A stretch of 64,000 nucleotides of DNA, taken from the NCBI GenBank assembly GCA_020723325.1, contig DYJD01000031.1, positions 1 to 64,000 of the forward strand, in the 5' to 3' direction. The translations under genes and the position numbers were made by a program. Origin of the DNA: Desulfosudis oleivorans (lineage in GTDB: Bacteria; Desulfobacterota; Desulfobacteria; Desulfobacterales; SURF-7). The notes under the pieces were generated by a model. It did not search any database. It worked only from the letters and a program-made list of their open reading frames with translations, and was not told the DNA's origin. Shown piece by piece: positions 1 through 64,000 of this stretch (its first letter is position 1; every line of letters begins with the position of its first letter).

Positions 1-79
1 GCCGTAATAAAAATTGCTGCCTGACGATGGGCAGTGTAGTTTAATAAGCGCTTACATTTTAGTTACTTTCACCGAATGC

Positions 80-379
80 ATGTGTCAATATTTTGATGAT
101 CTTAATCTTTCTGACGGTTTGCAATCTGCTGTTCATGAAGGCTGGTTGAACAAAGATGAAGCTGAGATTATGTCAGAATTTCATGAATTGGCGCTAAAAT
201 ACCATCCGACTATAAACAGAGATCAAGACGTGTTAGATGATCCCGAATGGAATGACATCGTAAGAGAAGCACAAAAAACCTGGAAAGCTTTGAGAACACA
301 TTTGACAGATAAAACAGAACTTGAGTTAATGAATGAATTGGAACAACAGTTTGAAGTTGCAAATAAAAGCGACAGCTAA
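80..379 (+). CDS. Uncharacterised protein of an integron-type gene cassette
   Basis: A 99-residue acidic, soluble protein that I do not recognise. It has no membrane segment and no cysteine motif, and looks mostly helical. The reading frame is open back to an ATG at 14, but the ATG at 80 gives a more natural N-terminus (MCQYFDD); neither start has a clear ribosome binding site, which is common for cassette genes read from an upstream promoter. The stop codon (377-379) lies inside the left core of an attC-like site, the arrangement expected of integron cassettes. The left end of the cassette is not identified and probably lies before the window. No function can be given. Confidence 0.55.
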   Translation: MCQYFDDLNLSDGLQSAVHEGWLNKDEAEIMSEFHELALKYHPTINRDQDVLDDPEWNDIVREAQKTWKALRTHLTDKTELELMNELEQQFEVANKSDS

Positions 380-460
380 CCAATCGCTGGACGGGGCCAC
401 GAGTAACTGAGCGGCCTTTTTCAATTGCTGTGGCGCGGCCCGTCAGTTCAAGCGTTCGCT
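374..460 (+). other. attC-like integron recombination site (cassette 1)
   Basis: An 87-bp imperfect inverted repeat. The left core is AGCTAAC (374-380) and the right core GTTCGCT (454-460), preceded by CAGTTCAAGC, which matches the usual L' box of attC sites. Internal arms GACGGGGCCAC and GTGGCGCGGCCCGTC pair with small bulges, as in single-strand-folded attC hairpins. The core bases deviate from the GTTRRRY consensus, so this is a probable site and not a certain one. Confidence 0.65.
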
Positions 461-497
461 GTCTAATTTGGATCAATTGGGTAATTTTTAAAAAGAA

Positions 498-1301
498 ATG
501 AAACGGATTCTTCTACCTATTTTACTCCTAATTTTTTACCCAACTGTAGTCCTTTCTTTGCAGGAGCAAAATCCTAATGGCTATGTTCATCTCTTTGATA
601 AATATGATTTTAATAAGGGTAACTACTCCATTGTCGGTATAGTATGGCACGATCAACGCCACGAACTTCAAAAAACGATTGGGAATTTCTACATCGATGA
701 TATTCAAGTCCTAAATGAAATAAAAGATAGTTGGATAACTGAAAAGCCAAGCCCATTTTATGCTTGCGGTTATCATTTTGGTATTTTTGTAATTCAAGAT
801 GGTTATGAGATAGAATCATTCTTTATAAATGTTGAAAAAGACTGCAATACGGTTGTAACGGAATACGGACAATTCTATTTTGATCCGAGCAAAATACGAA
901 TGCTTAAGGATAAATTCAAAAAGCCTGTCCTAAAAAGGATGCGTTTTAATTCATGCCAAGAAGGCCGTAACTATATAAACGCGTTGGATAAGAATAACAA
1001 ATATTTGATGTATCTCAAACCAAGATGGATAAACTATGATGGTGAATTCCGTTTTTATATACATTGTGATCAAATCGAATTCGATAATCCTGTTTCACAA
1101 CAATGTTTAAATAGCGCGAATGACAGAATTTCTAAAATGTTTCCTAAAGAATTATTTGTTTTGGAGCAGTCAGGTTCTTCAAGTGGTCAGATATTAATTA
1201 CAATGAAATGTAAAAAGGAATTGTATGACAAATTTGACCTTTATAAAATTGATTGGAAATGGAGTGATTATTTACCTGAATTAATGGTGTTGTTCAAATA
1301 A
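498..1301 (+). CDS. Exported protein of unknown function, integron cassette 2
   Basis: A 267-residue protein with an N-terminal signal peptide (positively charged MKR, then a hydrophobic stretch to about residue 20) and no later membrane segment, so it is probably periplasmic or secreted. It contains several cysteines (around residues 90, 116, 153, 190 and 204) that could form disulfides. I do not recognise the family. Its base composition is much more AT-rich than the housekeeping genes of this window, which fits recent acquisition. It is the only gene of the cassette 455-1434, whose 5' bases TTCGCT are the exact reverse complement of the AGCGAA in its own downstream attC. The ribosome binding site is weak. 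Confidence 0.7.
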   Translation: MKRILLPILLLIFYPTVVLSLQEQNPNGYVHLFDKYDFNKGNYSIVGIVWHDQRHELQKTIGNFYIDDIQVLNEIKDSWITEKPSPFYACGYHFGIFVIQDGYEIESFFINVEKDCNTVVTEYGQFYFDPSKIRMLKDKFKKPVLKRMRFNSCQEGRNYINALDKNNKYLMYLKPRWINYDGEFRFYIHCDQIEFDNPVSQQCLNSANDRISKMFPKELFVLEQSGSSSGQILITMKCKKELYDKFDLYKIDWKWSDYLPELMVLFK

Positions 1302-1313
1302 ATGTAAAAAATC

Positions 1314-1440
1314 AGCGAACCAACAATTCTACCAGAGCGCTGAGGCCCGTAGCATTTTTGAAATTCGTTGCTTCTCGAAAAATTCTTTCTTTTTATAGTC
1401 TTTCGGCAGCCCCTGCGCCTTAGTGAACTGAGCGTTCCGG
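1314..1440 (+). other. attC-like integron recombination site (cassette 2)
   Basis: The left core AGCGAAC (1314-1320) is the reverse complement of GTTCGCT, the core at the left edge of this same cassette. That is the relation expected when a circular cassette is inserted between G and TTRRRY. The right core is GTTCCGG (1434-1440), preceded by a TGAACTGAGC L'-like box. Inner arms (AGAGCGCTGAGGC and its partner GCCCCTGCGCCTT) pair imperfectly around a loop of about 60 bases. Confidence 0.65.
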
Positions 1441-1536
1441 GATGTCGAAATTCGTATTTATAGAGCGAGCACTACGGCTATCATTCTGCCACTCAGAGCC
1501 ACAGCCCAAAAGTGCACAATAGCTTTTTCATTCTGC

Positions 1537-1692
1537 TCAACAGGTTTGATAAAAATTCAACCAAGATCCGCCTATGATAACCCCATGTTTTTTCAACTTA
1601 GTTTCTAACGTACCGTAGTCCGGTGCCCTCCCATGCATCCCGGCATGGTGCCTCACATTTTTACGCATCATTTCAGCCAGTGCGTTACCCAC
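1537..1692 (-). CDS. Small basic protein of 51 residues, unknown function
   Basis: A short open frame starting at GTG 1690-1692, preceded by AAAGGGAG. The product is basic and histidine-rich (VRHHAGM near residues 13-19), with PDYGTLETKLKKHGV in the middle and GGSWLNFY near the C-terminus. No domain is recognised. It reads away from the toxin-antitoxin pair and lies in the first stretch after the last visible attC site. Its leader contains a CCC-GAAA-GGG hairpin that overlaps the ribosome binding site and is repeated, without an intact gene, at 2440-2470. The protein-like composition and good ribosome binding site support it, but its length makes this a moderate call. Confidence 0.45.
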   Translation of the reverse strand: MGNALAEMMRKNVRHHAGMHGRAPDYGTLETKLKKHGVIIGGSWLNFYQTC

Positions 1693-1694
1693 GG

Positions 1695-1725
1695 CTCCCT
1701 TTCGGGTATTTAGTTTTCAAAGAGC
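1695..1725 (-). repeat. Leader repeat, copy 1
   Basis: A 31-bp element matching 2440-2470 at 27 of 31 positions. On the minus strand it reads GCTCTTTGAAAACT, then a small CCC-GAAA-GGG hairpin that includes the ribosome binding site of the 51-residue gene ending at 1537. The two copies flank the toxin-antitoxin module in direct orientation. Confidence 0.7.
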
Positions 1726-1789
1726 AATAGACTGTCAAAAAATAACTCGTTGCTTCCATCATAGCCGATTGGCCATTGATTTATTGGTT

Positions 1790-1816
1790 CTTGTGAATTA
1801 CAATGTAATACACAAG
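1790..1816. promoter_or_regulatory. Probable operator of the RelB/YafQ-type operon
   Basis: An inverted repeat, CTTGTGAATTAC-AAT-GTAATACACAAG, with 11 of 12 arm positions paired. It sits directly before the ribosome binding site (AAAGGAG, 1817-1823) of the antitoxin gene. RelB/DinJ antitoxins usually repress their own operon by binding such palindromes; binding here is inferred. Confidence 0.6.
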
Positions 1817-1829
1817 AAAGGAGATTGTT

Positions 1830-2093
1830 ATGGCTGCAAATGCAATAGTCCAGGCCCGTATTGATAAGGTTGTCAAAGAAGAAGCCGCCGCCGTTTTGGC
1901 TGCAATGGGATTGACGGTATCGGACGCAGTACGCTTGCTGCTGACCCGTGTAGCGCGCGAGCATGCCTTGCCATTTGACCCGTTGATTCCGAATGTAAAG
2001 ACGATTGAGGCGATGAAAGAAGCTCGTCGTGGTGGATTGAAATCATTCGATAGCATCGGCTCGTTGATGGCGGACTTGAATGAGGACGATTGA
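1830..2093 (+). CDS. RelB/DinJ-family antitoxin
   Basis: An 87-residue protein with the N-terminal ribbon-helix-helix typical of DinJ/RelB antitoxins: a short strand with ANAIVQARID, then helices with AAAVLAAMGLTVSDAVRLLLTRVA. The C-terminal half (FDPLIPNVKTIEAMKEARRG) is the toxin-wrapping segment seen in the family. It should neutralise the toxin encoded immediately downstream and repress the shared promoter through the palindrome at 1790-1816. The start ATG has a good ribosome binding site (AAAGGAG, 6-nt spacing). The gene overlaps the toxin start by 14 nt, implying coupled translation. Confidence 0.9.
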   Translation: MAANAIVQARIDKVVKEEAAAVLAAMGLTVSDAVRLLLTRVAREHALPFDPLIPNVKTIEAMKEARRGGLKSFDSIGSLMADLNEDD

Positions 2094-2361
2094 ACGCACC
2101 GGCCAATTCAAACGGGATTATAAGCGCGAAATAAAAGGACCGCATCGCGCAACGTTGGAATGCGACTTTATTGAAATATTAACGTCACTGGCGAATGATA
2201 TCCCGCTGACCGAAAAGCACCATGACCATGCAATGACCGGCAATTGGAAAGACCATCGGGATTGCCACATCAAGCCGGATTTGGTGCTGATCTATCGGAA
2301 ACCCGATGCTGAACGTTTGCAACTGGTTCGAATTGGTTCGCACTCGGAACTTGGTCTGTAA
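2080..2361 (+). CDS. YafQ/RelE-family mRNA-cleaving toxin
   Basis: A 93-residue protein of the RelE superfamily, YafQ branch. YafQ enzymes are ribosome-dependent endoribonucleases that cut mRNA in the ribosomal A site. Family landmarks are present: the FKRDYK N-terminal helix, HHDHAMTGNWKDHRDCHI with catalytic-type histidines and the W, PDLVLIYR, and the C-terminal GSHSEL with the last active-site histidine. The length is normal and no key residue is missing, so it is probably active. It follows the antitoxin with a 14-nt overlap. Modules like this are common in integron arrays and integrated elements, where they stabilise the DNA. Confidence 0.9.
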   Translation: MRTIERTGQFKRDYKREIKGPHRATLECDFIEILTSLANDIPLTEKHHDHAMTGNWKDHRDCHIKPDLVLIYRKPDAERLQLVRIGSHSELGL

Positions 2362-2439
2362 CAGAAGAAACGATGGTAATTTGTCTTTCCAATTCCGTCC
2401 TTTCAAAAAACGTATCATTAGACAATATGTTCCCCCATA

Positions 2440-2470
2440 CTCCCTGTCGGGAATTGAGTTTTCAAAGATC
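2440..2470 (-). repeat. Leader repeat, copy 2 (no intact gene behind it)
   Basis: The second copy of the 31-bp element at 1695-1725, same orientation. On the minus strand the hairpin is TCCC-GACA-GGGA and is followed by ATGGGGGAACA, but the frame stops after six codons. It therefore looks like the leader of a lost or decayed relative of the 51-residue gene. Confidence 0.6.
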
Positions 2471-2501
2471 CGATGTAATGCCGAAAAAGGTTATATGCAA
2501 T

Positions 2502-2978
2502 TTAATCTTTCAAAGCATTTTTGAATTCCTTAGCTGTCAAACCTGATCCTGCCGCCAACCGAGCAAACATTTTGTCATATTTATGCGACTCCCGGCAGCT
2601 CTGATAGGTCAGGTGCTGGCATGTCCGGCACTGGAAATATTTTGAACCCGGTGCACTGTAAAGTTTCATTGCCTGTCTGCTGCATCTTGGACACAGGAAA
2701 AAATATTGAACGCCGCCGAAAAAAGGGAGCTTGCGGACCAGTTGAACCTCGTAATCGATTTGTTCGGTTTTCCGCCAGGTGTAATACAGCCGGACATATT
2801 CATCCGCCAAATTGAGCTGATACCAGATGGAAGCGGTCGGCGTTCCACATCGTGACCAGGTTAATAAACCGCTTGTGCGCCGTTTATTCCGCACCAGGTA
2901 ATTGACATCCAGCGCTAATGAATCTTCAACGGTGAAATTAAAAGCCCATGGCTGTCTCCCGGAACCATAACCGCCCAT
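2502..2978 (-). CDS. Mobile-element-associated zinc-ribbon protein (GGYGSGR type)
   Basis: A 158-residue protein beginning MGGYGSGRQPW. This belongs to a family of hypothetical proteins often found in bacterial integrated elements (recalled from general knowledge, not searched). The N-terminal part is basic and aromatic. A probable zinc ribbon lies around residues 96-120, with FFLCPRCSR followed by YFQCRTCQHLTY, and then a helical C-terminus. Its role is unknown; DNA or RNA binding is a reasonable inference from the zinc ribbon. The next gene on this strand (ending at 3739) lies about 760 bases upstream. Confidence 0.7.
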   Translation of the reverse strand: MGGYGSGRQPWAFNFTVEDSLALDVNYLVRNKRRTSGLLTWSRCGTPTASIWYQLNLADEYVRLYYTWRKTEQIDYEVQLVRKLPFFGGVQYFFLCPRCSRQAMKLYSAPGSKYFQCRTCQHLTYQSCRESHKYDKMFARLAAGSGLTAKEFKNALKD

Positions 2979-3738
2979 AATAACCTTTCAGGTTTTCCTA
3001 AATATGTTACAAAAATGTAATTTTAATTTTCACTATTTTTTAAATATTATATTGTTATTATTGATTTTTATCAAATTCCGCCATGTGACACCTGACAAAA
3101 AATGTTTCTGAATGTTTACGTTGACGTTAATTTTGAAACTGATGCTTATTTTCGCTTGACCGACCCTGTACTATAAGATTGAGGTTTCAGGAAGGCATCC
3201 AGGGTCACAAGGTTACCTTCCATCCACCTAAAGCCTTATCCCAGCGCTCGGGATCACTGAACAAGGCAAGCCGCGATATCCTCTTCATTTCTCCCTTTCT
3301 CTGTCTGTCCGCTCGGTGCCTTTTTTGCTGGATCTGCTGCTTGATCGGCAAAAGCGATTGACTGAATCGCCGAAAATCCAAATTTTTCTGTCCGGTCTGC
3401 TGACCACCCGGGAGCCGCCGCGCTGAAATGGCCCTGGTTGGTTCGTCGGGTGGTTGATTCCGCCTTGCGCTGGTTTCGGCTAAAATGATGAGGCTGAAGG
3501 TTTGAATCCTGGCTCGGGAAAAAATCCTTGGACATATGGTATATTATATAAATACTTTGATCCATCAAAGCCAGAGGCACAAAAACGGCTTTCAGGTCAT
3601 CTATTCGGCTAAAGGCTTTAACCGGCTCGTGTTTGCTGCGATTTTGACTCATTTTTCCTGGCTTTGACCCATCAAAGCGAGAATATTTTGAAAATCCATT
3701 TTGTGTTTGATGCATCAAAGCGAGCAGGCTTTGACCCA
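2979..3738. other. Gene-free 760-base stretch with a palindrome cluster
   Basis: No convincing gene is seen. The first 200 bases are AT-rich and could carry the promoter of the zinc-ribbon gene. Open frames here (for example 3254-3832 minus) have unnatural composition and overlap the palindromes. The right part, 3555-3744, holds four CTTTGA-N4-TCAAAG-type palindromes described separately. Confidence 0.5.
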
Positions 3739-3744
3739 TCAAAG
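3555..3744. repeat. Four-copy palindrome cluster, possible iterons or operators
   Basis: Near-identical 16-bp palindromes lie at 3555-3570, 3662-3677, 3705-3720 and 3729-3744. Each has CTTTGA and TCAAAG arms (one base off in copy 3) around TCCA, CCCA, TGCA and CCCA. Copies 2 to 4 are each followed by CGA. The last copy contains the stop codon of the adjacent minus-strand gene. Such spaced repeats next to a probable DNA-binding protein suggest an origin or multi-operator region. Confidence 0.7.
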
Positions 3745-4185
3745 CGATTTTTGTTTTTTGAAGCCGATGCCATCCGGAAGCGATCTGTTGATTTCTGTCT
3801 TCTGATACTCGATTGTCCCATATCTTTTCCATCGCTGGCTGATGCTGTATTTAGTCGGCTGTTTCAAATACCAGTTGCCGGGAACGGCAATATCAATGAA
3901 GCCTTTTTCTTCAACCAATTCACGAAGCACCCGGTCGAAGGTTTGGGAAGATTTAAGTCCGAGTTCTTTTGCCTCTGAAAAAGTAAAAATAATTTCGCCG
4001 TTGTTGGTTATGACAAGATCCTTGATTCCCTTTTTCTTTTTGGCATTCTTCCGGTGTGCTTTCTGATGGAATCGGATAAGGCAAACAATTGCCGCTTTGC
4101 CGGATAAGTCCATAAAGGCATCACTTTCAATTAGTGCCGCTTCGAGCATGCAGAAACTTCGGTTAACAAATTTGCGTTTTTTCAT
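3739..4185 (-). CDS. Probable winged-helix DNA-binding protein of the element
   Basis: A 148-residue basic protein. It starts MKKRKFVNRS, has a helical N-terminal part (DLSGKAAIVCLIRFHQKAH), then IIFTFSEAKELGLKSSQTFDRVLRELVEEKGFIDIA, which reads like a winged helix with its recognition helix, and a basic C-terminus. I do not recognise a named family. Similar proteins sit in integrated elements of deltaproteobacteria, where they may act in replication or control (inference). Its 3' end runs into the palindrome cluster, making it the best candidate to bind those sites. The start ATG lacks a strong ribosome binding site. Confidence 0.6.
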   Translation of the reverse strand: MKKRKFVNRSFCMLEAALIESDAFMDLSGKAAIVCLIRFHQKAHRKNAKKKKGIKDLVITNNGEIIFTFSEAKELGLKSSQTFDRVLRELVEEKGFIDIAVPGNWYLKQPTKYSISQRWKRYGTIEYQKTEINRSLPDGIGFKKQKSL

Positions 4186-4230
4186 TCACCCATACCAAAG
4201 GTATTGCCGCTTTAAAAAGTGTTCGGGAAA

Positions 4231-4271
4231 CCTGCCGGAACCTGGCAGGAAACCGGCCGGAACGTCCGGTT
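4231..4271 (-). terminator. Two adjacent GC-rich hairpins, possible terminator
   Basis: CCTGCC-GGAACCT-GGCAGG (4231-4249) is followed by AACCGG-N9-CCGGTT (4251-4271), just past the stop of the HTH gene at 4279. There is no clear U-tract, so intrinsic termination is uncertain. Confidence 0.35.
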
Positions 4272-4278
4272 GAATATC

Positions 4279-4506
4279 TTATTCCTTCCCGACTGATCCT
4301 TTGTTGAGAATCATTCTTTTGCTTGAAATAAATTGCAGGACATCCGGGACAAGATAAATCCGGTCCCTATGGGAGATCTTGCAGAAAGGAAGACCTTCAT
4401 CATGCCTCAATCGATCTAACCCGGCCTTTTTGATGCCGAGCAGGTCTATCAATTCTTTTTCGGTCAAAATATCGTTCATGCTTTGGAGCTGGTTTCCGTT
4501 GCTCAT
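4279..4506 (-). CDS. AlpA/excisionase-like helix-turn-helix protein
   Basis: A 75-residue protein with one winged-HTH of the AlpA/excisionase (HTH_17) type: LTEKELIDLLGIKKAGLDRLRHDEGLPFCKI, then RIYLVPDVLQFI, the usual strand and helix that close this fold. Members act as excisionases or transcription activators of integrase genes. The start ATG is preceded by AGGAAAGG with good spacing. It overlaps the preceding zinc-finger gene by 107 nt in another frame, an unusually long overlap, but both proteins look real. Confidence 0.75.
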   Translation of the reverse strand: MSNGNQLQSMNDILTEKELIDLLGIKKAGLDRLRHDEGLPFCKISHRDRIYLVPDVLQFISSKRMILNKGSVGKE

Positions 4507-4717
4507 TTTCGTTTTCCTTTCCTAAAAAAATTTCAATCGCTCTTGCCTTCCGTGAAAGTCCTTTGGCAAGCGCTTTCCGATATGCGCGTTCCAGATCCGC
4601 CGGATCTGCCATAAGGAACATTTGCACGCATGTACTACAAACAAAGTCAGACCCAGGCGACGGCCGGTAGCTCGGTTCATTACATCCGCAAAAAAGGCAT
4701 CCTTCGGTTTGCATCAA
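4400..4717 (-). CDS. Small zinc-finger protein of the element
   Basis: A 105-residue protein with a four-cysteine N-terminal finger, CLFCGCNEPSY then FVCSTCVQMF (residues 7-35), followed by a helical part (ADLERAYRKALAKGLSRKARAIEIFLG) and a very basic tail. The fold suggests nucleic-acid or protein contact; no function is known to me. It lies upstream of the HTH gene on the same strand and overlaps it by 107 nt. The basic tail encoded in the overlap may be under little constraint. Its position between a BRO-type antirepressor and an AlpA-like protein points to a regulatory role in the element. Confidence 0.6.
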   Translation of the reverse strand: MMQTEGCLFCGCNEPSYRPSPGSDFVCSTCVQMFLMADPADLERAYRKALAKGLSRKARAIEIFLGKENENEQRKPAPKHERYFDRKRIDRPARHQKGRVRSIEA

Positions 4718-4762
4718 TAATTACCCTTTATTCATTTTGGTTCCGTCAATTTTAAAGGTGAT

Positions 4763-4785
4763 CCGGCCGGTGATATTCCGGCCGG
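4763..4785 (-). terminator. Perfect CCGGCCGG hairpin after the BRO gene's upstream neighbour
   Basis: CCGGCCGG-TGATATT-CCGGCCGG forms a perfect stem-loop in the gap between the zinc-finger gene start and the BRO gene stop. It could terminate BRO transcription or act as an RNA processing signal; there is no clean U-tract. Confidence 0.35.
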
Positions 4786-4819
4786 TCCCTTGCTGCTGGT
4801 CATGCCTGATAGACATCCA

Positions 4820-5593
4820 TCAGGCCGCCGACTTGGTTTCAGGTTTCAGCAGGTCCAAAACCGACCGTTTCCAAAACAGTTGCTGAACAGGTGTCCCGTC
4901 GGAATGTCGCTTTCCAGTATCTTTTGAAACAGCATATGGCATCCCTTTTTCCGTTGGTTCCCATCTGATCCGTTTCTTGTGGTCCCGGTGGTCGATCTGA
5001 AGACCAATGCTTTTTAGCAAATGGTTTACCTTGACGGGTGATATACCGAGTTCCATCCCGATATCGGAGGGTGTCATGTGCATCTCATTATCATCGGCGA
5101 TTAGATGCGTGGTTCCGATCAGTTCCAGACAATCAATGCTGTACAGATGCCGTATTGCATGGTTGGCGGAAAGCAAGGCTTGATTCCCTTTCAAACCGAA
5201 GCAGTGAGTTAGTTTGATAGCGGATTCCGCTTCCAGTTGAAGAAATGCAAAGGTCAATTTTCTGTCTGGAATAAACATGCCGGTCTTACGAATGGCAGGG
5301 AGCACTTCATGGGTAATCCAGCGTATGAAGTGCTTTGCTTCGGGTTTGTTAGAACGAATTATCAGGGTGTAAAGTCCGGCTTCGTTGACAAGCCAGACTT
5401 CACGATTTTGACCTGATATCGGTAAAACCGATATCAGCTTTTCATCATCATCCAATCGTGACATTGCATCTGCAACGTTGTTGATGTCAAGAAGGCTGCA
5501 AACATCCTTCGCAATCCACCACAGCTCACCGTTTTCATCCTGAACCATACGAATGTCATGGGTTTCAAATTTTCGTAAAATGATTTCGTTCAT
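4820..5593 (-). CDS. BRO-family phage antirepressor
   Basis: A 257-residue protein with an N-terminal Bro-N domain (about residues 1-105): GELWWIAKDVCSLLDINNVADAMSRL, then EVWLVNEAGLYTLIIRSNKPEAKHFIRWITHEVLPAIRKTG, the hallmark run of the family. The C-terminal part (NEMHMTPSDIGMELGISPVKVNHLLKSIGL, then EPTEKG) resembles a KilA/antirepressor-type HTH with a terminal ligand domain. Such proteins override phage repressors. The start chosen (MNEIILRKF) has an AGAGG ribosome binding site; an upstream in-frame ATG at 5630-5632 would overlap the neighbouring gene. It follows the AlpA-like gene closely. Confidence 0.85.
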   Translation of the reverse strand: MNEIILRKFETHDIRMVQDENGELWWIAKDVCSLLDINNVADAMSRLDDDEKLISVLPISGQNREVWLVNEAGLYTLIIRSNKPEAKHFIRWITHEVLPAIRKTGMFIPDRKLTFAFLQLEAESAIKLTHCFGLKGNQALLSANHAIRHLYSIDCLELIGTTHLIADDNEMHMTPSDIGMELGISPVKVNHLLKSIGLQIDHRDHKKRIRWEPTEKGMPYAVSKDTGKRHSDGTPVQQLFWKRSVLDLLKPETKSAA

Positions 5594-5598
5594 CCTTT

Positions 5599-5787
5599 TT
5601 ACCTCTCGGCTTTTTGATGTTTTTCCAACCAAGGAAGAACCTGAGACAATCTGAAACGGTTATACTTGCCTACTGGAAGCCGAGGGATTGCATCAGATCC
5701 GGTCTGTCGTGTTTTTGAATAAATCCAAGATTTTTTAACCTTTAAGTGGTCTGCCAACTCATCAACGGTTAAAAGTTTTTCTTCCAT
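5599..5787 (-). CDS. AlpA/excisionase-like DNA-binding protein
   Basis: A 62-residue protein made of one HTH_17-type domain: LTVDELADHLKVKKSWIYSKTRQTG, then IPRLPVGKYNRFRLSQVLPWLEKH. This is the standard excisionase/AlpA layout with the beta wing (RLPVGKYNRF). It is the first gene of the leftward BRO transcript and has a strong AGGAGGT ribosome binding site. Its promoter lies in the repeat-rich divergent region 5788-5954, which probably also serves the rightward ribbon-helix-helix gene. It could be an excisionase or the activator of element genes. Confidence 0.8.
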   Translation of the reverse strand: MEEKLLTVDELADHLKVKKSWIYSKTRQTGSDAIPRLPVGKYNRFRLSQVLPWLEKHQKAER

Positions 5788-5822
5788 AGAAACCTCCTTT
5801 TATGGGAAAAAGTTAAAGACAT

Positions 5823-5940
5823 ACAATACATGTTGTATAATATATTACATGTATACAATATATGTGTCAATATGAAAATGTATTGTAAAATATAACACGT
5901 GATGATATATAAATTTGCATGCTGATAACACAATACATAT
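5823..5940. promoter_or_regulatory. Divergent control region with ACAATACATGT repeats
   Basis: Four related sites lie in the 167-base AT-rich gap between divergent genes: ACAATACATGT (5823-5833), ACAATATATGT (5855-5865), ATGTATTGT (5878-5886, inverted) and ACAATACATAT (5930-5940). The last abuts the ribosome binding site of the rightward gene. They are probably operators for the ribbon-helix-helix protein or the AlpA-like protein. Confidence 0.55.
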
Positions 5941-5954
5941 TTGGAGGTGGAGGT

Positions 5955-6485
5955 ATGGCAGCTACAAAAAAAGGTGGTGGAGGAAAATTATCACGATCTG
6001 AGGTCGTTACGATTAGACTTGATCCAAAGCTTAGATTTGCAGCAGAACTGGCAGCAAAAAAACAAAGGCGAACGCTTTCGAGTTTTATTGAGTGGAGTAT
6101 CGAACAATCAATTCAACAAGAGGCAGTTGCATATGATACTCACGATAATCGTATCACCGCCTATGAAGCGATGAATTCTGTTTGGGATGTGGAAGAATCT
6201 GATCGCTTTATCAATCTTGCCTTTATGTTTCCTGAACTATTGAGTTTCGATGAAGAAAAGCGATGGAAATTGATTAAAGAACATCCATATTTCTTTTTGA
6301 TAGTTAAGCGATCACACAATAACTATTTATCTTGGGAAAAGTGCCCAATGAATATTGACAATAAGAAGGTTAGAGAATGTTGGAGTCTCTTAAATAAAAT
6401 TCTTTCTGGCGAAGCAGATGAAGATGCAATTCCACCAGTTTCACCCGGCCAAATAACTGAAAAAGATGAGGGTGTTCCATTTTAG
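5955..6485 (+). CDS. Ribbon-helix-helix protein, possible element repressor
   Basis: A 176-residue protein. After a lysine/glycine-rich start it carries a CopG/Arc-like ribbon-helix-helix at about residues 15-50 (SEVVTIRLDPKLRFAAELAAKKQRRTLSSFIEWSIEQSI). The remainder (EESDRFINLAFMFPELLSFDEEKRWKLIKEHPYFF) is helical and unknown to me. The start ATG at 5955 has a GGAGGTGGAGGT ribosome binding site; an upstream in-frame ATG (5919) is less likely. It is transcribed away from the AlpA-BRO genes across a shared control region, the layout of a repressor versus antirepressor switch. A terminator follows. Confidence 0.7.
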   Translation: MAATKKGGGGKLSRSEVVTIRLDPKLRFAAELAAKKQRRTLSSFIEWSIEQSIQQEAVAYDTHDNRITAYEAMNSVWDVEESDRFINLAFMFPELLSFDEEKRWKLIKEHPYFFLIVKRSHNNYLSWEKCPMNIDNKKVRECWSLLNKILSGEADEDAIPPVSPGQITEKDEGVPF

Positions 6486-6521
6486 TGAATTGTATTATAC
6501 AGGAATATTCAAAGACTAGGG

Positions 6522-6545
6522 AAGGCGGTTATCCTGCCGCCTTTT
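6522..6545 (+). terminator. Rho-independent terminator
   Basis: AAGGCGG (6522-6528) and CCGCCTT (6537-6543) form a perfect stem around an 8-base loop, followed by a short T run, 37 bases after the ribbon-helix-helix stop codon. Confidence 0.75.
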
Positions 6546-6799
6546 CGGGTCACGATCCCAATCCCTGGTAAAATGCGGGTTTGCGGTGAATCCGGCTTAA
6601 AAATATTCGGCCGGATTCATATTCAATTAACTGAGAAGCCAATAAAAAAACCTTCCACAAGTTGCTACCATTTTGCAACCATAATTACAAAAAACAAGAA
6701 AAACCATAAAAGGTCAATGTTAAAATAACCTACTGCCTTCATGTGATATTTTTTTATCCTGATATATCTTCATATCCCTTGTTTTTCTGCTTGGGCAGT

Positions 6800-6841
6800 T
6801 TCCTAATCCATGTGCCGCGTGTTCGATTCACGCCGGGGGCA
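6800..6841 (+). other. tRNA-Arg(CCU) 3' half: attachment-site scar
   Basis: The sequence reads as the exact 3' part of a tRNA: anticodon loop TTCCTAA (6800-6806), anticodon-stem strand TCCAT, a 5-base variable loop, a T arm GCGTG-TTCGATT-CACGC (6817-6833), acceptor strand CGGGGGC and discriminator A (6841). The 5' half is missing: the bases before 6800 do not pair with TCCAT. This is what the distal attachment site of a tRNA-Arg(CCU)-targeting element looks like. The whole tRNA should lie to the left, outside the window. The rest of 6546-7037 holds a GAATCCGGC/GCCGGATTC hairpin (6588-6618) and no gene. Confidence 0.8.
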
Positions 6842-7037
6842 CTCATGATAACAATTGGTTAGATAAATCAAATATTCTCTTCAGTCGATCTTGTGTGAGA
6901 AACCGTGTGAGACTTTTTTCGTGACAACCTCATTTCCTCATTTTCCGTACCAAAGGGGGCGTAAGTCGTGTCACAGACCTGCCACAAAGATTAACCCTTT
7001 TTCGCAGGCCAACTCGTTACCCAATTCATTACCCAAT

Positions 7038-7660
7038 TCAATCGACATTACTCAATTGCCAGTTGTCGGTTTTTTGCCAACGGGCATTCTGGCCGCGTCC
7101 AAGGCACTCAATCTGATCTTTTGCCCGCAGGTTCTTCAGCACCCGGCGAACCATATCCACGCTGACGTTCGGGCACTTGTTCTGAATTTCCGTCACGCTG
7201 AAAGAACCGAGAGCACTGTCGATGGCGTGAAGAACGAGACTCGTTTTCTCACCCTTGGGGCTCTGAAGTTGGCCGAGGCGTTGCTCGAATTCCCGATAGG
7301 CCATCTTGATGATGGAAAGAATGTAACTGATGTATGGCCAGGGATCATGTTTGCCCTCATGCCAGCCCTGGGAGCTTTGCTCCAAGGTTTCGTAATACCG
7401 GTCCTTGTGCTGTTCGATGAGGCGCTCCAGGCTGATGTGCCGTCCCATCTCGAATCCCAGGTGGTAACATTGCAGGAGCAGAAGCAGCCTTGAAACACGA
7501 CCGTTGCCGTCACGAAACGGATGGATGCACAGAAAATCCAGGTTGAAGGCGGCTAAAAGGACAAGCGGCGGGACTTTGCGATCCTTGATGGCATCGTCGT
7601 ACAATTCGACCAGATCCTTTGGTTCTAATGCGTTTATGGACCAGAGACACTCGGACCGCC
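7038..7660 (-). pseudogene. Fic-family protein, N-terminally truncated
   Basis: The frame encodes the C-terminal part of a Fic protein: LVLLAAFNLDFLCIHPFRDGNGRVSRLLLLL carries the HPFxxGNGR catalytic motif that transfers AMP or a similar group to target proteins, and the last ~80 residues look like the winged-helix tail of Fic/DUF4172-type proteins (TEIQNKCPNVSVDMVRRVLKNL). Full-length members have roughly 100 or more residues before the motif; here homology ends at about SECLWSINALEP and the frame runs on into an IS-like end (7660-7745) that supplies an unrelated start. Inactivation by insertion or deletion is the likely history. Confidence 0.7.
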
Positions 7661-7745
7661 GGTTAAAGATTGACCCACCTTCCGCCGGAAATCTGACCCA
7701 CCTGACCGGAATTCCAGTTTTCAAATTCCCCTTGAAAAGGTAGAC
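7658..7745. mobile_element. Solitary IS21-like terminal segment
   Basis: Two tandem units related to GACCCACCTTCCGCCGG (around 7677-7693) and GACCCACCTGACCGG (around 7697-7711) follow CCGCCGGTTAAAGATT. Repeated GACCCACC/CCGG units of this sort are typical of the ends of IS21-family elements (family knowledge). No transposase gene accompanies them. Confidence 0.5.
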
Positions 7746-7807
7746 CCATCCAATTTGGGTTATAATTGGGCATTGATGTTTTCTAATCTAATTCTTGCTG
7801 GAATACA

Positions 7808-7999
7808 ATGCCCAGAGCAAATCCCAGAAAAAGGCCTTGCAAGACATGCAGGCGCTGGAACGAAAAAAATCGTTCCTACTTTAAAGTCATTAACCTTTCT
7901 AAAAAACAGGAAAAAATCCGGGGGCCGGACCCAAAGGACTTAACACCCGCGTTTATTTGGTACCCCCAAAAATCGCCTTCAAATTCACCTGCCGCGTGA
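7808..7999 (+). pseudogene. Remnant of a small cysteine-rich IS-associated ORF
   Basis: The frame starts MPRANPRKRPCKTCRRW and continues NEKNRSYFKVINLSKKQEKI. From memory, this resembles the start and a later part of a short Cys-rich protein carried beside some insertion sequences, with the middle (further Cys pair) deleted. It lies next to the IS21-like end. The identity is unverified, and no gene is seen in the following 8000-8190. Confidence 0.3.
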
Positions 8000-8196
8000 T
8001 GTTCGCCAAAGAGCGAATCGGCCGACATTTGCTGGTTATCATAGAGTATGCGGCTGATCGATTAATATCCGAAGATTACCGGTGTGCGCTTTTACGAAGA
8101 GCTAACGGCCTGGCCGGGTCAATAAATTTCTATCAGGCGGGTTCATTTTTCCAAAGTTGGTCAAAATGTCGAATGGTTCCTTTCTATAATGAATAT

Positions 8197-8260
8197 AATA
8201 TAAAAATATTCATTATATGAATATTTTTATATTGACTTCATAAAATGAAAATCATAATAT
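8197..8260 (+). promoter_or_regulatory. Strong promoter overlapped by a perfect 37-bp palindrome
   Basis: TTGACT (8232-8237), a 17-nt spacer and TAATAT (8255-8260) make a near-consensus sigma70 promoter for the operon starting at 8312. A perfect inverted repeat with 17-bp arms (AATATAAAAATATTCAT, 8197-8213, and its complement 8217-8233) ends on the first bases of the -35 box, and part of the arm, AATATAAAAATAT, recurs over the -10 region. It is probably the operator of the TetR protein encoded inside the operon. Confidence 0.75.
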
Positions 8261-8311
8261 AAAAATATAAGATAATCATTTGGCCAAGCAGAAACGAATA
8301 AGGAAACCAGC

Positions 8312-9928
8312 ATGCACGCAATTGAATCCAAAATCGAGATACAGTCTGATACCTATAAGCAAAACTATGCGGCCATGGAGGTCTTGGTGGCGGATTGGCA
8401 GCGGGAAATGACCCGGGCCAAAGAAGATCGCTCCCAAAAGGCCCTGGACCGGCTGGTGGAATCCGGCAAACTGCCGGCCCAGAAGAAGTTGGAATTACTG
8501 TTGGACAAAAATACACCCTTTCTGGAAATCGCACCTTTGGCCGGCAAGGACCTGTACGACGGCAAGGTCCACGGCGCCGGCCTATTGGCCGGTATCGGCG
8601 TGGTTAGCGGGAAAGAGGTGCTGGTCAGTATCAACGATGCCACCATTAAAGGCGGGTCGGCCTATCCGATAACAGCCAAAAAAACCCTGCGCCTGCAAAC
8701 CATTGCCATGGAAAACCGGTTGCCGAGCGTCAGCCTGATCGATTCGGCCGGTGCCTATCTGCCGCTGCAGTCGCAGATTTTTCCGGATATCGACGGCGGT
8801 GGCCGGATTTTTCGCAATCAGGCCATGCTTTCCAAAATGGGTATTCCCCAAATCGCGGCTGTCATGGGCCTTTGCACTGCCGGCGGCGCTTACGGCGTGG
8901 CCATGAGCGACGAAATTGTGCATGTCAAAGGACATGGGGCCATCTTCCTGGGCGGACCGCCTCTGGTCAAGGCCGCCACTGGTGAAGAAGTGACCGCGGA
9001 TCAGTTAGGCGGAGCCATGCTGCATTGCATGGAATCCGGGGTTTCGGATTATATCGCCGAAGACGACGCCCATGCCATTGCCATCATCCGCGACATTGTG
9101 GCCAATCTGCCCCAAAATGAAAAGACGCGCCTTTCCACGGCCGCGCCCAAGCCGCCCCTGTATGATCCCAAGGAATTGTATGGTGTAGTAAGCCGGGACC
9201 TGGCAACATCATTTGACATCCGGGAAGTCATTGCCCGCATCGTGGACGGCAGTGAATTCCTGGAGTTCAAGGAATTGTACGGCCCTACCCTGGTATGCGG
9301 TTATGCCTATATTCACGGTTATCCGGTGGGCATATTGGGCAACAACGGCGTCTTGTTCAACGAATGCGCCGAGAAAGCCACCCAATTCATCCAGATCTGC
9401 GACCGGCGCAGGATTCCATTGGTCTTTCTGCAGAATATCAGCGGCTTCATCATCGGCTGGGAATATGAGCGCCGCGGCATCACCAAAAACGGCCACAAGA
9501 TGGTCAACGCCGTGGCCACTTGCACGGTTCCCAAATTCACGGTTATTGTGGGTGCCTCCTATGGCGCCGGCAATTACGCCATGTGCGGCCGGTCCTATTC
9601 GCCGCGCTTCTTGTATATGTGGCCCAACGGCAAGATCGGCGTCATGGGCGGCGCCGAAGCTGCCGGCGTGCTGATTTCCATTACCAATGACCAGAACCAG
9701 CGTCTGGGTAAGGCCCCTTTGACGCCGGAAGAGCAAAAGGTCCTGCGGGACCCCATCATCGCCGCGGCCGACAAGGAAGGCAATGCCTACTACAGCACGG
9801 CGCATCTATGGGATGACGGCATCATTGATCCGGCCAAAACCCGTGACGTGCTGGGCTTGTCCATTTCCGCGGCCTTGAATGCGCCCATTCCGGACGATGT
9901 GTTCGGCTATGGTATTTTCAGAATGTAA
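8312..9928 (+). CDS. Acyl-CoA carboxylase, carboxyltransferase (beta) subunit
   Basis: A 538-residue carboxyltransferase of the methylcrotonyl-CoA/geranyl-CoA carboxylase branch. It transfers CO2 from carboxybiotin to an unsaturated acyl-CoA. Branch markers are visible: INDATIKGGSAYPITAKKTLRLQ, IDSAGAYLPLQSQIFPD, MGLCTAGGAYGVAMSDE and FLGGPPLVKAATGEEV in the N-half, and GNNGVLFNECAEKATQFI and VPKFTVIVGASYGAGNYAMCGRSYSPRF in the C-half. These favour a branched or isoprenoid enoyl-CoA over propionyl- or acetyl-CoA. It opens the operon, 18 nt before the biotin carboxylase. The exact substrate cannot be read from sequence. Confidence 0.9.
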   Translation: MHAIESKIEIQSDTYKQNYAAMEVLVADWQREMTRAKEDRSQKALDRLVESGKLPAQKKLELLLDKNTPFLEIAPLAGKDLYDGKVHGAGLLAGIGVVSGKEVLVSINDATIKGGSAYPITAKKTLRLQTIAMENRLPSVSLIDSAGAYLPLQSQIFPDIDGGGRIFRNQAMLSKMGIPQIAAVMGLCTAGGAYGVAMSDEIVHVKGHGAIFLGGPPLVKAATGEEVTADQLGGAMLHCMESGVSDYIAEDDAHAIAIIRDIVANLPQNEKTRLSTAAPKPPLYDPKELYGVVSRDLATSFDIREVIARIVDGSEFLEFKELYGPTLVCGYAYIHGYPVGILGNNGVLFNECAEKATQFIQICDRRRIPLVFLQNISGFIIGWEYERRGITKNGHKMVNAVATCTVPKFTVIVGASYGAGNYAMCGRSYSPRFLYMWPNGKIGVMGGAEAAGVLISITNDQNQRLGKAPLTPEEQKVLRDPIIAAADKEGNAYYSTAHLWDDGIIDPAKTRDVLGLSISAALNAPIPDDVFGYGIFRM

Positions 9929-9946
9929 TCCGAAAGAGGAAACCGC

Positions 9947-11434
9947 ATGTTTACTAAAATTCTAATAGCCAACCGCGGTGAAATCGCCTTGCGGGTCATG
10001 CGCACCTGCAGGGAAATGGGCATTGAAACTGTTGCCGTGTATTCCAACGCGGATCAAAAAGCCCTGCATGTCTTGAACGCGGATGAGGCTGTGTATATCG
10101 GCGCCGCGGAACCGGCGGCAAGTTATCTCAATATTGAAAGGATCATTCAGGCAGCCAAAGACAGCGGGGCCCAGGCCATTCATCCAGGCTACGGCTTTTT
10201 GTCGGAAAATGCCGACTTTGCTCATCGCTGCACTCAGGCGGGCCTGGTTTTTATCGGCCCCCCCGCCAAAGTCATTCAAGACCTGGGGGATAAAACCACG
10301 GCCAGGGAGATAATGCGCAAAGGTGGAGTTCCCATTACCCCCGGAATGACCAAAGCCGAGTCGGATTTGAAAATTCTGACAACTGAGGCCCAGAAATTGG
10401 GTTATCCGGTCCTGATCAAGGCCGCGGCCGGCGGCGGCGGCAAAGGCATGCGCGTGGTTCATACACCCAAGGAGCTGGCCGATGCCTGCCGGCAAGCGGC
10501 CGGCGAGGCCCAGGCAGCTTTCGGCAGCGGCGCCATCTATCTTGAAAAATATTTAAAGCGGCCGCGGCACGTGGAATTCCAGATCCTGGCCGATGCCCAT
10601 GGAAATGTGGTTCATCTCCTGGAACGGGAATGTTCCATTCAACGGCGTCACCAGAAGATCATTGAAGAGACCCCTTCCCCGGCCATGACCCCTGCCCTGC
10701 GGGAGGCCATGGGGCTGGCTGCCGTGAACGCGGCCCGGGCCGGGGGTTACATCAATGCCGGAACCGTGGAATTCCTCCTGGACGAAGACGGTCGTTTTTA
10801 CTTTCTGGAAGTCAACACCCGCCTGCAAGTCGAGCATCCCATTACCGAGCAGATCCTCGGCCTGGATCTGGTGCGGCAGCAGATCCGCATTGCCGCCGGC
10901 GAGCCCCTGGGGCTGAAACAGGCGGATATCATCGGCCGGGGTCATGCCATTGAGTGCCGTATTTACGGCGAAGATCCGGAAAACGGTTTCATGCCTTCCC
11001 CTGGAAAGATCTGCTACCTGCGGGAACCTGTCGGTCCGGGCATCCGCAATGATTGCGGGGTTTACAGCGGTTTTGAAGTGCCGGTGGAATATGATCCGAT
11101 TCTGTCAAAGCTGGTGGTTTGGGCCGAGGATCGCGATCAGGCCATTGCGCGCATGCATAGCGCCCTTTCCCGGTATGTTATTTTGGGAATCAAGACCCCC
11201 ATTGCCTTTCTCATGGATGTACTGGCCTCCAAACCTTTTCAGCAAGGGCAAACGTTTACCGACTTCATAGCCGTCCATTTCGACAACTGGCAGCAATCCG
11301 GCCAGGAAGCTGACCTGGCGGCCTTGGCCTATATCATTGATGAACTTGAAGAGCCGCGAAAGCGCAAGCTCTTGACCGGCGAGAAGATGGCGGCCCATTC
11401 CCCCTGGACTGAACTGGGGAACTGGCGGTTATAA
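9947..11434 (+). CDS. Biotin carboxylase subunit of acyl-CoA carboxylase
   Basis: A 495-residue biotin carboxylase: ATP-dependent carboxylation of biotin held on the carrier protein. Domain order is the N-terminal fold (ILIANRGEIALRVMRTCREMG), an ATP-grasp domain with the glycine loop around residues 161-167 (AGGGGKGMR), FLEVNTRLQVEHPITE near 290, and the C-terminal domain with RIYGEDP. It stops after that domain, so the biotin-bearing part is a separate protein encoded next, unlike fused MccA/LiuD proteins. The ribosome binding site (AAAGAGGA) and spacing are good. Confidence 0.92.
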   Translation: MFTKILIANRGEIALRVMRTCREMGIETVAVYSNADQKALHVLNADEAVYIGAAEPAASYLNIERIIQAAKDSGAQAIHPGYGFLSENADFAHRCTQAGLVFIGPPAKVIQDLGDKTTAREIMRKGGVPITPGMTKAESDLKILTTEAQKLGYPVLIKAAAGGGGKGMRVVHTPKELADACRQAAGEAQAAFGSGAIYLEKYLKRPRHVEFQILADAHGNVVHLLERECSIQRRHQKIIEETPSPAMTPALREAMGLAAVNAARAGGYINAGTVEFLLDEDGRFYFLEVNTRLQVEHPITEQILGLDLVRQQIRIAAGEPLGLKQADIIGRGHAIECRIYGEDPENGFMPSPGKICYLREPVGPGIRNDCGVYSGFEVPVEYDPILSKLVVWAEDRDQAIARMHSALSRYVILGIKTPIAFLMDVLASKPFQQGQTFTDFIAVHFDNWQQSGQEADLAALAYIIDELEEPRKRKLLTGEKMAAHSPWTELGNWRL

Positions 11435-11472
11435 ATCCATTGAAAACAACTACCCCTAAAGGAGGCGGGTAC

Positions 11473-12003
11473 GTGGAATATAAACTCAAGATCGGACAAA
11501 CAGATATTGCCGCAGAAGTCCTTGATCGGCAAGAGCAGCAATTGAATTTCCGGCTGGATGAACAGGAACAGGCGGTTGAATATCAGATTGTGTCGGATCA
11601 CTGGATTCATATGGTGGTCAATCAAGATGGAACGAACCGCCGGGTGAATGCCTGGGTCATGGATGGTCCGGACGGCAAAATCGTGATGATCAACGGCCGT
11701 ACCTATTTGGTTCAAAACCAGCGCAATCGGCGAGTTCATCAAGGGCTTTCGAAACTGCCGGAACAGATTACGCCGCCCATGCCCGCCGTGGTGGTAGCCA
11801 TACCTGTGTCCCTGGGCGAGCCGGTTAAAAAAGGTCAGGCGGTCATGGTGGTGAGCGCCATGAAAATGGAAACCACCTTGCGAGCGCCTTTTGACGGTAC
11901 AGTGGCCAAAATCAATGCCGCGGTAAATGATAAAGTTACACCCGGTCAGATCCTGGTGGAAATAGCCACAGAGACGGACGCTGGGGCCGGTGTTTTAAAT
12001 TGA
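11473..12003 (+). CDS. Biotin carboxyl carrier protein of acyl-CoA carboxylase
   Basis: A 176-residue carrier. The C-terminal biotinyl domain has VVSAMKMETTLRAPFDGTV, with the biotinylated lysine at about residue 131. The first 90 residues are beta-rich and probably dock the protein to the other two subunits, like the BT region of fused carboxylases. I chose the GTG at 11473 because AAAGGAGG lies 7 nt upstream; the ATG at 11440 has no comparable signal. It sits between the biotin carboxylase and the hydratase and completes the three-part carboxylase. Confidence 0.88.
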   Translation: MEYKLKIGQTDIAAEVLDRQEQQLNFRLDEQEQAVEYQIVSDHWIHMVVNQDGTNRRVNAWVMDGPDGKIVMINGRTYLVQNQRNRRVHQGLSKLPEQITPPMPAVVVAIPVSLGEPVKKGQAVMVVSAMKMETTLRAPFDGTVAKINAAVNDKVTPGQILVEIATETDAGAGVLN

Positions 12004-12055
12004 GAAATTTGTGACAAGATCCGCATTGATCCGATTCGGAAAGGAGAATCTGTAA

Positions 12056-12829
12056 ATGACTGCTCCTGATTTGCTCTATCAAGTCAAGGAAGGTGTTGCC
12101 CACTTCACCATCAATCGTGAAAAACAACGGAATACCATCAGTGTTCAGGCCCTGGCTTTGTTTCTGAAGCATTTGGAAGAAGCCCGGGCAGATGAAAGCG
12201 TACGAGTGGTTTGTATCACCGGCGCGGGAGACCGTGCCTTTTGTGCCGGCGCCGACCTGGGGGCCGGTATGGCCAGCGGCGACGGTTTGGCGGCTTTTCA
12301 AAATTATGCGGATCTGCTCAAAAAATTGAGTGGCTTCTCAAAGCCTACAGTGGCGCGGGTAAACGGTGCTTGTGTGGCCGGCGGCACAGGATTTATGCTG
12401 GCTTGCGATATTGTCATTGCCGGTAGCCATGCCAGCTTCGGCACACCGGAGGTAAATGTGGGGCTTTTTCCCATGATGATCGGTGCCTTGATTTTCCGCA
12501 ATGTCCTGCGCAAGAAAGCCATGGAAATGGTTTTACTTGGGGAAAAACTCACGGCCCAACAAGCCCTGGAAATGGGTTTGGTCACCCGGGTAGTGCCTTC
12601 GGAAGAGCTGGATGCGGAAGTGGACAAGGTCTTGAAGACCTTGGTGCAGAAAAGCCCCATCGGCATGAAGATCGGCAAAGAAGCCTTCTATACCGCCGCG
12701 GATCTGCCCTTTGAGTCGGCCCTGGACCTGTTGGCGCAAAAGCTTGCGACAGTGGCCGCCACCCAGGATGCCCGGGAAGGGATTATGGCCTTTCTGGAAA
12801 AAAGGGCACCGCAGTTTACGGGAAAATAA
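12056..12829 (+). CDS. Enoyl-CoA hydratase/isomerase family protein
   Basis: A 257-residue crotonase-fold protein. FCAGADL (residues 62-68) and ACVAGGTGFMLACDIVIA supply the two oxyanion-hole loops, and PEVNVGLFPMM carries the acidic residue region used for hydration. In methylcrotonyl- or geranyl-CoA routes the enzyme next to the carboxylase hydrates the glutaconyl-CoA product, and that role fits here by context. A ribosome binding site AAAGGAG precedes the ATG. Substrate specificity and hydratase versus isomerase activity are not decided by the sequence. Confidence 0.85.
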   Translation: MTAPDLLYQVKEGVAHFTINREKQRNTISVQALALFLKHLEEARADESVRVVCITGAGDRAFCAGADLGAGMASGDGLAAFQNYADLLKKLSGFSKPTVARVNGACVAGGTGFMLACDIVIAGSHASFGTPEVNVGLFPMMIGALIFRNVLRKKAMEMVLLGEKLTAQQALEMGLVTRVVPSEELDAEVDKVLKTLVQKSPIGMKIGKEAFYTAADLPFESALDLLAQKLATVAATQDAREGIMAFLEKRAPQFTGK

Positions 12830-12951
12830 GAAAGCTCAAAGATTGAAGCTCAAAGCTGAAAGCGACAAGGCACCAAATCAAGAATGAACGCTGCTATCGT
12901 TGTTGTTTTTCGTCTTCAGTCCGAACACCTACTTATATAAAGGAGGAAGTA

Positions 12952-13836
12952 ATGGTCCAAAAGAATAAGGTCGTGGTCACCTGTGCCATCACCGGTGTAT
13001 TGACCGATCCCAACCGGTTCAATGTGCCGGTGACTCCGGAACAGATGGCTGAAGCAACGCGCCAGGCCTTTGATGCCGGCGCCACCATCGTACATGCGCA
13101 TTTTCGATCCCAGCAGCCCGGCCTGGGCGCCTGGCCCACCTGGGATTTAAAGGAAGTCGGCGATATTCTTGCGGCCATGCGCGCCCGGGTGCCGGAAATG
13201 ATCATTAATATGAGCACCGGCGTGGTGGGTGCGGATATATCAGGGCCTTTGGCTTGTCTGGAAGCCTTTGCTCCGGAAATGGCGGCTTGCAATGCCGGTT
13301 CCCTGAACTACCTGAAAATCCGGCAGGACGGGGTCTGGGCCTGGCAGCCGATCCTGTTCGACAATCCGGTGGAAAAGGTGAAGAAGTTTTTGGATGTGAT
13401 GACGGCCCATAACATCATCCCGGAATTCGAATGCTTCGACACCGGTATCGTGCGCAGTGTGGCCATGTACCAAGCCGCCGGCATGTTCACGGGCAATCCC
13501 CATCTTTCCTTTGTCATGGGGGTGGATTCCGGCATGCCTGCCAGGGGGGATCTGCTTCCGATTTTAAAAGATGAATTACCGCCCAATGCCCATTGGCAGG
13601 TGATCGCCACGGGTCCGGGCCGGGAAAAAATCTGGGATTTACACCGCAAATGCATTGAACTGGGCGGTAATGTACGCACCGGATTGGAGGACACCTTTTA
13701 CCTTCCCAATGGGGAAAAAGCCACGGACAACGGCCAGCTCGTGGAAGCCTTGGTGAAAATCATCCGGGAGATAGGTAAGGAACCGGCCGGCCCAGCCGAA
13801 GCCAGGGAAATCCTGGGCATTCAAAAGGAGAAATAA
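12952..13836 (+). CDS. BKACE (beta-keto acid cleavage enzyme) family protein
   Basis: A 294-residue TIM-barrel protein of the DUF849/BKACE family, whose founder Kce cleaves 3-keto-5-aminohexanoate with acetyl-CoA to give acetoacetate and a new acyl-CoA. Visible are VVVTCAITG at the start, the zinc pair in VHAHFR (His48, His50), MIINMSTGVVG, the FECFD region, FVMGVDSGMP and RTGLEDTFYL. The family usually has HLHxR where this has HAHFR. It lies in an operon where an HMG-CoA-lyase-type enzyme would be expected, so it may perform the final C-C cleavage or transfer. The gap before it contains only short AAGCTCAAAG repeats and a strong AAAGGAGG site. Confidence 0.88.
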   Translation: MVQKNKVVVTCAITGVLTDPNRFNVPVTPEQMAEATRQAFDAGATIVHAHFRSQQPGLGAWPTWDLKEVGDILAAMRARVPEMIINMSTGVVGADISGPLACLEAFAPEMAACNAGSLNYLKIRQDGVWAWQPILFDNPVEKVKKFLDVMTAHNIIPEFECFDTGIVRSVAMYQAAGMFTGNPHLSFVMGVDSGMPARGDLLPILKDELPPNAHWQVIATGPGREKIWDLHRKCIELGGNVRTGLEDTFYLPNGEKATDNGQLVEALVKIIREIGKEPAGPAEAREILGIQKEK

Positions 13837-13839
13837 AAC

Positions 13840-14991
13840 ATGGCCAAAGAAATGTATTTTAACAAAGAAGCCACCATGGTACGTCAGGCGGTTCGGGATT
13901 TTGTCAACAAGGAGATCAATCCCCATGTGGATGAATGGGAGGAAAAAGGACTGATCCCCTTACATGCTTTATTCAAGAAAATGGGGGATCTCGGATTTCT
14001 GGGGATTCGCTATGACACCAAATACGGCGGTCAAAATATGGACTATTGGGCAGAGACGGCTTTTATCGAGGAGCTGGCCGCCATCCACTGCGGTGGTGTG
14101 CCCATGGCCATTACGGTGCAAACCAATATGGCCACGCCGGCCATTGTCGAATTCGGCAGCGAATACCTGAAGGAAACCTATCTGAAACCCGCCATTGCCG
14201 GCGACATGGTGGCGGCCATCGCCGTCACCGAGCCCGGCGCTGGTTCCGACGTGGCCGCCATCAGCACCTATGCCCGGCGGCAAGGCGATTACTATATTCT
14301 AAATGGATCCAAAACTTTTATCACCAACGGCACCCAGGCGGATTTCCTGACTTTACTGGCCCGCACCAGTGACGCGCCCGGCCATCATTCCTTTTCCCTT
14401 TTTGTGGTGCCCACCAACCTGCCCGGCTTTGTGGTCAGCAAAAAACTCGACAAGCTGGGCATGCGTTCTTCGGATACAGCGGAATTGTTTTTCGACGACA
14501 TGAAAATCCCGGCGGAAAATCTGATCGGCGAGGAAGGCAACGGTTTTATTCAGCAGATGATGCAATTCCAGCACGAGCGCTTTGCCGTCTTGCCAATGGC
14601 CTACATTTCCGCTAAAAACATCATTGACCGCACCGCCGAATATCTCAAAGGCCGGGTGGCTTTCGGCAAGCCGCTCATCACCAAACAAGTGTTGCGGCAC
14701 CGCATGTCCGAATGGCTGGCGGAGACCGAGGCCCTGCGCCAGTTGACCTATCATATCGTGCGCATGAAGGAGAATAAAATGGATGTCACCCGGGAAATAT
14801 CCATGGGCAAGCTCCTGGCCGGTAATTTGATGAACAAGGTCACGGACGGCTGTCTGCAGATGCACGGCGGCATGGGTTTCATGAACGAAATGTGGATCTC
14901 CCGGGCCTACCGCGACTCGCGCCTGCTGGCCATCGGCGGCGGCGCCAGTGAAATCATGAGTGAAATTATTTTTAAAATGTCCGGATATTGA
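13840..14991 (+). CDS. Acyl-CoA dehydrogenase
   Basis: A 383-residue flavoprotein of the acyl-CoA dehydrogenase family, oxidising an acyl-CoA to the 2-enoyl-CoA and passing electrons to ETF. AVTEPGAGSDVAAI and GSKTFITNG mark the FAD/substrate region, ERFAVLPMAYISAKNI the middle, and GGMGFMNEMWISRAYRDSR the C-terminal active site with the likely catalytic base Glu350. Length is normal. It starts 3 nt after the BKACE gene, indicating translational coupling. With the carboxylase and hydratase it gives the isovaleryl-CoA- or citronellyl-CoA-like dehydrogenation step by context. Confidence 0.9.
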   Translation: MAKEMYFNKEATMVRQAVRDFVNKEINPHVDEWEEKGLIPLHALFKKMGDLGFLGIRYDTKYGGQNMDYWAETAFIEELAAIHCGGVPMAITVQTNMATPAIVEFGSEYLKETYLKPAIAGDMVAAIAVTEPGAGSDVAAISTYARRQGDYYILNGSKTFITNGTQADFLTLLARTSDAPGHHSFSLFVVPTNLPGFVVSKKLDKLGMRSSDTAELFFDDMKIPAENLIGEEGNGFIQQMMQFQHERFAVLPMAYISAKNIIDRTAEYLKGRVAFGKPLITKQVLRHRMSEWLAETEALRQLTYHIVRMKENKMDVTREISMGKLLAGNLMNKVTDGCLQMHGGMGFMNEMWISRAYRDSRLLAIGGGASEIMSEIIFKMSGY

Positions 14992-15006
14992 TGGTAAGGT
15001 CAAAAG

Positions 15007-15669
15007 ATGAGTGATGACCCCATGAACAGCAAGCCTTCGGCCAGCGCCCTGCGCCGGGAGCGCGAACGGGAAAATCGACGCCAGACCATTCTAAATGCCG
15101 CGGAGACGCTGTTTGCCCGTAACGGCTACCGTAAAACAAAAATTGAGGATATTGCCGCCGGCGCAGAGGTTTCCGTGGGAACGGTATACGGCTATTTCGC
15201 CAACAAAGAAGAACTGTTGGTGGCTGTGCTGGATGATATCGGTCTTTACATCCGTAAAATCGCCGGCAAAGCCTTTCGGGAAGCAAGTTCAACCCTGGAA
15301 GGCATTGAACGGGCCGGGCTTGCTTTTTTTGAAGAGCTGTGCCGGCTTTATCCGGATAAGGCCTTGTTGCTGTATGACGAGGCCATCGGCCTCAGCGATC
15401 AGTTCATCAACGCCCGTCGCAATTTCATGCTGAAAATGACCGCCGATGTCCAGGGGGCCATCCAGGAGGTCAAGGAGGGGCTGGGCCTGAAATTCAGTTC
15501 CGATCTTTCCGCTGAGGTTGTAGCTGTATGCACCACGGCCATCTTCATGTGGCTGGGAATGTATTATAAAATCTGGCGCCGCCAGCCCGAAGATATTCGC
15601 GCCATCGGCCGGGAAACCGTTGCTTATATCGTGGGCGGCATCAAAAACCTTATCTCCGTGGAGGAATGA
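15007..15669 (+). CDS. TetR-family transcriptional regulator
   Basis: A 220-residue regulator. The N-terminal HTH spans about residues 24-70 (RQTILNAAETLFARNGYRKTKIEDIAAGAEVSVGTVYGYFANKEELL), and the rest is the helical ligand and dimer domain. It is encoded within the catabolic operon and is the natural candidate to bind the 37-bp palindrome at 8197-8233 and release it when an acyl-CoA accumulates (inference from PsrA/FadR-type TetR proteins). The gene follows the dehydrogenase by 15 nt. Confidence 0.9.
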   Translation: MSDDPMNSKPSASALRRERERENRRQTILNAAETLFARNGYRKTKIEDIAAGAEVSVGTVYGYFANKEELLVAVLDDIGLYIRKIAGKAFREASSTLEGIERAGLAFFEELCRLYPDKALLLYDEAIGLSDQFINARRNFMLKMTADVQGAIQEVKEGLGLKFSSDLSAEVVAVCTTAIFMWLGMYYKIWRRQPEDIRAIGRETVAYIVGGIKNLISVEE

Positions 15670-15680
15670 GAGGGAATCCA

Positions 15681-16472
15681 ATGGAAGCCATTTGCCGGGA
15701 TCTGCAGGACGAGTATCAATGCTTGGACGATTTGGTAGCCGTCCTGGGTGATGAGGCCTGGGCCGCCCTAACCCATTGCGCGGGCTGGAAGGTAAAGGAT
15801 CAGATTTGCCATATTGCCTATTTTGATGCCGCGGCAAGGGAAGCCGTGACCGACGCCCCGGCTTTTGCCCGCAGCGCCGCGGCCTTGTTCAAGGATCTCG
15901 ACAGTTTTGAAAGTTTCAATCAAAGAACCTTGACTCCGGGCCGAAAAATGACCAGGGATGAACTGATGAACTGGTGGCGGGAAGAACGTCGGCTGCTGAT
16001 TGCGGCCCTGCGGCCGCTTGATCCCAAAGACCGCATACCCTGGTACGGCCCGCCCATGAGCGCCAAATCTTTTGCAACCGCGCGCCTGATGGAAACCTGG
16101 GCCCATGGCCAGGATGTTGCCGATGCTCTGAAGATCAAACGAAAACATGGGGACAGGTTGAAGCACATCGCCCATTTGGGTTTTACTACCTTTGCCTGGA
16201 GTTTTGCCAACCGCAATCTGCCGGTTCCGGACAAACCGGTGCGGCTTGAGCTGCAGGCTCCTTCCGGCGCTTTCTGGTCCTGGGGCCCGGAAACGGCTCT
16301 GGATCTGATCCAGGGTTCGGCTGAAGATTTTTGCCTGGTGGTCACCCAACGGCGGCATGTGGATGACACCGGCCTGGTAGTCCGGGGTGAGGTGGCCAGG
16401 GAATGGATGCTGCGAGCCCAGGCCTTTGCCGGTCCTCCGGACAACGGGCCGCCGGCGGGAATGTTTAGATAA
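15681..16472 (+). CDS. TIGR03084/mycothiol-maleylpyruvate-isomerase-like protein
   Basis: A 263-residue protein of the DinB/maleylpyruvate-isomerase N-terminal fold: helix with LAVLGDEAWAALTHCAGWKVKDQICHIAYFD (the usual W..D...H pattern), then LMETWAHGQDVADAL with the second His/Asp pair that binds a metal in DinB proteins. The C-terminal sterol-carrier-like part includes LELQAPSG and TQRRHVDDTGLVVRG. The match to the TIGR03084 family is by recall. Members occur beside acyl-CoA genes but their reaction is unknown to me. The start ATG at 15681 follows GAGAGGG; an upstream in-frame ATG (15666) overlaps the TetR stop. Confidence 0.7.
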   Translation: MEAICRDLQDEYQCLDDLVAVLGDEAWAALTHCAGWKVKDQICHIAYFDAAAREAVTDAPAFARSAAALFKDLDSFESFNQRTLTPGRKMTRDELMNWWREERRLLIAALRPLDPKDRIPWYGPPMSAKSFATARLMETWAHGQDVADALKIKRKHGDRLKHIAHLGFTTFAWSFANRNLPVPDKPVRLELQAPSGAFWSWGPETALDLIQGSAEDFCLVVTQRRHVDDTGLVVRGEVAREWMLRAQAFAGPPDNGPPAGMFR

Positions 16473-16485
16473 AAAAGGAGCTGCC

Positions 16486-18489
16486 ATGTATCGTCACTTA
16501 TTCAGTCCTATCAAGATCAATCAGCTTGAAATTAAAAACCGCATCGCCTATCCGGCCCTGGGGCTGCTTTACTCCCATGACCGTACCCTTAACCACCGCT
16601 ACTATAATTATTTTCGGGAAAAAGCCGCCGGCGGCGCCGGTATTGTGACTGTCGGGCCGGTGGGTATTGATTTCATAGGCTCCGGTCTCCTGGTGATTTC
16701 CCTGGCTGAAGATGCCGCCATCCCAGCCTTTCAAAAATTGACCGAAAGCATTCGTGCCGAGGGTGCTAGTCCTTGGGTCCAGCTTTTTCATGCCGGAGCT
16801 TACTCCCATCCGATTTTGATCAACGGTCAGACCCCGATTGCACCTTCACCGATCTATTCAAACTATTCCAAAACTACTCCCCAGGAAATGACCAAGGATG
16901 ATATTCGGGTTGTACAAAATGCCTATATCCAAGCAGCCCTGCGGGCCAAGTCAGCCGGCTTTGACGGCGTGGAAATTCTTGCCTCCGGCGGTTATTTGAT
17001 AACCCAATTTTTATCTCCCATTCGGAATCAACGCACGGATGAATATGGCGGCAGTTTTGAAAATCGTTTGCGTTTTCCCCTGGAAGTCCTAACAGCGCTG
17101 CGAGCCACTCTGGGTTCGAACTATCCCCTATCGGTCCGCATGGCCGGCAATGATTTCATGCCGGGCAGCAATACGGATGCAGAAACACCCCTTATCGCCA
17201 GGGTCTATGAGCAGGCTGGTGTGGATGCCCTCAACGTCACCGGTGGGTGGCATGAGACCAAAGTTCCCCAGTTGCCCATGGAGCTGCCGCGTTCGGCTTA
17301 TGCCTATCTATCTCTGAATATTAAAAAGGCTGTTGCGATTCCGGTAATGGCCTCCAATCGCATTGCTGATCCTCAGACTGCTGAAAAAATCCTCCGCGAC
17401 GGCTATGCCGACATGGTCAATCTGGGCAGGGTGCTCATTGCCGATCCGGAATGGCCCAAGAAAGCCTTTGCCGGTCTGGCCCATGAAATCCGGCCTTGTG
17501 TGGCCTGTTCCCAAGGATGCACCGACCAGGTTTTTAGCGGCATGCCGGTATTTTGCGTAGGCAATCCCCGGGCCGGATTCGAGGGCGAGCGCAAAATTGT
17601 TCAAACCATTTCTCCCAAGAAAGTCCTGGTAGTGGGCGCCGGCGCCGCCGGCTTGGAAGCGGCCGTCACCGCAGCCATGGCCGGACATCGGGTGGAAATT
17701 TACGACAGGGCCGATGATATCGGCGGCCAGCTTTGGCTGGCCGGGGCGCCGCCCCACAAGCAAGAGTTGTTGGAATTCATCCGTTACTACCGGGCCATGA
17801 TCCATAAATATGCCATCCCACTGCATCTGAACACGGAAGTCAATGTTGCCTTGATTCAGCAAAAGCAACCGGAGCATGTTTTTATTGCCGAAGGCGCCGA
17901 GGCCCTGCTGCCGCCCATTCAAGGTATTGATGATGCTTCCGTGCTTTCCGCCTGGGAAGTCCTGAAAAACAGCCCCCTGCTAGGTAAGTCCGTGGCCATC
18001 ATCGGCGGCGGAGCCGTGGGCCTGGAAACCGCCCTTTTTGTAGCCGCCAAAGGGACCCTGAATCCGGAAACCCTGCATTTCCTGTTCACCTATGAAGCCG
18101 AAAGCCCCGAGCGCTTGCGGGAATTGATGTTTCGCGGTACTTCCCAGGTAACGGTTTTTGAAATGCTGCCCAAGGCCGGCGCCGATGTGGGCAAGTCCAC
18201 GCGCTGGGTTTTGTTGGACAATCTGCAGCGCCATGGAATCCAAATTCTGACCGGTTCAAAAGTAAAAGCCATCCATCATGGAAACGTCGTTTTTGAAAAA
18301 GAGGGCAAGGAAGAACAGCGACAATTCAATCATGTTATTTTGGCTTCCGGCTCACGCTCCCTCAAAAGACTTTCCATAGAAGTGCAGAATATTGGGATTC
18401 CTTATACCGTTATCGGCGATTGTATCCGACCCGGTAAGCTCAACGACGCCATCCATGGTGGATTCCTGGCAGCCCTTTCATTACAATAA
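16486..18489 (+). CDS. NADH:flavin oxidoreductase / 2,4-dienoyl-CoA reductase-like protein
   Basis: A 667-residue protein with the three-part FadH layout. Residues 1-330 form an Old-Yellow-Enzyme TIM barrel (FSPIKINQLEIKNRIAYPAL; NPIRNQRTDEYGGSFENRLRFPLEV). Cys residues at about 337, 340, 344 and 356 (CVACSQGC then FC) bind a 4Fe-4S cluster. Then come an FAD part (VLVVGAGAAGLEAA) and an NAD(P) part (VAIIGGGAVGLETALF). Such enzymes reduce dienoyl-CoA or 2-enoates. The start at 16486 has AAAAGGAG before it; the long upstream extension of the frame is not used. It ends the operon. Confidence 0.88.
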   Translation: MYRHLFSPIKINQLEIKNRIAYPALGLLYSHDRTLNHRYYNYFREKAAGGAGIVTVGPVGIDFIGSGLLVISLAEDAAIPAFQKLTESIRAEGASPWVQLFHAGAYSHPILINGQTPIAPSPIYSNYSKTTPQEMTKDDIRVVQNAYIQAALRAKSAGFDGVEILASGGYLITQFLSPIRNQRTDEYGGSFENRLRFPLEVLTALRATLGSNYPLSVRMAGNDFMPGSNTDAETPLIARVYEQAGVDALNVTGGWHETKVPQLPMELPRSAYAYLSLNIKKAVAIPVMASNRIADPQTAEKILRDGYADMVNLGRVLIADPEWPKKAFAGLAHEIRPCVACSQGCTDQVFSGMPVFCVGNPRAGFEGERKIVQTISPKKVLVVGAGAAGLEAAVTAAMAGHRVEIYDRADDIGGQLWLAGAPPHKQELLEFIRYYRAMIHKYAIPLHLNTEVNVALIQQKQPEHVFIAEGAEALLPPIQGIDDASVLSAWEVLKNSPLLGKSVAIIGGGAVGLETALFVAAKGTLNPETLHFLFTYEAESPERLRELMFRGTSQVTVFEMLPKAGADVGKSTRWVLLDNLQRHGIQILTGSKVKAIHHGNVVFEKEGKEEQRQFNHVILASGSRSLKRLSIEVQNIGIPYTVIGDCIRPGKLNDAIHGGFLAALSLQ

Positions 18490-18586
18490 TCCGGCCGGAA
18501 GCATTTCAATAGGCTTGAATTGTTTATGCTGCAAACATCCAGGTGGGAAATTTTTGTACTCTAAAGTAACGGCTTTGTAACTGAAC

Positions 18587-19513
18587 TTGGTTGGTAAAGT
18601 CCTTATGTCGCTATATTTGCTCATTATTTTAATATCAGCAAGCACGGCACACTTTTTGCTCTCATATGATGGACGGTGGTGGTACAGGCCCCGCTGCCAC
18701 AACTTCGGACTGATACTTCAATATAAGGACTTCGATGACTGTTCAGAGAGAAAAATGTTCATTAAAATAATTCCCATTGCTACGAGATTTAATGAAATAC
18801 TGACCCATATCCTTCTGCCGTTCATTAGCGGCAATTGCAAACAGTCGCTGCCATCCCATTTTCTCTCCACTTCCGAACTCTTTCACATAATTATGCGCTG
18901 TCAGCCAAAAACCGACTTTTTTAAATTTGAAACGAGAAAGTCCAAAGATTGGATCGGCGTTCGATACAGTGTGTCCAATTTTCCATCTTTTGAAGGTGCG
19001 GCACCTCTCCATGGGATACCCGTGGGTAAAAATGAGGGGCTCTATTGGATAAAGCCCATTCAGGTTGAAGTTTCCAAAACCGGGATATCCAATGGCATCT
19101 TTCCCATGGAAATCAAATCCATTTTTATGCTGACTTTTCCAAACGGCAACAGCGGCCAGGCCGGCTATATTGATCGCGTAAATATCCAGGGTGAATCCCA
19201 ACGCTTTCATCTCTATACCGATGGCAAGCAAGAGTCTGCCGAAGCCTATCCCGAACACCGCTTTCTCCATGATCTGTTCCGTACCTTTATGGGACAAATT
19301 CTCCTGGCCGAAATTTTTCCCCAGCTTTATCAGATTTGGAAACCCCATATTCGCAATATCGAAGCTGACCAGATTTTGAATACCCATTCCGATGCCTATA
19401 TTTTCAATGCCTCCCGCCGGAATAATGTTTTGCCCTTTACCATTTCCAAAACTCGCCCCCATCCCATTTTTGAAAAAGCCGGTGATAATAAAACCATCCG
19501 ATTTCGAGCTTGA
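18587..19513 (+). CDS. Doubtful open frame, strand uncertain
   Basis: A 308-residue frame with no recognised domain and no good ribosome binding site. Its first residues are hydrophobic (LYLLIILISASTAHFLL), but a 239-residue frame is open on the opposite strand (18743-19462) in codon-to-codon register, and I cannot tell which, if either, is expressed. The stretch 18490-19548 sits between the catabolic operon and the Nudix gene and may be a decayed gene. Treat as unassigned. Confidence 0.2.
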   Translation: MVGKVLMSLYLLIILISASTAHFLLSYDGRWWYRPRCHNFGLILQYKDFDDCSERKMFIKIIPIATRFNEILTHILLPFISGNCKQSLPSHFLSTSELFHIIMRCQPKTDFFKFETRKSKDWIGVRYSVSNFPSFEGAAPLHGIPVGKNEGLYWIKPIQVEVSKTGISNGIFPMEIKSIFMLTFPNGNSGQAGYIDRVNIQGESQRFHLYTDGKQESAEAYPEHRFLHDLFRTFMGQILLAEIFPQLYQIWKPHIRNIEADQILNTHSDAYIFNASRRNNVLPFTISKTRPHPIFEKAGDNKTIRFRA

Positions 19514-19548
19514 TTTTTTATCAAACCATCGCTAAATAAAAAGACCCT

Positions 19549-19992
19549 ATGGACGATCCAATTTACAATGCCGATAAGCGCAAGGGCTGCAGCATTATTT
19601 TCCTGAATCACTTTCAGCAGGTTTTGCTTTTACTGCGGGACAACAATCCGCTTATTCCCTATCCGAACGTCTGGGATCTGCCCGGTGGTCATTTAGAACC
19701 CGGCGAATCGCCGGCCCAATGCATTGTTCGTGAGATGAAAGAAGAAATCGGCTATACGCTAGAAGACTTCAAACTGGCTTCTGTATTCGAGTTCGATGAC
19801 CGTATTGAATATACCTACTGGCAGCGTGCCGATTTTGATATCCATCAGATTCATTTGACTGAAGGGCAATGTTTGCGATGGTTTTCCCACGCCGAGATTT
19901 CCACCATGGAATTGGCTTACGGTTTTAACACTATTGTGGATGACTTCTTTGTGAAAGCACCCTACCTTTCTAATATGCCTGCCGGCAAATAA
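19549..19992 (+). CDS. Nudix hydrolase
   Basis: A 147-residue protein with a complete Nudix box (GGHLEPGESPAQ then VREMKEEIGY, residues 47-69), so it can coordinate Mg2+ and hydrolyse a nucleoside diphosphate linked to another moiety. The N-terminal part (SIIFLNHFQQVLLLLRD) is the first strand and beta-turn of the fold. The substrate is unknown. It lies directly upstream of a BMP-type transporter, which often moves nucleosides, so a nucleotide-related substrate is possible (inference). No strong ribosome binding site is seen. Confidence 0.85.
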   Translation: MDDPIYNADKRKGCSIIFLNHFQQVLLLLRDNNPLIPYPNVWDLPGGHLEPGESPAQCIVREMKEEIGYTLEDFKLASVFEFDDRIEYTYWQRADFDIHQIHLTEGQCLRWFSHAEISTMELAYGFNTIVDDFFVKAPYLSNMPAGK

Positions 19993-20132
19993 AAACCGCT
20001 CTTTACTATTTGTCCGTCTTTTGTTATGACTTCCCATAATTAATACCTTGCCTGACCAATCATTTGCATTCAAGCTATTGCCAAATTTTTTACTTGCCAT
20101 ACGGGGAACAACCATTTCAGGAGGTATGGATT

Positions 20133-21332
20133 ATGACCCACAGAGCCATGACCGTTTTATTGCGGCGAGTTGCCCTTGCATTTATCCTGACGGCATTTTT
20201 TTCCTTTCCTTGCATTGCCGGAGAAAACCCTCCCTTCATTTTCGGTCTTCTCCTGGTGGGGCCTTATAATGATCATGGCTGGAGCCAGGCCCATTTTGAA
20301 GCCGGCGAATATGTTCAGACCAAATTACCGAACTGCAAAATGATCTATATCGACAAGGTCAATCCCGCCGATCGTCCCGGGATCACCATCACCCAATTGG
20401 TTGATGACATGGTTGAAAAGCGTGCCCGCTTCATTATCGCCAATTCCGATGACATGAAAGACGGGATTCGCGAAGCAGCCAAACTCCATCCGGAAATCCA
20501 TTTCCTGCACATTTCCGGCGATGATGTCCTCACCGCTAAAGCCCCTCCCAACCTGAGCAATTTAATGGGACGCATGGAGTACGGCAAGATGATGGCCGGC
20601 TTTGTTGCGGCCATGACCAGTCAAACAGGAAAAATCGGCTATCTCGGCCCCTTGATCAATGAGGAGACACGCCGTTTGGCGGTTTCCTGTTATCTCGGCG
20701 CCCGGCATGCCTGGGAAAAGATCCGCGGAAAAAATCCCAATGATTTGGTATTTCAGGTAAACTGGATCGGTTTTTGGTTTAATATTCCCGGTGTCACCTC
20801 TGATCCCACCCAGGTCAGCCAGCACTTTTTTGATACCGGGTATGATGTGGTGATTTCCGGAATCGACACCACCGAAGCGGTCGTCGTGGCTCAACAAAAA
20901 CGCAATCAAGGAAAAAATGTATGGGCCATTCCATATGATTATGTGGGCGCTTGTGAAGCCGCTTCACAAGCCTGCCTGGGGGTCCCATATTTTAACTGGG
21001 GACCACATTATTCGGAATTTATTCAAGCTTCCATGAATAAAACCTGGAAGCAAAGCTGGATTTGGGCCGGTCCGGACTGGAAGGATATCAATAATAAAGA
21101 TACTAGCGCCGTCGGCTTTCAAGCCGGTGTGGTGCTTCCCGGCCCCATCAAGGAAAAACTGCAGGCCTTTATCACTCAACTGGGTAGTAATGAAATCAAT
21201 TTATTCACCGGACCGCTGGCCTATCAAGACGGCACTGAATTTTTAAAAGCCGGTGAAGTCGCTGATGATAAAAAAATCTGGTATATGAAGCAGATGTTAA
21301 AAGGAATGGCCGGTCAGAGCAGTGCCAAATAA
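20133..21332 (+). CDS. BMP-family ABC transporter substrate-binding protein
   Basis: A 399-residue exported binding protein of the Bmp/PnrA/Med family, which includes purine-nucleoside receptors. The signal peptide runs to about residue 28 (LLRRVALAFILTAFFSFPCIAG). Family blocks are GPYNDHGWSQAHFEAGEYV, ANSDDMKDGIREAAKLHPEIHFLHISG, GRMEYGKMMAGFVAAMTSQTGKIGYLG and DTTEAVVVAQQKRNQGKNVWAIPYDY. There is no good lipobox, so it may be a free periplasmic protein, unlike many family members. The start follows AGGAGGT by 7 nt. It opens a four-gene transporter operon. Confidence 0.88.
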   Translation: MTHRAMTVLLRRVALAFILTAFFSFPCIAGENPPFIFGLLLVGPYNDHGWSQAHFEAGEYVQTKLPNCKMIYIDKVNPADRPGITITQLVDDMVEKRARFIIANSDDMKDGIREAAKLHPEIHFLHISGDDVLTAKAPPNLSNLMGRMEYGKMMAGFVAAMTSQTGKIGYLGPLINEETRRLAVSCYLGARHAWEKIRGKNPNDLVFQVNWIGFWFNIPGVTSDPTQVSQHFFDTGYDVVISGIDTTEAVVVAQQKRNQGKNVWAIPYDYVGACEAASQACLGVPYFNWGPHYSEFIQASMNKTWKQSWIWAGPDWKDINNKDTSAVGFQAGVVLPGPIKEKLQAFITQLGSNEINLFTGPLAYQDGTEFLKAGEVADDKKIWYMKQMLKGMAGQSSAK

Positions 21333-21359
21333 GCGCTGCGGGATTCGGTATAGCTTTTT

Positions 21360-22820
21360 ATGCAAATTGAATTGCGCAATATTTGCAAAAATTTCGGATC
21401 AACCTCAGCCAATAGCGATATTTCCATAATTTTTAAGGCCGCTGCCATTCACGGCATTGTCGGCGAAAACGGCGCTGGTAAAAGTACTCTGGTAAAAATC
21501 ATTAGCGGGTATACTGCCAAGTCCGGCGGTGACATTCTCATTGACCAAACGCCTGTGGATTTGGAAAATCCTTCCCAAGCCTTGCAGCTCGGCATCGGGA
21601 TGTTGTTCCAAGATCCAATGGATTTTCCTCAGCTTTCGGTCTTTGACAACTACATTTTGGGACTGCACCGGGCTTTTCTATTGCGGCGGGACTTTTTTCG
21701 AAAACAGTTGACGGCCTGGTGTAAAAAACTGGGTTTTACTTTTTATCCGGATGACCGCCTCGCCACCCTTTCCATTGCCGAGCGCCACCAGTTGGAATTG
21801 ATCCGCCTGCTTTCCCTGGGTGTACAGGTTCTTATTTTAGATGAACCCACAACCGGCACTTCCACTGTTCAAAAAGACATACTTTTTTTCGCCTTGCAAC
21901 AACTTGCCGAAAGCGGAAAAACCATTATTTTGGTTTCGCACAAACTCAAGGATGTGGAATCCCTGTGCACCCACGTATCTGTTCTCCGCAAAGGCCGTTT
22001 GGTTTGCAATATGCAACGCCCGTTTTCCCAAAAGCAACTCCTTGAACATATGTTCGAAGAATCTCCAAGCACTCCTCGGTTTTCCTATTCGCCATCAGGA
22101 TCGACTATACTGGAATTCAAACAAGTTTGGGGTTCCAAGGGTCGCAATCGCTTGATCAATTGCAGTATGTGTGCCTGTCAGGGTGATATCATCGGCCTCG
22201 CCGGTATTCAAAACAGTGGGCAGGAGCTTTTTTTACGCATCGCCGCCGGTCTTGCAAAAGCAGATAGCGGGCAGATCAGACTATACGACCGTCGTTTGCA
22301 CCATTTTAGCTACCCTTATTTAAAGCGCCAAGGGGTTGCATTTGTGCCTTCTGCCCGCCTGGAAGAAGGCTTGATCAGCGGATTAACCATTGCCGAACAT
22401 ACGGCCCTAGTTCAATCGCCCACGCGTTTTATCCCTTCTCAACCGGAGATATATTCAAAAACCCAAGGGCGATTAGCTACATTCGACATTCGCGGTTTTC
22501 CAGATACTTCTGTTGAAATGCTTTCCGGTGGCAATCAACAACGGCTACTTTTCTCCTTTATTCCACTCAATTCAATTGTGTTGTTACTAGAAAATCCCAC
22601 TCGCGGCCTGGACCCAGCCTCTGCCGCTTATATCTGGAATCATCTACTGAATGCTTATCAAACAAACGCTTGTATCATTTTCAGCTCCTGGGATCTTGAT
22701 GAACTTCTTACTTATTCCAACCGTCTGCTTGTTTTTTTTGACGGCCATATCATCAAGGATGTGCCAACCAGCCAAATCGATATGGTTCAACTCAGCCGGG
22801 CCATGGCCGGAATCACATGA
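21360..22820 (+). CDS. BMP-type ABC transporter ATP-binding protein (two NBDs)
   Basis: A 486-residue fused double ATPase of the ribose/nucleoside importer type. The first domain has Walker A GENGAGKST, a degraded signature (LSIAERHQLELIRLL) and Walker B VLILDEPT. The second has a non-consensus Walker A (GIQNSGQELF), as usual in this class, a good signature LSGGNQQR and a Walker B-like VLLLENPTRGLDP in which the usual DEP is ENP. It energises the two membrane proteins encoded next. The start lies 28 nt after the binding-protein stop. Confidence 0.88.
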   Translation: MQIELRNICKNFGSTSANSDISIIFKAAAIHGIVGENGAGKSTLVKIISGYTAKSGGDILIDQTPVDLENPSQALQLGIGMLFQDPMDFPQLSVFDNYILGLHRAFLLRRDFFRKQLTAWCKKLGFTFYPDDRLATLSIAERHQLELIRLLSLGVQVLILDEPTTGTSTVQKDILFFALQQLAESGKTIILVSHKLKDVESLCTHVSVLRKGRLVCNMQRPFSQKQLLEHMFEESPSTPRFSYSPSGSTILEFKQVWGSKGRNRLINCSMCACQGDIIGLAGIQNSGQELFLRIAAGLAKADSGQIRLYDRRLHHFSYPYLKRQGVAFVPSARLEEGLISGLTIAEHTALVQSPTRFIPSQPEIYSKTQGRLATFDIRGFPDTSVEMLSGGNQQRLLFSFIPLNSIVLLLENPTRGLDPASAAYIWNHLLNAYQTNACIIFSSWDLDELLTYSNRLLVFFDGHIIKDVPTSQIDMVQLSRAMAGIT

Positions 22821-22860
22821 GCCGGCCCGCGGCTTTGTTCCACCATCCATAGGATTCAAC

Positions 22861-23928
22861 ATGAAGACGGACACTGTCAATTCAGCAACAAAATATCGGC
22901 TTCAAATAAAAATCTTGCTTTTCATCATCGCCCTATCCTTATCTTTTTGCACGCTTCTGCTTATCGTTGCCCAAATACCGCCATTTTCCGTTTACCGCCA
23001 TATCCTGCAAGGCGCTTTTGGTTCCTGGAATAAATTGATTCAGGTTTTAAATGTATGGGCGCCATTGACTATTTGCGCCACAGGACTAGTTTACACCTTT
23101 CGCGTCAATCTCTGGAATATCGGCATTGAGGGCCAAGTGATCATGGGCGCTGTGTTTGCCACCGCCCTTCTTCGGATCAACTTTCTGGTAAGCTTTCCTT
23201 TACTATCCCTTTTTATGGCCATGCTGGCGGCCATTTGCGGCGGCTGCTTTTGGAGCTGCATTACCGGCTATTTAAAAATCAAGGGCGGGGTAAATGAAAT
23301 TTTTGTCGGACTGGGCATGAACTTTTTGTCCCAGGGATTCTTGCTTTGGCTGATTTTCGGGCCCTGGAAAAGGGCCGGCATGGCTTCCATGAGCGGAACA
23401 GAAGTTTTATCCACCTCTTTCTGGCTGCCGACCTTTTTTGAATTCAAGCTTGCGCCCATTGGAATTTTTCTTGCCCTGGTTGTTATCGCCGTTAGTTTAT
23501 GTCTGCTTCAATTCACTTATTTCGGGCTTGCACTCAAAGCCGTCGGTGGCAACCCCGCCGCCGCCCTGGTGCTAGGACTGCAACCCAATCGCTATTTTCT
23601 ATCTGCCATGCTTTTATGTGGAGCACTTGCCGGTCTTGTCGGTTATCTCCAGGTAACCGCCACTTATCATCGCCTCATCCCTGCCATATCCTCTAATTAC
23701 GGCTATTTGGCAATATTGGTGGCCATGCTGGCAAATTATCGTATCCTGCCCATTCCCATTATAGCCCTGTTTTTTGCAAGCTTGAATGTGGGCAGCATTC
23801 AATTGCCCATGGCCCTTCAAATCGACTCTTCCTTTGGCGGCATTATCCAGGGCGCCCTGGTACTCAGCGCGCTAGGCTTATATGCATGGCATTCTCAGAC
23901 TTTACAGCGTACCAGGAGGAGAAAATGA
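22861..23928 (+). CDS. BMP-type ABC transporter permease 1
   Basis: A 355-residue multispanning protein (about 8-10 hydrophobic segments) of the BPD_transp_2 family. VYTFRVNLWNIGIEGQVIMGAVFAT is the conserved N-terminal permease block and GVNEIFVGLGMNFLSQGFLLW the next one, both typical of the larger permease of purine-nucleoside importers. The start ATG at 22861 begins a typical cytoplasmic tail (MKTDTVNSATKYRLQIK) before the first membrane helix. Its stop overlaps the next start by 4 nt (ATGA). Confidence 0.85.
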   Translation: MKTDTVNSATKYRLQIKILLFIIALSLSFCTLLLIVAQIPPFSVYRHILQGAFGSWNKLIQVLNVWAPLTICATGLVYTFRVNLWNIGIEGQVIMGAVFATALLRINFLVSFPLLSLFMAMLAAICGGCFWSCITGYLKIKGGVNEIFVGLGMNFLSQGFLLWLIFGPWKRAGMASMSGTEVLSTSFWLPTFFEFKLAPIGIFLALVVIAVSLCLLQFTYFGLALKAVGGNPAAALVLGLQPNRYFLSAMLLCGALAGLVGYLQVTATYHRLIPAISSNYGYLAILVAMLANYRILPIPIIALFFASLNVGSIQLPMALQIDSSFGGIIQGALVLSALGLYAWHSQTLQRTRRRK

Positions 23929-24926
23929 ACCTGACCGGTCTCGAATCAATATTTTCCAGCCTTGTTGCCGGCGCCACCCCGATTCTTATTGCCGCCATCG
24001 GCGAAACCCTGACTGAAAAAGCCGGGGTTATCAATCTTTCCCTTGATGGTACCATTCTATTAGGGGCCATGATTTCTTTTGTGACAACATATCATACCGG
24101 AAGTCTCGGTCTTGGATTTTTTGCCGGCGCATTGGTCGGCGCCGGCCTTGCCGCTATTATCGCTGGCCTCAGTTTGTTTTTCGGTGCGTCCCAGGTGGCG
24201 GTCGGGTTTGTGCTTACCCTTTTAGCGCGGGATTTGGCCTATTTTTTCGGTAGTACCTACGCGCGCATCAGCGCCCCACAAATACCCCCCTTGCCGATCC
24301 CCTATTTATCCAACCTACCTGTTGTTGGTCCTATTTTTTTTAACCACAACATATTGGTGTATTGGGGATTGATTCTCATCCCCCTGGCCACCTGGTTTTT
24401 ATATTACACCAATGCAGGATTGATACTCCGAGCTGCCGGCGAAAATCCCAAGACTTGCTTCTCCCGCGGCATCAACGCTCGTTTTCAGCAACTGATCTAT
24501 TCGATCATAGGAGGTTCTTTAGTCGGTTTTTCCGGAGCTGCCTTTGCCCTTTGCTTCAAACCCGGCTGGGGCCAGCCCCAGGGCGCGGAAGGCACCGGCT
24601 GGATCGTCTTGGCCCTGGTAATATTCGGAGGCTGGCATCCGGTACGCGCCTGCCTGGGTGCCTATCTTTTCGCCTTTCTACAAATCGCCAGCCTTCATCT
24701 TCAAAACCAATTTGAATCTGTTCCTGCCCAGGTTTTTCAAGTGGCCCCATTCCCATTAATGATTTTCAGCTTGTTGCTTGTTCGCCTGCTGGAAGGCGAT
24801 TCCCACCGGAATCTCTCCATGAGCCAAACAAGATCATCAGGCTTTTGGCAGAAAATTTTTTCATATTTGACCGGTCCGGCACCATCTGCCCTTGGAAAGC
24901 CATTTTCCACAGAAGCAGACCATTGA
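23925..24926 (+). CDS. BMP-type ABC transporter permease 2
   Basis: A 333-residue multispanning permease, the second of the pair. PILIAAIGETLTEKAGVINLSLDGTILLGAM is the diagnostic block of this subunit, and FFGASQVAVGFVLTLLARDLAYFFG follows. A GGAGGAGAAA ribosome binding site lies before the ATG at 23925, which overlaps the previous stop (ATGA). The C-terminal tail is polar. It closes the transporter operon; about 500 bases with a decayed gene separate it from the next gene, on the other strand. Confidence 0.85.
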   Translation: MNLTGLESIFSSLVAGATPILIAAIGETLTEKAGVINLSLDGTILLGAMISFVTTYHTGSLGLGFFAGALVGAGLAAIIAGLSLFFGASQVAVGFVLTLLARDLAYFFGSTYARISAPQIPPLPIPYLSNLPVVGPIFFNHNILVYWGLILIPLATWFLYYTNAGLILRAAGENPKTCFSRGINARFQQLIYSIIGGSLVGFSGAAFALCFKPGWGQPQGAEGTGWIVLALVIFGGWHPVRACLGAYLFAFLQIASLHLQNQFESVPAQVFQVAPFPLMIFSLLLVRLLEGDSHRNLSMSQTRSSGFWQKIFSYLTGPAPSALGKPFSTEADH

Positions 24927-25062
24927 GTCTCTGCTTTTGTTTAAAATCTTGTCCTACCCTTGTGATCCATTTTTCAAACCCACAATAGAATACTATCCAC
25001 CTTCGTATTCTGCCTTATTAAAACATAATGTATGTCGATCTTATTTCATTGCATACTAGCCT

Positions 25063-25376
25063 TTACGAAAAAAAATTATATCCCATATTTTCGCTAATCG
25101 GGATGACTGTGTTGAAGTAATTAAAACCGAATCAGTGGCGGCCAATGTGCTGAGGCCGGAATATCTAATTGCTATGAAATTACACCGGATTTTGAAAAAT
25201 CCACACTCGGAAAAGGGCTCATCCGACAGTCTGATATTATAAAAATTATCAAAACACATCTTTTTCAAAAAAAAGAACTTAATCTCAGGCTGATAGAAGA
25301 GTTTTTACAAAAACGAGAATTACAAAAGCTTTTATCGCTGATCACTCAAGCGCAAAAAGAAATCGATCAACTATAA
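25063..25376 (+). pseudogene. Decayed nucleotidyltransferase-like gene
   Basis: Two overlapping frames join into one plausible C-terminal domain: VAANVLRPEYLIAMKLHRILKNP in the first, then, after a one-base shift near 25220-25240, GLIRQSDIIKIIKTHLFQKKELNLRLIEEFLQKRELQKLL to the stop at 25376. RPEYLIAMKL with a downstream D-I-x-x-L pattern recalls the DUF6036/AbiEii-type nucleotidyltransferases. No start region is recognisable. The remaining gap (24927-25062) shows nothing else. Confidence 0.4.
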
Positions 25377-25421
25377 TACTCAGGATTGATATCTAACGTC
25401 CACATGACAATGCTGCCACTT

Positions 25422-26243
25422 TTAAACTTTTGTCAATTGCACGGCCGACCAGCCTTGCCGGTTAACTGTTTTTTCACAAATAAATGAAATCGGCGAGTAA
25501 GTAGCCAACAAAGATGAGACCTCCTCAGTTTTGAGCCCTGAAAATATAATTTTTCCGCCGGCGGGCACAAGCCGTCTCATTTGGCTAATTAGTAGACATA
25601 AGGTTGGAAGCCGCAAATTGGCGACAACAATTCCAAACGATCCTTGAACATTTTCCACCTGGTCTGAACTAACCAGAACCTGATTTTCCAGCTTGTTCAA
25701 GCGCACATTTTCCTTGGCCTCAAATATAGCGCATGGATCCACATCAAGACCGACAACATATTCAACGCCTGACAAGGCCAAAGCAATTGCCAAAATTCCG
25801 GAACCTGTGCCGATATCAAGCGCCTGGTTGCTGGGCCCGTACTTTTCAGCCCCCATGGTATCAAACAGCATATCAATCATGGTTAGCGCAAGAATAGTGG
25901 AGGGGTGATCGCCCCTTCCAAAAGATGCGCCTTGTTCAATATTGATCGCTTTTATCGGGCCTTTTTCAAAAAAGGGTGTTCTTGGAGATTTGACAATAAA
26001 TCGTTTTGTCAGGTGCAGGGGACCATTTAGGGAGGTCACCAGAAAAGAGCAGCCGTGCTGGTAAATATACTGCAACCGGCCTATTTCAATCAGCCGGGCA
26101 AGGGCCTTTTTAAATAACCCCCTTCCCACCGGATGTTCTAACCGCAGCTTTTTGTAAAGCCGCTCAGCAGTCAAATATTCTTCAGTAGCCGATATTTCTT
26201 CCAGTACCCAAGCTTGTATGGGCTGAATAAATTCGTCCTTCAC
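25422..26243 (-). CDS. PrmA-like methyltransferase with an unusual N-terminal domain
   Basis: A 273-residue SAM-dependent methyltransferase. The core (from about residue 120) has GRGDHPSTILALTMIDML, LDIGTGSGILAIALALSG (SAM motif I), VVGLDVDPCAIFEAKENVRLN and IVVANLRLPTLCLLI, the order seen in PrmA (ribosomal protein L11 methyltransferase). PrmA's own N-terminal domain is absent; instead residues 1-80 (RLYKKLRLEHPVGRGLFKKALARLIEIGRLQYIYQHG) look like a winged helix. The substrate is therefore uncertain, L11 or another protein. It is the last gene of the leftward run from rpmH. Confidence 0.75.
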   Translation of the reverse strand: MKDEFIQPIQAWVLEEISATEEYLTAERLYKKLRLEHPVGRGLFKKALARLIEIGRLQYIYQHGCSFLVTSLNGPLHLTKRFIVKSPRTPFFEKGPIKAINIEQGASFGRGDHPSTILALTMIDMLFDTMGAEKYGPSNQALDIGTGSGILAIALALSGVEYVVGLDVDPCAIFEAKENVRLNKLENQVLVSSDQVENVQGSFGIVVANLRLPTLCLLISQMRRLVPAGGKIIFSGLKTEEVSSLLATYSPISFICEKTVNRQGWSAVQLTKV

Positions 26244-26255
26244 AATAAACCTGTT

Positions 26256-26600
26256 TTACTCCCGACCTTCTGTCTTAAGCAAGTCCTGATACCAACAGGC
26301 AAAATCATACATCCCCCAAAACCGCTCTTCTTGATTGATGATGCCAAGACACATTTCAAAGGCCCCTCGGCCATAGTCATTGCTGTATTCTGTCGAGCTT
26401 TTGGATTGCAAAAACTCCCGAATCAGCATTTGACTGGTTCTTTTGGTTTTATCTTTGCGAATATCAATGGGATCTTTAGGCTCAGCAAAGGGGTTCCATT
26501 TTTCATATCCCTTTTTAAGTATATGGGCCTGGCGGCGCGGGCTCATACTATCAAAAACGGCTTGTTTTTTTTGTTCTTCGTTTTCTTCTATATGGCTCAT
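26256..26600 (-). CDS. Conserved-looking hypothetical protein
   Basis: A 114-residue soluble, highly charged protein. SPRRQAHILKKGYEKWNPFAEPKDPIDIRKDKTKRT gives a proline-rich middle, and the C-terminus (GRGAFEMCLGIINQEERFWGMYDFACWYQDLL) is aromatic and helical. I do not recognise a domain. Its start overlaps the stop of the YkgJ-type gene by 4 nt, and the methyltransferase gene follows 12 nt later, so the three are probably co-expressed. That linkage suggests a shared task, but none can be named. Confidence 0.65.
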   Translation of the reverse strand: MSHIEENEEQKKQAVFDSMSPRRQAHILKKGYEKWNPFAEPKDPIDIRKDKTKRTSQMLIREFLQSKSSTEYSNDYGRGAFEMCLGIINQEERFWGMYDFACWYQDLLKTEGRE

Positions 26601-27280
26601 TTGATATTCTCCTCTTGTTTTGTATCTGGTGCGGCTATCCCCAAATACTCTTCATTATAATCCGTTTGAAGGGCCATGGACAACGGCACCAGAATGTCCG
26701 CCATTTTTTGATAGCGCGTGGGAATGGAAGCCACCAAATCAGAGGAAATTTGATAGAGCTTCTGATATAACTGATCCATTTTTACAGTGGGATAAGACCG
26801 CCCTTGGGAAAAACCGGACTTGCCGCAAGTGTGACTAATCTCCCCATTGGCTGTGGGGATTCCATACAAACGGCAGGTAATCGGCCGAAACTCATATAGC
26901 TCACAAAGATCTTCATCACCAAGTAATGGGCAGCGAACCCTTTCCATGGCAATCTTCCCCAAAATATCGATTTCACTTTTGCCTTTGCTGAAATCCTCAT
27001 AAGCTGACTTTTTAATTTTATAAACCTTTCGATCAGCACGATTGGCCCGCTCCAGCAAGCGCTCGCGTTTTTCTCCAGCAAAAGCTGTATTGAACTGATG
27101 ATTTATATAAATCGCTTCAATTATGGATAAATCAAATAATGCGTGACAGCAGTCAGAACATCCCAATTTACAGGCTACCTCTGCCGTATAATTCTGTCTG
27201 ACCCGCTCAAAGGCTGTGTCGGCTGTCTTTACCAAGGCTTCATACTGTTGAAAAAAAATTCGAAAATCCAAATTACTCAT
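26597..27280 (-). CDS. YkgJ-type cysteine-cluster protein
   Basis: A 227-residue protein with the zinc/iron-chelating (YkgJ, CxxCxxxxC) layout: CKLGCSDCCHALFDLS near residues 37-52, then RCPLLGDEDLCELYEFRPITCRLYG near 115-140 and a late CG. Proteins of this family probably bind a metal or Fe-S cluster through these cysteines; a role in protein or RNA modification has been proposed for some but is not settled. I take the ATG at 27280 because AGGAG lies 7 nt before it. The upstream extension of the frame runs over the parS site. Confidence 0.75.
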   Translation of the reverse strand: MSNLDFRIFFQQYEALVKTADTAFERVRQNYTAEVACKLGCSDCCHALFDLSIIEAIYINHQFNTAFAGEKRERLLERANRADRKVYKIKKSAYEDFSKGKSEIDILGKIAMERVRCPLLGDEDLCELYEFRPITCRLYGIPTANGEISHTCGKSGFSQGRSYPTVKMDQLYQKLYQISSDLVASIPTRYQKMADILVPLSMALQTDYNEEYLGIAAPDTKQEENIK

Positions 27281-27302
27281 CTGATAACTCCTGGGTTTAA
27301 TT

Positions 27303-27318
27303 TGTTTCACGTGAAACA
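27303..27318. promoter_or_regulatory. parS centromere site (ParB binding)
   Basis: TGTTTCACGTGAAACA is a perfect 16-bp palindrome identical to the bacterial parS consensus recognised by ParB/Spo0J. It lies between mnmE and the YkgJ-type gene. parS sites cluster near the replication origin, which agrees with the adjacent rpmH-mnmE genes. parA and parB are not in the window. Confidence 0.85.
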
Positions 27319-27355
27319 ATTTTTCATGGTTTTTAAAATTTTGGAAATTTGGTGG

Positions 27356-28762
27356 TTATTTTCCTATACAAAATTTGCTGAATATCCGGTCAAGTACGTC
27401 CACATCAACATTAATGCCTAGGATTTCATCAAGATGGCGAAGGGCCGCTTGAATATCAATGGCAATTAAGGCGATGGCAGCAGTGTTTTGTAGATCTGTC
27501 AGGATAGCCGTGCATATTGTCAGGCAGTTCTTAAGGGCCTGGGCCTGCCTCTGATTGGGGACAATGACACCGGCCGGTGACGATGGACTGGTCAACGAAG
27601 ATCGCACGATTGCGGCTTTTAACTCATCCATGTCGGAATCATAGAGGGCGGAGGTCATGACAACGGCAAAGGGTTTCCAATGGGGAGGTAGAACCAAAGG
27701 CAAAGGCGTGCTGCAGCGATCTTTTTTATTCACAACAAGAATTATGGGTTTGTGTTTGAGCTGCTCATATAATTGATACTCCTCATTGGTCAATTCGCGG
27801 TGAGCCTCGGTTACCAATAAAATCAAATCCGCCTCAGCTATATGTTGCCTTGTTTTCGAAATCCCTAAGATTTCAATAGGGTCATCTGTAATTTGAATTC
27901 CGGCGGTATCAATGATGATTATCGGTATTCCTTTAAACCAAAAGGCGTCCTGAATGGAGTCACGGGTGGTGCCGGGAATGTCGGTGACAATGGAACGGTC
28001 TCTGAGAAGCAGGCGGTTCATCAAGGCGGACTTGCCCACATTAGGTATGCCGGCGATAACTGTTTTAATACCGTCGCGGTAAAAATGCCCATGGTCGTAG
28101 TTATTGATAAGCGCGTGAATAGACCGAATAATATTTTCTAATAATTGCAAATGGACCGGCTCGATGATCGGGCTTTCACCAGACTCTTCCGGAAAGTCAA
28201 TAAGTAGCTCGATACGGGTTTGCAGATCTAAGAGTTTGTTACGCAATTCCTCAATGGAATTTTTAATTCCGCCTTGAATTTGGGTATTGGCCAGGGCCAG
28301 GGCTTCATTGGATTTGGCATGAATAATGTCGATGACAGCTTCCGCCTGAGTCAAATCGATGCGGCCGTTTAAAAAGGCCCGCTTGGTGAATTCGCCGGGA
28401 TCGGCCTGGCGAATGCCGGAAGACACCAGAATTTCCAAAATTGTATGCAGCACGTGCGGGCCGCCATGGGAATGAATTTCAACAATATCTTCCTTTGTGT
28501 AGGTAGCAGGACCACGCATGAAACATATTAAAATTTCATCTATGATCTGTTGGGTATTTGGGTTTATGCAAACCCCATAGTACAATTTATGGGATTCCAA
28601 TTCTGAAATTGGGGGGGCTAAAAAACCGGCTTTCTGGGTCTTATCATGGCGTCGGAATATGGCTGCGCCGGTTGTAAAAGCAGCCGGACCGGAAATTCTG
28701 ATAATTCCAATTCCGCCATAGCCAATAGGAGTGGCTATGGCGGCAATGGTCGATGGATTCAT
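27356..28762 (-). CDS. mnmE: tRNA modification GTPase MnmE
   Basis: A 468-residue GTPase that, with MnmG, makes the cmnm5/nm5 group on U34 of several tRNAs. The N-terminal formyl-THF-binding domain begins STIAAIATPIGYGGIGIIRISG; the GTPase domain has GIPNVGKSAL (G1), the DIPGTTRD loop, DTAG (G3) and NKKD (G4); the C-terminal CIGK with the invariant cysteine (Cys465) is intact. Length is typical. It starts 1 nt after jag. The usual partners mnmG and rsmG do not follow; the parS site and unrelated genes do. Confidence 0.96.
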   Translation of the reverse strand: MNPSTIAAIATPIGYGGIGIIRISGPAAFTTGAAIFRRHDKTQKAGFLAPPISELESHKLYYGVCINPNTQQIIDEILICFMRGPATYTKEDIVEIHSHGGPHVLHTILEILVSSGIRQADPGEFTKRAFLNGRIDLTQAEAVIDIIHAKSNEALALANTQIQGGIKNSIEELRNKLLDLQTRIELLIDFPEESGESPIIEPVHLQLLENIIRSIHALINNYDHGHFYRDGIKTVIAGIPNVGKSALMNRLLLRDRSIVTDIPGTTRDSIQDAFWFKGIPIIIIDTAGIQITDDPIEILGISKTRQHIAEADLILLVTEAHRELTNEEYQLYEQLKHKPIILVVNKKDRCSTPLPLVLPPHWKPFAVVMTSALYDSDMDELKAAIVRSSLTSPSSPAGVIVPNQRQAQALKNCLTICTAILTDLQNTAAIALIAIDIQAALRHLDEILGINVDVDVLDRIFSKFCIGK

Positions 28763-28763
28763 C

Positions 28764-29804
28764 TTAAATGCTCGTATTTTCGCTTTCCGTTACATCCGAT
28801 GGAGTTTTCTTCCGGTTTGCCTGCTTTGGGAAGATCATCAATTTGCGATAATAGCCCTCACCAATACTTTGGGTGCGCACACCGCGAAAATTTTTTAAGG
28901 TAATATGAATAATACGGCGGTCCTGGGCATTCATTGGGCCGACAGTGGACGGCTTCCCAGTACGTTTGGTTTTCTGAGCCAAGCGTTCAGCCATCTTAAT
29001 CAGATTTTCTTTGCGTTTTTCAGTATAGCCGGCAACATCCACCTGGACGCGAATATGTTTGGTAATGTTTTTATTGACGATTTTATCGATAATATATTGG
29101 ATCGCCTCTAGATTTTGTCCACGCTTGCCGATCAACATGCTGGAATTGCCGCCTTCAATCCGAAACAACAGCTTGTCGTGGGTTTTTTCAAGAGTGATTT
29201 GGACATCATCGGTCAAATATTCAAGGATCTTCTTAAGCGCGGTGAGACCCAGGTCGGCGCAATTATCAACCATTTCATCGGTCAGGAAAGTTTCAGAAGC
29301 TGACGGCTTTTCTTCTTCAAATGATTCGCTTTCCAGTGAGGTGTCATCTTTAATATCAACGCTTTTAACTTCTTTTTCGGTAGGAGCCGGAAGTGCCTTG
29401 GAATCAATAGACTCGTCTTTGTCTTGATCAGCGGATGTGAAATGAGTTTGCTTTTTGGGCTGAGATTTTTGCTTTTTCTCTTCGCGAGTATCTTTTTGCA
29501 GCAAGGTTTCTTCTCGAAGATCGCTAAAGGCCTCATCAACCAGCGAGATTACTTCGCGCGGATCGATTCCGGAGCTGAACGAATCAGATGTCCCTTGGTG
29601 TTCATTTCTTTTGGAAGAGCTTTCGGGCTTTTTATGATAATAAACCCGGATTTTGGCCTTTTTCACACCGACAAAACCAAAAATACCGGTGGACCCATTG
29701 GAGATAATATCATATTTAAGTTCGCGCTGGGAAATGTTCAGCTTTGAACAGGCGTTTTCAATTGCGTCCTTAACGGTTTTTCCTTCAAATTCCAAACCAG
29801 CCAT
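28764..29804 (-). CDS. jag: Jag/KhpB RNA-binding protein
   Basis: A 346-residue protein with an N-terminal Jag_N domain (FEGKTVKDAIENACSKLNISQRELKYDIISNGSTGIFGFVG), a long acidic, low-complexity linker (about residues 75-190), a KH domain (LIGKRGQNLEAIQYIIDKIV) and a C-terminal R3H domain (KRTGKPSTVGPMNAQDRRIIH). Jag/KhpB binds RNA with KhpA and influences cell division and wall growth in Gram-positives; its job here is less clear. It lies in the standard place between yidC and mnmE. The linker makes it longer than many homologues. Confidence 0.93.
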   Translation of the reverse strand: MAGLEFEGKTVKDAIENACSKLNISQRELKYDIISNGSTGIFGFVGVKKAKIRVYYHKKPESSSKRNEHQGTSDSFSSGIDPREVISLVDEAFSDLREETLLQKDTREEKKQKSQPKKQTHFTSADQDKDESIDSKALPAPTEKEVKSVDIKDDTSLESESFEEEKPSASETFLTDEMVDNCADLGLTALKKILEYLTDDVQITLEKTHDKLLFRIEGGNSSMLIGKRGQNLEAIQYIIDKIVNKNITKHIRVQVDVAGYTEKRKENLIKMAERLAQKTKRTGKPSTVGPMNAQDRRIIHITLKNFRGVRTQSIGEGYYRKLMIFPKQANRKKTPSDVTESENTSI

Positions 29805-29821
29805 TGTTGATAACCTCCATC

Positions 29822-31498
29822 TTAAGCATGTTTTTTCGAGATGTAATACTGCTGGGCGATTGACAGAATGTTATTGACAAGCCAGTATAAAACCAATCCA
29901 GAAGAGAAATTGATAAAGATAACAGTAAAAATGAGCGGCATGAACATCATCATTTTGGCCTGAGTCGGATCGCCGGCAGGGGGCTGAAGCTTCTGTTGGA
30001 TAAACATGGTCGCACCCATGATAATTGTTAAAACAGGGATTCCATACGGGGGTTCCATGAATGGAATGGAAATACCATACCTCCCAAGATCCAGAAGACG
30101 ATCAGGGGCTGAGAGGTCTTTAATCCATCCAAAAAAAGGTGCATGCCGCAGCTCAATAGCGCCATATAACATTTGATATAAAGCAAAAAAAACAGGTATT
30201 TGGGCAACCATGGGCAAACAGCCGCCAAGGGGGTTGATTTTGTAGGTTTTATACAGGCCCATAACCTCTTCGTTCATTCTTTTCTTATCATCTTGGTATT
30301 TCTCTCGAATTTCGGCCATGAGGGGTTGCAGCTTTTTCATCTCATTCATGGATTTATAGCTTTTGGTACCAAGGGGCCAGAATAGGATTTTAACTAGAAT
30401 TGTGAGAATAATTATGGCTACGCCATAATTGGGAATATAACCATGCAAATAGTTCATCAACTGCAAACAGGGCTTGGCGATAAAGTCAAACCAGCCGAAA
30501 TCAACAGCCTTGTCCAGGTTGTGACCGGTTTGGGAAAGGATGCTGACGCTCTTGGGGCCTAAATAAAGATCAAAGGCCGTATGCTGTTCGCCGTTGACCG
30601 GAATATCCGGCAGGGGGTAATGAAAATGTGCTGAAAGCTTTTCCTTTGAAACCAAGGCAAAGTCCACCGCGCTATCCATGGGTGTTTTGGGAATAATACT
30701 GGTGATAAAGTAGCGGTCTTGAATGGCGACCCACTGTAGAAGACCGCTGATCTTACTACGATCTTTAAGATCGTCCACCTTCAATTTATCTAGTTGCCCA
30801 TTCAAATAGGCGCAGGGACCCTCGAAACCGACATTTTGACTGTTGGTGTTCCAGTTCTTTTGGAAGGAAAGATCCAGGGTCCCTTTGGCTAAGGGCTGAG
30901 CGCCGGCATTGTGGATGCGGACATCCAGCCCGATTAAATAAGATTCAGGAGAGAAAGTAAACGTTTTTTCGATGACAAAGCCCTCTGATGATTGCCAGGA
31001 AAAGACGAGTTTTTCAGGATGTTCAGACACGGTAAGCAGGTCATCCGGGAAACTGGTTTTAAAAACAGCTTGATGGGCCTGAACGGATTTATCGGTCTTC
31101 AGATCAAAGGTGAAGGCGCCGTCGGAAATTTGAGAGCCGATCAGCTCTTTGGGAGGAGAATCCATGTCCGCACGCTCGCGAAAATTGGAAAGTGTACAGT
31201 TAACCAGGGCTGCCCCTTTCTCCGAAATGGTCAGGAGGTATAATGGAGTTTTTATGGAAATTTTTCGGGGCGGGGATGTTGAAGATCCGTCTTCTTCGGT
31301 CCGACCTTCAAGGACAGGTTTATCTGTTTTTTCTGTAGATGGTTCGGCAACAGTAGTGGGGGACGGGGCTGCTGTCTCGGCCTGCTCCGCTTGTTTTGTA
31401 GGTTTCGGCGGCTCGCTTTTGTCCACAAAAAAAAGATTCCACAAAATAAATACAAGAAATGATAGTACGATAGCCAATAACATCCGGGCTTGTTCCAT
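29822..31498 (-). CDS. yidC: Membrane protein insertase YidC
   Basis: A 558-residue Gram-negative-type YidC. The N-terminal anchor is ARMLLAIVLSFLVFILWNLFFV, followed by a proline/threonine/glutamate-rich linker, a large periplasmic beta-domain (about residues 80-340) and the conserved five-helix insertase core (YGVAIIILTILVKILFWPL; LQPLMAEIREKYQDDKKRMNEEVMGLYKTYKINPLGGCLPM). It inserts and folds inner-membrane proteins with or without SecYEG. The start has AGGAG before it. The 155 bases upstream, to the yidD stop, show no other gene. Confidence 0.96.
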   Translation of the reverse strand: MEQARMLLAIVLSFLVFILWNLFFVDKSEPPKPTKQAEQAETAAPSPTTVAEPSTEKTDKPVLEGRTEEDGSSTSPPRKISIKTPLYLLTISEKGAALVNCTLSNFRERADMDSPPKELIGSQISDGAFTFDLKTDKSVQAHQAVFKTSFPDDLLTVSEHPEKLVFSWQSSEGFVIEKTFTFSPESYLIGLDVRIHNAGAQPLAKGTLDLSFQKNWNTNSQNVGFEGPCAYLNGQLDKLKVDDLKDRSKISGLLQWVAIQDRYFITSIIPKTPMDSAVDFALVSKEKLSAHFHYPLPDIPVNGEQHTAFDLYLGPKSVSILSQTGHNLDKAVDFGWFDFIAKPCLQLMNYLHGYIPNYGVAIIILTILVKILFWPLGTKSYKSMNEMKKLQPLMAEIREKYQDDKKRMNEEVMGLYKTYKINPLGGCLPMVAQIPVFFALYQMLYGAIELRHAPFFGWIKDLSAPDRLLDLGRYGISIPFMEPPYGIPVLTIIMGATMFIQQKLQPPAGDPTQAKMMMFMPLIFTVIFINFSSGLVLYWLVNNILSIAQQYYISKKHA

Positions 31499-31653
31499 TG
31501 TTAACTCCTAGAAACCTGACGCATATACATCGGCGCCGATTCTTTTTTGCGCATTGCAATAATAGAAAATAGACCTCTTCCGCAGGATAATGCCGACTCA
31601 AAGGAAAGGCGGAGGAAAATGATAAGCCATGATGATTTTCCTGCGCATAGGGA

Positions 31654-31863
31654 TCAGGGTACTGGGTCGAATCCTCCTGGGTGAAAAGGATGACAATGCA
31701 GTACCCGGCGAATAGCTAAATAGGTTCCCTTAACGGAACCATAGCGCAGTATGGCTTCATACGCATACTGTGAGCAGGATGGATAAAATCGACACGCAGG
31801 ACCGAGAAAAGGAGATAGAGTAATTTGATATGCCTTGATGAGGCAGAGCAGAATTGTATTAAT
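31654..31863 (-). CDS. yidD: Membrane protein insertion efficiency factor YidD
   Basis: A 69-residue protein with the full YidD signature: [23 protein letters not shown] and [14 protein letters not shown] at the end. It aids YidC-dependent membrane insertion at the inner face of the membrane. No ATG, GTG or TTG exists between the in-frame stop and the conserved region; the best initiator is ATT at 31861-31863, preceded by AGGAG at 8 nt, and gives the expected N-terminus ([13 protein letters not shown]). The ATT overlaps the end of rnpA by 5 nt. Rare-start initiation coupled to rnpA is inferred. Confidence 0.85.
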
Positions 31864-32215
31864 GACTGCATCTCCTGATTAAATCTTCAAACAAACATTG
31901 CAGGGAATGGAGCATGTCTTTCGGGTTTTGAGAAGCGGCGCTGAATTTTGCAATAATGTGGAAGTCCATTCCGCTAGGTAGTCTGCTTTTATTGGTTCGG
32001 AAACATTCTCTGACAATGCGTTTGATTCGATTTCGAATTACAGCGGATCCGACTTTTTTTGTTACCGTGATGCCGATGCGCGGCGCCGGCTGCGGGCCCA
32101 TGTCCGTCACTCCGATGAAATTCTGGGTGTGAACGGATTTTCCGGTGGTTTTCATGCGGACAAACTCGCTCCGCTTTCGAATTCTTTCTTTTTTTTGTAA
32201 TGAAAAAGCTTTCAA
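31859..32215 (-). CDS. rnpA: Ribonuclease P protein component
   Basis: A 118-residue basic protein that binds RNase P RNA and helps trim tRNA 5' leaders. The N-terminal [20 protein letters not shown], the [28 protein letters not shown] helix with the RNR motif, and HIIAKFSA are typical. The start appears to be TTG (32213-32215), 145 nt after rpmH. Its last codons overlap the ATT start of yidD. Length is normal for the family. Confidence 0.94.
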
Positions 32216-32360
32216 TTAAGAATGATTCCCTGCGATTTGGTTTCTCCTGCCAGTCAATTTGCTGTTAAATTTTCGATGGCTTATCAGTGTGGTAGCGCTT
32301 GAGTGCTGATCCTGCCTGTTGGGCCTTTCTGCGGCCGAGGTAAGGCCGCTTATGGTTGTA

Positions 32361-32495
32361 TTACAAAGATAGACGTTTTCTCCCTTTGGCGCGACGTCGG
32401 CTGATAACTTTCCGACCTTGTTTGGTTGACATCCGTTTTCTAAAGCCATGGGTTCTGGCGCGTTTGATTTTGCTTGGCTGATAAGTTCTTTTCAT
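32361..32495 (-). CDS. rpmH: 50S ribosomal protein L34
   Basis: A 44-residue, very basic protein, [22 protein letters not shown] at the start and [12 protein letters not shown] at the end, matching L34 over its whole length. It is the first gene of the rpmH-rnpA-yidD-yidC-jag-mnmE run. AAGGAACG precedes the ATG, and a TTGACA at 32558-32563 (minus strand) is a likely -35 box, although no clear -10 follows at standard spacing. dnaA, which often lies upstream of rpmH, is replaced here by rng on the same strand. Confidence 0.97.
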
Positions 32496-32588
32496 GTTTC
32501 GTTCCTTAATAATCAGATATTGATAAATCGCTCCACAAAAACATAAAAAAGATCCAATGTCAATAAAATGTAGTGAATGGATCGATTT

Positions 32589-34157
32589 TTATGGGGAATG
32601 CTCAAACTTAATGGCTGTGTCTAAAATTTCAAAAATATCAAATTCTTCTATATGGAAGCGCGGATTCGGATAAATGACGATTTGCTTGCCCAGTTTTTTT
32701 TCAAGGGAGGTGATCAGATGATTTTCTTCGCCATGAAGAAGGTCGGCAATATCCGGGTTCACGCGCAAGGTGAAACGATGGCCCTGCATATCCAGTGTTT
32801 CTCGAATGATTTCCCGGTAGATATTATAGCAGATGGATTGCTTGGACATCAGATAGCCATCCCCCTCACAGTAAAAGCAAGGCTCACAGAGCAGTTTTGG
32901 GAGGGCTTTGCGGATGCGTTTACGAGTCATCTGAATCAGTCCCATATCCGACATGGGCAGAACATTGGTTTTGCTTTTATCTTTTTTCAGGGCGTCTTTG
33001 AGGGCATTGAAGACTTTTTCGCGGTCCGAGCTTTTAGCCATGTCGATAAAATCAATGATGATAATGCCGCCGAGGTTACGCAACCGAATTTGATAGGCTA
33101 TTTCCTTAACAGCTTCCAGATTGGTTTTTAAAATGGTCTCATCAAAATTGTGCTTGCCCACGTAACGCCCGGTGTTCACGTCAATGGCCACCAGGGCCTC
33201 GGTTTGCTCAATAACGATATATCCGCCGGACTTAAGCCACACTTTTTTCTTCAAGGCCCGGGAAATATCAACCTCCAGATTATAAGCATTGAAAATCGGC
33301 TCCGCCCCCTCATAATATTCCACTGAATCTTTCAGTTGCGGCATGAATTCTTCTAAAAAATTCAGAACGGACTGATAGCCGCTGTAGGAGTCAATGACCA
33401 GTTTGTCGGCTTCATCTGTCAGCAGATCGCGGACAGCCCGAAGGGTAATGGTAAGTTCTTTGTAGAGAATGGCCGGAGCGGAAACCGTTTCGTATTTTCT
33501 TTGGATTTTTTCCCATAAATTTACGAGAAAAATCATTTCCTTGGCGAGTTTTTCCTTTTCCATGGATTCGGCGGCGGTGCGCACGATATAGCCATAAGGT
33601 TTCTCACGCAGGGAAGTAATCAATTCTTTAAGGCGGGTCCGCTCACCATCATCTTCGATTCGTCTGGAAATGCCGATATGATCCACGGTGGGCATAAGCA
33701 CCAGGAAACGCCCGGGCAGGGAAACATGCGAGGTGATGCGGGCACCTTTGCTGCCGATGGGGGATTTGGCAACTTGAACGAGGATTTCCTGGCCTTCAAA
33801 AATCAGATCTTCGATTTGCCGTTCCCGCTTATAATAATTGCTTAAGCTGGAATGGGTGTTTTCTATTTGGAGCTCACCGTCATCCTTTTCCGGATTATTG
33901 ATAAAAACGGTTTCTAGATCATTGCAGTCGTCCCCGATCACGTCATCAACATAAATAAATGCGGCCTGATTCAAGCCGATATCCACAAATGCAGCCTGCA
34001 TGCCCGGCAGCACTCTTTGAACGCGACCTTTGTAAATATTTCCGGCAATGTTTTCATCGTCGCCCCGGTCGATGAACAGCTCGACGATGGTGCCGTCTTC
34101 CAAAAGGGCCACGCGGGTTTCGTGTTCGGTGGCGTTGATAATTAATTCTTTAAACAT
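32589..34157 (-). CDS. rng: Ribonuclease G
   Basis: A 522-residue endoribonuclease of the RNase E/G family, cutting AU-rich single-stranded RNA in rRNA maturation and mRNA decay. It has an N-terminal S1 domain (GNIYKGRVQRVLPGMQAAFVDIG), RNase H-like and 5'-sensor parts, the catalytic DVNTG and IIIDFIDM aspartates, and the CxxC zinc link (LLCEPCFYCEGDG). It lacks the long C-terminal scaffold of RNase E, so G-type. Its start overlaps the end of the radical SAM gene by 8 nt. The 93 bases after it lead to rpmH. Confidence 0.93.
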   Translation of the reverse strand: MFKELIINATEHETRVALLEDGTIVELFIDRGDDENIAGNIYKGRVQRVLPGMQAAFVDIGLNQAAFIYVDDVIGDDCNDLETVFINNPEKDDGELQIENTHSSLSNYYKRERQIEDLIFEGQEILVQVAKSPIGSKGARITSHVSLPGRFLVLMPTVDHIGISRRIEDDGERTRLKELITSLREKPYGYIVRTAAESMEKEKLAKEMIFLVNLWEKIQRKYETVSAPAILYKELTITLRAVRDLLTDEADKLVIDSYSGYQSVLNFLEEFMPQLKDSVEYYEGAEPIFNAYNLEVDISRALKKKVWLKSGGYIVIEQTEALVAIDVNTGRYVGKHNFDETILKTNLEAVKEIAYQIRLRNLGGIIIIDFIDMAKSSDREKVFNALKDALKKDKSKTNVLPMSDMGLIQMTRKRIRKALPKLLCEPCFYCEGDGYLMSKQSICYNIYREIIRETLDMQGHRFTLRVNPDIADLLHGEENHLITSLEKKLGKQIVIYPNPRFHIEEFDIFEILDTAIKFEHSP

Positions 34158-36690
34158 GTTCTCTTGAATTCGATGGGGATAGACCGCTCGCTTCCGGGTT
34201 TTTCATAATGCGCGCCTTTCGAATGCTGGTATCCGGCAAGTCAAAAATACACGCGATGATTTCCATGGGCCGTACGGATTGTCCGCCGGTCACTCGCAAG
34301 GAAAGCAGCAACTGGTTCGGGCTTTCCAGATCCATATGCCTTACCATATCTTTAAGATTGATATTTTGCAACTTTCCCTTTTGGTTGGTTCGGGAAAAGT
34401 TGAAAACAGGCTGGGAATGGAAGCGCTCAATGGCTTCAGCATCAAAAACAGCATCCACCAGGGTAATTTGGTAGCGGTATTCCAAGTCGGTGAATGAATT
34501 TTGGACTGGTGAACCGAGACGGCAATTTTCGATCCGCAGGCCGTCCGGCAGTTGGGCATTCAGTTTTTCCATAATACCATCAATCGGCAGAACCTGGGTA
34601 AGCACAAGGGAACAAAATTCGGTGGAGCTTTCCAGGCCCACCGGTAAAGGATTACCAAAGGAAATACGCGGTTTGGGATGAAAGCCCTCGGAATATTTTA
34701 CAGGGATGCCGGCCCGGCAGAGGGCTCGTAAAAGAATGTTGACCAGCTCAAGATGACCGAAAAAGCGGGCATTGCCAGTTTTCGAATAGGTCAATTGATA
34801 AGTGAAACGTGAATTTTCAAGGGGCTTTGAAGACAAAGCCAAAGGGGCGGTTTGATCGGATGAAAATGTTTTGGGCTCTATGGTTTTAAAATCACATACT
34901 CCGCAAAGGTTGCAGACCCCCTGGCGACAATCCGGGGTTGATTTTCCCATTAGGGCCGCTTCACGTTCACAAATCAAAAAGCTTTTTTCAACTCCGCTCT
35001 GAATATGATCCCAGGGTAGCGGTTCTTCAACCGACCGGGGCCGGGTGGTATAAAAAGCCACATCTATTCCTGCTTCGGCAAATGACTCTTTCCACTTGGA
35101 AAAATTGAATTGGTCCGACCAGCCGTCCAAGCGGCAGCCCTTGGAAAAAGCGACCTGCAGCAGGCGGCTTAATTTCCGATCACCACGGGCAAAAAGGCCT
35201 TCGAGCTGACTGGTTTCCGGATTCTGCCATTTGAGCTGAACACCGGGGCTGCGAAGTTCCTGCTTCAGCCAGCGAATTTTAGCCTGGGCTGTTTCCATTG
35301 AGAGCTGCGGTTCCCATTGAAAAGGAACGTGGGGCTTGGGAATAAAGGTGGTAATGCTGACGTTGATGGTTCGTTGCCGCTTGCTGGAACCGGGCAAGCG
35401 GCGCAGCTCTTTTACCAGGTCGACGATGGCCTGAAGGTCGGCCTGGGTTTCCGTGGGTAGACCGATCATGAAATACAATTTAATCACCAGCCAGCCCAGC
35501 TCAAAGGCGTTTTGTACTGTGCTGATAATTTCGGCATGGCTGATATTTTTATTGATGACGTCCCGCAAACGTTGGGAACCGGCTTCCGGCGCAAGGGTGA
35601 AGCCGGTCTTGCGAACGGTTTTAATCAACTGCATCATGGCCGGCGTCAAGGTTCCGGCCCGCAAGGAGGGCAAGGATACAGCCACATGGCGGGAGGCATA
35701 TTGATGCATGAGTGCGTCCAGTAAAGGCGTCAAACAGCTATAGTCCCCGGAACTGAGGGAAAGCAGGGAAAGCTCTTCATAGCCGGTGGCGGCCATGGCC
35801 TTTTCCGTCAGGCCAAGGATGGTAGGCAGGGAGCGTTCGCGCACAGGTCGATAGATCATGCCCGCTTGGCAAAAGCGACAACCCCGGGTGCACCCCCGGG
35901 CAATCTCCAAACGCAGGCGATCGTGCACCGGCCGGCCAAAGGGGATCACCGGCGCTGTTGGAAACGGGCTGACATCCAGATCAGGGACAATGGCCCGTCT
36001 TATGGGCAAGGAAATTTGAGGGTCCGGTGAGACCCGCTGAAAACCGGAATCATCAAAATCCACCTGCACCAGGGCTGGAATGTAAACACCGTGGATACGG
36101 GACCATTCCACTAAAAGTCTTTGACGATCCTCCTGGTCTTGCCTTTTCCAGGACAGCCAGACATGCAGCATTTCCAGCAAGACGGTTTCGCCTTCACCGA
36201 TGACCATGGCATCGAAAAAATCAGCCACCGGCTCGGGATTGCAGGTGGCAGGGCCACCAGCGATAATCAGGGGATGGGAAGCACTACGATCCTTTGCCAG
36301 AAAAGGAATCCCGGCCAAATCAAGGATGGTAAGAATATTGGTGTAGTTCAGCTCATAAAGCAGACTGAAGCCGATGATGTCAAAGCGGCTCAAGGGCTGC
36401 TGCGACTCAAGTGTGGCAAGGGGGGTGGCGGATGCCTGCAGGGCCGCAGCCATATCCGGCCCGGGCGCGAAGACCCTTTCAGCCGCCATATTGGGTTGAC
36501 GATTGATGAGCTCATACAGTATTTGCAGACCGAAATGGGAAGTACCGATTTCGTACAGGTCCGGAAAAGCCAGGGTAATGGTAACATCCATTTTGTCCAA
36601 ATCCTTATGGATGCGATTGATTTCCGAGCCCAAGTACTGACTGGGTTTTTCAACCAGCGGGAGCAAATCTTGAATCGAGTTATCAGTCAT
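34150..36690 (-). CDS. TIGR03960-type radical SAM protein fused to a DUF2344 domain
   Basis: An 846-residue protein. The N-terminal part (about 1-200) resembles a B12-binding-like domain (FPDLYEIGTSHFGLQILYELIN; IIAGGPATCNPEP). A radical SAM core follows with CTRGCRFCQAGM (three Cys for 4Fe-4S). A Cys-rich link (CRQGVCNLCGVC) precedes a C-terminal TIGR03936/DUF2344 domain (TYSKTGNARFFGHLELVNILLRALCRAGIPVKYSEGFHPKPRISFG). The reaction is unknown; the pairing with rng is widespread and hints at RNA or ribosome modification (inference). The ATG at 36690 follows GCAGGT. Confidence 0.88.
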   Translation of the reverse strand: MTDNSIQDLLPLVEKPSQYLGSEINRIHKDLDKMDVTITLAFPDLYEIGTSHFGLQILYELINRQPNMAAERVFAPGPDMAAALQASATPLATLESQQPLSRFDIIGFSLLYELNYTNILTILDLAGIPFLAKDRSASHPLIIAGGPATCNPEPVADFFDAMVIGEGETVLLEMLHVWLSWKRQDQEDRQRLLVEWSRIHGVYIPALVQVDFDDSGFQRVSPDPQISLPIRRAIVPDLDVSPFPTAPVIPFGRPVHDRLRLEIARGCTRGCRFCQAGMIYRPVRERSLPTILGLTEKAMAATGYEELSLLSLSSGDYSCLTPLLDALMHQYASRHVAVSLPSLRAGTLTPAMMQLIKTVRKTGFTLAPEAGSQRLRDVINKNISHAEIISTVQNAFELGWLVIKLYFMIGLPTETQADLQAIVDLVKELRRLPGSSKRQRTINVSITTFIPKPHVPFQWEPQLSMETAQAKIRWLKQELRSPGVQLKWQNPETSQLEGLFARGDRKLSRLLQVAFSKGCRLDGWSDQFNFSKWKESFAEAGIDVAFYTTRPRSVEEPLPWDHIQSGVEKSFLICEREAALMGKSTPDCRQGVCNLCGVCDFKTIEPKTFSSDQTAPLALSSKPLENSRFTYQLTYSKTGNARFFGHLELVNILLRALCRAGIPVKYSEGFHPKPRISFGNPLPVGLESSTEFCSLVLTQVLPIDGIMEKLNAQLPDGLRIENCRLGSPVQNSFTDLEYRYQITLVDAVFDAEAIERFHSQPVFNFSRTNQKGKLQNINLKDMVRHMDLESPNQLLLSLRVTGGQSVRPMEIIACIFDLPDTSIRKARIMKNPEASGLSPSNSREHV

Positions 36691-36777
36691 GCTACATACC
36701 TGCAAAAGGGAATAAACACGGCAAAATTAGTTTATATGGCAAAATATAATACAAAACACAACCCTGGAAATTGTTTT

Positions 36778-38148
36778 ATGCAAAGCTTATGGATTGTCTT
36801 GATTTGGGGGCTGATGGCTGTTTTTCCACAGAATGAATGCAGTGCTTATCCGCGCCGGGATGCGGTGGTCACCGCCGTGGAACAGGTCAGTCCGGCGGTG
36901 GTGAACATCAGTTCGGAATATGAGATCCGCCGGCAAGTCCACCCTTTCCAGAATTTTGGTCTGAGCCCGGATATGGAGTCTTTCTTTAAAGACTTTTTTG
37001 ATCATGGGTATGAGCAGCGTTATAAGCGCAACAGTCTCGGCTCAGGTGTCATTATTGATGGCAAAAGGGGTTTTATCCTGACTAACGCCCATGTGATTGC
37101 CAAAGCCGGCACCATTACCGTCACCTTAAAAGATGAGCGTGAATTTCAGGCCCAGGTGGTGGGAGCCGACCCGGAATCGGATCTGGCGGTGCTGCGCATC
37201 ACTTCCCAAACACCCTTGCCGGCCATTGCCATGGGCAATTCCGATGATCTCATGATCGGTGAAACCGTAATCGCCATCGGCAATCCTTTTGGCTTTACCA
37301 ATACGGTCACCACCGGGGTGATCAGCGCCGTCAACCGCAGCTTTAAAGCCGAAGAAAGGGTGTTTCAAGGCTTTATCCAAACCGACGCCTCCATCAATCC
37401 GGGAAACAGCGGCGGTCCCCTATTGAATATTAATGGTGAATTGATCGGCATCAATACGGCCATTTACGCCAATGCCCAGGGTATTGGTTTTGCCATCCCC
37501 ATTAATAAAGCCAACCGGATTGTTACGGACCTGATCCGTCATGGGGAAGTCATTCAGGCCTGGACAGGCATTGTTGTACAGAATATGGACCCAAGACTGG
37601 CAAGCTATTTAAACCTGCCGGATAAAAAAGGGGTGGTGGTGAAGGAGGTGGAAGCCGACAGTCCGGCGCAAGCAGCCGGTGTCAGGGACGGTGATATTGT
37701 GCTGTCCGTGGAAAACACCAAAATCGAATCCATGGATGAGTACCTGTCAGCGGCAAAAAGCATTGTTGCCGGAGACTCCATCCGCTTGCTGATCTTTCGC
37801 AACGGCAAAGAAATACCGGTTGTTTTGAAAACTTCTGAATTTCCGTCGGAAAAGGCCTTGGCACTGGCGGAAAAATTATTGGGGATCCGGGTTGAAAACC
37901 GCTTCAAAAAAGGCGGCAGCGCGAGATCGGGCCCGGCAGAGGGCGTGGCCATCAAGGAAATCCAGCGGAATTCCTATTTAGCGCGGATCGGAGCTACGCC
38001 GGGTGATGTCATCCGCCAAATAGATGAAATCAGTATTCGCGATTTAGAAGATTTTAAAAAGGCCGTTATTAAAGCGCGCTTGAAAAATTCCATTATCCTA
38101 TTGCTACAGCGCGGCGGCCGCGGCTATTATATCACCGTAGAACTATAA
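36778..38148 (+). CDS. DegP/DegQ-type periplasmic serine protease
   Basis: A 456-residue trypsin-fold protease with a signal peptide (MQSLWIVLIWGLMAVFPQNECSA). The catalytic triad is visible: His105 in TNAHV, Asp135 in ESDLAVLRI, Ser211 in NPGNSGGPL. Two PDZ domains follow (around 262-350 and 365-455, with GVVVKEVEADSPAQAAGVRDGD and ATPGDVIRQIDEI). It degrades or refolds damaged envelope proteins. The start 36778 is chosen for the signal peptide; ATG 36736 adds 14 polar residues. It is divergent from the radical SAM gene. Confidence 0.92.
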   Translation: MQSLWIVLIWGLMAVFPQNECSAYPRRDAVVTAVEQVSPAVVNISSEYEIRRQVHPFQNFGLSPDMESFFKDFFDHGYEQRYKRNSLGSGVIIDGKRGFILTNAHVIAKAGTITVTLKDEREFQAQVVGADPESDLAVLRITSQTPLPAIAMGNSDDLMIGETVIAIGNPFGFTNTVTTGVISAVNRSFKAEERVFQGFIQTDASINPGNSGGPLLNINGELIGINTAIYANAQGIGFAIPINKANRIVTDLIRHGEVIQAWTGIVVQNMDPRLASYLNLPDKKGVVVKEVEADSPAQAAGVRDGDIVLSVENTKIESMDEYLSAAKSIVAGDSIRLLIFRNGKEIPVVLKTSEFPSEKALALAEKLLGIRVENRFKKGGSARSGPAEGVAIKEIQRNSYLARIGATPGDVIRQIDEISIRDLEDFKKAVIKARLKNSIILLLQRGGRGYYITVEL

Positions 38149-38178
38149 ACTTCATGGAAAAGGATGGTTTTGCTTCCT

Positions 38179-39564
38179 ATGCTGCGAACAAAAATCAAGC
38201 AATTGCTCAGGGCCGAAGCACCGTGCAGTCAGGTGCTCATTAAAGGCTGGGTCAAGACCCGCCGGGATTCCAAAGGCTTCTCTTTCATTGAATTGAATGA
38301 CGGCTCTTGCCTGCCCAACATTCAAGTGATTGTTGATCAGACCCTGGACAACTACCCTCAGATTGCCAAGATCACCACTGGTTCGGCCCTGTCCATCCAA
38401 GGCCGTTTGATTGAATCCAAGGGTCAGGAGCAGAAATGGGAAATACAGGCAACGGCTGTTGACATCATCCAGCTAGCCCCCGAGAATTATCCTTTACAAA
38501 AGAAACGCCACAGTGATGAATTTCTGCGCACCATTGCCCATCTAAGACCCAGAACCAACAAGTACGGTGCCGCCTTTCGGATTCGTGCGGCCCTGTCCTG
38601 GGCCGTGCATCATTTTTTTCAGGAGCGGGGTTTTTTATATGTCCATACCCCCATCCTGACCGGTTCGGATTGTGAAGGCGCCGGTGAATTGTTTCAGGTC
38701 ACCACCCTTGATCTGGCAAGCCTTTGCGCTTCAAGCACCCAAGGCGTAGACTATACCAAGGATTTTTTCGGGAAGATGGCCAATTTAACGGTTTCCGGCC
38801 AGTTGTCAGCGGAAATGCTGGCCCTGGCCCTGGGGGATGTGTACACTTTTGGGCCGACCTTTCGGGCTGAGAATTCCAACACCTCCCGGCATGCAGCCGA
38901 ATTCTGGATGGTGGAGCCGGAGATGGCCTTCTGCGACCTGACGGACAATATGGCCCTGGCAGAAAGCTTTTTAAAATATCTGGTTGAATATGCGCTGGCC
39001 CACTGCGCAGAAGATCTGGCGCTTTTCAGCCGTTTTGTGGATAAGCAATTGCCCTTCACCCTGGAAAAAATCCGGAGCGCGGAATTTATCAAAATTTCCT
39101 ATCAGGAGGCCATCGAAATCCTTATAGGCAGCGGCATGGCCTTTGAATTTCCGGTGGCCTTTGGCAACGACTTGCAATCCGAACATGAGCGCTATTTGAC
39201 CGAACAATATTTTCAAAAGCCGGTGATCATCTATAACTACCCGCAAAACAGTAAACCGTTTTACATGCGGCTGAATGATGATGGGCAGACCGTTGCAGCC
39301 ATGGACATGCTGGTGCCGGGTATCGGCGAAATCATCGGCGGCAGCCAGCGGGAGGAGCGCCTGGAAATCCTGACAGCGCGTATGGACCAGGCCGGTTTGC
39401 CCAGAGAAAAATATGAGTGGTATTTGGATTCCAGACGCTACGGCTCTGTACCCCATAGCGGCTTTGGGCTTGGCTTCGAGCGTTTGATCATGTTGATCAC
39501 CGGTATCAGCAACATTCGTGACGTGATCCCCTTTCCACGTACGCCCAAAAATATTGAGTTTTAG
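38179..39564 (+). CDS. asnS: Asparaginyl-tRNA synthetase
   Basis: A 461-residue class IIb aminoacyl-tRNA synthetase. An OB-fold anticodon domain ([26 protein letters not shown]) precedes the catalytic core: motif 2 around [28 protein letters not shown] and motif 3 [11 protein letters not shown]. The asparagine-type residues in this region and the lack of the GAD insertion separate it from bacterial AspRS. The start could be ATG 38164 or 38179; neither has ideal spacing. It lies 30 nt behind the protease gene and could share its transcript. It implies direct Asn-tRNA charging in this organism. Confidence 0.93.
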
Positions 39565-39577
39565 CAAGAGGGGTGGA

Positions 39578-40366
39578 TCAACCGGCGCCGGCCCCTTTAC
39601 ACAGAAAGTCATGGCGTCTGGTTATGGGTGCGGCTTGATCAGTTGATGGGGGAAAAAAACTCCTTTCAATAACCGTGATGGTAAAGTCCTGGGTGATCAG
39701 AACCAGGGAAGAGCTGCGTGTGCCGTATATTGCACTGGTGATGAATAACGGCGATAGGGTGCGCTCCCAGTCAGCCCCCACCCCGGTATCCGGGAGCTGG
39801 TTTGCCGGCGGATAATCCCGGTCTGACAAGAGTTGGAACAGGCTTTCTTCTTCCACCCTATCCCGGTCAAGAATCCGGGAAAGCCCGGCTTTGCCTTTCA
39901 CGACCTTGGGCCAGGGGGTATCCATCAGGTGATTACTGATCCCATGAATGCCGGGAGTTACGGGGCTGCTGTCAGAGCCCCGGTTGGAAAAATACCACAG
40001 AGAGTCGGCCGCCCCCACCAGCAGGTTGAAGCCGTAGTAGTCCTGGGCAACAACCTGGATCTTCCGCAGATACTCTTCGGGGGAATCCGAACCGGTCAAA
40101 AAATTTTTAACCAGTTCTCCACGGGAAGGCGGATGGCCTCTTGCAATTAGGGGTTCACGGAAATTGGTGATGGCCGCCAGGCGTCCCGAGCGGGTGACCC
40201 CCAGCCAGGTGCCTTGGGCCTGGAGATCCTGCCCGGCTAGAATGTCGGGGTGCGCCTGCCAATAATGGAGCGGCAATGTGGGCCGGTCGTAAAATTCATC
40301 CCGGTTGGCCGCCAATACCAGACGGTAATGAGGGTGGCATTTATAGGCAAACAGGATCAGGCACAT
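39578..40366 (-). CDS. NRDE/TANGO2-family protein
   Basis: A 262-residue protein starting MCLILFAYKCHPHYRLVLAANRDEFYDRPT, with the NRDE motif and Cys2 that names the family, plus GTWLGVTRSGRLAAITNFRE and SRGELVKNFL. The fold is thought to be Ntn-hydrolase-like, and TANGO2 proteins have been linked to heme or acyl-CoA handling in eukaryotes, but the bacterial role is unknown. I start at 40366 so that Cys2 is next to the initiator; an ATG 22 codons upstream has no support. It is convergent with asnS. Confidence 0.82.
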   Translation of the reverse strand: MCLILFAYKCHPHYRLVLAANRDEFYDRPTLPLHYWQAHPDILAGQDLQAQGTWLGVTRSGRLAAITNFREPLIARGHPPSRGELVKNFLTGSDSPEEYLRKIQVVAQDYYGFNLLVGAADSLWYFSNRGSDSSPVTPGIHGISNHLMDTPWPKVVKGKAGLSRILDRDRVEEESLFQLLSDRDYPPANQLPDTGVGADWERTLSPLFITSAIYGTRSSSLVLITQDFTITVIERSFFPPSTDQAAPITRRHDFLCKGAGAG

Positions 40367-40488
40367 GGGGGCTTTGCTCGGATGTTGACCTTGCGGCCGG
40401 TTGTATGGTAGCGTACACAGTTTCAGAATCAAGGATCTTTAAATAGTAATAAGTCAATTTTACATATAAATCAATAAGGGAGGCGGAT

Positions 40489-41775
40489 ATGAAAGAGGTG
40501 GTCATTGTAAGTGGTTCCCGGACCGCGATTGGTGCTTTTGGCGGCGCTTTAAAAGATGTGCCTGTGGTTGATCTCGGGGCACTGGTGATGAAGGATGTCT
40601 TGAAAAAGGTCGGATTGCGGCCCATTGCCGGTGATGAAATGAAGGCCGCGGCCCCGGCCAAGCTTAAAAACCAGGGACAGATCGAGCTGGAGAAACGCTA
40701 TGACACCTGGGATGGTTCCCTGAAACCCGTCAGCATTGATGAGGTGATCATGGGCAATGTGCTCCAGGCCGGTCAGGGACAGAATACTGCCCGCCAGGCC
40801 ATGATCCGCGCCGGTATACCCAAGGAGACGCCGGCCCATACAACCAACAAAATCTGTGGATCCGGCCTGAAGGCCATTGCCCTTGGGGCGGCGGCCATCA
40901 TGACCGGTCAGGCGGATGTGGTATTGGCCGGCGGTCAGGAAAACATGAGTCTTGCACCCATGTCTTTGCCCAAGGCCCGCTGGGGCTATCGCATGGAGCT
41001 CACCGGTGCAGGGGAAGTGCATGATCTCATGGTTATGGATGGATTGTTTGAGATTTTTTACGGCTATCATATGGGACAGACCGCTGAAAACATCGCGGAC
41101 TTGTATAGCATCAGCCGTGAAGAGCAGGATGCCCTGGGCGTGTTGAGCCACAATCGGGCCATGGCGGCCATCAAGAGCGGCCTGTTTGCCAAGGAAATCG
41201 TACCGGTGGTGATTCCCTCCCGTAAGGGCGAGATCGTTTTCAACACCGATGAACGTCCCATGGAAACCAGCCTGGAAAAAATGGCCAAACTCAAGCCGGC
41301 TTTTCGCAAAGACGGTTCGGTTACCGCCGGTAACGCTTCGGGTATCAATGATGCGGCGGCGGCGGTCTTGTTGATGAGCGCTGCCAAGGCCAAGGAATTG
41401 GGCCTTGAACCCATTGTAAAAATAAAAGGGTTCGGCGCCGGCGGCCTTGATCCGGCCTATATGGGCCTGGGGCCGGTTCCGGCAGTGAACAAAGTCTTGA
41501 AGGCCACCGGAATGCGTCTTGCAGACATCCAGATGATTGAATTGAATGAAGCCTTTGCGTCCCAAGCCATTGGCTGTTGCCGGGAACTGGGCATCGAGGT
41601 GGACAAGCCCAACGAGCTCGGCAGCGGTATTTCCCTGGGGCATCCCATCGGCTGCACCGGCGCCCGTCAAATGGTGAGCGGAATGTACCAGATGCAGCGC
41701 AAGGGCTATAATACCGGCTTGTTCACCATGTGCATCGGCGGTGGCATGGGCATGGCCATGGTTGTTGAACGCTGA
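40489..41775 (+). CDS. Thiolase (acetyl-CoA acetyltransferase-like)
   Basis: A 428-residue thiolase, condensing or cleaving acetoacetyl-CoA/3-ketoacyl-CoA. Active-site Cys123 is in NKICGSGLKA, with NEAFASQ, GHPIGCTGAR and the C-terminal CIGGGMG containing the second cysteine. Compared with E. coli AtoB there is an insertion of roughly 33 residues near positions 45-80 (PIAGDEMKAAAPAKLKNQG and a charged run). It could serve the acetoacetyl-CoA made by the BKACE operon, but it is 22 kb away and under its own signals. The ribosome binding site GGGAGG is good. Confidence 0.9.
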   Translation: MKEVVIVSGSRTAIGAFGGALKDVPVVDLGALVMKDVLKKVGLRPIAGDEMKAAAPAKLKNQGQIELEKRYDTWDGSLKPVSIDEVIMGNVLQAGQGQNTARQAMIRAGIPKETPAHTTNKICGSGLKAIALGAAAIMTGQADVVLAGGQENMSLAPMSLPKARWGYRMELTGAGEVHDLMVMDGLFEIFYGYHMGQTAENIADLYSISREEQDALGVLSHNRAMAAIKSGLFAKEIVPVVIPSRKGEIVFNTDERPMETSLEKMAKLKPAFRKDGSVTAGNASGINDAAAAVLLMSAAKAKELGLEPIVKIKGFGAGGLDPAYMGLGPVPAVNKVLKATGMRLADIQMIELNEAFASQAIGCCRELGIEVDKPNELGSGISLGHPIGCTGARQMVSGMYQMQRKGYNTGLFTMCIGGGMGMAMVVER

Positions 41776-41795
41776 GGGTCGCAGGTCCCGATCAA

Positions 41796-41826
41796 GCCTG
41801 GGATTGTTGCTGAAACAATCCCAGGC
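41796..41826 (+). terminator. Perfect 13-bp stem after the thiolase gene
   Basis: GCCTGGGATTGTT-GCTGA-AACAATCCCAGGC is a perfect hairpin 20 bases past the stop. The T-rich run comes only about 25 bases later, so it may be a terminator, a 3' stabilising hairpin, or both. Confidence 0.55.
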
Positions 41827-41932
41827 CGCGAAGGCTGGGGAACTCGTTTTTTGCTTTTTTTTCCTTTACTTCCATACATGTTGTTGCTAAAACCGAAACG
41901 GCTTTTAAACAACATCAAAAAAGGTTTGAAAC

Positions 41933-42088
41933 ATGAGTATTAGTAGAAAGCTCGGCATTTTAATTTTTTTCATGGTGCCGGCAATCATCGGCGGGGGCAT
42001 TGTATATCATGCTTTTCATGACTATTCCCCGGTGGTCATTTATGAATTGATTCTATATCTATTCGCCGGGAGTCTCATCAGCAAATAG
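41933..42088 (+). CDS. Small membrane protein of 51 residues
   Basis: MSISRKLGILIFFMVPAIIGGGIVYHAF is a short cytoplasmic tail and first membrane helix; SPVVIYELILYLFAGSLISK is a second hydrophobic segment. AAAAAGG lies 9 nt before the ATG. No known domain is recognised. It lies between the thiolase and the PerM-like gene on the same strand, and the two-helix hydrophobic design is consistent with an expressed small membrane protein. The function is unknown. The bases 42089-42215 hold no gene. Confidence 0.6.
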   Translation: MSISRKLGILIFFMVPAIIGGGIVYHAFHDYSPVVIYELILYLFAGSLISK

Positions 42089-42215
42089 GTGGGTACGAGC
42101 TGCTGAGGCTTGGTTGGTATACATATTGCGGTTAAGTCGAAATCCCTGCTGTCTATGAAACGTCCATTAAGCGATGGCGGGGATTTGTATTTGTGCGGCT
42201 TGAGAGTGGAGGAGA

Positions 42216-43313
42216 ATGGGCGAAGGCATTTCCAAAAATATGATTTTTTGGTTTTTTTTAGCCCTTTTTCTGATTTCAGCTTTTTTGTTGGGGCAATTGC
42301 TGTTGCCGTTTTTTTCGATTCTGGTGATGGCTTCGGTGGTGACGCTGGCTTTTCATCCGATCTATCGCTTTATCCATGCCGGAAATAAAATCAACGCATC
42401 CATAGCAGCCTTTTTAACCTGCATCATCATTTTTTTTATTTTGTTCGTCCCCATTATTTTTTTCAGCGGCTTATTGTCCAAGGAGGCTTATGAATTATAT
42501 TTGATGGGTAAAAGCGCCATGGTCAGCGGACAAGTCAAGAGTCTGCTGGAGAGCAGCCGGGTGCTGAATGCTTTGGACCGGATGAATGCGTTGCTGGCCA
42601 ACATCAATATGGAATTAACCCTTGAAGATCTGAATACCGGCATCATGAATCTCGGTAAGATCATCGGCAAGGTGCTATTTGACCAGTTGGCCGCGATTTC
42701 ATCGAACATATTGCATTTCATTATTGATTTTTTTTTCATGCTGCTGGTGGTGTTCTTTCTGCTCATGGATGGGGTAAAATTGGTGGATTTCATTAACGAC
42801 CTTTCCCCTTTGCCCAAAGAACAGGATGAAATGCTGATAGCCAAATTCAGGGATATGGCCAAAGCCATCCTGATCGGCAACGGACTGAGCGGCTTTCTGC
42901 AGGGGGTGGCCGGGGGCTTGATGTTCGCCCTATTTGGCTTGAAATCCCCTTTCCTGTGGGGGGTTGTAACCGGCCTGTTGTCTTTTTTGCCCATCATTGG
43001 AATTCTGGCGGTATTTCTGCCGGCGGCTGCGTATCTTTTTTTATCCGGCCGGGAATTTGCCGCGATATTTTTTATTGTCATTTACGCACTGCTGTCCGGC
43101 GGCGTTGAATACATTTTCAAGCCTAAAATCGTAGGCGACCAGGTAAAGATGCATACCCTCCTGGTGTTCCTTGCGATTATCGGCGGGCTGAAATTATTCG
43201 GAATATTGGGAATCATTTATGGCCCTTTGATTGTCACCGCTTTTTTGACATTGGTGGATATTTACCGCGCCAATTATCAGACCTTGGTCGAATCGCGATC
43301 CAATGGTCCCTAG
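42216..43313 (+). CDS. PerM/AI-2E exporter-family membrane protein
   Basis: A 365-residue protein with seven or eight membrane helices. The two N-terminal helices (FFLALFLISAFLLGQLLLPFFSILVMASVVTLAFHPIY) and the C-terminal block GLLSFLPIIGILAVFLPAAAYLFL, with EYIFKPKIVGDQVKMHTLLVFLAIIGGLKLFGILGIIYGPLIV, are characteristic of the AI-2E family. Members export signalling molecules or exchange Na+/H+; the substrate here is unknown. It ends 54 nt before gyrA. The ATG is preceded by GTGGAGGA. Confidence 0.9.
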   Translation: MGEGISKNMIFWFFLALFLISAFLLGQLLLPFFSILVMASVVTLAFHPIYRFIHAGNKINASIAAFLTCIIIFFILFVPIIFFSGLLSKEAYELYLMGKSAMVSGQVKSLLESSRVLNALDRMNALLANINMELTLEDLNTGIMNLGKIIGKVLFDQLAAISSNILHFIIDFFFMLLVVFFLLMDGVKLVDFINDLSPLPKEQDEMLIAKFRDMAKAILIGNGLSGFLQGVAGGLMFALFGLKSPFLWGVVTGLLSFLPIIGILAVFLPAAAYLFLSGREFAAIFFIVIYALLSGGVEYIFKPKIVGDQVKMHTLLVFLAIIGGLKLFGILGIIYGPLIVTAFLTLVDIYRANYQTLVESRSNGP

Positions 43314-43367
43314 GTCGTGGGTTGAACCAGACCAAGCACGAACTTCCCTTATTTAGGACAAAGACGT

Positions 43368-45839
43368 ATGACTGAGATGGAAAAACAACCGGAAATCAGT
43401 ATTGACCGCGAGATGAAGCGCTCCTATCTGGATTATGCCATGAGCGTGATCATCGGCCGGGCCTTGCCGGATGTCCGGGATGGATTGAAACCCGTACATC
43501 GCAGGGTTTTGTATGCCATGCGGGAAATGAAAAATGACTGGAACAAACCCTATAAAAAATCCGCCCGTATCGTCGGCGATGTTATCGGTAAATATCACCC
43601 CCATGGCGATACGGCTGTATATGACACCATGGTAAGGATGGCCCAGGATTTTTCCATGCGCTATCTCCTAGTGGACGGCCAGGGCAATTTCGGCTCCGTG
43701 GACGGCGATTCACCGGCGGCCATGCGGTATACGGAAGTGCGCATGACTCGCCTGGCCCATGAAATGATGGCTGATCTGGACAAGGAAACAGTGGACTTTG
43801 TTCCCAACTATGACGAGTCCTTGACCGAACCCACAGTGCTGCCCACCAAGATACCGGCTTTGCTGATCAACGGCTCCTCGGGAATTGCCGTGGGCATGGC
43901 CACCAACATTCCGCCCCATAATCTCACGGAAGTGATTGAGGCCATTAAAGCCCTGATTGAAAACCCGGAACTGACCTGGCAAGATTTAACCGCCTATCTG
44001 CCCGGACCGGATTTCCCATCCGGCGGCATCATTTACGGCACCCGGGGAATCCTTGAGGCTTACGGCACCGGGCGCGGGATTATCCGCATGCGCGGCCGCA
44101 TATTGGTGGAAACCGATCGTCAGACCAAGGCCGAGACCCTGGTGGTAACGGAAATACCGTATCAGGTCAACAAAGCCAAGCTGATTGAAAAAATCGCCGG
44201 CTTGGTCAAGAACAAGGAAATCGAAGGTATCCGTTATGTGCGGGACGAGTCGGACCGGGAAGGCATGCGCATCGCCATCGGCTTGAAAAAAGATCAGATA
44301 GCCCAGGTGGTCATCAATCAGCTCTATAAGCATACGGCCCTTGAAAGCAGTTTCGGCATCATCTTTCTGGCGGTTGTCAACAAGAGCCCTGAGGTCCTCA
44401 ATTTAAAGGAGGCGCTGGAATATTTCATCCTGCACCGCAAGGAAATCATTGTTCGCCGCACCCGCTATGATTTGGCCAAGGCCGAGGAAAGAGCCCATAT
44501 TTTGGAAGGACTCAAAATCGCCCTGGAGAATCTGGACGATGTGGTGGCCCTGATCCGCGCCTCCAAATCACCGGCCGAGGCCAAGGCCGGCTTGATGGCC
44601 AGATTCCAGCTTTCGGATAAACAAGCCCAAGCCATTCTGGACATGCGCTTGCAGCGGCTCACAGGCCTGGAGCAGGAAAAGATCCTGGAGGAGTATGCCA
44701 ATGTCTTGAAGGACATCCAGCGCTTCAAGGAGATTCTGGCCAGCGATCGCCTGGTGCTGGAGATCGTGAAAACAGAATTGAACGAGATCCAGAGCGAGTA
44801 CGGCGACTCCCGGCGCACGGAAATCGTTCAGGACACCCAGGAAATCACCATGGAAGACATGATTATGGAAGAGGACATGGTGGTGACCATTTCCCGGCGG
44901 GGCTACATCAAAAGAAATCCCATCACCCTTTACCAGAAGCAACGCCGCGGCGGCAAGGGCAAGACCGCCATGGGCACGGTGGAAGAGGATTTTGTCGAGC
45001 ATCTGTTTGTGGCCTCCACCCATCATTATTTCCTGTTTTTCACCAACCAGGGCAAAGCCTACTGGTGCAAGGTTTATGACATCCCCCAGGCCAGCCGGGT
45101 GAGTCACGGCAAGGCCATTGTGAATTTGCTCAATCTGCAAGAAAATGAGCGTTTGACCACCGTGCTGACGGTTCCGGCTTTTGAGCCGGGCTATTATATC
45201 ATCATGGCTACGCGCAACGGCACGGTGAAGAAGACCGATCTCATGTCCTTCAGCCGTCCGCGCTCAGGGGGGCTCATCGCCCTGGAGCTGGTTGAAGGCG
45301 ATGAGCTAATATCCGTCCGGATCACCGACGGCAATATGAATGTCTTTCTGGGATCCGCCAAGGGCAAATCCATCCGTTTTCATGAATCGGAAGTCCGCCC
45401 CACGGGCCGGACGGCCCGGGGTGTGCGTGGAATGGCTTTTGCTGGAGACGACTGGCTGGTGGGCATGGAGGTATTGAGCCACGGCAAGACCTTGTTCAGC
45501 GCCACGGAGAATGGCTTCGGCAAGCGGACTTCCATTGATGAATATCCATTGCAAAGGCGGGGCGGTCTGGGTGTCATCACTATCAAGACCAGCGCCCGCA
45601 ACGGCAATGTCATCGTCTTGTTGCTGGTGGAGGACGAGGATGAGCTCATGATCATGACCGGCGGCGGGAAATTAATCCGCATCGCCATTAGGGATGTTTC
45701 GGTGATCAGCCGCAACACCCAGGGCGTCAAACTGATCGACCTGGATGCGGGCGAACGCGTGATCGGAGCCGCGCGTTTGGCGGAAAAGGAAGAAGAAAGC
45801 CCGGCGGAAACGGAAGAGGAACCCCAGGGCACGGAATGA
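43368..45839 (+). CDS. gyrA: DNA gyrase subunit A
   Basis: An 823-residue type IIA topoisomerase subunit. It cuts and rejoins DNA through Tyr121 (AMRYTEVRM). The quinolone-response region reads [13 protein letters not shown], with Thr82 and Asp86 at the positions of E. coli Ser83 and Asp87. The C-terminal beta-pinwheel carries the GyrA box KQRRGGKGK (around 525-533), which separates gyrase from topoisomerase IV. A short acidic tail ([16 protein letters not shown]) ends the protein. gyrB is not in the window. Confidence 0.97.
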
Positions 45840-45890
45840 AATAGGTTTGGTTGGATTTGCAGGAGCAAGGGAAATTCGCGAGTATAAATC

Positions 45891-46913
45891 ATGGAAACAT
45901 CAGCGACTAAAATCGGCGTGATCGGTGCTGGCAGTTGGGGCACAGCCCTGGCTGATCTGTTGGCCCAGAAGGGATTCGACACCACCCTGTGGGTTTATGA
46001 ACCGGAAGTGAAAATTCAAATCGAAACCCAACGGGAAAACAAAGTATTTCTGCCGGGGGTTGTATTGGCGCCGAATCTAGTGCCCACCAATGATTTGGTC
46101 CGGGCCGCGGCTGATAAAGATTTACTGGTCATGGTGGTTCCCTCCCATCTGGTCCGGGATGTGGCACGGCGCATGGCCCCCCATGTATCGAAAAGCACGG
46201 TAGTCGTCTCTGCTTCCAAAGGCATCGAGAATGAGACCTATCTGCCCATGTCGGCCATTCTGAAGGAAACCCTGCCCCATCTTTCTGAAAAACAGTTCAC
46301 GGTTTTATCCGGACCCAGTTTTGCAAAAGAGGTGGCCCGCAAGGTGCCGACCCTGGTCACGGTGGCGGCAATGGACATGGAAGCTGCTGTGTGGGTTCAG
46401 CAGGTTTTTGCCACCAGTTTTTTCCGGGTTTACACCAACGCTGATATGATCGGCGTTGAGCTGGGGGGCGCGGTCAAGAATGTCATTGCCATCGCTTCCG
46501 GAATTGTGGACGGATTGGGCCTCGGCCTCAACACCCGGGCTGCCTTGATTACCAGAGGGTTGAGCGAGATCACCCGCCTGGGCTTGAAGCTGGGGGCCAA
46601 CCCGCATACCTTTGCCGGACTTGCAGGGGTCGGCGATCTGATGCTGACCTGCACAGGCGATTTAAGCCGGAATCACGCCGTGGGCCAGCAAATCGGCGCA
46701 GGCAAGACCTTGGCGGCGATTCTGGCGGAAATGCGCATGGTGGCTGAGGGAGTACGCACTGCCGAATCGGTTTATAACCTGTCCCGCAAGCTGGGTGTTG
46801 AGATGCCGATCACCCATCAGGTTTATTACGTTCTATATGAAAACCTGCCGCCGGCCGAGGCGGTGTATCGCTTGATGACGCGGGATCTGCGCCATGAGTT
46901 GGATGATTATTGA
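45891..46913 (+). CDS. gpsA: Glycerol-3-phosphate dehydrogenase [NAD(P)+]
   Basis: A 340-residue enzyme reducing dihydroxyacetone phosphate to sn-glycerol 3-phosphate for phospholipid synthesis. The Rossmann motif is GVIGAGSWGTALADLLAQKG; further family blocks are VSASKGIENET, LSGPSFAKEVARKVPT, ELGGAVKNVIAIASGIVDGLGLG with the catalytic lysine, and FAGLAGVGDLMLTCTGDLSRN. It lies 51 nt after gyrA and 39 nt before radC on the same strand. Confidence 0.96.
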   Translation: METSATKIGVIGAGSWGTALADLLAQKGFDTTLWVYEPEVKIQIETQRENKVFLPGVVLAPNLVPTNDLVRAAADKDLLVMVVPSHLVRDVARRMAPHVSKSTVVVSASKGIENETYLPMSAILKETLPHLSEKQFTVLSGPSFAKEVARKVPTLVTVAAMDMEAAVWVQQVFATSFFRVYTNADMIGVELGGAVKNVIAIASGIVDGLGLGLNTRAALITRGLSEITRLGLKLGANPHTFAGLAGVGDLMLTCTGDLSRNHAVGQQIGAGKTLAAILAEMRMVAEGVRTAESVYNLSRKLGVEMPITHQVYYVLYENLPPAEAVYRLMTRDLRHELDDY

Positions 46914-46952
46914 CCATCAACAACCCAAGAATGATCCTATGGATTTGCAGCC

Positions 46953-47693
46953 ATGGAAAAACAAGAAGTCCATAAAGGCGCGGGCCACCGTCGCCGACTG
47001 CGGGATAAGTTTTTGGCTTCCGGACTGCAAGGCTTTCATGATTATGAGGTCATCGAACTGTTGCTGACCATTGCCACACCACGGAAAGATTGCAAGTCGC
47101 CGGCCAAACAGGCCCTTAAAAAATTTAAAACCTTTGCAGCGGTGCTAGAAGCCCCGCCCCAGGCCCTGTGCCAGGTCAAGGGCATCGGGCCGACCAATCT
47201 TTTCGGCATCAAGCTGATCAAAGCCGTTGCGGATCGTTATCTTGAGAAAAAGGTGTTGCAAAGAAAAGCCCTGCATCATTCCAAGGCGCTTTATGACTAT
47301 CTGATGCTCCATTTGGGGGCCAAGGGGCGGGAATGCTTTGCCGTGGCCTATTTGGATGCCAAGAACAAGGTGCTTGAAATTGAAACCCTTTTTCAGGGCA
47401 CCCTGACCGCCAGTTCGGTTTATCCACGGGAAGTTGTCCGTGCGGCCTTGGATAAACAGGCGGCTGCCATCATTCTGGTCCATAATCACCCCTCCGGTGA
47501 TCCGGCGCCGTCCGCCGAGGACATAGCCGTTACCCGCAGACTGCTTTCCGCCTGCCGACTGGTGGGCATTCCGATCCATGAGCATATCATCATCGGCGGC
47601 AACAGCTATTTCAGTTTTGCCGATCATGGCCATATGGAGCGGTTGAATCGGGAATACGAGACTCGGCAGAAAAGCAATGACCAGCAAGGATAA
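46953..47693 (+). CDS. radC: RadC-family JAMM protein
   Basis: A 246-residue protein with an N-terminal helix-hairpin-helix region (DYEVIELLLTIATPRKDCK; VKGIGPTNLFGIKL) and a C-terminal MPN/JAMM domain with the metal-binding run VHNHPSGDPAPSAED. The name comes from a presumed DNA-repair role that was later disputed; a metalloprotease or nuclease activity is possible. The family is widespread and the domain order is standard. Its last 17 bases overlap the next gene. Confidence 0.92.
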   Translation: MEKQEVHKGAGHRRRLRDKFLASGLQGFHDYEVIELLLTIATPRKDCKSPAKQALKKFKTFAAVLEAPPQALCQVKGIGPTNLFGIKLIKAVADRYLEKKVLQRKALHHSKALYDYLMLHLGAKGRECFAVAYLDAKNKVLEIETLFQGTLTASSVYPREVVRAALDKQAAAIILVHNHPSGDPAPSAEDIAVTRRLLSACRLVGIPIHEHIIIGGNSYFSFADHGHMERLNREYETRQKSNDQQG

Positions 47694-47979
47694 AGCGCAA
47701 CCGCCTTGTTTTGGACACCTGGATCAGGTTTTTCCCGTGGCCGGGGATGGGTTGCGGCATTCCCCGGCGGCCTGCATGCAGTGCGAGCATAAAACCGAAT
47801 GTCTGCGTGCCGCCCTGGGAGCCGGGGCAGGATTGCAAGTCAAGGCGGAAATAACGGATCGGGCTTACGCGGCGGGCGCCATCGGTTTTTTCCAAAGATG
47901 GTCACGCAAGAAAGCCATTGACCGCAAGGCAAAAGAATGCGGGCGAAAGACTGAAGACGGAAACCGACAACCGCCATGA
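47677..47979 (+). CDS. Small Cys-containing hypothetical protein
   Basis: A 100-residue protein. CFGHLDQVFPVAGDGLRHSPAACMQCEHKTECLRAAL has four cysteines in a C-x22-C-x2-C-x5-C pattern that could bind a metal or cluster. A helical stretch (GAIGFFQRWSRKKAIDRKAKE) and a polar tail follow. No named family is known to me. It overlaps the end of radC by 17 nt and lies 50 nt before pgk, so it is probably in the same transcript. The protein-like cysteine pattern supports a real gene. Confidence 0.65.
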   Translation: MTSKDKAQPPCFGHLDQVFPVAGDGLRHSPAACMQCEHKTECLRAALGAGAGLQVKAEITDRAYAAGAIGFFQRWSRKKAIDRKAKECGRKTEDGNRQPP

Positions 47980-48029
47980 TATAAAAAGTTAAGGTTTTGG
48001 ATTCATCATTAACACCAGGAGGACGGAAA

Positions 48030-49235
48030 ATGGCCAAGCTATTTATCGAAGATGTAGCCGTTGCAGGAAAGCGCATTCTCATAAGGGTGGATTTCAATGT
48101 ACCGCTGGAAAACGGCCAAGTGGCGGATGACACGCGCATCCGGGCGTCCCTGCCCACCATCAATCATATCATTCAAAAGGGCGGCCGCCTGGTGCTCATG
48201 TCCCATCTGGGGCGGCCCAAGGGCAAGCGGGTGCCGGAAATGTCCCTTAAGCCTTGCGCGGCGGTTCTCAGCGCCTTGTTGTCAAGGCAAGTGGCCTTTG
48301 CCGAGGATTGTATCGGTGCCGCAGTGGAAGCAGCCGTGAATAAAATGCAGCCAGGGGAAGTTCTGCTGCTTGAGAATCTGCGCTACCATAATGCTGAAAC
48401 CGATAATGACGCGGCTTTTGCCGCCCAACTCGCACGCCTTGGGGATATTTATGTGAATGATGCTTTTGGGACCGCCCACCGGGCCCATGCTTCCACCGAG
48501 GGCGTCACCCACTACTTGAGTTGCTGTGCGGCCGGCTATCTCTTGAAAAAGGAGATGGACTATCTTGGAAAGGTGCTGCAAAATCCGGAAAGACCTTTTG
48601 TGGCGGTTTTGGGTGGGGCCAAAATTTCCGGCAAGATCGAGGTGATCGACCATCTGCTGCCCAAGGTGGACCGGCTGATCATCGGCGGCGGCATGGCCTT
48701 TACTTTTTACAAAGCCATGGGAAAGGAAATCGGCAAATCCCTGTTGGAAGAGGACAAACTTGAGCTGGCAAAATCCCTGTTGGACAAGGGCAAGACCAAG
48801 CTGGTATTGCCGGTGGATTGCATGGTGACAAGCGCGGTTGATTTCAAAGGCCGGACAGCGGGAAAATTGCACACCGCTTCTTGGGACAAGCTTCCGGCCG
48901 ACGGTTACGGACTCGATATCGGTCCGGAATCCATCCTACAGTTTGCGGCCATTATCAGAGAGGCTAAAACCGTTCTCTGGAACGGACCCATGGGCGTATT
49001 TGAAATCACCGCCGCAGCCACGGGTACTTTTGCCATTGCCAGGGCCCTGGCGCAAAGCACCGCAGCCGGCGCCACCACGGTTATCGGCGGCGGTGATTCA
49101 GCCGCCGCCGTGGAAAAAGCCGGTTTGGCCGAGGCGGTTTCCCATGTATCCACCGGGGGCGGCGCCTCCCTGGAATTTCTTGAGGGCAAAATCCTTCCGG
49201 GTATTGCCGCCCTGTCAGAGCGTCCGGATAAATGA
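48030..49235 (+). CDS. pgk: Phosphoglycerate kinase
   Basis: A 401-residue glycolytic/gluconeogenic kinase converting 1,3-bisphosphoglycerate and ADP to 3-phosphoglycerate and ATP. RVDFNVPLENGQVADDTRI, MSHLGRPKG, VNDAFGTAHRAHAST, VLGGAKISGKIEVI and the nucleotide loop WNGPMGVFE with GGGDSAAAV are all present. The ATG at 48030 follows AGGAGG; an in-frame ATG at 47997 lacks such a site. Its stop overlaps the next start by 4 nt (ATGA). Confidence 0.97.
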   Translation: MAKLFIEDVAVAGKRILIRVDFNVPLENGQVADDTRIRASLPTINHIIQKGGRLVLMSHLGRPKGKRVPEMSLKPCAAVLSALLSRQVAFAEDCIGAAVEAAVNKMQPGEVLLLENLRYHNAETDNDAAFAAQLARLGDIYVNDAFGTAHRAHASTEGVTHYLSCCAAGYLLKKEMDYLGKVLQNPERPFVAVLGGAKISGKIEVIDHLLPKVDRLIIGGGMAFTFYKAMGKEIGKSLLEEDKLELAKSLLDKGKTKLVLPVDCMVTSAVDFKGRTAGKLHTASWDKLPADGYGLDIGPESILQFAAIIREAKTVLWNGPMGVFEITAAATGTFAIARALAQSTAAGATTVIGGGDSAAAVEKAGLAEAVSHVSTGGGASLEFLEGKILPGIAALSERPDK

Positions 49236-50005
49236 GTCAGAATGATGGGGCAAGCGCTGCTTCCGGCTCCCTGGGCAGGCGACGATTTTACCTTGCTGCC
49301 GCGCTGGCTGTTGTCATTGTCGCTGCAATGCTCGGCCTCCTGGGATATATCTATCGTCTAGAAATCGGCGCATTCTGCGCGAGCGGTTATGCATTTATCA
49401 CCGATCGGGATCGGATAAAAGTTTTTATCATTTCCTTTGGCCCCAATGCGCCGGTTGTTTTCATGGCCCTGCAGATCCTGCAAGTGCTGCTGGCGCCGGT
49501 TCCAGGCGAAGCCACGGGTTTTCTCGGCGGATATCTATTCGGCGCAACCAAAGGGTTTGTCTATTCCAGCATCGGCCTGACCATGGGCTCCTATCTGAAT
49601 TTCCTGGCCGGCCGGTTTCTGGGAAAAAAATATATTCGCAAACTGATACCCGTGGGGCCGCTGCACAAGTTTGAATCCTTGTTGCAGCGGCAAGGCCTTT
49701 TCGTGGTTTTCATCTTGTTTCTTTTTCCGGGGTTTCCCAAAGACTATCTCTGTCTTTTTCTCGGGCTTACACGGCTGCCCTTGAAAGCCTTTTTGATTTT
49801 GGCCGCTGTCGGACGCATGCCCGGAACGCTCTTGCTAAGCCTGCAGGGCGCATATGTGTTTGCGCGCATGTACCTCTGGTTCGGAGTTCTTTTGGGGTTG
49901 TGCCTTGTGCTAGTATTGATTTCCTACTGTTTTCGACAACCGCTTTATCAGTGGATTGAAAAGATGAACCACTCAACCGGTGATAACGCCGTTGACGATC
50001 CCTGA
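49232..50005 (+). CDS. VTT (TVP38/DedA-like) membrane protein
   Basis: A 257-residue membrane protein with about five to six helices. The VTT/SNARE-associated domain spans roughly residues 60-220, with LLAPVPGEATGFLGGYLFGATKGFVYSSIGLTMGSYLNFLAGRFLGKKYI, then FLFPGFPKDYLCLFLGLTRLPLKAFLI. Such proteins are proposed lipid scramblases or transporters in the envelope. It is translationally coupled to pgk (ATGA overlap). The function here is unknown. Confidence 0.85.
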   Translation: MSQNDGASAASGSLGRRRFYLAAALAVVIVAAMLGLLGYIYRLEIGAFCASGYAFITDRDRIKVFIISFGPNAPVVFMALQILQVLLAPVPGEATGFLGGYLFGATKGFVYSSIGLTMGSYLNFLAGRFLGKKYIRKLIPVGPLHKFESLLQRQGLFVVFILFLFPGFPKDYLCLFLGLTRLPLKAFLILAAVGRMPGTLLLSLQGAYVFARMYLWFGVLLGLCLVLVLISYCFRQPLYQWIEKMNHSTGDNAVDDP

Positions 50006-50077
50006 AAAACCTGTTATTATTCTAATCAATTAAGTAATACCGCCGGTTATGGAATAAGTACAAGAGGAGTAAGCGTA

Positions 50078-51154
50078 TTGAGTTACTGGAATTACAGAGA
50101 AGAATTAAGCTCCCAGAATCGGTTGCGGCGGTCATATTACGAGCTTCTGCGGGACGAACTCGATCAGTTCATACTCCAATACGCTTTGATTGATTCCTAC
50201 CAGCGCTTTATCGAAAATAATAATCCCTACCCTTTTGTGGAGCGGCGGGAGTTGAAACCGCGGGCCCGCATTCCCAACGTGGAATACAAGCATCAAAACG
50301 CCCTGCTGGTCATTTTCATGGAAGATGTTCTGCCGGATATTCATAAGAAATATATCCGCTTTTTTGACGACAACAAGACCACCAAGACCAACCTGCTGCG
50401 CTCCAAGAATCTGCTTTTGGACAAGCAATTCGACCGCAACCAGAAATATCTGGATGCCGTTCATTTTGTCAATTTTCTGAAAGCGCTTCTACCCGTGGAC
50501 TACGCGCTCTTGATCCAGCGTGACCCCACAAGCCATGCCCGCAACCGCTACGGCCTTTCGCATTTTCACGTGCGCATCGACTGGCCCATTGCCGATGCGG
50601 CCGAGGACCTGGCCCGTTCGCTGCGATATATTTCCAAGGACATTTATGAAAAAGGGGATAAATACGCCGAGGACATCCAGAAGAAATTGTTCGAGTATTA
50701 CGGCATGCCGGTCATGGTGGGCGGCCGCAGAACCGCCGCCATTGTGGCCTCCCAATACCTGCGGCGGCTTTCCTGCCTGACAACCGTATATGCCAGCAGC
50801 AGCGAAGCGCGGTCTTTGATACGGATTTCCGAGCGGGGGGTGTCCAAGGCGATCCTGATTAAATTCAGTCCGGAAGAAGCAGCGCAGATCGCCAATGCAA
50901 ACCAGATTTCCTTGCGGACTTTCAACAAGTACTATGTGGTTGCAAGCGAGGCAGGGGCAGACAAGCACAAGGACCCCATTTGTATTCTTCAGGCAACCTA
51001 TGCCTATACCGATCATGCGCGGCCGCCGGATGACGGCAAGCTTCGGGAAATCAATCCCGACTTTTATTGGCTGACCGTGGGCGGACAACATATACTGCCC
51101 AAGCCGGGAGTTTATAAATACCCGCCCCTGCCCACAAACATTATCTATTCCTGA
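50078..51154 (+). CDS. Uncharacterised soluble protein
   Basis: A 358-residue protein that I cannot assign. It begins (TTG start, AGAGGAG ribosome binding site) with MSYWNYREELSSQNRLRRSYYELLRDELDQFIL and is rich in Arg, Tyr and Leu. A HFHVRIDWP region and GGRRTAAIVASQYLRRLSCLTTV lie in the middle, and it ends PKPGVYKYPPLPTNIIYS. There is no signal peptide or membrane helix. It stands alone on its strand after the VTT gene. Base composition matches the housekeeping genes, so it is probably a resident gene of the lineage. Confidence 0.7.
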   Translation: MSYWNYREELSSQNRLRRSYYELLRDELDQFILQYALIDSYQRFIENNNPYPFVERRELKPRARIPNVEYKHQNALLVIFMEDVLPDIHKKYIRFFDDNKTTKTNLLRSKNLLLDKQFDRNQKYLDAVHFVNFLKALLPVDYALLIQRDPTSHARNRYGLSHFHVRIDWPIADAAEDLARSLRYISKDIYEKGDKYAEDIQKKLFEYYGMPVMVGGRRTAAIVASQYLRRLSCLTTVYASSSEARSLIRISERGVSKAILIKFSPEEAAQIANANQISLRTFNKYYVVASEAGADKHKDPICILQATYAYTDHARPPDDGKLREINPDFYWLTVGGQHILPKPGVYKYPPLPTNIIYS

Positions 51155-51196
51155 CGGTGGCAGGCTTTCCCTTTAGAAGCGCGCAGCGGCGCTTTA

Positions 51197-51607
51197 TCAG
51201 CAGCCGCCGGCAACCAGGGCCCCGGCCTCAATCCGGTGTATGAAGTCTTCCATATGACTGGCATGTTGTCCGGAAAGAGCGCCGAATTCCAGTGCCCGCT
51301 TGTGGATCCATTTCTGATCCGGCAGTTCCGCCACTTTGCGGTCAAATACCATGCGCACGGAAAGATCTTCGAAAGGCACCTCCCCTTCTGCCGTAACCAG
51401 GCACAAAGTGGCGTGGGCCTGGGTGCGCTCGTGATTTTCGATATAATGGATGGCCAGCCCGCCCATGCTGATATCGATCAGGGGGCCGAGCTTGATAAAA
51501 TGGGGTTTTGCCCAATTCAGCAGGCGTGGTTTTTTCACCGCCACATAGATGCCGGCCTGTACCGGGAAACGCCTGTAGCGGCGTCGTTCTAGTTCGTGCA
51601 TGTCCAT
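51197..51607 (-). CDS. PilZ-domain protein
   Basis: A 136-residue protein with a single PilZ domain, the cyclic-di-GMP binding module. The two binding motifs are visible: RRRYRRFPV (RxxxR) near residue 8 and DISMGGLAI (D/NxSxxG) near residue 45. It has no partner domain, so it probably acts by protein contact, often on motility or exopolysaccharide systems. The start MDMHELERRRYRR follows GAGGAGA; a longer upstream frame is unlikely. It is convergent with the 358-residue gene. Confidence 0.85.
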   Translation of the reverse strand: MDMHELERRRYRRFPVQAGIYVAVKKPRLLNWAKPHFIKLGPLIDISMGGLAIHYIENHERTQAHATLCLVTAEGEVPFEDLSVRMVFDRKVAELPDQKWIHKRALEFGALSGQHASHMEDFIHRIEAGALVAGGC

Positions 51608-51787
51608 TTCCGTCTCCTCTTCTTCGTTTCCAACGCTGGTTCCGCGTGAATATTCCAGTCTCTTTGTAGCACAGACGGGCCTTTCTGGCAATACTTCCCG
51701 GCAAGTATTTGCCGTGATTTAAAAATAATTCGATTGAGACCCAAGATGATTTTTGGTAAGAAGCGCGTTAAAAAGGAGCAACGCCTC

Positions 51788-52498
51788 GTGACATGGGAGA
51801 ATAAAAGCATAGCACTACACCGGCTTTATGAAATCTATGACAGCTATATTGCTGAAACCCTGAAGCCCGTTTGCGGGCCGGGCTGCGCGGTTTGCTGCAC
51901 GCGCAATGTGATCTTGACGACCCTGGAAGGCAGAGGGATCATGGCCTTTCTTGCCCGGTCAAAGCAGTTGGAATTGCTTTCGAAGGTTGCAGGGCAAGCC
52001 CATGGTAAAAGATTCATTCCCCGATTGACAACCAATGCCCTGGTGCGCCTGTTTGCAAACAGCGGGGAAGCGCCGGAGGAAATGCTTGATCCTGACTGGG
52101 GCCCCTGCCCTTTGCTGGATCAAGGCCGCTGCCGGATTTATCCGGCCAGACCTTTCGGCTGCCGCTGCCTGCTTTCCACTGTGCGCTGCGCACCATCCGG
52201 GTTTGCCGAGATCGATGAGTTCACCATCACGCTCAATCAGGTTTTTTTGCAGACAATCGAACATCTGGATAGGGACGGTTATACTGCCAATTTGACCGAC
52301 ATGCTCCTGTATTTGGCCGCATCTGAAAACCCCGAGAGTTTGCCGGAGCAACCGGACCAGGCGGCTCAACAAATGACGGCCAATACGGCCATACCACTGC
52401 TGCTGGTTCCACCCGAGCACCGCCTGCGCATTCAACCTGTTTTAGAGGATATAAACCGGATTTGTGTCCAAGGGCATCACGTGTGGACTTTGCGTTGA
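51788..52498 (+). CDS. YkgJ-type cysteine-cluster protein
   Basis: A 236-residue protein of the same general family as that at 26597-27280, but divergent. It has VCGPGCAVCCTRNV near residue 33, then GPCPLLDQGRCRIYPARPFGCRCLLS near 120-145, giving the metal or Fe-S ligand set. I chose the GTG at 51788 because AAAAGGAG precedes it; an in-frame ATG at 51746 or 51734 is possible. The function is unknown. It lies between the PilZ and zinc-ribbon genes. Confidence 0.75.
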   Translation: MTWENKSIALHRLYEIYDSYIAETLKPVCGPGCAVCCTRNVILTTLEGRGIMAFLARSKQLELLSKVAGQAHGKRFIPRLTTNALVRLFANSGEAPEEMLDPDWGPCPLLDQGRCRIYPARPFGCRCLLSTVRCAPSGFAEIDEFTITLNQVFLQTIEHLDRDGYTANLTDMLLYLAASENPESLPEQPDQAAQQMTANTAIPLLLVPPEHRLRIQPVLEDINRICVQGHHVWTLR

Positions 52499-52582
52499 CA
52501 AACCGGAAAAGAGACTTAGCTTGAAACAGTCAAGAAGGCCGGATCATCATCAGGTTAAAAATGTAAATGATTGGAGCAGCAG

Positions 52583-53260
52583 ATGGCGTTTGAAACCAAG
52601 GAACAGGTTCTGGAAAAAATATTAAGCCAGGAAAAACCCCATTGTCCGTACTGCAAAGAAGAAATGCAGCTTTGGGAGGTCCCGGATATCGCCATGGGGG
52701 ACGGGCTTGGTTGGGGGACGCCCTATCTGTATATCTGCTTTAATGAGGCCTGTTCATTATACAACCAAGGCTGGGAAAACGTGCGCCAAAACTGGGCTCA
52801 CAAAGCCTCTTACCGTTGCATGTGCTATCCCGGCACCGACCAGTTTGAATGCATTCCGGTATTCAGCCCGGAGGGTGGCAAAGGCCAGGTGATCGACGAT
52901 AAGGTCCTGGCCGCCCAGGAAGAACTCAAGGAGGCCATCAAGAGAGGGTTTTCCATCCTCGCGGATTTGTATGTATCCAAGGACTGGCTGGAGATCCTGA
53001 GACTGTTGATGGATGCAACCGAGCCCACCCGGGTGCGCTTAAAAGCCGCTGAAATGATCGGTGACCTGGGGGAGCTGGAGGCCATCGAGCCCTTGAAGAA
53101 CCTGCGGGTCGGTAATCAGCGCTTGCAGGAACAGATGGAAACAGCCGTCCAGAAAATTCATGAACGCTATTTTACCCGTGAATGCCCCTTCTGCGCGGAA
53201 ATCATCAAGAGACGCGCCAGCATCTGCAAACATTGCGGCAAGGAAGTGGCCGGGGAGTAA
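52583..53260 (+). CDS. Zinc-ribbon protein with HEAT-like repeat
   Basis: A 225-residue protein with an N-terminal CPYCKEEMQLWEV finger and a partner ICFNEACSLY, then a helical middle (ADLYVSKDWLEILRLLMDATEPTRVRLKAAEMIGDLGELEAIEPLKNL) that fits a HEAT-like repeat, and a C-terminal zinc ribbon CPFCAEIIKRRASICKHCGKEV. Two metal sites at the ends suggest an adaptor. No specific function is known. Start at ATG 52583 (GGAGCAG upstream). It converges on gpmI. Confidence 0.75.
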   Translation: MAFETKEQVLEKILSQEKPHCPYCKEEMQLWEVPDIAMGDGLGWGTPYLYICFNEACSLYNQGWENVRQNWAHKASYRCMCYPGTDQFECIPVFSPEGGKGQVIDDKVLAAQEELKEAIKRGFSILADLYVSKDWLEILRLLMDATEPTRVRLKAAEMIGDLGELEAIEPLKNLRVGNQRLQEQMETAVQKIHERYFTRECPFCAEIIKRRASICKHCGKEVAGE

Positions 53261-53275
53261 AATAACAAAGATTTT

Positions 53276-54820
53276 TTACTCCCGGAGCAACGAAGTCCCG
53301 GTCATCTTCTCCGGCTGGGGAATTCCCAGCAACTGAAGGATGGTTGGGGCGATATCGCCCAGGACCCCGGTTTTCAGCCGGGCGTTCTTGCGGGTATCAT
53401 CCACCAGGATCAGGGGCACCGGATTCAAGGTATGGGCCGTATGGGGGTGGCCCTTTTCGTCGATCATTTTTTCGGCATTGCCGTGGTCGGCGGTGATTAA
53501 AAGTTTGCCCCCGCGGCTCAAGATCTCGCCGACAATTGCTTTTACGCATTCATCCACAGTCCGGACAGCCTGGATGGCGGCGGACAGGACGCCGGTATGT
53601 CCTACCATATCCATATTGGCAAAATTCAAGACAATAAAATCGTATTTTCCAGAACGGATGCGGGCAATGGTTTCCTGGGCCACGGCCGGCGCGCTCATCT
53701 CCGGCTTCAGGTCATAGGTGGCCACTTCCCGTGGAGAGGGAATCAGGCAACGATCTTCATTGGCAAAGGGCTTTTCTTCCCCGCCGTTGAAAAAATAGGT
53801 AACATGGGCGTATTTTTCCGTTTCCGCAATGCGTAATTGCGTGAGTCCCTGCCTGCTGATGACTTCCCCGAGGATATCCGCGAGGACCAGGGGCGGAAAA
53901 GCCATGGGTAAAGGAAAATGTTCGTCATAGAGGGTCAAGCAAACGAATTCGGCTATTAGCGGCCGGGACTCCCGTTGAAAAAAGGTAAAGTCGGAGGCAG
54001 TAAAAGTCCGGGTGATTTGCCTGGCCCGGTCAGCGCGGAAATTAAAAAAGATAATGCCATCGCCGTCCCTGACAGAGGCCAGGGGTTGCTGGTTGCCTCC
54101 GGTCAGCACAATGGGCTTGATAAACTCGTCGGTTTCGCCCCGGCTGTAAGCCTGGCGCATGGCCTGCACCGGGTCTTGCTCCGCAAGGCCTTCGGCCTGG
54201 GTGTACAGGCGGTAGGCTTTTTCCGTTCGGTCCCAGCGGGTATCCCGGTCCATGGCGTAGTAGCGGCCGCAAAGGGTGGCGATGGCGCCGATTTTATTTT
54301 TATGGATGTAAGCCTGAAGTTGTTCAATATAGGTGACACCGCTGTCCGGGGGGGTGTCGCGGCCGTCCAGGATGGCGTGAACAAATATATTTTTCAGCCC
54401 GTGACGGCCAGCCAAATCCAGCAAGGCCATGAGATGGGTCAACTGGCTGTGGACTCCGCCGTCGGAAACCAGGCCCATCAAGTGCAAGGCTTTTCCGCTG
54501 TTTTTCACCTTGTCGATTACGGCACTCAGGGCCTGGTTTTCAAAAAAGGAGCCGTCCTGGATGCTGCGGTCAATGCGCAGAAGATCCTGGTAGACAATTC
54601 GGCCGGCGCCGATGTTGAGATGGCCCACTTCGGAATTCCCCATGATGCCTTTGGGCAGGCCGACAGCCTCGCCGCAACAGACCAGTTCAGTTGTGGGATA
54701 GGTGCGTTTCAATTCATTTAAATAACAGGTGGGGGCAGCCGCCACGGCATTGCCGTGTTCCTGGGGGTTGATTCCCCAGCCGTCTAAAATCATCAGCATG
54801 CATGGTGAACGATGGGACAT
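53276..54820 (-). CDS. gpmI: 2,3-bisphosphoglycerate-independent phosphoglycerate mutase
   Basis: A 514-residue Mn-dependent mutase interconverting 3- and 2-phosphoglycerate. [11 protein letters not shown] and the phosphorylated serine of [15 protein letters not shown] (Ser63) are in the first part. The middle phosphotransferase domain has [12 protein letters not shown], and [25 protein letters not shown] supplies metal ligands near the end. The start MSHRSPC follows GGAG; the longer upstream frame overlaps rsfS. It is the last gene of the rplU operon. Confidence 0.96.
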
Positions 54821-54830
54821 GGGCTCTCCA

Positions 54831-55220
54831 TTATTGAGGGGTTGTGGTGGCCGGGAGAAATTCACGGATATCAATACGTTTGGCATCGGTCCAGAGGCCT
54901 TCCAGGTCGTAGAAACTGCGCACTGGTTCATAAAAAACATGCAGGATGATGTGCCCGTAATCCAGTAAAATCCAATGCCCGTCCTTCATGCCTTCCACGC
55001 TTAAAGGTTTGATGCCTGCTTTTTTCAATTCCCGCCGGATGTGTTCGCCGATGGCGGTCACCTGCCGGTTGGAGCGGCCGTGACAGATGATGAAGCTATC
55101 GGCTATGGAAGTGAGGCCTTGCACGTTGAGGGCCACCACATCGAGAGCTTTGCGTCCCAAAGCGGCCCGGATAAACGGTGCAATGCCCGGATCAGCCGGC
55201 GCTGTTTTTTGATTTGTCAT
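54831..55220 (-). CDS. rsfS: Ribosomal silencing factor RsfS
   Basis: A 129-residue protein that binds L14 on the 50S subunit and blocks subunit joining in starvation. [42 protein letters not shown] and the [33 protein letters not shown] stretch are typical. The ATG at 55220 overlaps the nadD stop (ATGA). A long upstream extension of the frame is only the shadow of nadD. The pair nadD-rsfS is common in bacteria. Confidence 0.95.
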
Positions 55221-55879
55221 GAATACAGTCCTTTTTGGTGGATATAATCCGCAACCGCTTCCGGCACCAATGACCGGATGGAGCGGCCGGTTTTGACATG
55301 CTCCCGAATCATTGTGGCTGAAACGGCCATGGGGGTGACGGCCGCCAGGTAGATGGGCCGGTTGCGCGGATGAACATAGCAATTTTGATCTTGGGCATAA
55401 ACATATTCCTTGGAAAGCCTTTCCAGCAGGTAGGTTTCAAAGGCGATCCTTTCCGGCCGGCCTTGTGTGCGACAGCCGGGGCGGGTCATCACAATGAAGG
55501 GCAGCAAGGCCAGCAGCTCCTGATAGTACATCCAGGTCTCGATTTCGAGAAAGGCATCCAGTCCGAGCACCAGAAAAAGCAAGGCTTCCCCGGGCAAGCA
55601 GACGCGGAAATGCTGGAAGGTGTCGATGGTATAAGACGGGCCCAAACGCTTGAGCTCCACGTCTGAAACCTCGTAGCCGTCCATCTGGGCAAAGGCCAAC
55701 CGCGCCATGGCCAGCCGGTCTTCCGCCCCGGCCACGTCCGAAATTTTTTTATGGGGCGGCAGGGCTGCGGGGATGATGTACAGCCGCTCCAGATGAAAAG
55801 CGGATTTGATCTCACCGGCCACCTGGACATGACCGCGATGAATGGGATTAAAGGTACCACCGAACAAGCCGATGCGCAT
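55217..55879 (-). CDS. nadD: Nicotinate-nucleotide adenylyltransferase
   Basis: A 220-residue enzyme making deamido-NAD from nicotinate mononucleotide and ATP. LFGGTFNPIHRGHVQVAGEI carries the GTFNPxHxGH nucleotidyl-transfer motif, PPHKK the second, and SATMIREHVKTGRSIRSLVPEAVADYI the C-terminal ISxTxxR-like region. It ends with the overlap into rsfS and lies 66 nt after proA. Confidence 0.94.
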   Translation of the reverse strand: MRIGLFGGTFNPIHRGHVQVAGEIKSAFHLERLYIIPAALPPHKKISDVAGAEDRLAMARLAFAQMDGYEVSDVELKRLGPSYTIDTFQHFRVCLPGEALLFLVLGLDAFLEIETWMYYQELLALLPFIVMTRPGCRTQGRPERIAFETYLLERLSKEYVYAQDQNCYVHPRNRPIYLAAVTPMAVSATMIREHVKTGRSIRSLVPEAVADYIHQKGLYS

Positions 55880-55945
55880 ACAAGAACCTTTGCAAAAGTA
55901 GCGGGCTGGACAATCTCAGCTTTTACTATCCTGGGCGTCCCCTTT

Positions 55946-57202
55946 TTACTGTCGAACCTGGCCGTCGCCGTAAACCACAAATTTGGTGGTGGTTAATTCG
56001 TCGACCCCCATGGGGCCGAAAGCATGTAGCTTGGTAGTGCTGATGCCGATTTCAGCCCCCAGGCCGAGCTGGCCGCCGTCATTGAAACGGGTGGAGGCGT
56101 TGACCAGCACCACTGAGGAGTTGACCTGGCGCACAAAACTGCGGGCACGCTCATAATCCGCGGTGACAATGGTCTCGGTATGATCCGAGCCGTAGGCGGC
56201 AATGTGCTCCATGGCGGCGTCCATGTTATCCACGACTTTCACCGCCAGAATCAGGTCTAGATATTCTTCCGGCCAATCCGCTTCCGTGGCCGGTTCGGCC
56301 TTGGGAATCAAGCGGCAGGATTCCGGACAGCCCCGGAAGCGTACGCCGGCCGCGCCCAAGCGCGCCGCCATGCGGGGCAGAAAGGCTGCGGCCATGGATC
56401 GATGCACCAGTAAAGTTTCCATGGCATTGCATACACCCGGCCGCTGCACCTTGGCGTTGAAACAAATTTCTTCGGCCATGGCCAGATCGGCGCTTGCATC
56501 CACATACACATGGCAGACCCCTTTATAATGTTTCAGCACCGGAATTTTGGAGTTTTCAACCACAAAACGGATCAAACTTTCACCGCCCCTGGGAATGATC
56601 AGATCAATGCACTCATCCTGTTTCAATAGAACCGTTACGGCGTTGCGATCGGTGATCGGGATTACCTGAACCGCCTCAGTGGGCAGACCGGCGTTGGTGA
56701 GGGCGCCGGCAACAATGGCGGCAAGGGCTTGATTGGAATGAATCGCTTCCGAGCCGCCCCGCAGGATGGTGGCGTTGCCGGCTTTCAGGCAGAGGGCGGC
56801 GGCATCGATGGTTACATTGGGGCGCGATTCATAAATGATGCCGATTACACCCAGGGGAATGCGCATGCGCGCCACTTGCAGGCCGTTGGGCCGCATCCAT
56901 GTACTGGTCACGGCACCCACCGGATCATGCAGTTGGGCCACTTCCGTCAAGCCCGTGATCATGGACCGGATGGTGCTGTCCGTCACCTTCAGGCGATCCA
57001 CCATGGCCGCGGAAAGTCCTTTGGCTTTGGCGTTTTCCACATCCTTTAGATTTTCAGATTGAATGAACTTTGCACTTTGCTCCAAGCCTTGGGCGATCTG
57101 CAGCAAAACCGCATTCTTTTTAGCCGTCGGGCAGGCAGCCATTTTTTTAGCCGCGGCTTTAGCGGCTTTGGCCATGGCAATGATGGTGGCTTCAGTGGAC
57201 AT
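55946..57202 (-). CDS. proA: Gamma-glutamyl phosphate reductase
   Basis: A 418-residue enzyme, second step of proline synthesis: glutamyl-5-phosphate plus NADPH to glutamate semialdehyde. [37 protein letters not shown] is typical, and the catalytic cysteine is in [43 protein letters not shown] marks the C-terminal part. The ATG at 57202 follows AGGAGACA; the ATG 8 codons earlier is less supported. It follows proB closely. Confidence 0.96.
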
Positions 57203-57234
57203 GGTTGTCTCCTTATTTTCAGGCAATGCCGGCC

Positions 57235-58365
57235 TTAACCGGTCAGGGCCAGGTTGTCACGGTGGATGACCTCGTCATAGGCCTTATATCCCAGCCTGCT
57301 CTCAATTTCGCTGGATTTCAAACCCTTTATTTTTTTGATGTCAGCGGCGCTGTAATTCACCAGGCCGATGCCGAGTTTGGTTTCATTGGAATCCAAAAAT
57401 TCCACACAGGCGCCGACACTGAAGTCGCCGCGCACATCCGTGATCCCGATGGGCAAAAGGCTCTTGCCGTTGTTGACGATGGCCAGCGCGGCGCCGGCAT
57501 CGATGAGGAGCTTGCCTTGGGGTTTCAGGGTGAAAGCGATCCAGCCCTTGCGGCTGGGTAATTTGTTTTTTTCGGGAACGAAAAAAGTTCCCAGGGGCTC
57601 TCCGCTGAACAGGGCGCCCAGGATATTTTCCTTTTCGCCTTTGGCGATGACCATGGGAATACCGGCCTTGGTCACCTTTTTGGCAGCGCGGATTTTGCTG
57701 AGCATGCCGCCGGTGCCCAGGGTCCCGGGAATATCGCTGGCCAAGCGCTCGACCCCGCGGCTGATGGTGTCCACCAGCGGGATGAGCTCGGCGTCGCTAT
57801 TGGTCCGCGGGTCTTTGTTGTACAGCCCTTCGATGTCGGTCAGGTTGATCAGAATGTCCGCGCCCATGAGCAGGGTAATCATGGCCGCCAGATTATCATT
57901 GTCCCCGAATTTCAGCTCTTCGATGGCCACCGTGTCGTTTTCATTGATGATGGGCACGACCTTCCAGGACAAAAGGGTGCGGATGGTGTTGCGGGCGTTC
58001 AAATAGCGTTTGCGATCACACAGGTCATCCCGGGTGAGCAGCACCTGGGCCACTTGTTTTTGAAACGCACCAAAGGCGATTTCATATTCCAGCATCAGGC
58101 CGGCCTGACCCACGGCCGCCACGGCCTGGCGTTTGGGAATCTCCTTGGGTTTTTTGGCCAGGCCGATTTTTTTCATGCCCGAGGCAATGGCGCCTGAGGA
58201 AACGAGTACCACTTCACGGCCGCTGTCCATCAGGGCGCAGATTTGACGGCTGATGGATTGTATGGCCTGAATGTTCAGGCCGGTCTTGGCGGTCAGCACA
58301 CTGCTGCCGACCTTGATTACCACTCTTTTGGCGCGTTTAAAATGCTTGGTGCGGTTGCTCTGCAT
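57235..58365 (-). CDS. proB: Glutamate 5-kinase
   Basis: A 376-residue kinase, first and feedback-controlled step of proline synthesis. The amino-acid-kinase domain has [53 protein letters not shown] and [14 protein letters not shown]; the C-terminal PUA domain starts around residue 280 ([26 protein letters not shown]). The gene overlaps the end of obgE by 29 nt and precedes proA by 33 nt. Confidence 0.96.
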
Positions 58366-59359
58366 GGTTTTGGTTGATCAGTCGGGTTAGGTGCCGCATC
58401 AATTCCGGGAGTCCCTGGCCGGTTGCGGCGGATATTGTAAAAACAGTTGTACCGGGCAAGGCGGCTTGAAAGGCCGCAGCCTTTTCTTGGGCTTCCGGAA
58501 TATCCAGTTTGTTCAGGACCAAAATTTGCTGTTTCTCCGAGAGGCTCGGACTGTATTGAGCCAATTCGTGGTTGATCGTACGGTATTGATACAAAACATC
58601 GGAAAAATCAAGGGCCGCGGCGTCGATCAGATGGAGCAGAAAGCGGGTGCGCTCGATATGGCGCAGAAACTGAATGCCCAGGCCCACGCCGGAATGGGCG
58701 CCTTCGATCAGGCCCGGAATGTCTGCCACGGCAAAGGGTTCGCCCCACTCGGGTTTGATCATGCCGATGGTGGGGGTCAGGGTGGTGAAGGGATAGTCGC
58801 CGATCTTGGGCCGGGCAGAGGAAACATGGCTGATCAGGGTGGATTTGCCGGCGTTGGGAAAACCGATGATGCCGATTTCGGCGATTAATTTCAGTTCCAG
58901 TCGAAGCTGGAAGGTCTGCCCGGGCTCGCCCGGCTGGGCAAAACGCGGGGCGCGATTGGTGGAGGTGGCGAAGCGTTTGTTGCCCTGGCCCCCCCGGCCG
59001 CCCTTGGCTACAATGAACGTCTCCCCTGGTTCGATGAAGTCGTGGATGATGGTTCCGCTTTCCGCGTCCATGACCACTGTGCCGGGTGGAACTTCGATGG
59101 TCAGGTGCGCGCCGTTTTTACCGGAACGTTGCTGCCCCTGACCATACCCGCCTCGTTGGGCCTTGAAATGTCTTTGATTTCGGAAGTGATAAAGGGTGCG
59201 CTTCTGGGAAGATGCTAGTAGGATGACATCTCCGCCGCGGCCGCCGTCACCACCGTCGGGTCCGCCGCGGGGGATGTATTTTTCACGGCGGAAACTGACG
59301 CATCCCCTGCCCCCGTCGCCGGACTGAACGGTAATGATGGCTTCATCAATGAATTTCAC
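58337..59359 (-). CDS. obgE: Obg GTPase (ObgE/CgtA)
   Basis: A 340-residue GTPase for 50S ribosome assembly and stress response. The glycine-rich Obg fold comes first ([33 protein letters not shown]), then the G domain with [10 protein letters not shown] (G1), DIPGLIEGA (G3) and LNKLD (G4). There is no C-terminal OCT domain of the long type. The start is GTG and overlaps the rpmA stop by 4 nt (GTGA). The rplU-rpmA-obgE order is standard. Confidence 0.96.
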
Positions 59360-59610
59360 GCGGCATAAACACTGACTTTTTTCCGATCGCGACCCGAGCG
59401 TTCATAGGTCACGATACCATCGATTTTGGCAAACAGGGTAAAATCCTTACCCAAACCCACATTGCTGCCTGGATGGATTTTGGTGCCGAGCTGGCGCACC
59501 AGAATATTGCCTGCTTTAACAATTTGACCGGCATAGCGCTTGACGCCGCGGCGTTGGCCCTGGCTGTCACGCCCGTTGCGCGAACTACCGGCTGCTTTCT
59601 TATGTGCCAT
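59356..59610 (-). CDS. rpmA: 50S ribosomal protein L27
   Basis: An 84-residue basic protein: [31 protein letters not shown] at the start and [21 protein letters not shown] at the end. It sits near the peptidyl-transferase centre. It has no N-terminal extension to be cut off, as in Gram-negatives. It lies 38 nt after rplU and is coupled to obgE. Confidence 0.97.
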
Positions 59611-59648
59611 GGTAACAACTCCTTCGTGTTTTGTTCCGGTCCTGCCTG

Positions 59649-59960
59649 CTAGGCCTGGATGTTGTCGATCCGGACCGCTGTGAATTGCTGACGGTGACCC
59701 TTTTTGCGACGATAACGTTTGCGCCGCTTATACGTGAAAACCAGCACTTTTTTGGCCTGGCCCTGGTCGATGATGTGCCCACTCACGGAAGCTTCGGCAA
59801 GTTTCGGCTGACCGATTTTGATGGTCTCGCCGTCAGCAAACAGCAGGACATTGTCAAAGGTCACTGTGCTGCCGATATCCCCTGCCAATTTTTCAACCCT
59901 GAGGAGCTGCCCCTCTTCAACCCTATATTGTTTTCCGCCCGTAGCGATAACGGCATACAT
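59649..59960 (-). CDS. rplU: 50S ribosomal protein L21
   Basis: A 103-residue protein, [18 protein letters not shown] at the start, [24 protein letters not shown] in the basic second half, typical of L21 along its full length. It is the first gene of the long operon down to gpmI, behind the promoter at 60026-60053. A GGAGGG site precedes the ATG. Confidence 0.97.
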
Positions 59961-60025
59961 GGTTGGATTCCCTCCTTCATTTTTCCAAGCATCTTTTATT
60001 CTGATGCGTAATTTTAAAACGCTTC

Positions 60026-60053
60026 ATTCTAATCGGTTTTCAGGGCTTGTCAA
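60026..60053 (-). promoter_or_regulatory. Sigma70-type promoter of the rplU operon
   Basis: On the minus strand, TTGACA (60053-60048), a 16-nt spacer and TAGAAT (60031-60026) precede the rplU start by about 65 bases. The -35 box is perfect and the -10 is one base from TATAAT. No terminator hairpin is obvious between fdhD (upstream on the same strand is free) and this site. Confidence 0.75.
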
Positions 60054-60089
60054 GCAAAATTTTTAGGAAGATTTTTGGTTTGAAAACAG

Positions 60090-60887
60090 TCAGTCCAACC
60101 GCTCGCGGCCGCAAAAGACAATCAACCCAGCGCTTTTATTGTGGCAGGCAAGGGTCAGGTTCAGGCTTTGGGCCAGGTCCACGGCCAGGGCTGTGGGCCG
60201 GGAAAGGGCCAGGATAACCGGAATGCCCGCCCGCGCCGCTTTTTGAACCAGTTCGTAGGAAATGCGGGAAGACAGGGTCAGCAGAAAGGCCCGGGCCAGC
60301 TTGTGCTCTAAAAACAGTTTGCCGATGACCTTGTCCAGGGCATTGTGGCGCCCCACATCTTCAGCTCCGGCCAGCAAGGCCCCGGCCTCGTCATATATTA
60401 CAGCGCCATGGGCGGCACGGCTGGCGTCCCGTAAGGGCTGATGGTCTTCAATGGCCAGCAAAAGAGAAAGGGCTTTTTGAATTTTCATGCGGCGCTGGTC
60501 ATTCCGGATGGGAGTAACAGCTTGGCCGATATCCTTGATCAATTCCTTGCCGCAGATTCCGCAACTGGTTTGGCTGATATAGCCGCGCCTTTCCATGATC
60601 TCCGGAATGCGCCGGCGGCTTTCGGCAGTCAAGGTTACGGTGACGACATTGGTGTCTTCCCCATCGCAAAAGGCGATGTCTTGGATATCCGCGGGGGTGT
60701 CCACTATACCTTCGGTCAAACAAAAACCGGCCACATGGGGGATCTCCTCCCCCGGCGTGCGCATGACCACCGCATAGGGCTTGCCCTGGATGCGGATGGA
60801 GAGCGGTTCCTCCGCAATCAGATCAACAGCCGAGGTTTGATCGGAAGTACCGGACCAGCTTATGGCATCGGTTTGAATAATATTCAA
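60090..60887 (-). CDS. fdhD: Formate dehydrogenase accessory sulfurtransferase FdhD
   Basis: A 265-residue protein that carries sulfur from the cysteine desulfurase to the molybdenum/tungsten cofactor of formate dehydrogenase. The N-terminal part has LSIRIQGKPYAVVMRTPGEEIPHVAGFCLTEGIV, the persulfide loop TSCGICGKEL with two cysteines near residue 116, then EDVGRHNALDKVIGKLFLE and SSRISYELVQKAARAGIPV. It implies that this organism makes a formate dehydrogenase, encoded elsewhere. It stands alone between rplU and nhaA, all on the minus strand. Confidence 0.94.
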   Translation of the reverse strand: MNIIQTDAISWSGTSDQTSAVDLIAEEPLSIRIQGKPYAVVMRTPGEEIPHVAGFCLTEGIVDTPADIQDIAFCDGEDTNVVTVTLTAESRRRIPEIMERRGYISQTSCGICGKELIKDIGQAVTPIRNDQRRMKIQKALSLLLAIEDHQPLRDASRAAHGAVIYDEAGALLAGAEDVGRHNALDKVIGKLFLEHKLARAFLLTLSSRISYELVQKAARAGIPVILALSRPTALAVDLAQSLNLTLACHNKSAGLIVFCGRERLD

Positions 60888-61004
60888 TTTTAACTATGTC
60901 CTATCCCCGAAAAAAATCACATGTGATTCCCTTGTTATCGATTCCGCGCCCCTGCGATCCTAATCGTTTTCTTGTGCCAAGTCCACACTTATCCATTTTC
61001 GTGC

Positions 61005-62399
61005 CTATTCCATGGCGCGCGCTGTCGATATCCTGCGCAGCCAGAGATAACCGACGACCCCCGCCGAAAACGACGCGAGCAGAATTCCGGTTTTGGCCAT
61101 TTCCAGAAGAGCGACATCATTCCCGAAGGAAAGCTCGGCAATAAAAATCGACATGGTAAAGCCGATCCCCCCCAGAATACCCACACCCACAATGTGTTTC
61201 CAATGGACCCCGTTGGGCAGCACCGCCAGGCGCGATTTCAAGGCCAGGAAGGTGAACAGGCTGATTCCGACAGGTTTGCCCGCCAACAGGCCCAACATCA
61301 CCGCGAGGGTGACAGGATGGGTTATGGATTCCCGCAACTCGGCCAAGCCCAGAGGAATGCCGGTGTTGACCACGGCAAAGGCCGGGATTACGAGAATTGC
61401 CACCGGAAAATGGAGGGCCTCCTGCATACGCTGTACCGGGGATTCCGCTAGGAATATGTTGCCTTTCATGGCATGCAGAATGGCTTGTTGCCCGCTGTTG
61501 CCGAGAATGTTTTTATCCGGTGCATGAAGTTCCTTGAACCGTGGCAAAAATTCCTTAATCCGGCCGATAAACAGGTCCTGATCGTAATGGGCCCGGGCCG
61601 GAATGCAAAAGGCAGTCAGAATGCCGGCAATGGTGGCATGAATCCCGGAATGCAAAATCATCATCCACAGCAACAGGCCGATGATCAAATAGGGCAGACC
61701 ACGCCTGACCCCTGTTAGATTCATGAAAAGCAACAGGCAAAAGCAAACGCCGGCCATGCCCATTGCGGACATATTTAGGGTTTTGGTATAAAAAACAGCG
61801 ATGACAATGACGGCGCCGATATCGTCCACAATGGCCAGCGAGACCAGAAAAATCATCAGCCCTTCGGGAATGCGCTTGCCGAGCAAGACCAAGGCCGCCA
61901 CACAAAAAGCAATGTCCGTGGCCATGGGGATGCCCCATCCCCGCGCAAAATGACCGGATGAGATGACCAGCCAGTAGAAAAAAGCCGGGACGAGCATCCC
62001 CCCGTAGGCGGCGATCACCGGTAACGCCGCCTTGCGGATGTCCGCCAGTTCACCCACCAGGATCTCGCGTTTGATCTCAAGGCCCACCACAAAGAAAAAA
62101 AAGGCCATCAGACCGTCATTGACCATGTGCAACAAGGTTGAATGCAAGGTCCAGGTCCCGACCTGCAGGGTAACGGGAAAATGAATGATTTTTTTATAAA
62201 CCCCGTGAAAAGGTGAATTCATGAAAATCAAGGCCGTGAGCGCGGCAATGACCAGGAGAATGCCGCTGGCGGTTTGCTTGTGGACAAATTCCTGAAAGGG
62301 TGACAGTAATTTTTTCAGGTGGGCTTCCCATGGATAATAATACAGGCCCTGGTCAATGGCGGACTCGGTTTTGCCGGAATAGTCGTCATGAGACATCAT
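61005..62399 (-). CDS. nhaA: Na+/H+ antiporter NhaA
   Basis: A 464-residue antiporter with about 12 membrane helices. FVVGLEIKREILVGEL, GWGIPMATDIAFCVAALVLLG and LAIVDDIGAVIVIAVFY carry the conserved aspartates of the transport site (DIA and VDDIGAV). GGIGFTMSIFIAELSF is the late conserved helix. The N-terminus is longer than in E. coli, with a polar tail before ASGILLVIAALTALIF. The start at 62399 or 62396 is equally possible (GGGAGAG upstream). It exchanges Na+ for H+ for pH and salt control. Confidence 0.95.
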   Translation of the reverse strand: MMSHDDYSGKTESAIDQGLYYYPWEAHLKKLLSPFQEFVHKQTASGILLVIAALTALIFMNSPFHGVYKKIIHFPVTLQVGTWTLHSTLLHMVNDGLMAFFFFVVGLEIKREILVGELADIRKAALPVIAAYGGMLVPAFFYWLVISSGHFARGWGIPMATDIAFCVAALVLLGKRIPEGLMIFLVSLAIVDDIGAVIVIAVFYTKTLNMSAMGMAGVCFCLLLFMNLTGVRRGLPYLIIGLLLWMMILHSGIHATIAGILTAFCIPARAHYDQDLFIGRIKEFLPRFKELHAPDKNILGNSGQQAILHAMKGNIFLAESPVQRMQEALHFPVAILVIPAFAVVNTGIPLGLAELRESITHPVTLAVMLGLLAGKPVGISLFTFLALKSRLAVLPNGVHWKHIVGVGILGGIGFTMSIFIAELSFGNDVALLEMAKTGILLASFSAGVVGYLWLRRISTARAME

Positions 62400-62527
62400 C
62401 TCTCTCCCGCTTATTTATGCAAATGGATTTCAAGTCGGCCTTGATCATCGCGGCTGGAAGCCGCTCCCCGGCCAAGGAGGGATGGCCGAAATGATGACCA
62501 AGACCGACAAATCAGGAAGGGGATGGC

Positions 62528-62567
62528 AAAAAAAAGACCGCCATCCGACTTCCGTCGAATGGCGGCC
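62528..62567 (-). terminator. Rho-independent terminator of the antiporter gene
   Basis: On the minus strand, CCGCCATTCGAC-GGAA-GTCGGATGGCGG (one mismatch) is followed at once by a run of eight T. It lies about 125 bases past the stop of the CPA2-type gene, which it should end. Confidence 0.85.
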
Positions 62568-62691
62568 CGACCATTCTGATCAACCTTCGGAGTTAATCGT
62601 CTCCGAACCCATGTAAAACACTATTGTTTCAATTTGGTCTCACCATATAAATCTTCGGCTTGAAAATCAACCCACAACTTGCGGCAGCCGA

Positions 62692-64000
62692 TTATTCGGC
62701 GCTGTTTGCATTCAAACCGGATGATTGCAGCAATCGTCGAAAGCGGTCCAGTTGCTCCGGTCGGCCGATAACACCCAGCAGGTCGTTGGAATTCAAAACA
62801 AAATCCGGTTCCGGATTGGGATACAGCCTGCCGTCGCGCATGACACTCACGATGGTGGCGCCGGTGATGCTCCGAATTTTGGATTCACCGATGGTTTTCT
62901 CGGCCATGGAACTGCCATGGGCAACCGGCATCCAGACCAGTTCGATCAATAGACAGGCATTTTGAAGCTGGGAGATATTCTTAAAAGCCAGATTGGAATC
63001 ATACAGGAGGCCATACAATTTCCGACGCATCTCATCCGTGTATTGCTGGATGTGATGAACAGGAAAGTCAAATTGCAGCAAGGCTTGCCGGACAAATTCC
63101 AGGCCGGCCTCGAATTCAGGTTGAACCACGTGATAAACCCCCTGGTTGTGCAGATCTTCCATATGATCAATGCTCTCGGATCTGGCTACGATTTTTAGAG
63201 CCGGGCTCAACTTGGCCACCAGGGAGGCCACGGCCCGTGAAACCAGGGCCGCCGGTGTGGTGATGAGGAGTAGTTTGGCTTTCACGATTTCCGCCGCCTC
63301 CAGGATGATCTCCTGTCCGGCATCGCCAAAAATCACCGGCAAGCCGGCTGATTTCAGCTCTTCAAACCGCCTTGAGTCGATTTCCAGAATTACCACGGCA
63401 ATGCCCATGCGATTCAGCACCTCGCCGACGCTCCGGCCTACCCTTCCGCCCCCGGCAATGACAATATGATCGCTGAACCCCGTCTTGGGAATATTTATGG
63501 TCTGCAACTGAAAAAGCCGTTTGGACCATTTCTTGCGCAGGGCATAAATGGGGGCCGTGAGCCTTGACAGGAATGGCGTCAACACCATGGTAATCACGGT
63601 GGTGGATAGAATCAGGGCATAGCATTCGGGACTAATGGCGGCGGTCTTCAAGCCGATCCGGCCGAGGACAAAGGAGAATTCCCCGATCTGCGACAAGCCG
63701 AAGGCCGTGGCCAAGGGAACCACGTTCCCATACCGAAAAATGGTGGTCAGCAATCCGAATATCAACCCTTTTCCGGTCATCACAACCGCCACTAAAAGTA
63801 AAATGCTTTCCCAGTTGGCCAGCAGAAAAACCGGGTCCAGCAGCATGCCCACGGAAGTGAAAAACATCAGGCTGAAAAGATCCCGCAGGGGAATGATGTC
63901 ATTCAAAGCCTGGTATCCGTAATCGGACTCGCTCAACACCATGCCGGCCACAAAGGCGCCGAAGGCAAAGGAAAGTCCGAAAAGGTACGTGCCGTACCCG
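62692..64000 (-). CDS. CPA2-family monovalent cation/proton antiporter with TrkA domains (partial)
   Basis: The C-terminal 436 residues of a larger protein; the frame runs off the right end of the window (GYGTYLFGLSFAFGAFVAGMVLSE at the edge). The membrane part has several helices (SLMFFTSVGMLLDPVF; QIGEFSFVLGRIGL), as in Kef/YbaL. A TrkA-N domain follows (VIAGGGRVGRSVGEVLNRMGIAVVILEID; PVIFGDAGQEIIL), binding NAD(H) or another nucleotide, then a TrkA-C domain to the end. It probably exports K+ or Na+ in exchange for protons. The first part of the gene lies outside the window. Confidence 0.9.
   Translation of the reverse strand, partial: GYGTYLFGLSFAFGAFVAGMVLSESDYGYQALNDIIPLRDLFSLMFFTSVGMLLDPVFLLANWESILLLVAVVMTGKGLIFGLLTTIFRYGNVVPLATAFGLSQIGEFSFVLGRIGLKTAAISPECYALILSTTVITMVLTPFLSRLTAPIYALRKKWSKRLFQLQTINIPKTGFSDHIVIAGGGRVGRSVGEVLNRMGIAVVILEIDSRRFEELKSAGLPVIFGDAGQEIILEAAEIVKAKLLLITTPAALVSRAVASLVAKLSPALKIVARSESIDHMEDLHNQGVYHVVQPEFEAGLEFVRQALLQFDFPVHHIQQYTDEMRRKLYGLLYDSNLAFKNISQLQNACLLIELVWMPVAHGSSMAEKTIGESKIRSITGATIVSVMRDGRLYPNPEPDFVLNSNDLLGVIGRPEQLDRFRRLLQSSGLNANSAE

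Follow-up and report, generated by a model that had tools for sequence, protein, structure and literature searches.

A conserved palindrome array beside a small winged-helix-like protein: a probable iteron-type replication origin on satellite-like islands of Desulfobacterota

The window, by which we mean the entire 64,000-nucleotide stretch of Desulfosudis oleivorans DNA analyzed here, carries a minus-strand gene (3739-4185) for a 148-aa winged-helix-like protein, recognized from its open reading frame, a family profile and the PHROGs matches of other family members, and proposed here to be a minimal replication initiator. Four sites of the palindromic motif CTTTGA-N4-TCAAAG, one of them with a single mismatch, lie across 3555-3744 at the 3' end of this gene. 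A motif scan of the window places exact CTTTGANNNNTCAAAG matches at 3555-3570, 3662-3677 and 3729-3744 and a one-mismatch version at 3705-3720, which bears out the four palindromes of the initial annotation; the 190 bases over which that annotation called them nearly identical are the spread of four near-identical 16-bp sites, not a length of identity. We number them as candidate iterons in gene-strand order, with no strand assigned to the palindromes themselves. Iteron 1 (CTTTGATGGGTCAAAG on the gene strand, 3729-3744) spans the stop codon (3739-3741) and the last codon of the 148-aa gene, confirming the overlap with the gene end noted earlier. Iteron 2 (CTTTGATGCATCAAAC, 3705-3720) is the mismatched copy and is centered 24 bp from iteron 1, iteron 3 (CTTTGATGGGTCAAAG, 3662-3677) follows after 43 bp, and iteron 4 (CTTTGATGGATCAAAG, 3555-3570) after another 107 bp. 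Iteron 4 touches an A/T-rich box (TATTTATATAATATACCAT on the gene strand; 3536-3554, minus strand), our proposed strand-opening region. Allowing up to two mismatches, the window yields eight matches against a shuffle mean of 3.9; since loose matching alone is not significant, the significance of the array rests on its exact matches and on comparison with relatives. A transcription terminator was considered and rejected, since three of the sites lack a T run and the remaining one has it on the strand opposite the 148-aa gene.

Five neighboring genes are also encoded on the minus strand. A 75-aa HTH_17/excisionase-like protein (4279-4506) and an overlapping gene for a 105-aa protein (4400-4717) are neighbors shared with the loci C41, G010 and G001. 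They are followed by a BRO-N anti-repressor-like protein (4820-5632; Bro-N, E=9e-24; phrog_130 anti-repressor, E=8e-48) and an AlpA-like HTH_17 protein (5599-5787; HTH_17, E=2e-6; phrog_66 excisionase/regulator). On the downstream side lies a GxGSGR zinc-ribbon protein (2502-2978), found with 5/26 family loci; in several elements, L027 (1610-2275) among them, its family again lies near the module. The right flank of the element holds a Fic-domain protein (7038-7724) whose start looks truncated. We found no recognizable integrase near the window copy and no convincing att sites around it, so this copy may be a decayed or dependent element. The earlier designation as an integrative element thus holds for relatives, which reside in integrase islands with tRNA repeats, but the window copy itself is without a recognizable integrase.

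How specific is the array to this locus? Across the 7.2-Mb genome there are seven exact copies of the motif, three in the window, three at C41:10894-11083 and one stray on C64, while the motif read backward, used as a control, does not occur at all. The 190-bp array is present at exactly two genomic places, 100% identical to each other, and belongs to an 836-bp block of initiator gene, iterons and box (3529-4364, no strand assigned) that is 100% identical to the C41 copy. Beside this block, identity between the two copies is about 64-91% per 100 bp, and the BRO/AlpA region is lower still. A RelB/YafQ toxin-antitoxin stretch (window 1500-2300) is also 100% identical in both copies amid diverged sequence; a RelB/YafQ-type pair adjoins both module copies, at window 1830-2361 and L006 8804-9335. 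The C41 copy adjoins a truncated integrase and the 3' end of tRNA-Val, an intact tRNA-Val lying on another contig, and given these remnants it looks like a decayed integrated element. A separate feature of L006, at 1-7180, is a set of six copies of a repeat of about 70-112 nt (GGAGCAATGTGCATCATTTT...), separated by about 1-2 kb that hold small genes, and with an integrase-like ORF at 4140-4688; this region resembles a gene-cassette array.

A profile of the protein family detects members in 22/291 genomes of the order and 16/345 of the phylum (E<=1e-6; the two draws overlap slightly), and one viral contig, L091, also carries a member. The initial annotation had suggested that linkage of the palindromes to the protein and conservation of their spacing in related elements would support a functional array, and both were found. 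A repeat of at least 12/14 is present within 190 nt at the gene 3' end in 37 of 41 distinct loci, as compared with 3/41 for a control stretch of equal length inside the gene of the same loci. The best offsets of the 37 loci fall at 22-25 bp (21 loci), 33-34 bp (5), 43-45 bp (8) and 58-59 bp (3), and no others occur in the 18-60 bp range; they correspond to the distances between sites 1 and 2, 2 and 3, and 1 and 3 of a single grid. The sequence of the repeat varies from locus to locus while the spacing stays. The closest relatives, whose proteins are 61-65% identical, have the same array spacing with other site sequences: CTTCGATAGAGCGAAG at 24, 43 and 105 bp in G010, CTTTACTGGGGTAAAG at 24, 44 and 106 bp in HyVt-363, and CTGTTATAGAAAACAG at 23, 42 and 104 bp in G252, the fourth site being inverted in the latter two. 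In distant members the first interval is 24-25 bp, the second about 34 or 43 bp and the third about 95-107 bp; some of these arrays have a weak third or fourth iteron, or one that the script missed. The repeats stand within the reading frame in some members and past the stop codon in others, which places the constraint on the DNA and not on the protein. At L074 the whole array and its box are flipped together with respect to the gene (sites at 135, 160, 190 and 285 and box at 314 of the reversed stretch), which makes the array a cis module that does not depend on the direction of the gene.

The box next to the array recurs as well. An A/T-rich stretch ending in ACCAT or a close variant abuts iteron 4, itself often inverted among relatives, in at least 28 loci, which were chosen by eye and then confirmed in the sequences. 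Over the 16 nt before CCA, A+T content is 62-94% across loci, reaching 94% in the window and only 62-75% in several members. In most of these loci a box profile exceeds the 95% level of shuffled sequences, but it was trained on these very regions. DnaA boxes are present at only three of the loci examined.

What kind of protein is encoded beside these sites? Among 25 family members, seven match a PHROGs DnaD-like helicase loader (best 2.4e-7) and six an O-like replication initiation protein (phrog_678, E<=0.01; best 7.9e-5), and there are further matches to other PHROGs replication initiation proteins and to a replisome organizer. The window protein itself has no PHROGs match, so that the replication matches come from other members, and its score against RepA_N (PF06970) is 12.6 bits, below the Pfam gathering score of 30. 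Matches of the family to solved structures are weak and include two DnaD-type entries (E 0.16 and 0.47), and in an hhalign comparison the DNA-binding regions of the family and of lambda O align co-linearly in a weak match (E=0.096). An AlphaFold model built from three sequences was unusable (mean pLDDT 38), and the winged helix is therefore read from the sequence pattern. Protein searches of phage, plasmid and viral-contig collections returned no close relatives of the window protein, and a search of the accessible literature found no paper on the family.

The main rival to an origin is a set of transcriptional operators, in which a regulator would occupy the four palindromes, a promoter would read away from the gene 3' end and the A/T box would be its -10 region. 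A winged-helix-like protein would suit this role, some members have weak matches to regulator profiles including MarR/SlyA, and the box contains a TATAAT-like sequence in the window and in HyVt-363. However, other members do not keep this -10-like sequence, iteron 4 is free of overlapping promoter matches on the gene strand, and the genes after the box differ among elements. Motif scans of the window and genome found no sites upstream of the 148-aa gene, which speaks against autoregulation, and the module can stand inverted to its gene. Moreover, replication profiles are matched more often than regulator profiles. Considering these remote matches, the lack of upstream sites, the inversion at L074 and a site position like that in lambda and the PICIs (phage-inducible chromosomal islands), we regard operators as unlikely. 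Of the two functions that the initial annotation had offered for an unnamed integrative element or satellite, replication iterons or multi-operators, replication is thus favored; the general idea is supported by linkage, conserved spacing and the joint diversification of sites and protein described below.

Within a locus the sites resemble one another with a mean identity of 0.86-0.89, as against 0.44-0.65 between four related loci. A paralogue pair in G034 captures such a change: the DNA between the sites is nearly identical, and all four sites are altered alike, from ACGAAAACGTAACC to ACGTAAACGTACCC, the inverted fourth site having taken the same form as the other three. The two proteins differ by Q to H (TQPRL vs THPRL) where the putative recognition helix begins. 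The DNA encoding this helix also holds a cluster of substitutions, so a recombined segment is possible. The concerted change of sites and helix fits a protein and binding site that co-evolve, short of proving that the protein binds there. Lineage-specific palindromic repeats with a predicted cognate DNA-binding protein would fit a centromere or copy-control locus as well, to which the protein would bind for partition or incompatibility with no replication start. We consider this very improbable, as no ParA/ParB-like gene occurs among the genes scanned near the sites, the elements are integrated, the PHROGs matches indicate replication and an A/T box adjoins the sites.

The relatives are found in small integrative islands. 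An integrase lies near 14 of 26 family loci, many of them on short contigs, and three relatives reside in complete, tRNA-flanked islands of 5.8-9.6 kb with an integrase: L058 (9,637 bp, 45-bp repeat at tRNA-Met), L056 (8,248 bp, 53-bp repeat at tRNA-Arg) and L055 (5,812 bp, 54-bp tRNA-end-like repeat). L058 encodes an integrase, an AlpA-like protein, the initiator with its iteron array, a large terminase (TerL), a protease-capsid protein and a portal, and no tail gene was recognized in it. L067 has a small terminase and a capsid gene, HyVt-363 a capsid gene, and G273 combines a tyrosine-type integrase (PF00589), AlpA, the replication module, att repeats and capsid/packaging genes in one island. 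Searches with Pfam and PHROGs recognized no helicase, loader or primase in the islands examined, and the scanned genes of L055 and L056 include no Pfam helicase or primase. The islands are satellite-like in anatomy, which suggests dependence on a helper. The proximity of integrases could alternatively mean that the palindromes are accessory sites used in integration or excision by the integrase together with the protein. In the complete islands, however, the sites are deeply internal and separated by thousands of bases from one or both of the tRNA att repeats, and the island ends have subterminal repeats of their own, leaving this explanation scarcely credible.

Taken together, the position of the sites 3' of an initiator domain, their fixed dyad geometry, the A/T box, the replication-type protein and the small integrative islands favor an origin. 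We infer from these sequence features a probable theta-type replication origin with the palindromes as its iterons and the 148-aa protein as its minimal, lambda-O-like initiator, carried on satellite-like islands. The protein would dimerize on each dyad, and dimers on iterons 1-3 at the gene 3' end would contact a further dimer that occupies iteron 4 at a distance of about 105 bp. This complex would open the adjoining A/T-rich box, after which a host or helper-phage helicase would be loaded. As the protein ends soon after its DNA-binding domain, it is expected to provide recognition and not helicase or primase activity. Lineage-specific iterons would stop cross-replication between co-resident elements. 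In relatives the module sits on small integrase-based islands, some of them with packaging and capsid genes like capsid-forming satellites.

The proposed module would work like the lambda origin or that of the Vibrio cholerae satellite PLE, but we file it as a member of neither. The lambda ori has four imperfect-dyad iterons directly after the coding region of the O N-terminal DNA-binding domain, spaced 20, 24 and 23 bp, with an A/T-rich tract beside the last iteron (PMC7466680). The likeness lies in dyad iterons that adjoin the coding region of a DNA-binding domain and in the tract by the last of them. O, however, also has a C-terminal domain, and the gene for the helicase loader P comes next, whereas here the protein ends at 148 aa, lacking the loader-binding part, and a Pfam/PHROGs scan of the window neighbors of its gene found no P-like gene. 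In addition, iteron 4 stands apart by about 105 bp, often in inverted orientation, the iteron sequences are unrelated and the profile similarity is weak. PLE RepA has an N-terminal fold of RepA_N/DnaD type, binds semi-palindromic iterons and has no predicted helicase or primase activity (PMC7145576); it resembles our proposed initiator, which would likewise lack these activities and has palindromic sites beside its gene, dimeric binding to them being predicted. PLE has a large serine recombinase, whereas the present islands have tyrosine integrases, and the RepA_N score falls short of the cut-off.

Gram-negative PICI origins sit just 3' of rep (PMC6092414). PICIs and cf-PICIs share with the island of the relative G273 the order of int, AlpA and initiator with the proposed origin just 3' of the initiator, along with att repeats and capsid/packaging genes; around the window copy neither an integrase nor convincing att repeats were found. 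They differ in that their initiator is of the Pri-Rep primase-initiator type and their A/T region lies between two iteron sets, where we see a lone winged-helix-like initiator and a 3+1 layout; no Pri-Rep-type primase domain occurs in the genes scanned. PICMIs are likewise very small islands with a tyrosine integrase and AlpA (PMC10803314), but they have a primase gene and sit by fis, whereas the present islands lie in tRNA genes with no recognized primase.

Dozens of related elements repeat this layout, the site sequence being particular to each, and they therefore appear to form an undescribed family of mobile islands within one phylum. Most described phage satellites come from Enterobacterales, Vibrio and Gram-positive cocci, and almost none of this family appears in phage, plasmid or viral-contig collections. 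A replication module recognized by its geometry, not its sequence, offers a means of detecting such islands elsewhere, in other phyla. We lean slightly toward a broader proposal, that these are phylum-wide islands or satellites with a fixed 3+1 iteron origin and a stripped-down winged-helix initiator that brings no replication enzyme, in which iterons and recognition helix switch in concert so that several elements can co-reside without cross-talk. The natural pairs of protein and site variants allow tests of joint specificity change of initiator and iterons, and of whether a bare DNA-binding domain suffices to start replication.

Viral contigs were scanned with sub-family profiles, the broad family alignment being too diverse for that scan, and gave one match, L091, where iterons occur at 24 and 34 bp and a terminase is encoded. 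On this 7,072-bp contig the module accompanies a gpA-type terminase and a large portal-like gene, and full phages may therefore carry the module as well. Two divergent family members occur together in G201, which matches HyVt-363 (on C269, L072, and C273, L053), and likewise in G080 and G127; such pairs are consistent with co-resident elements of different iteron type.
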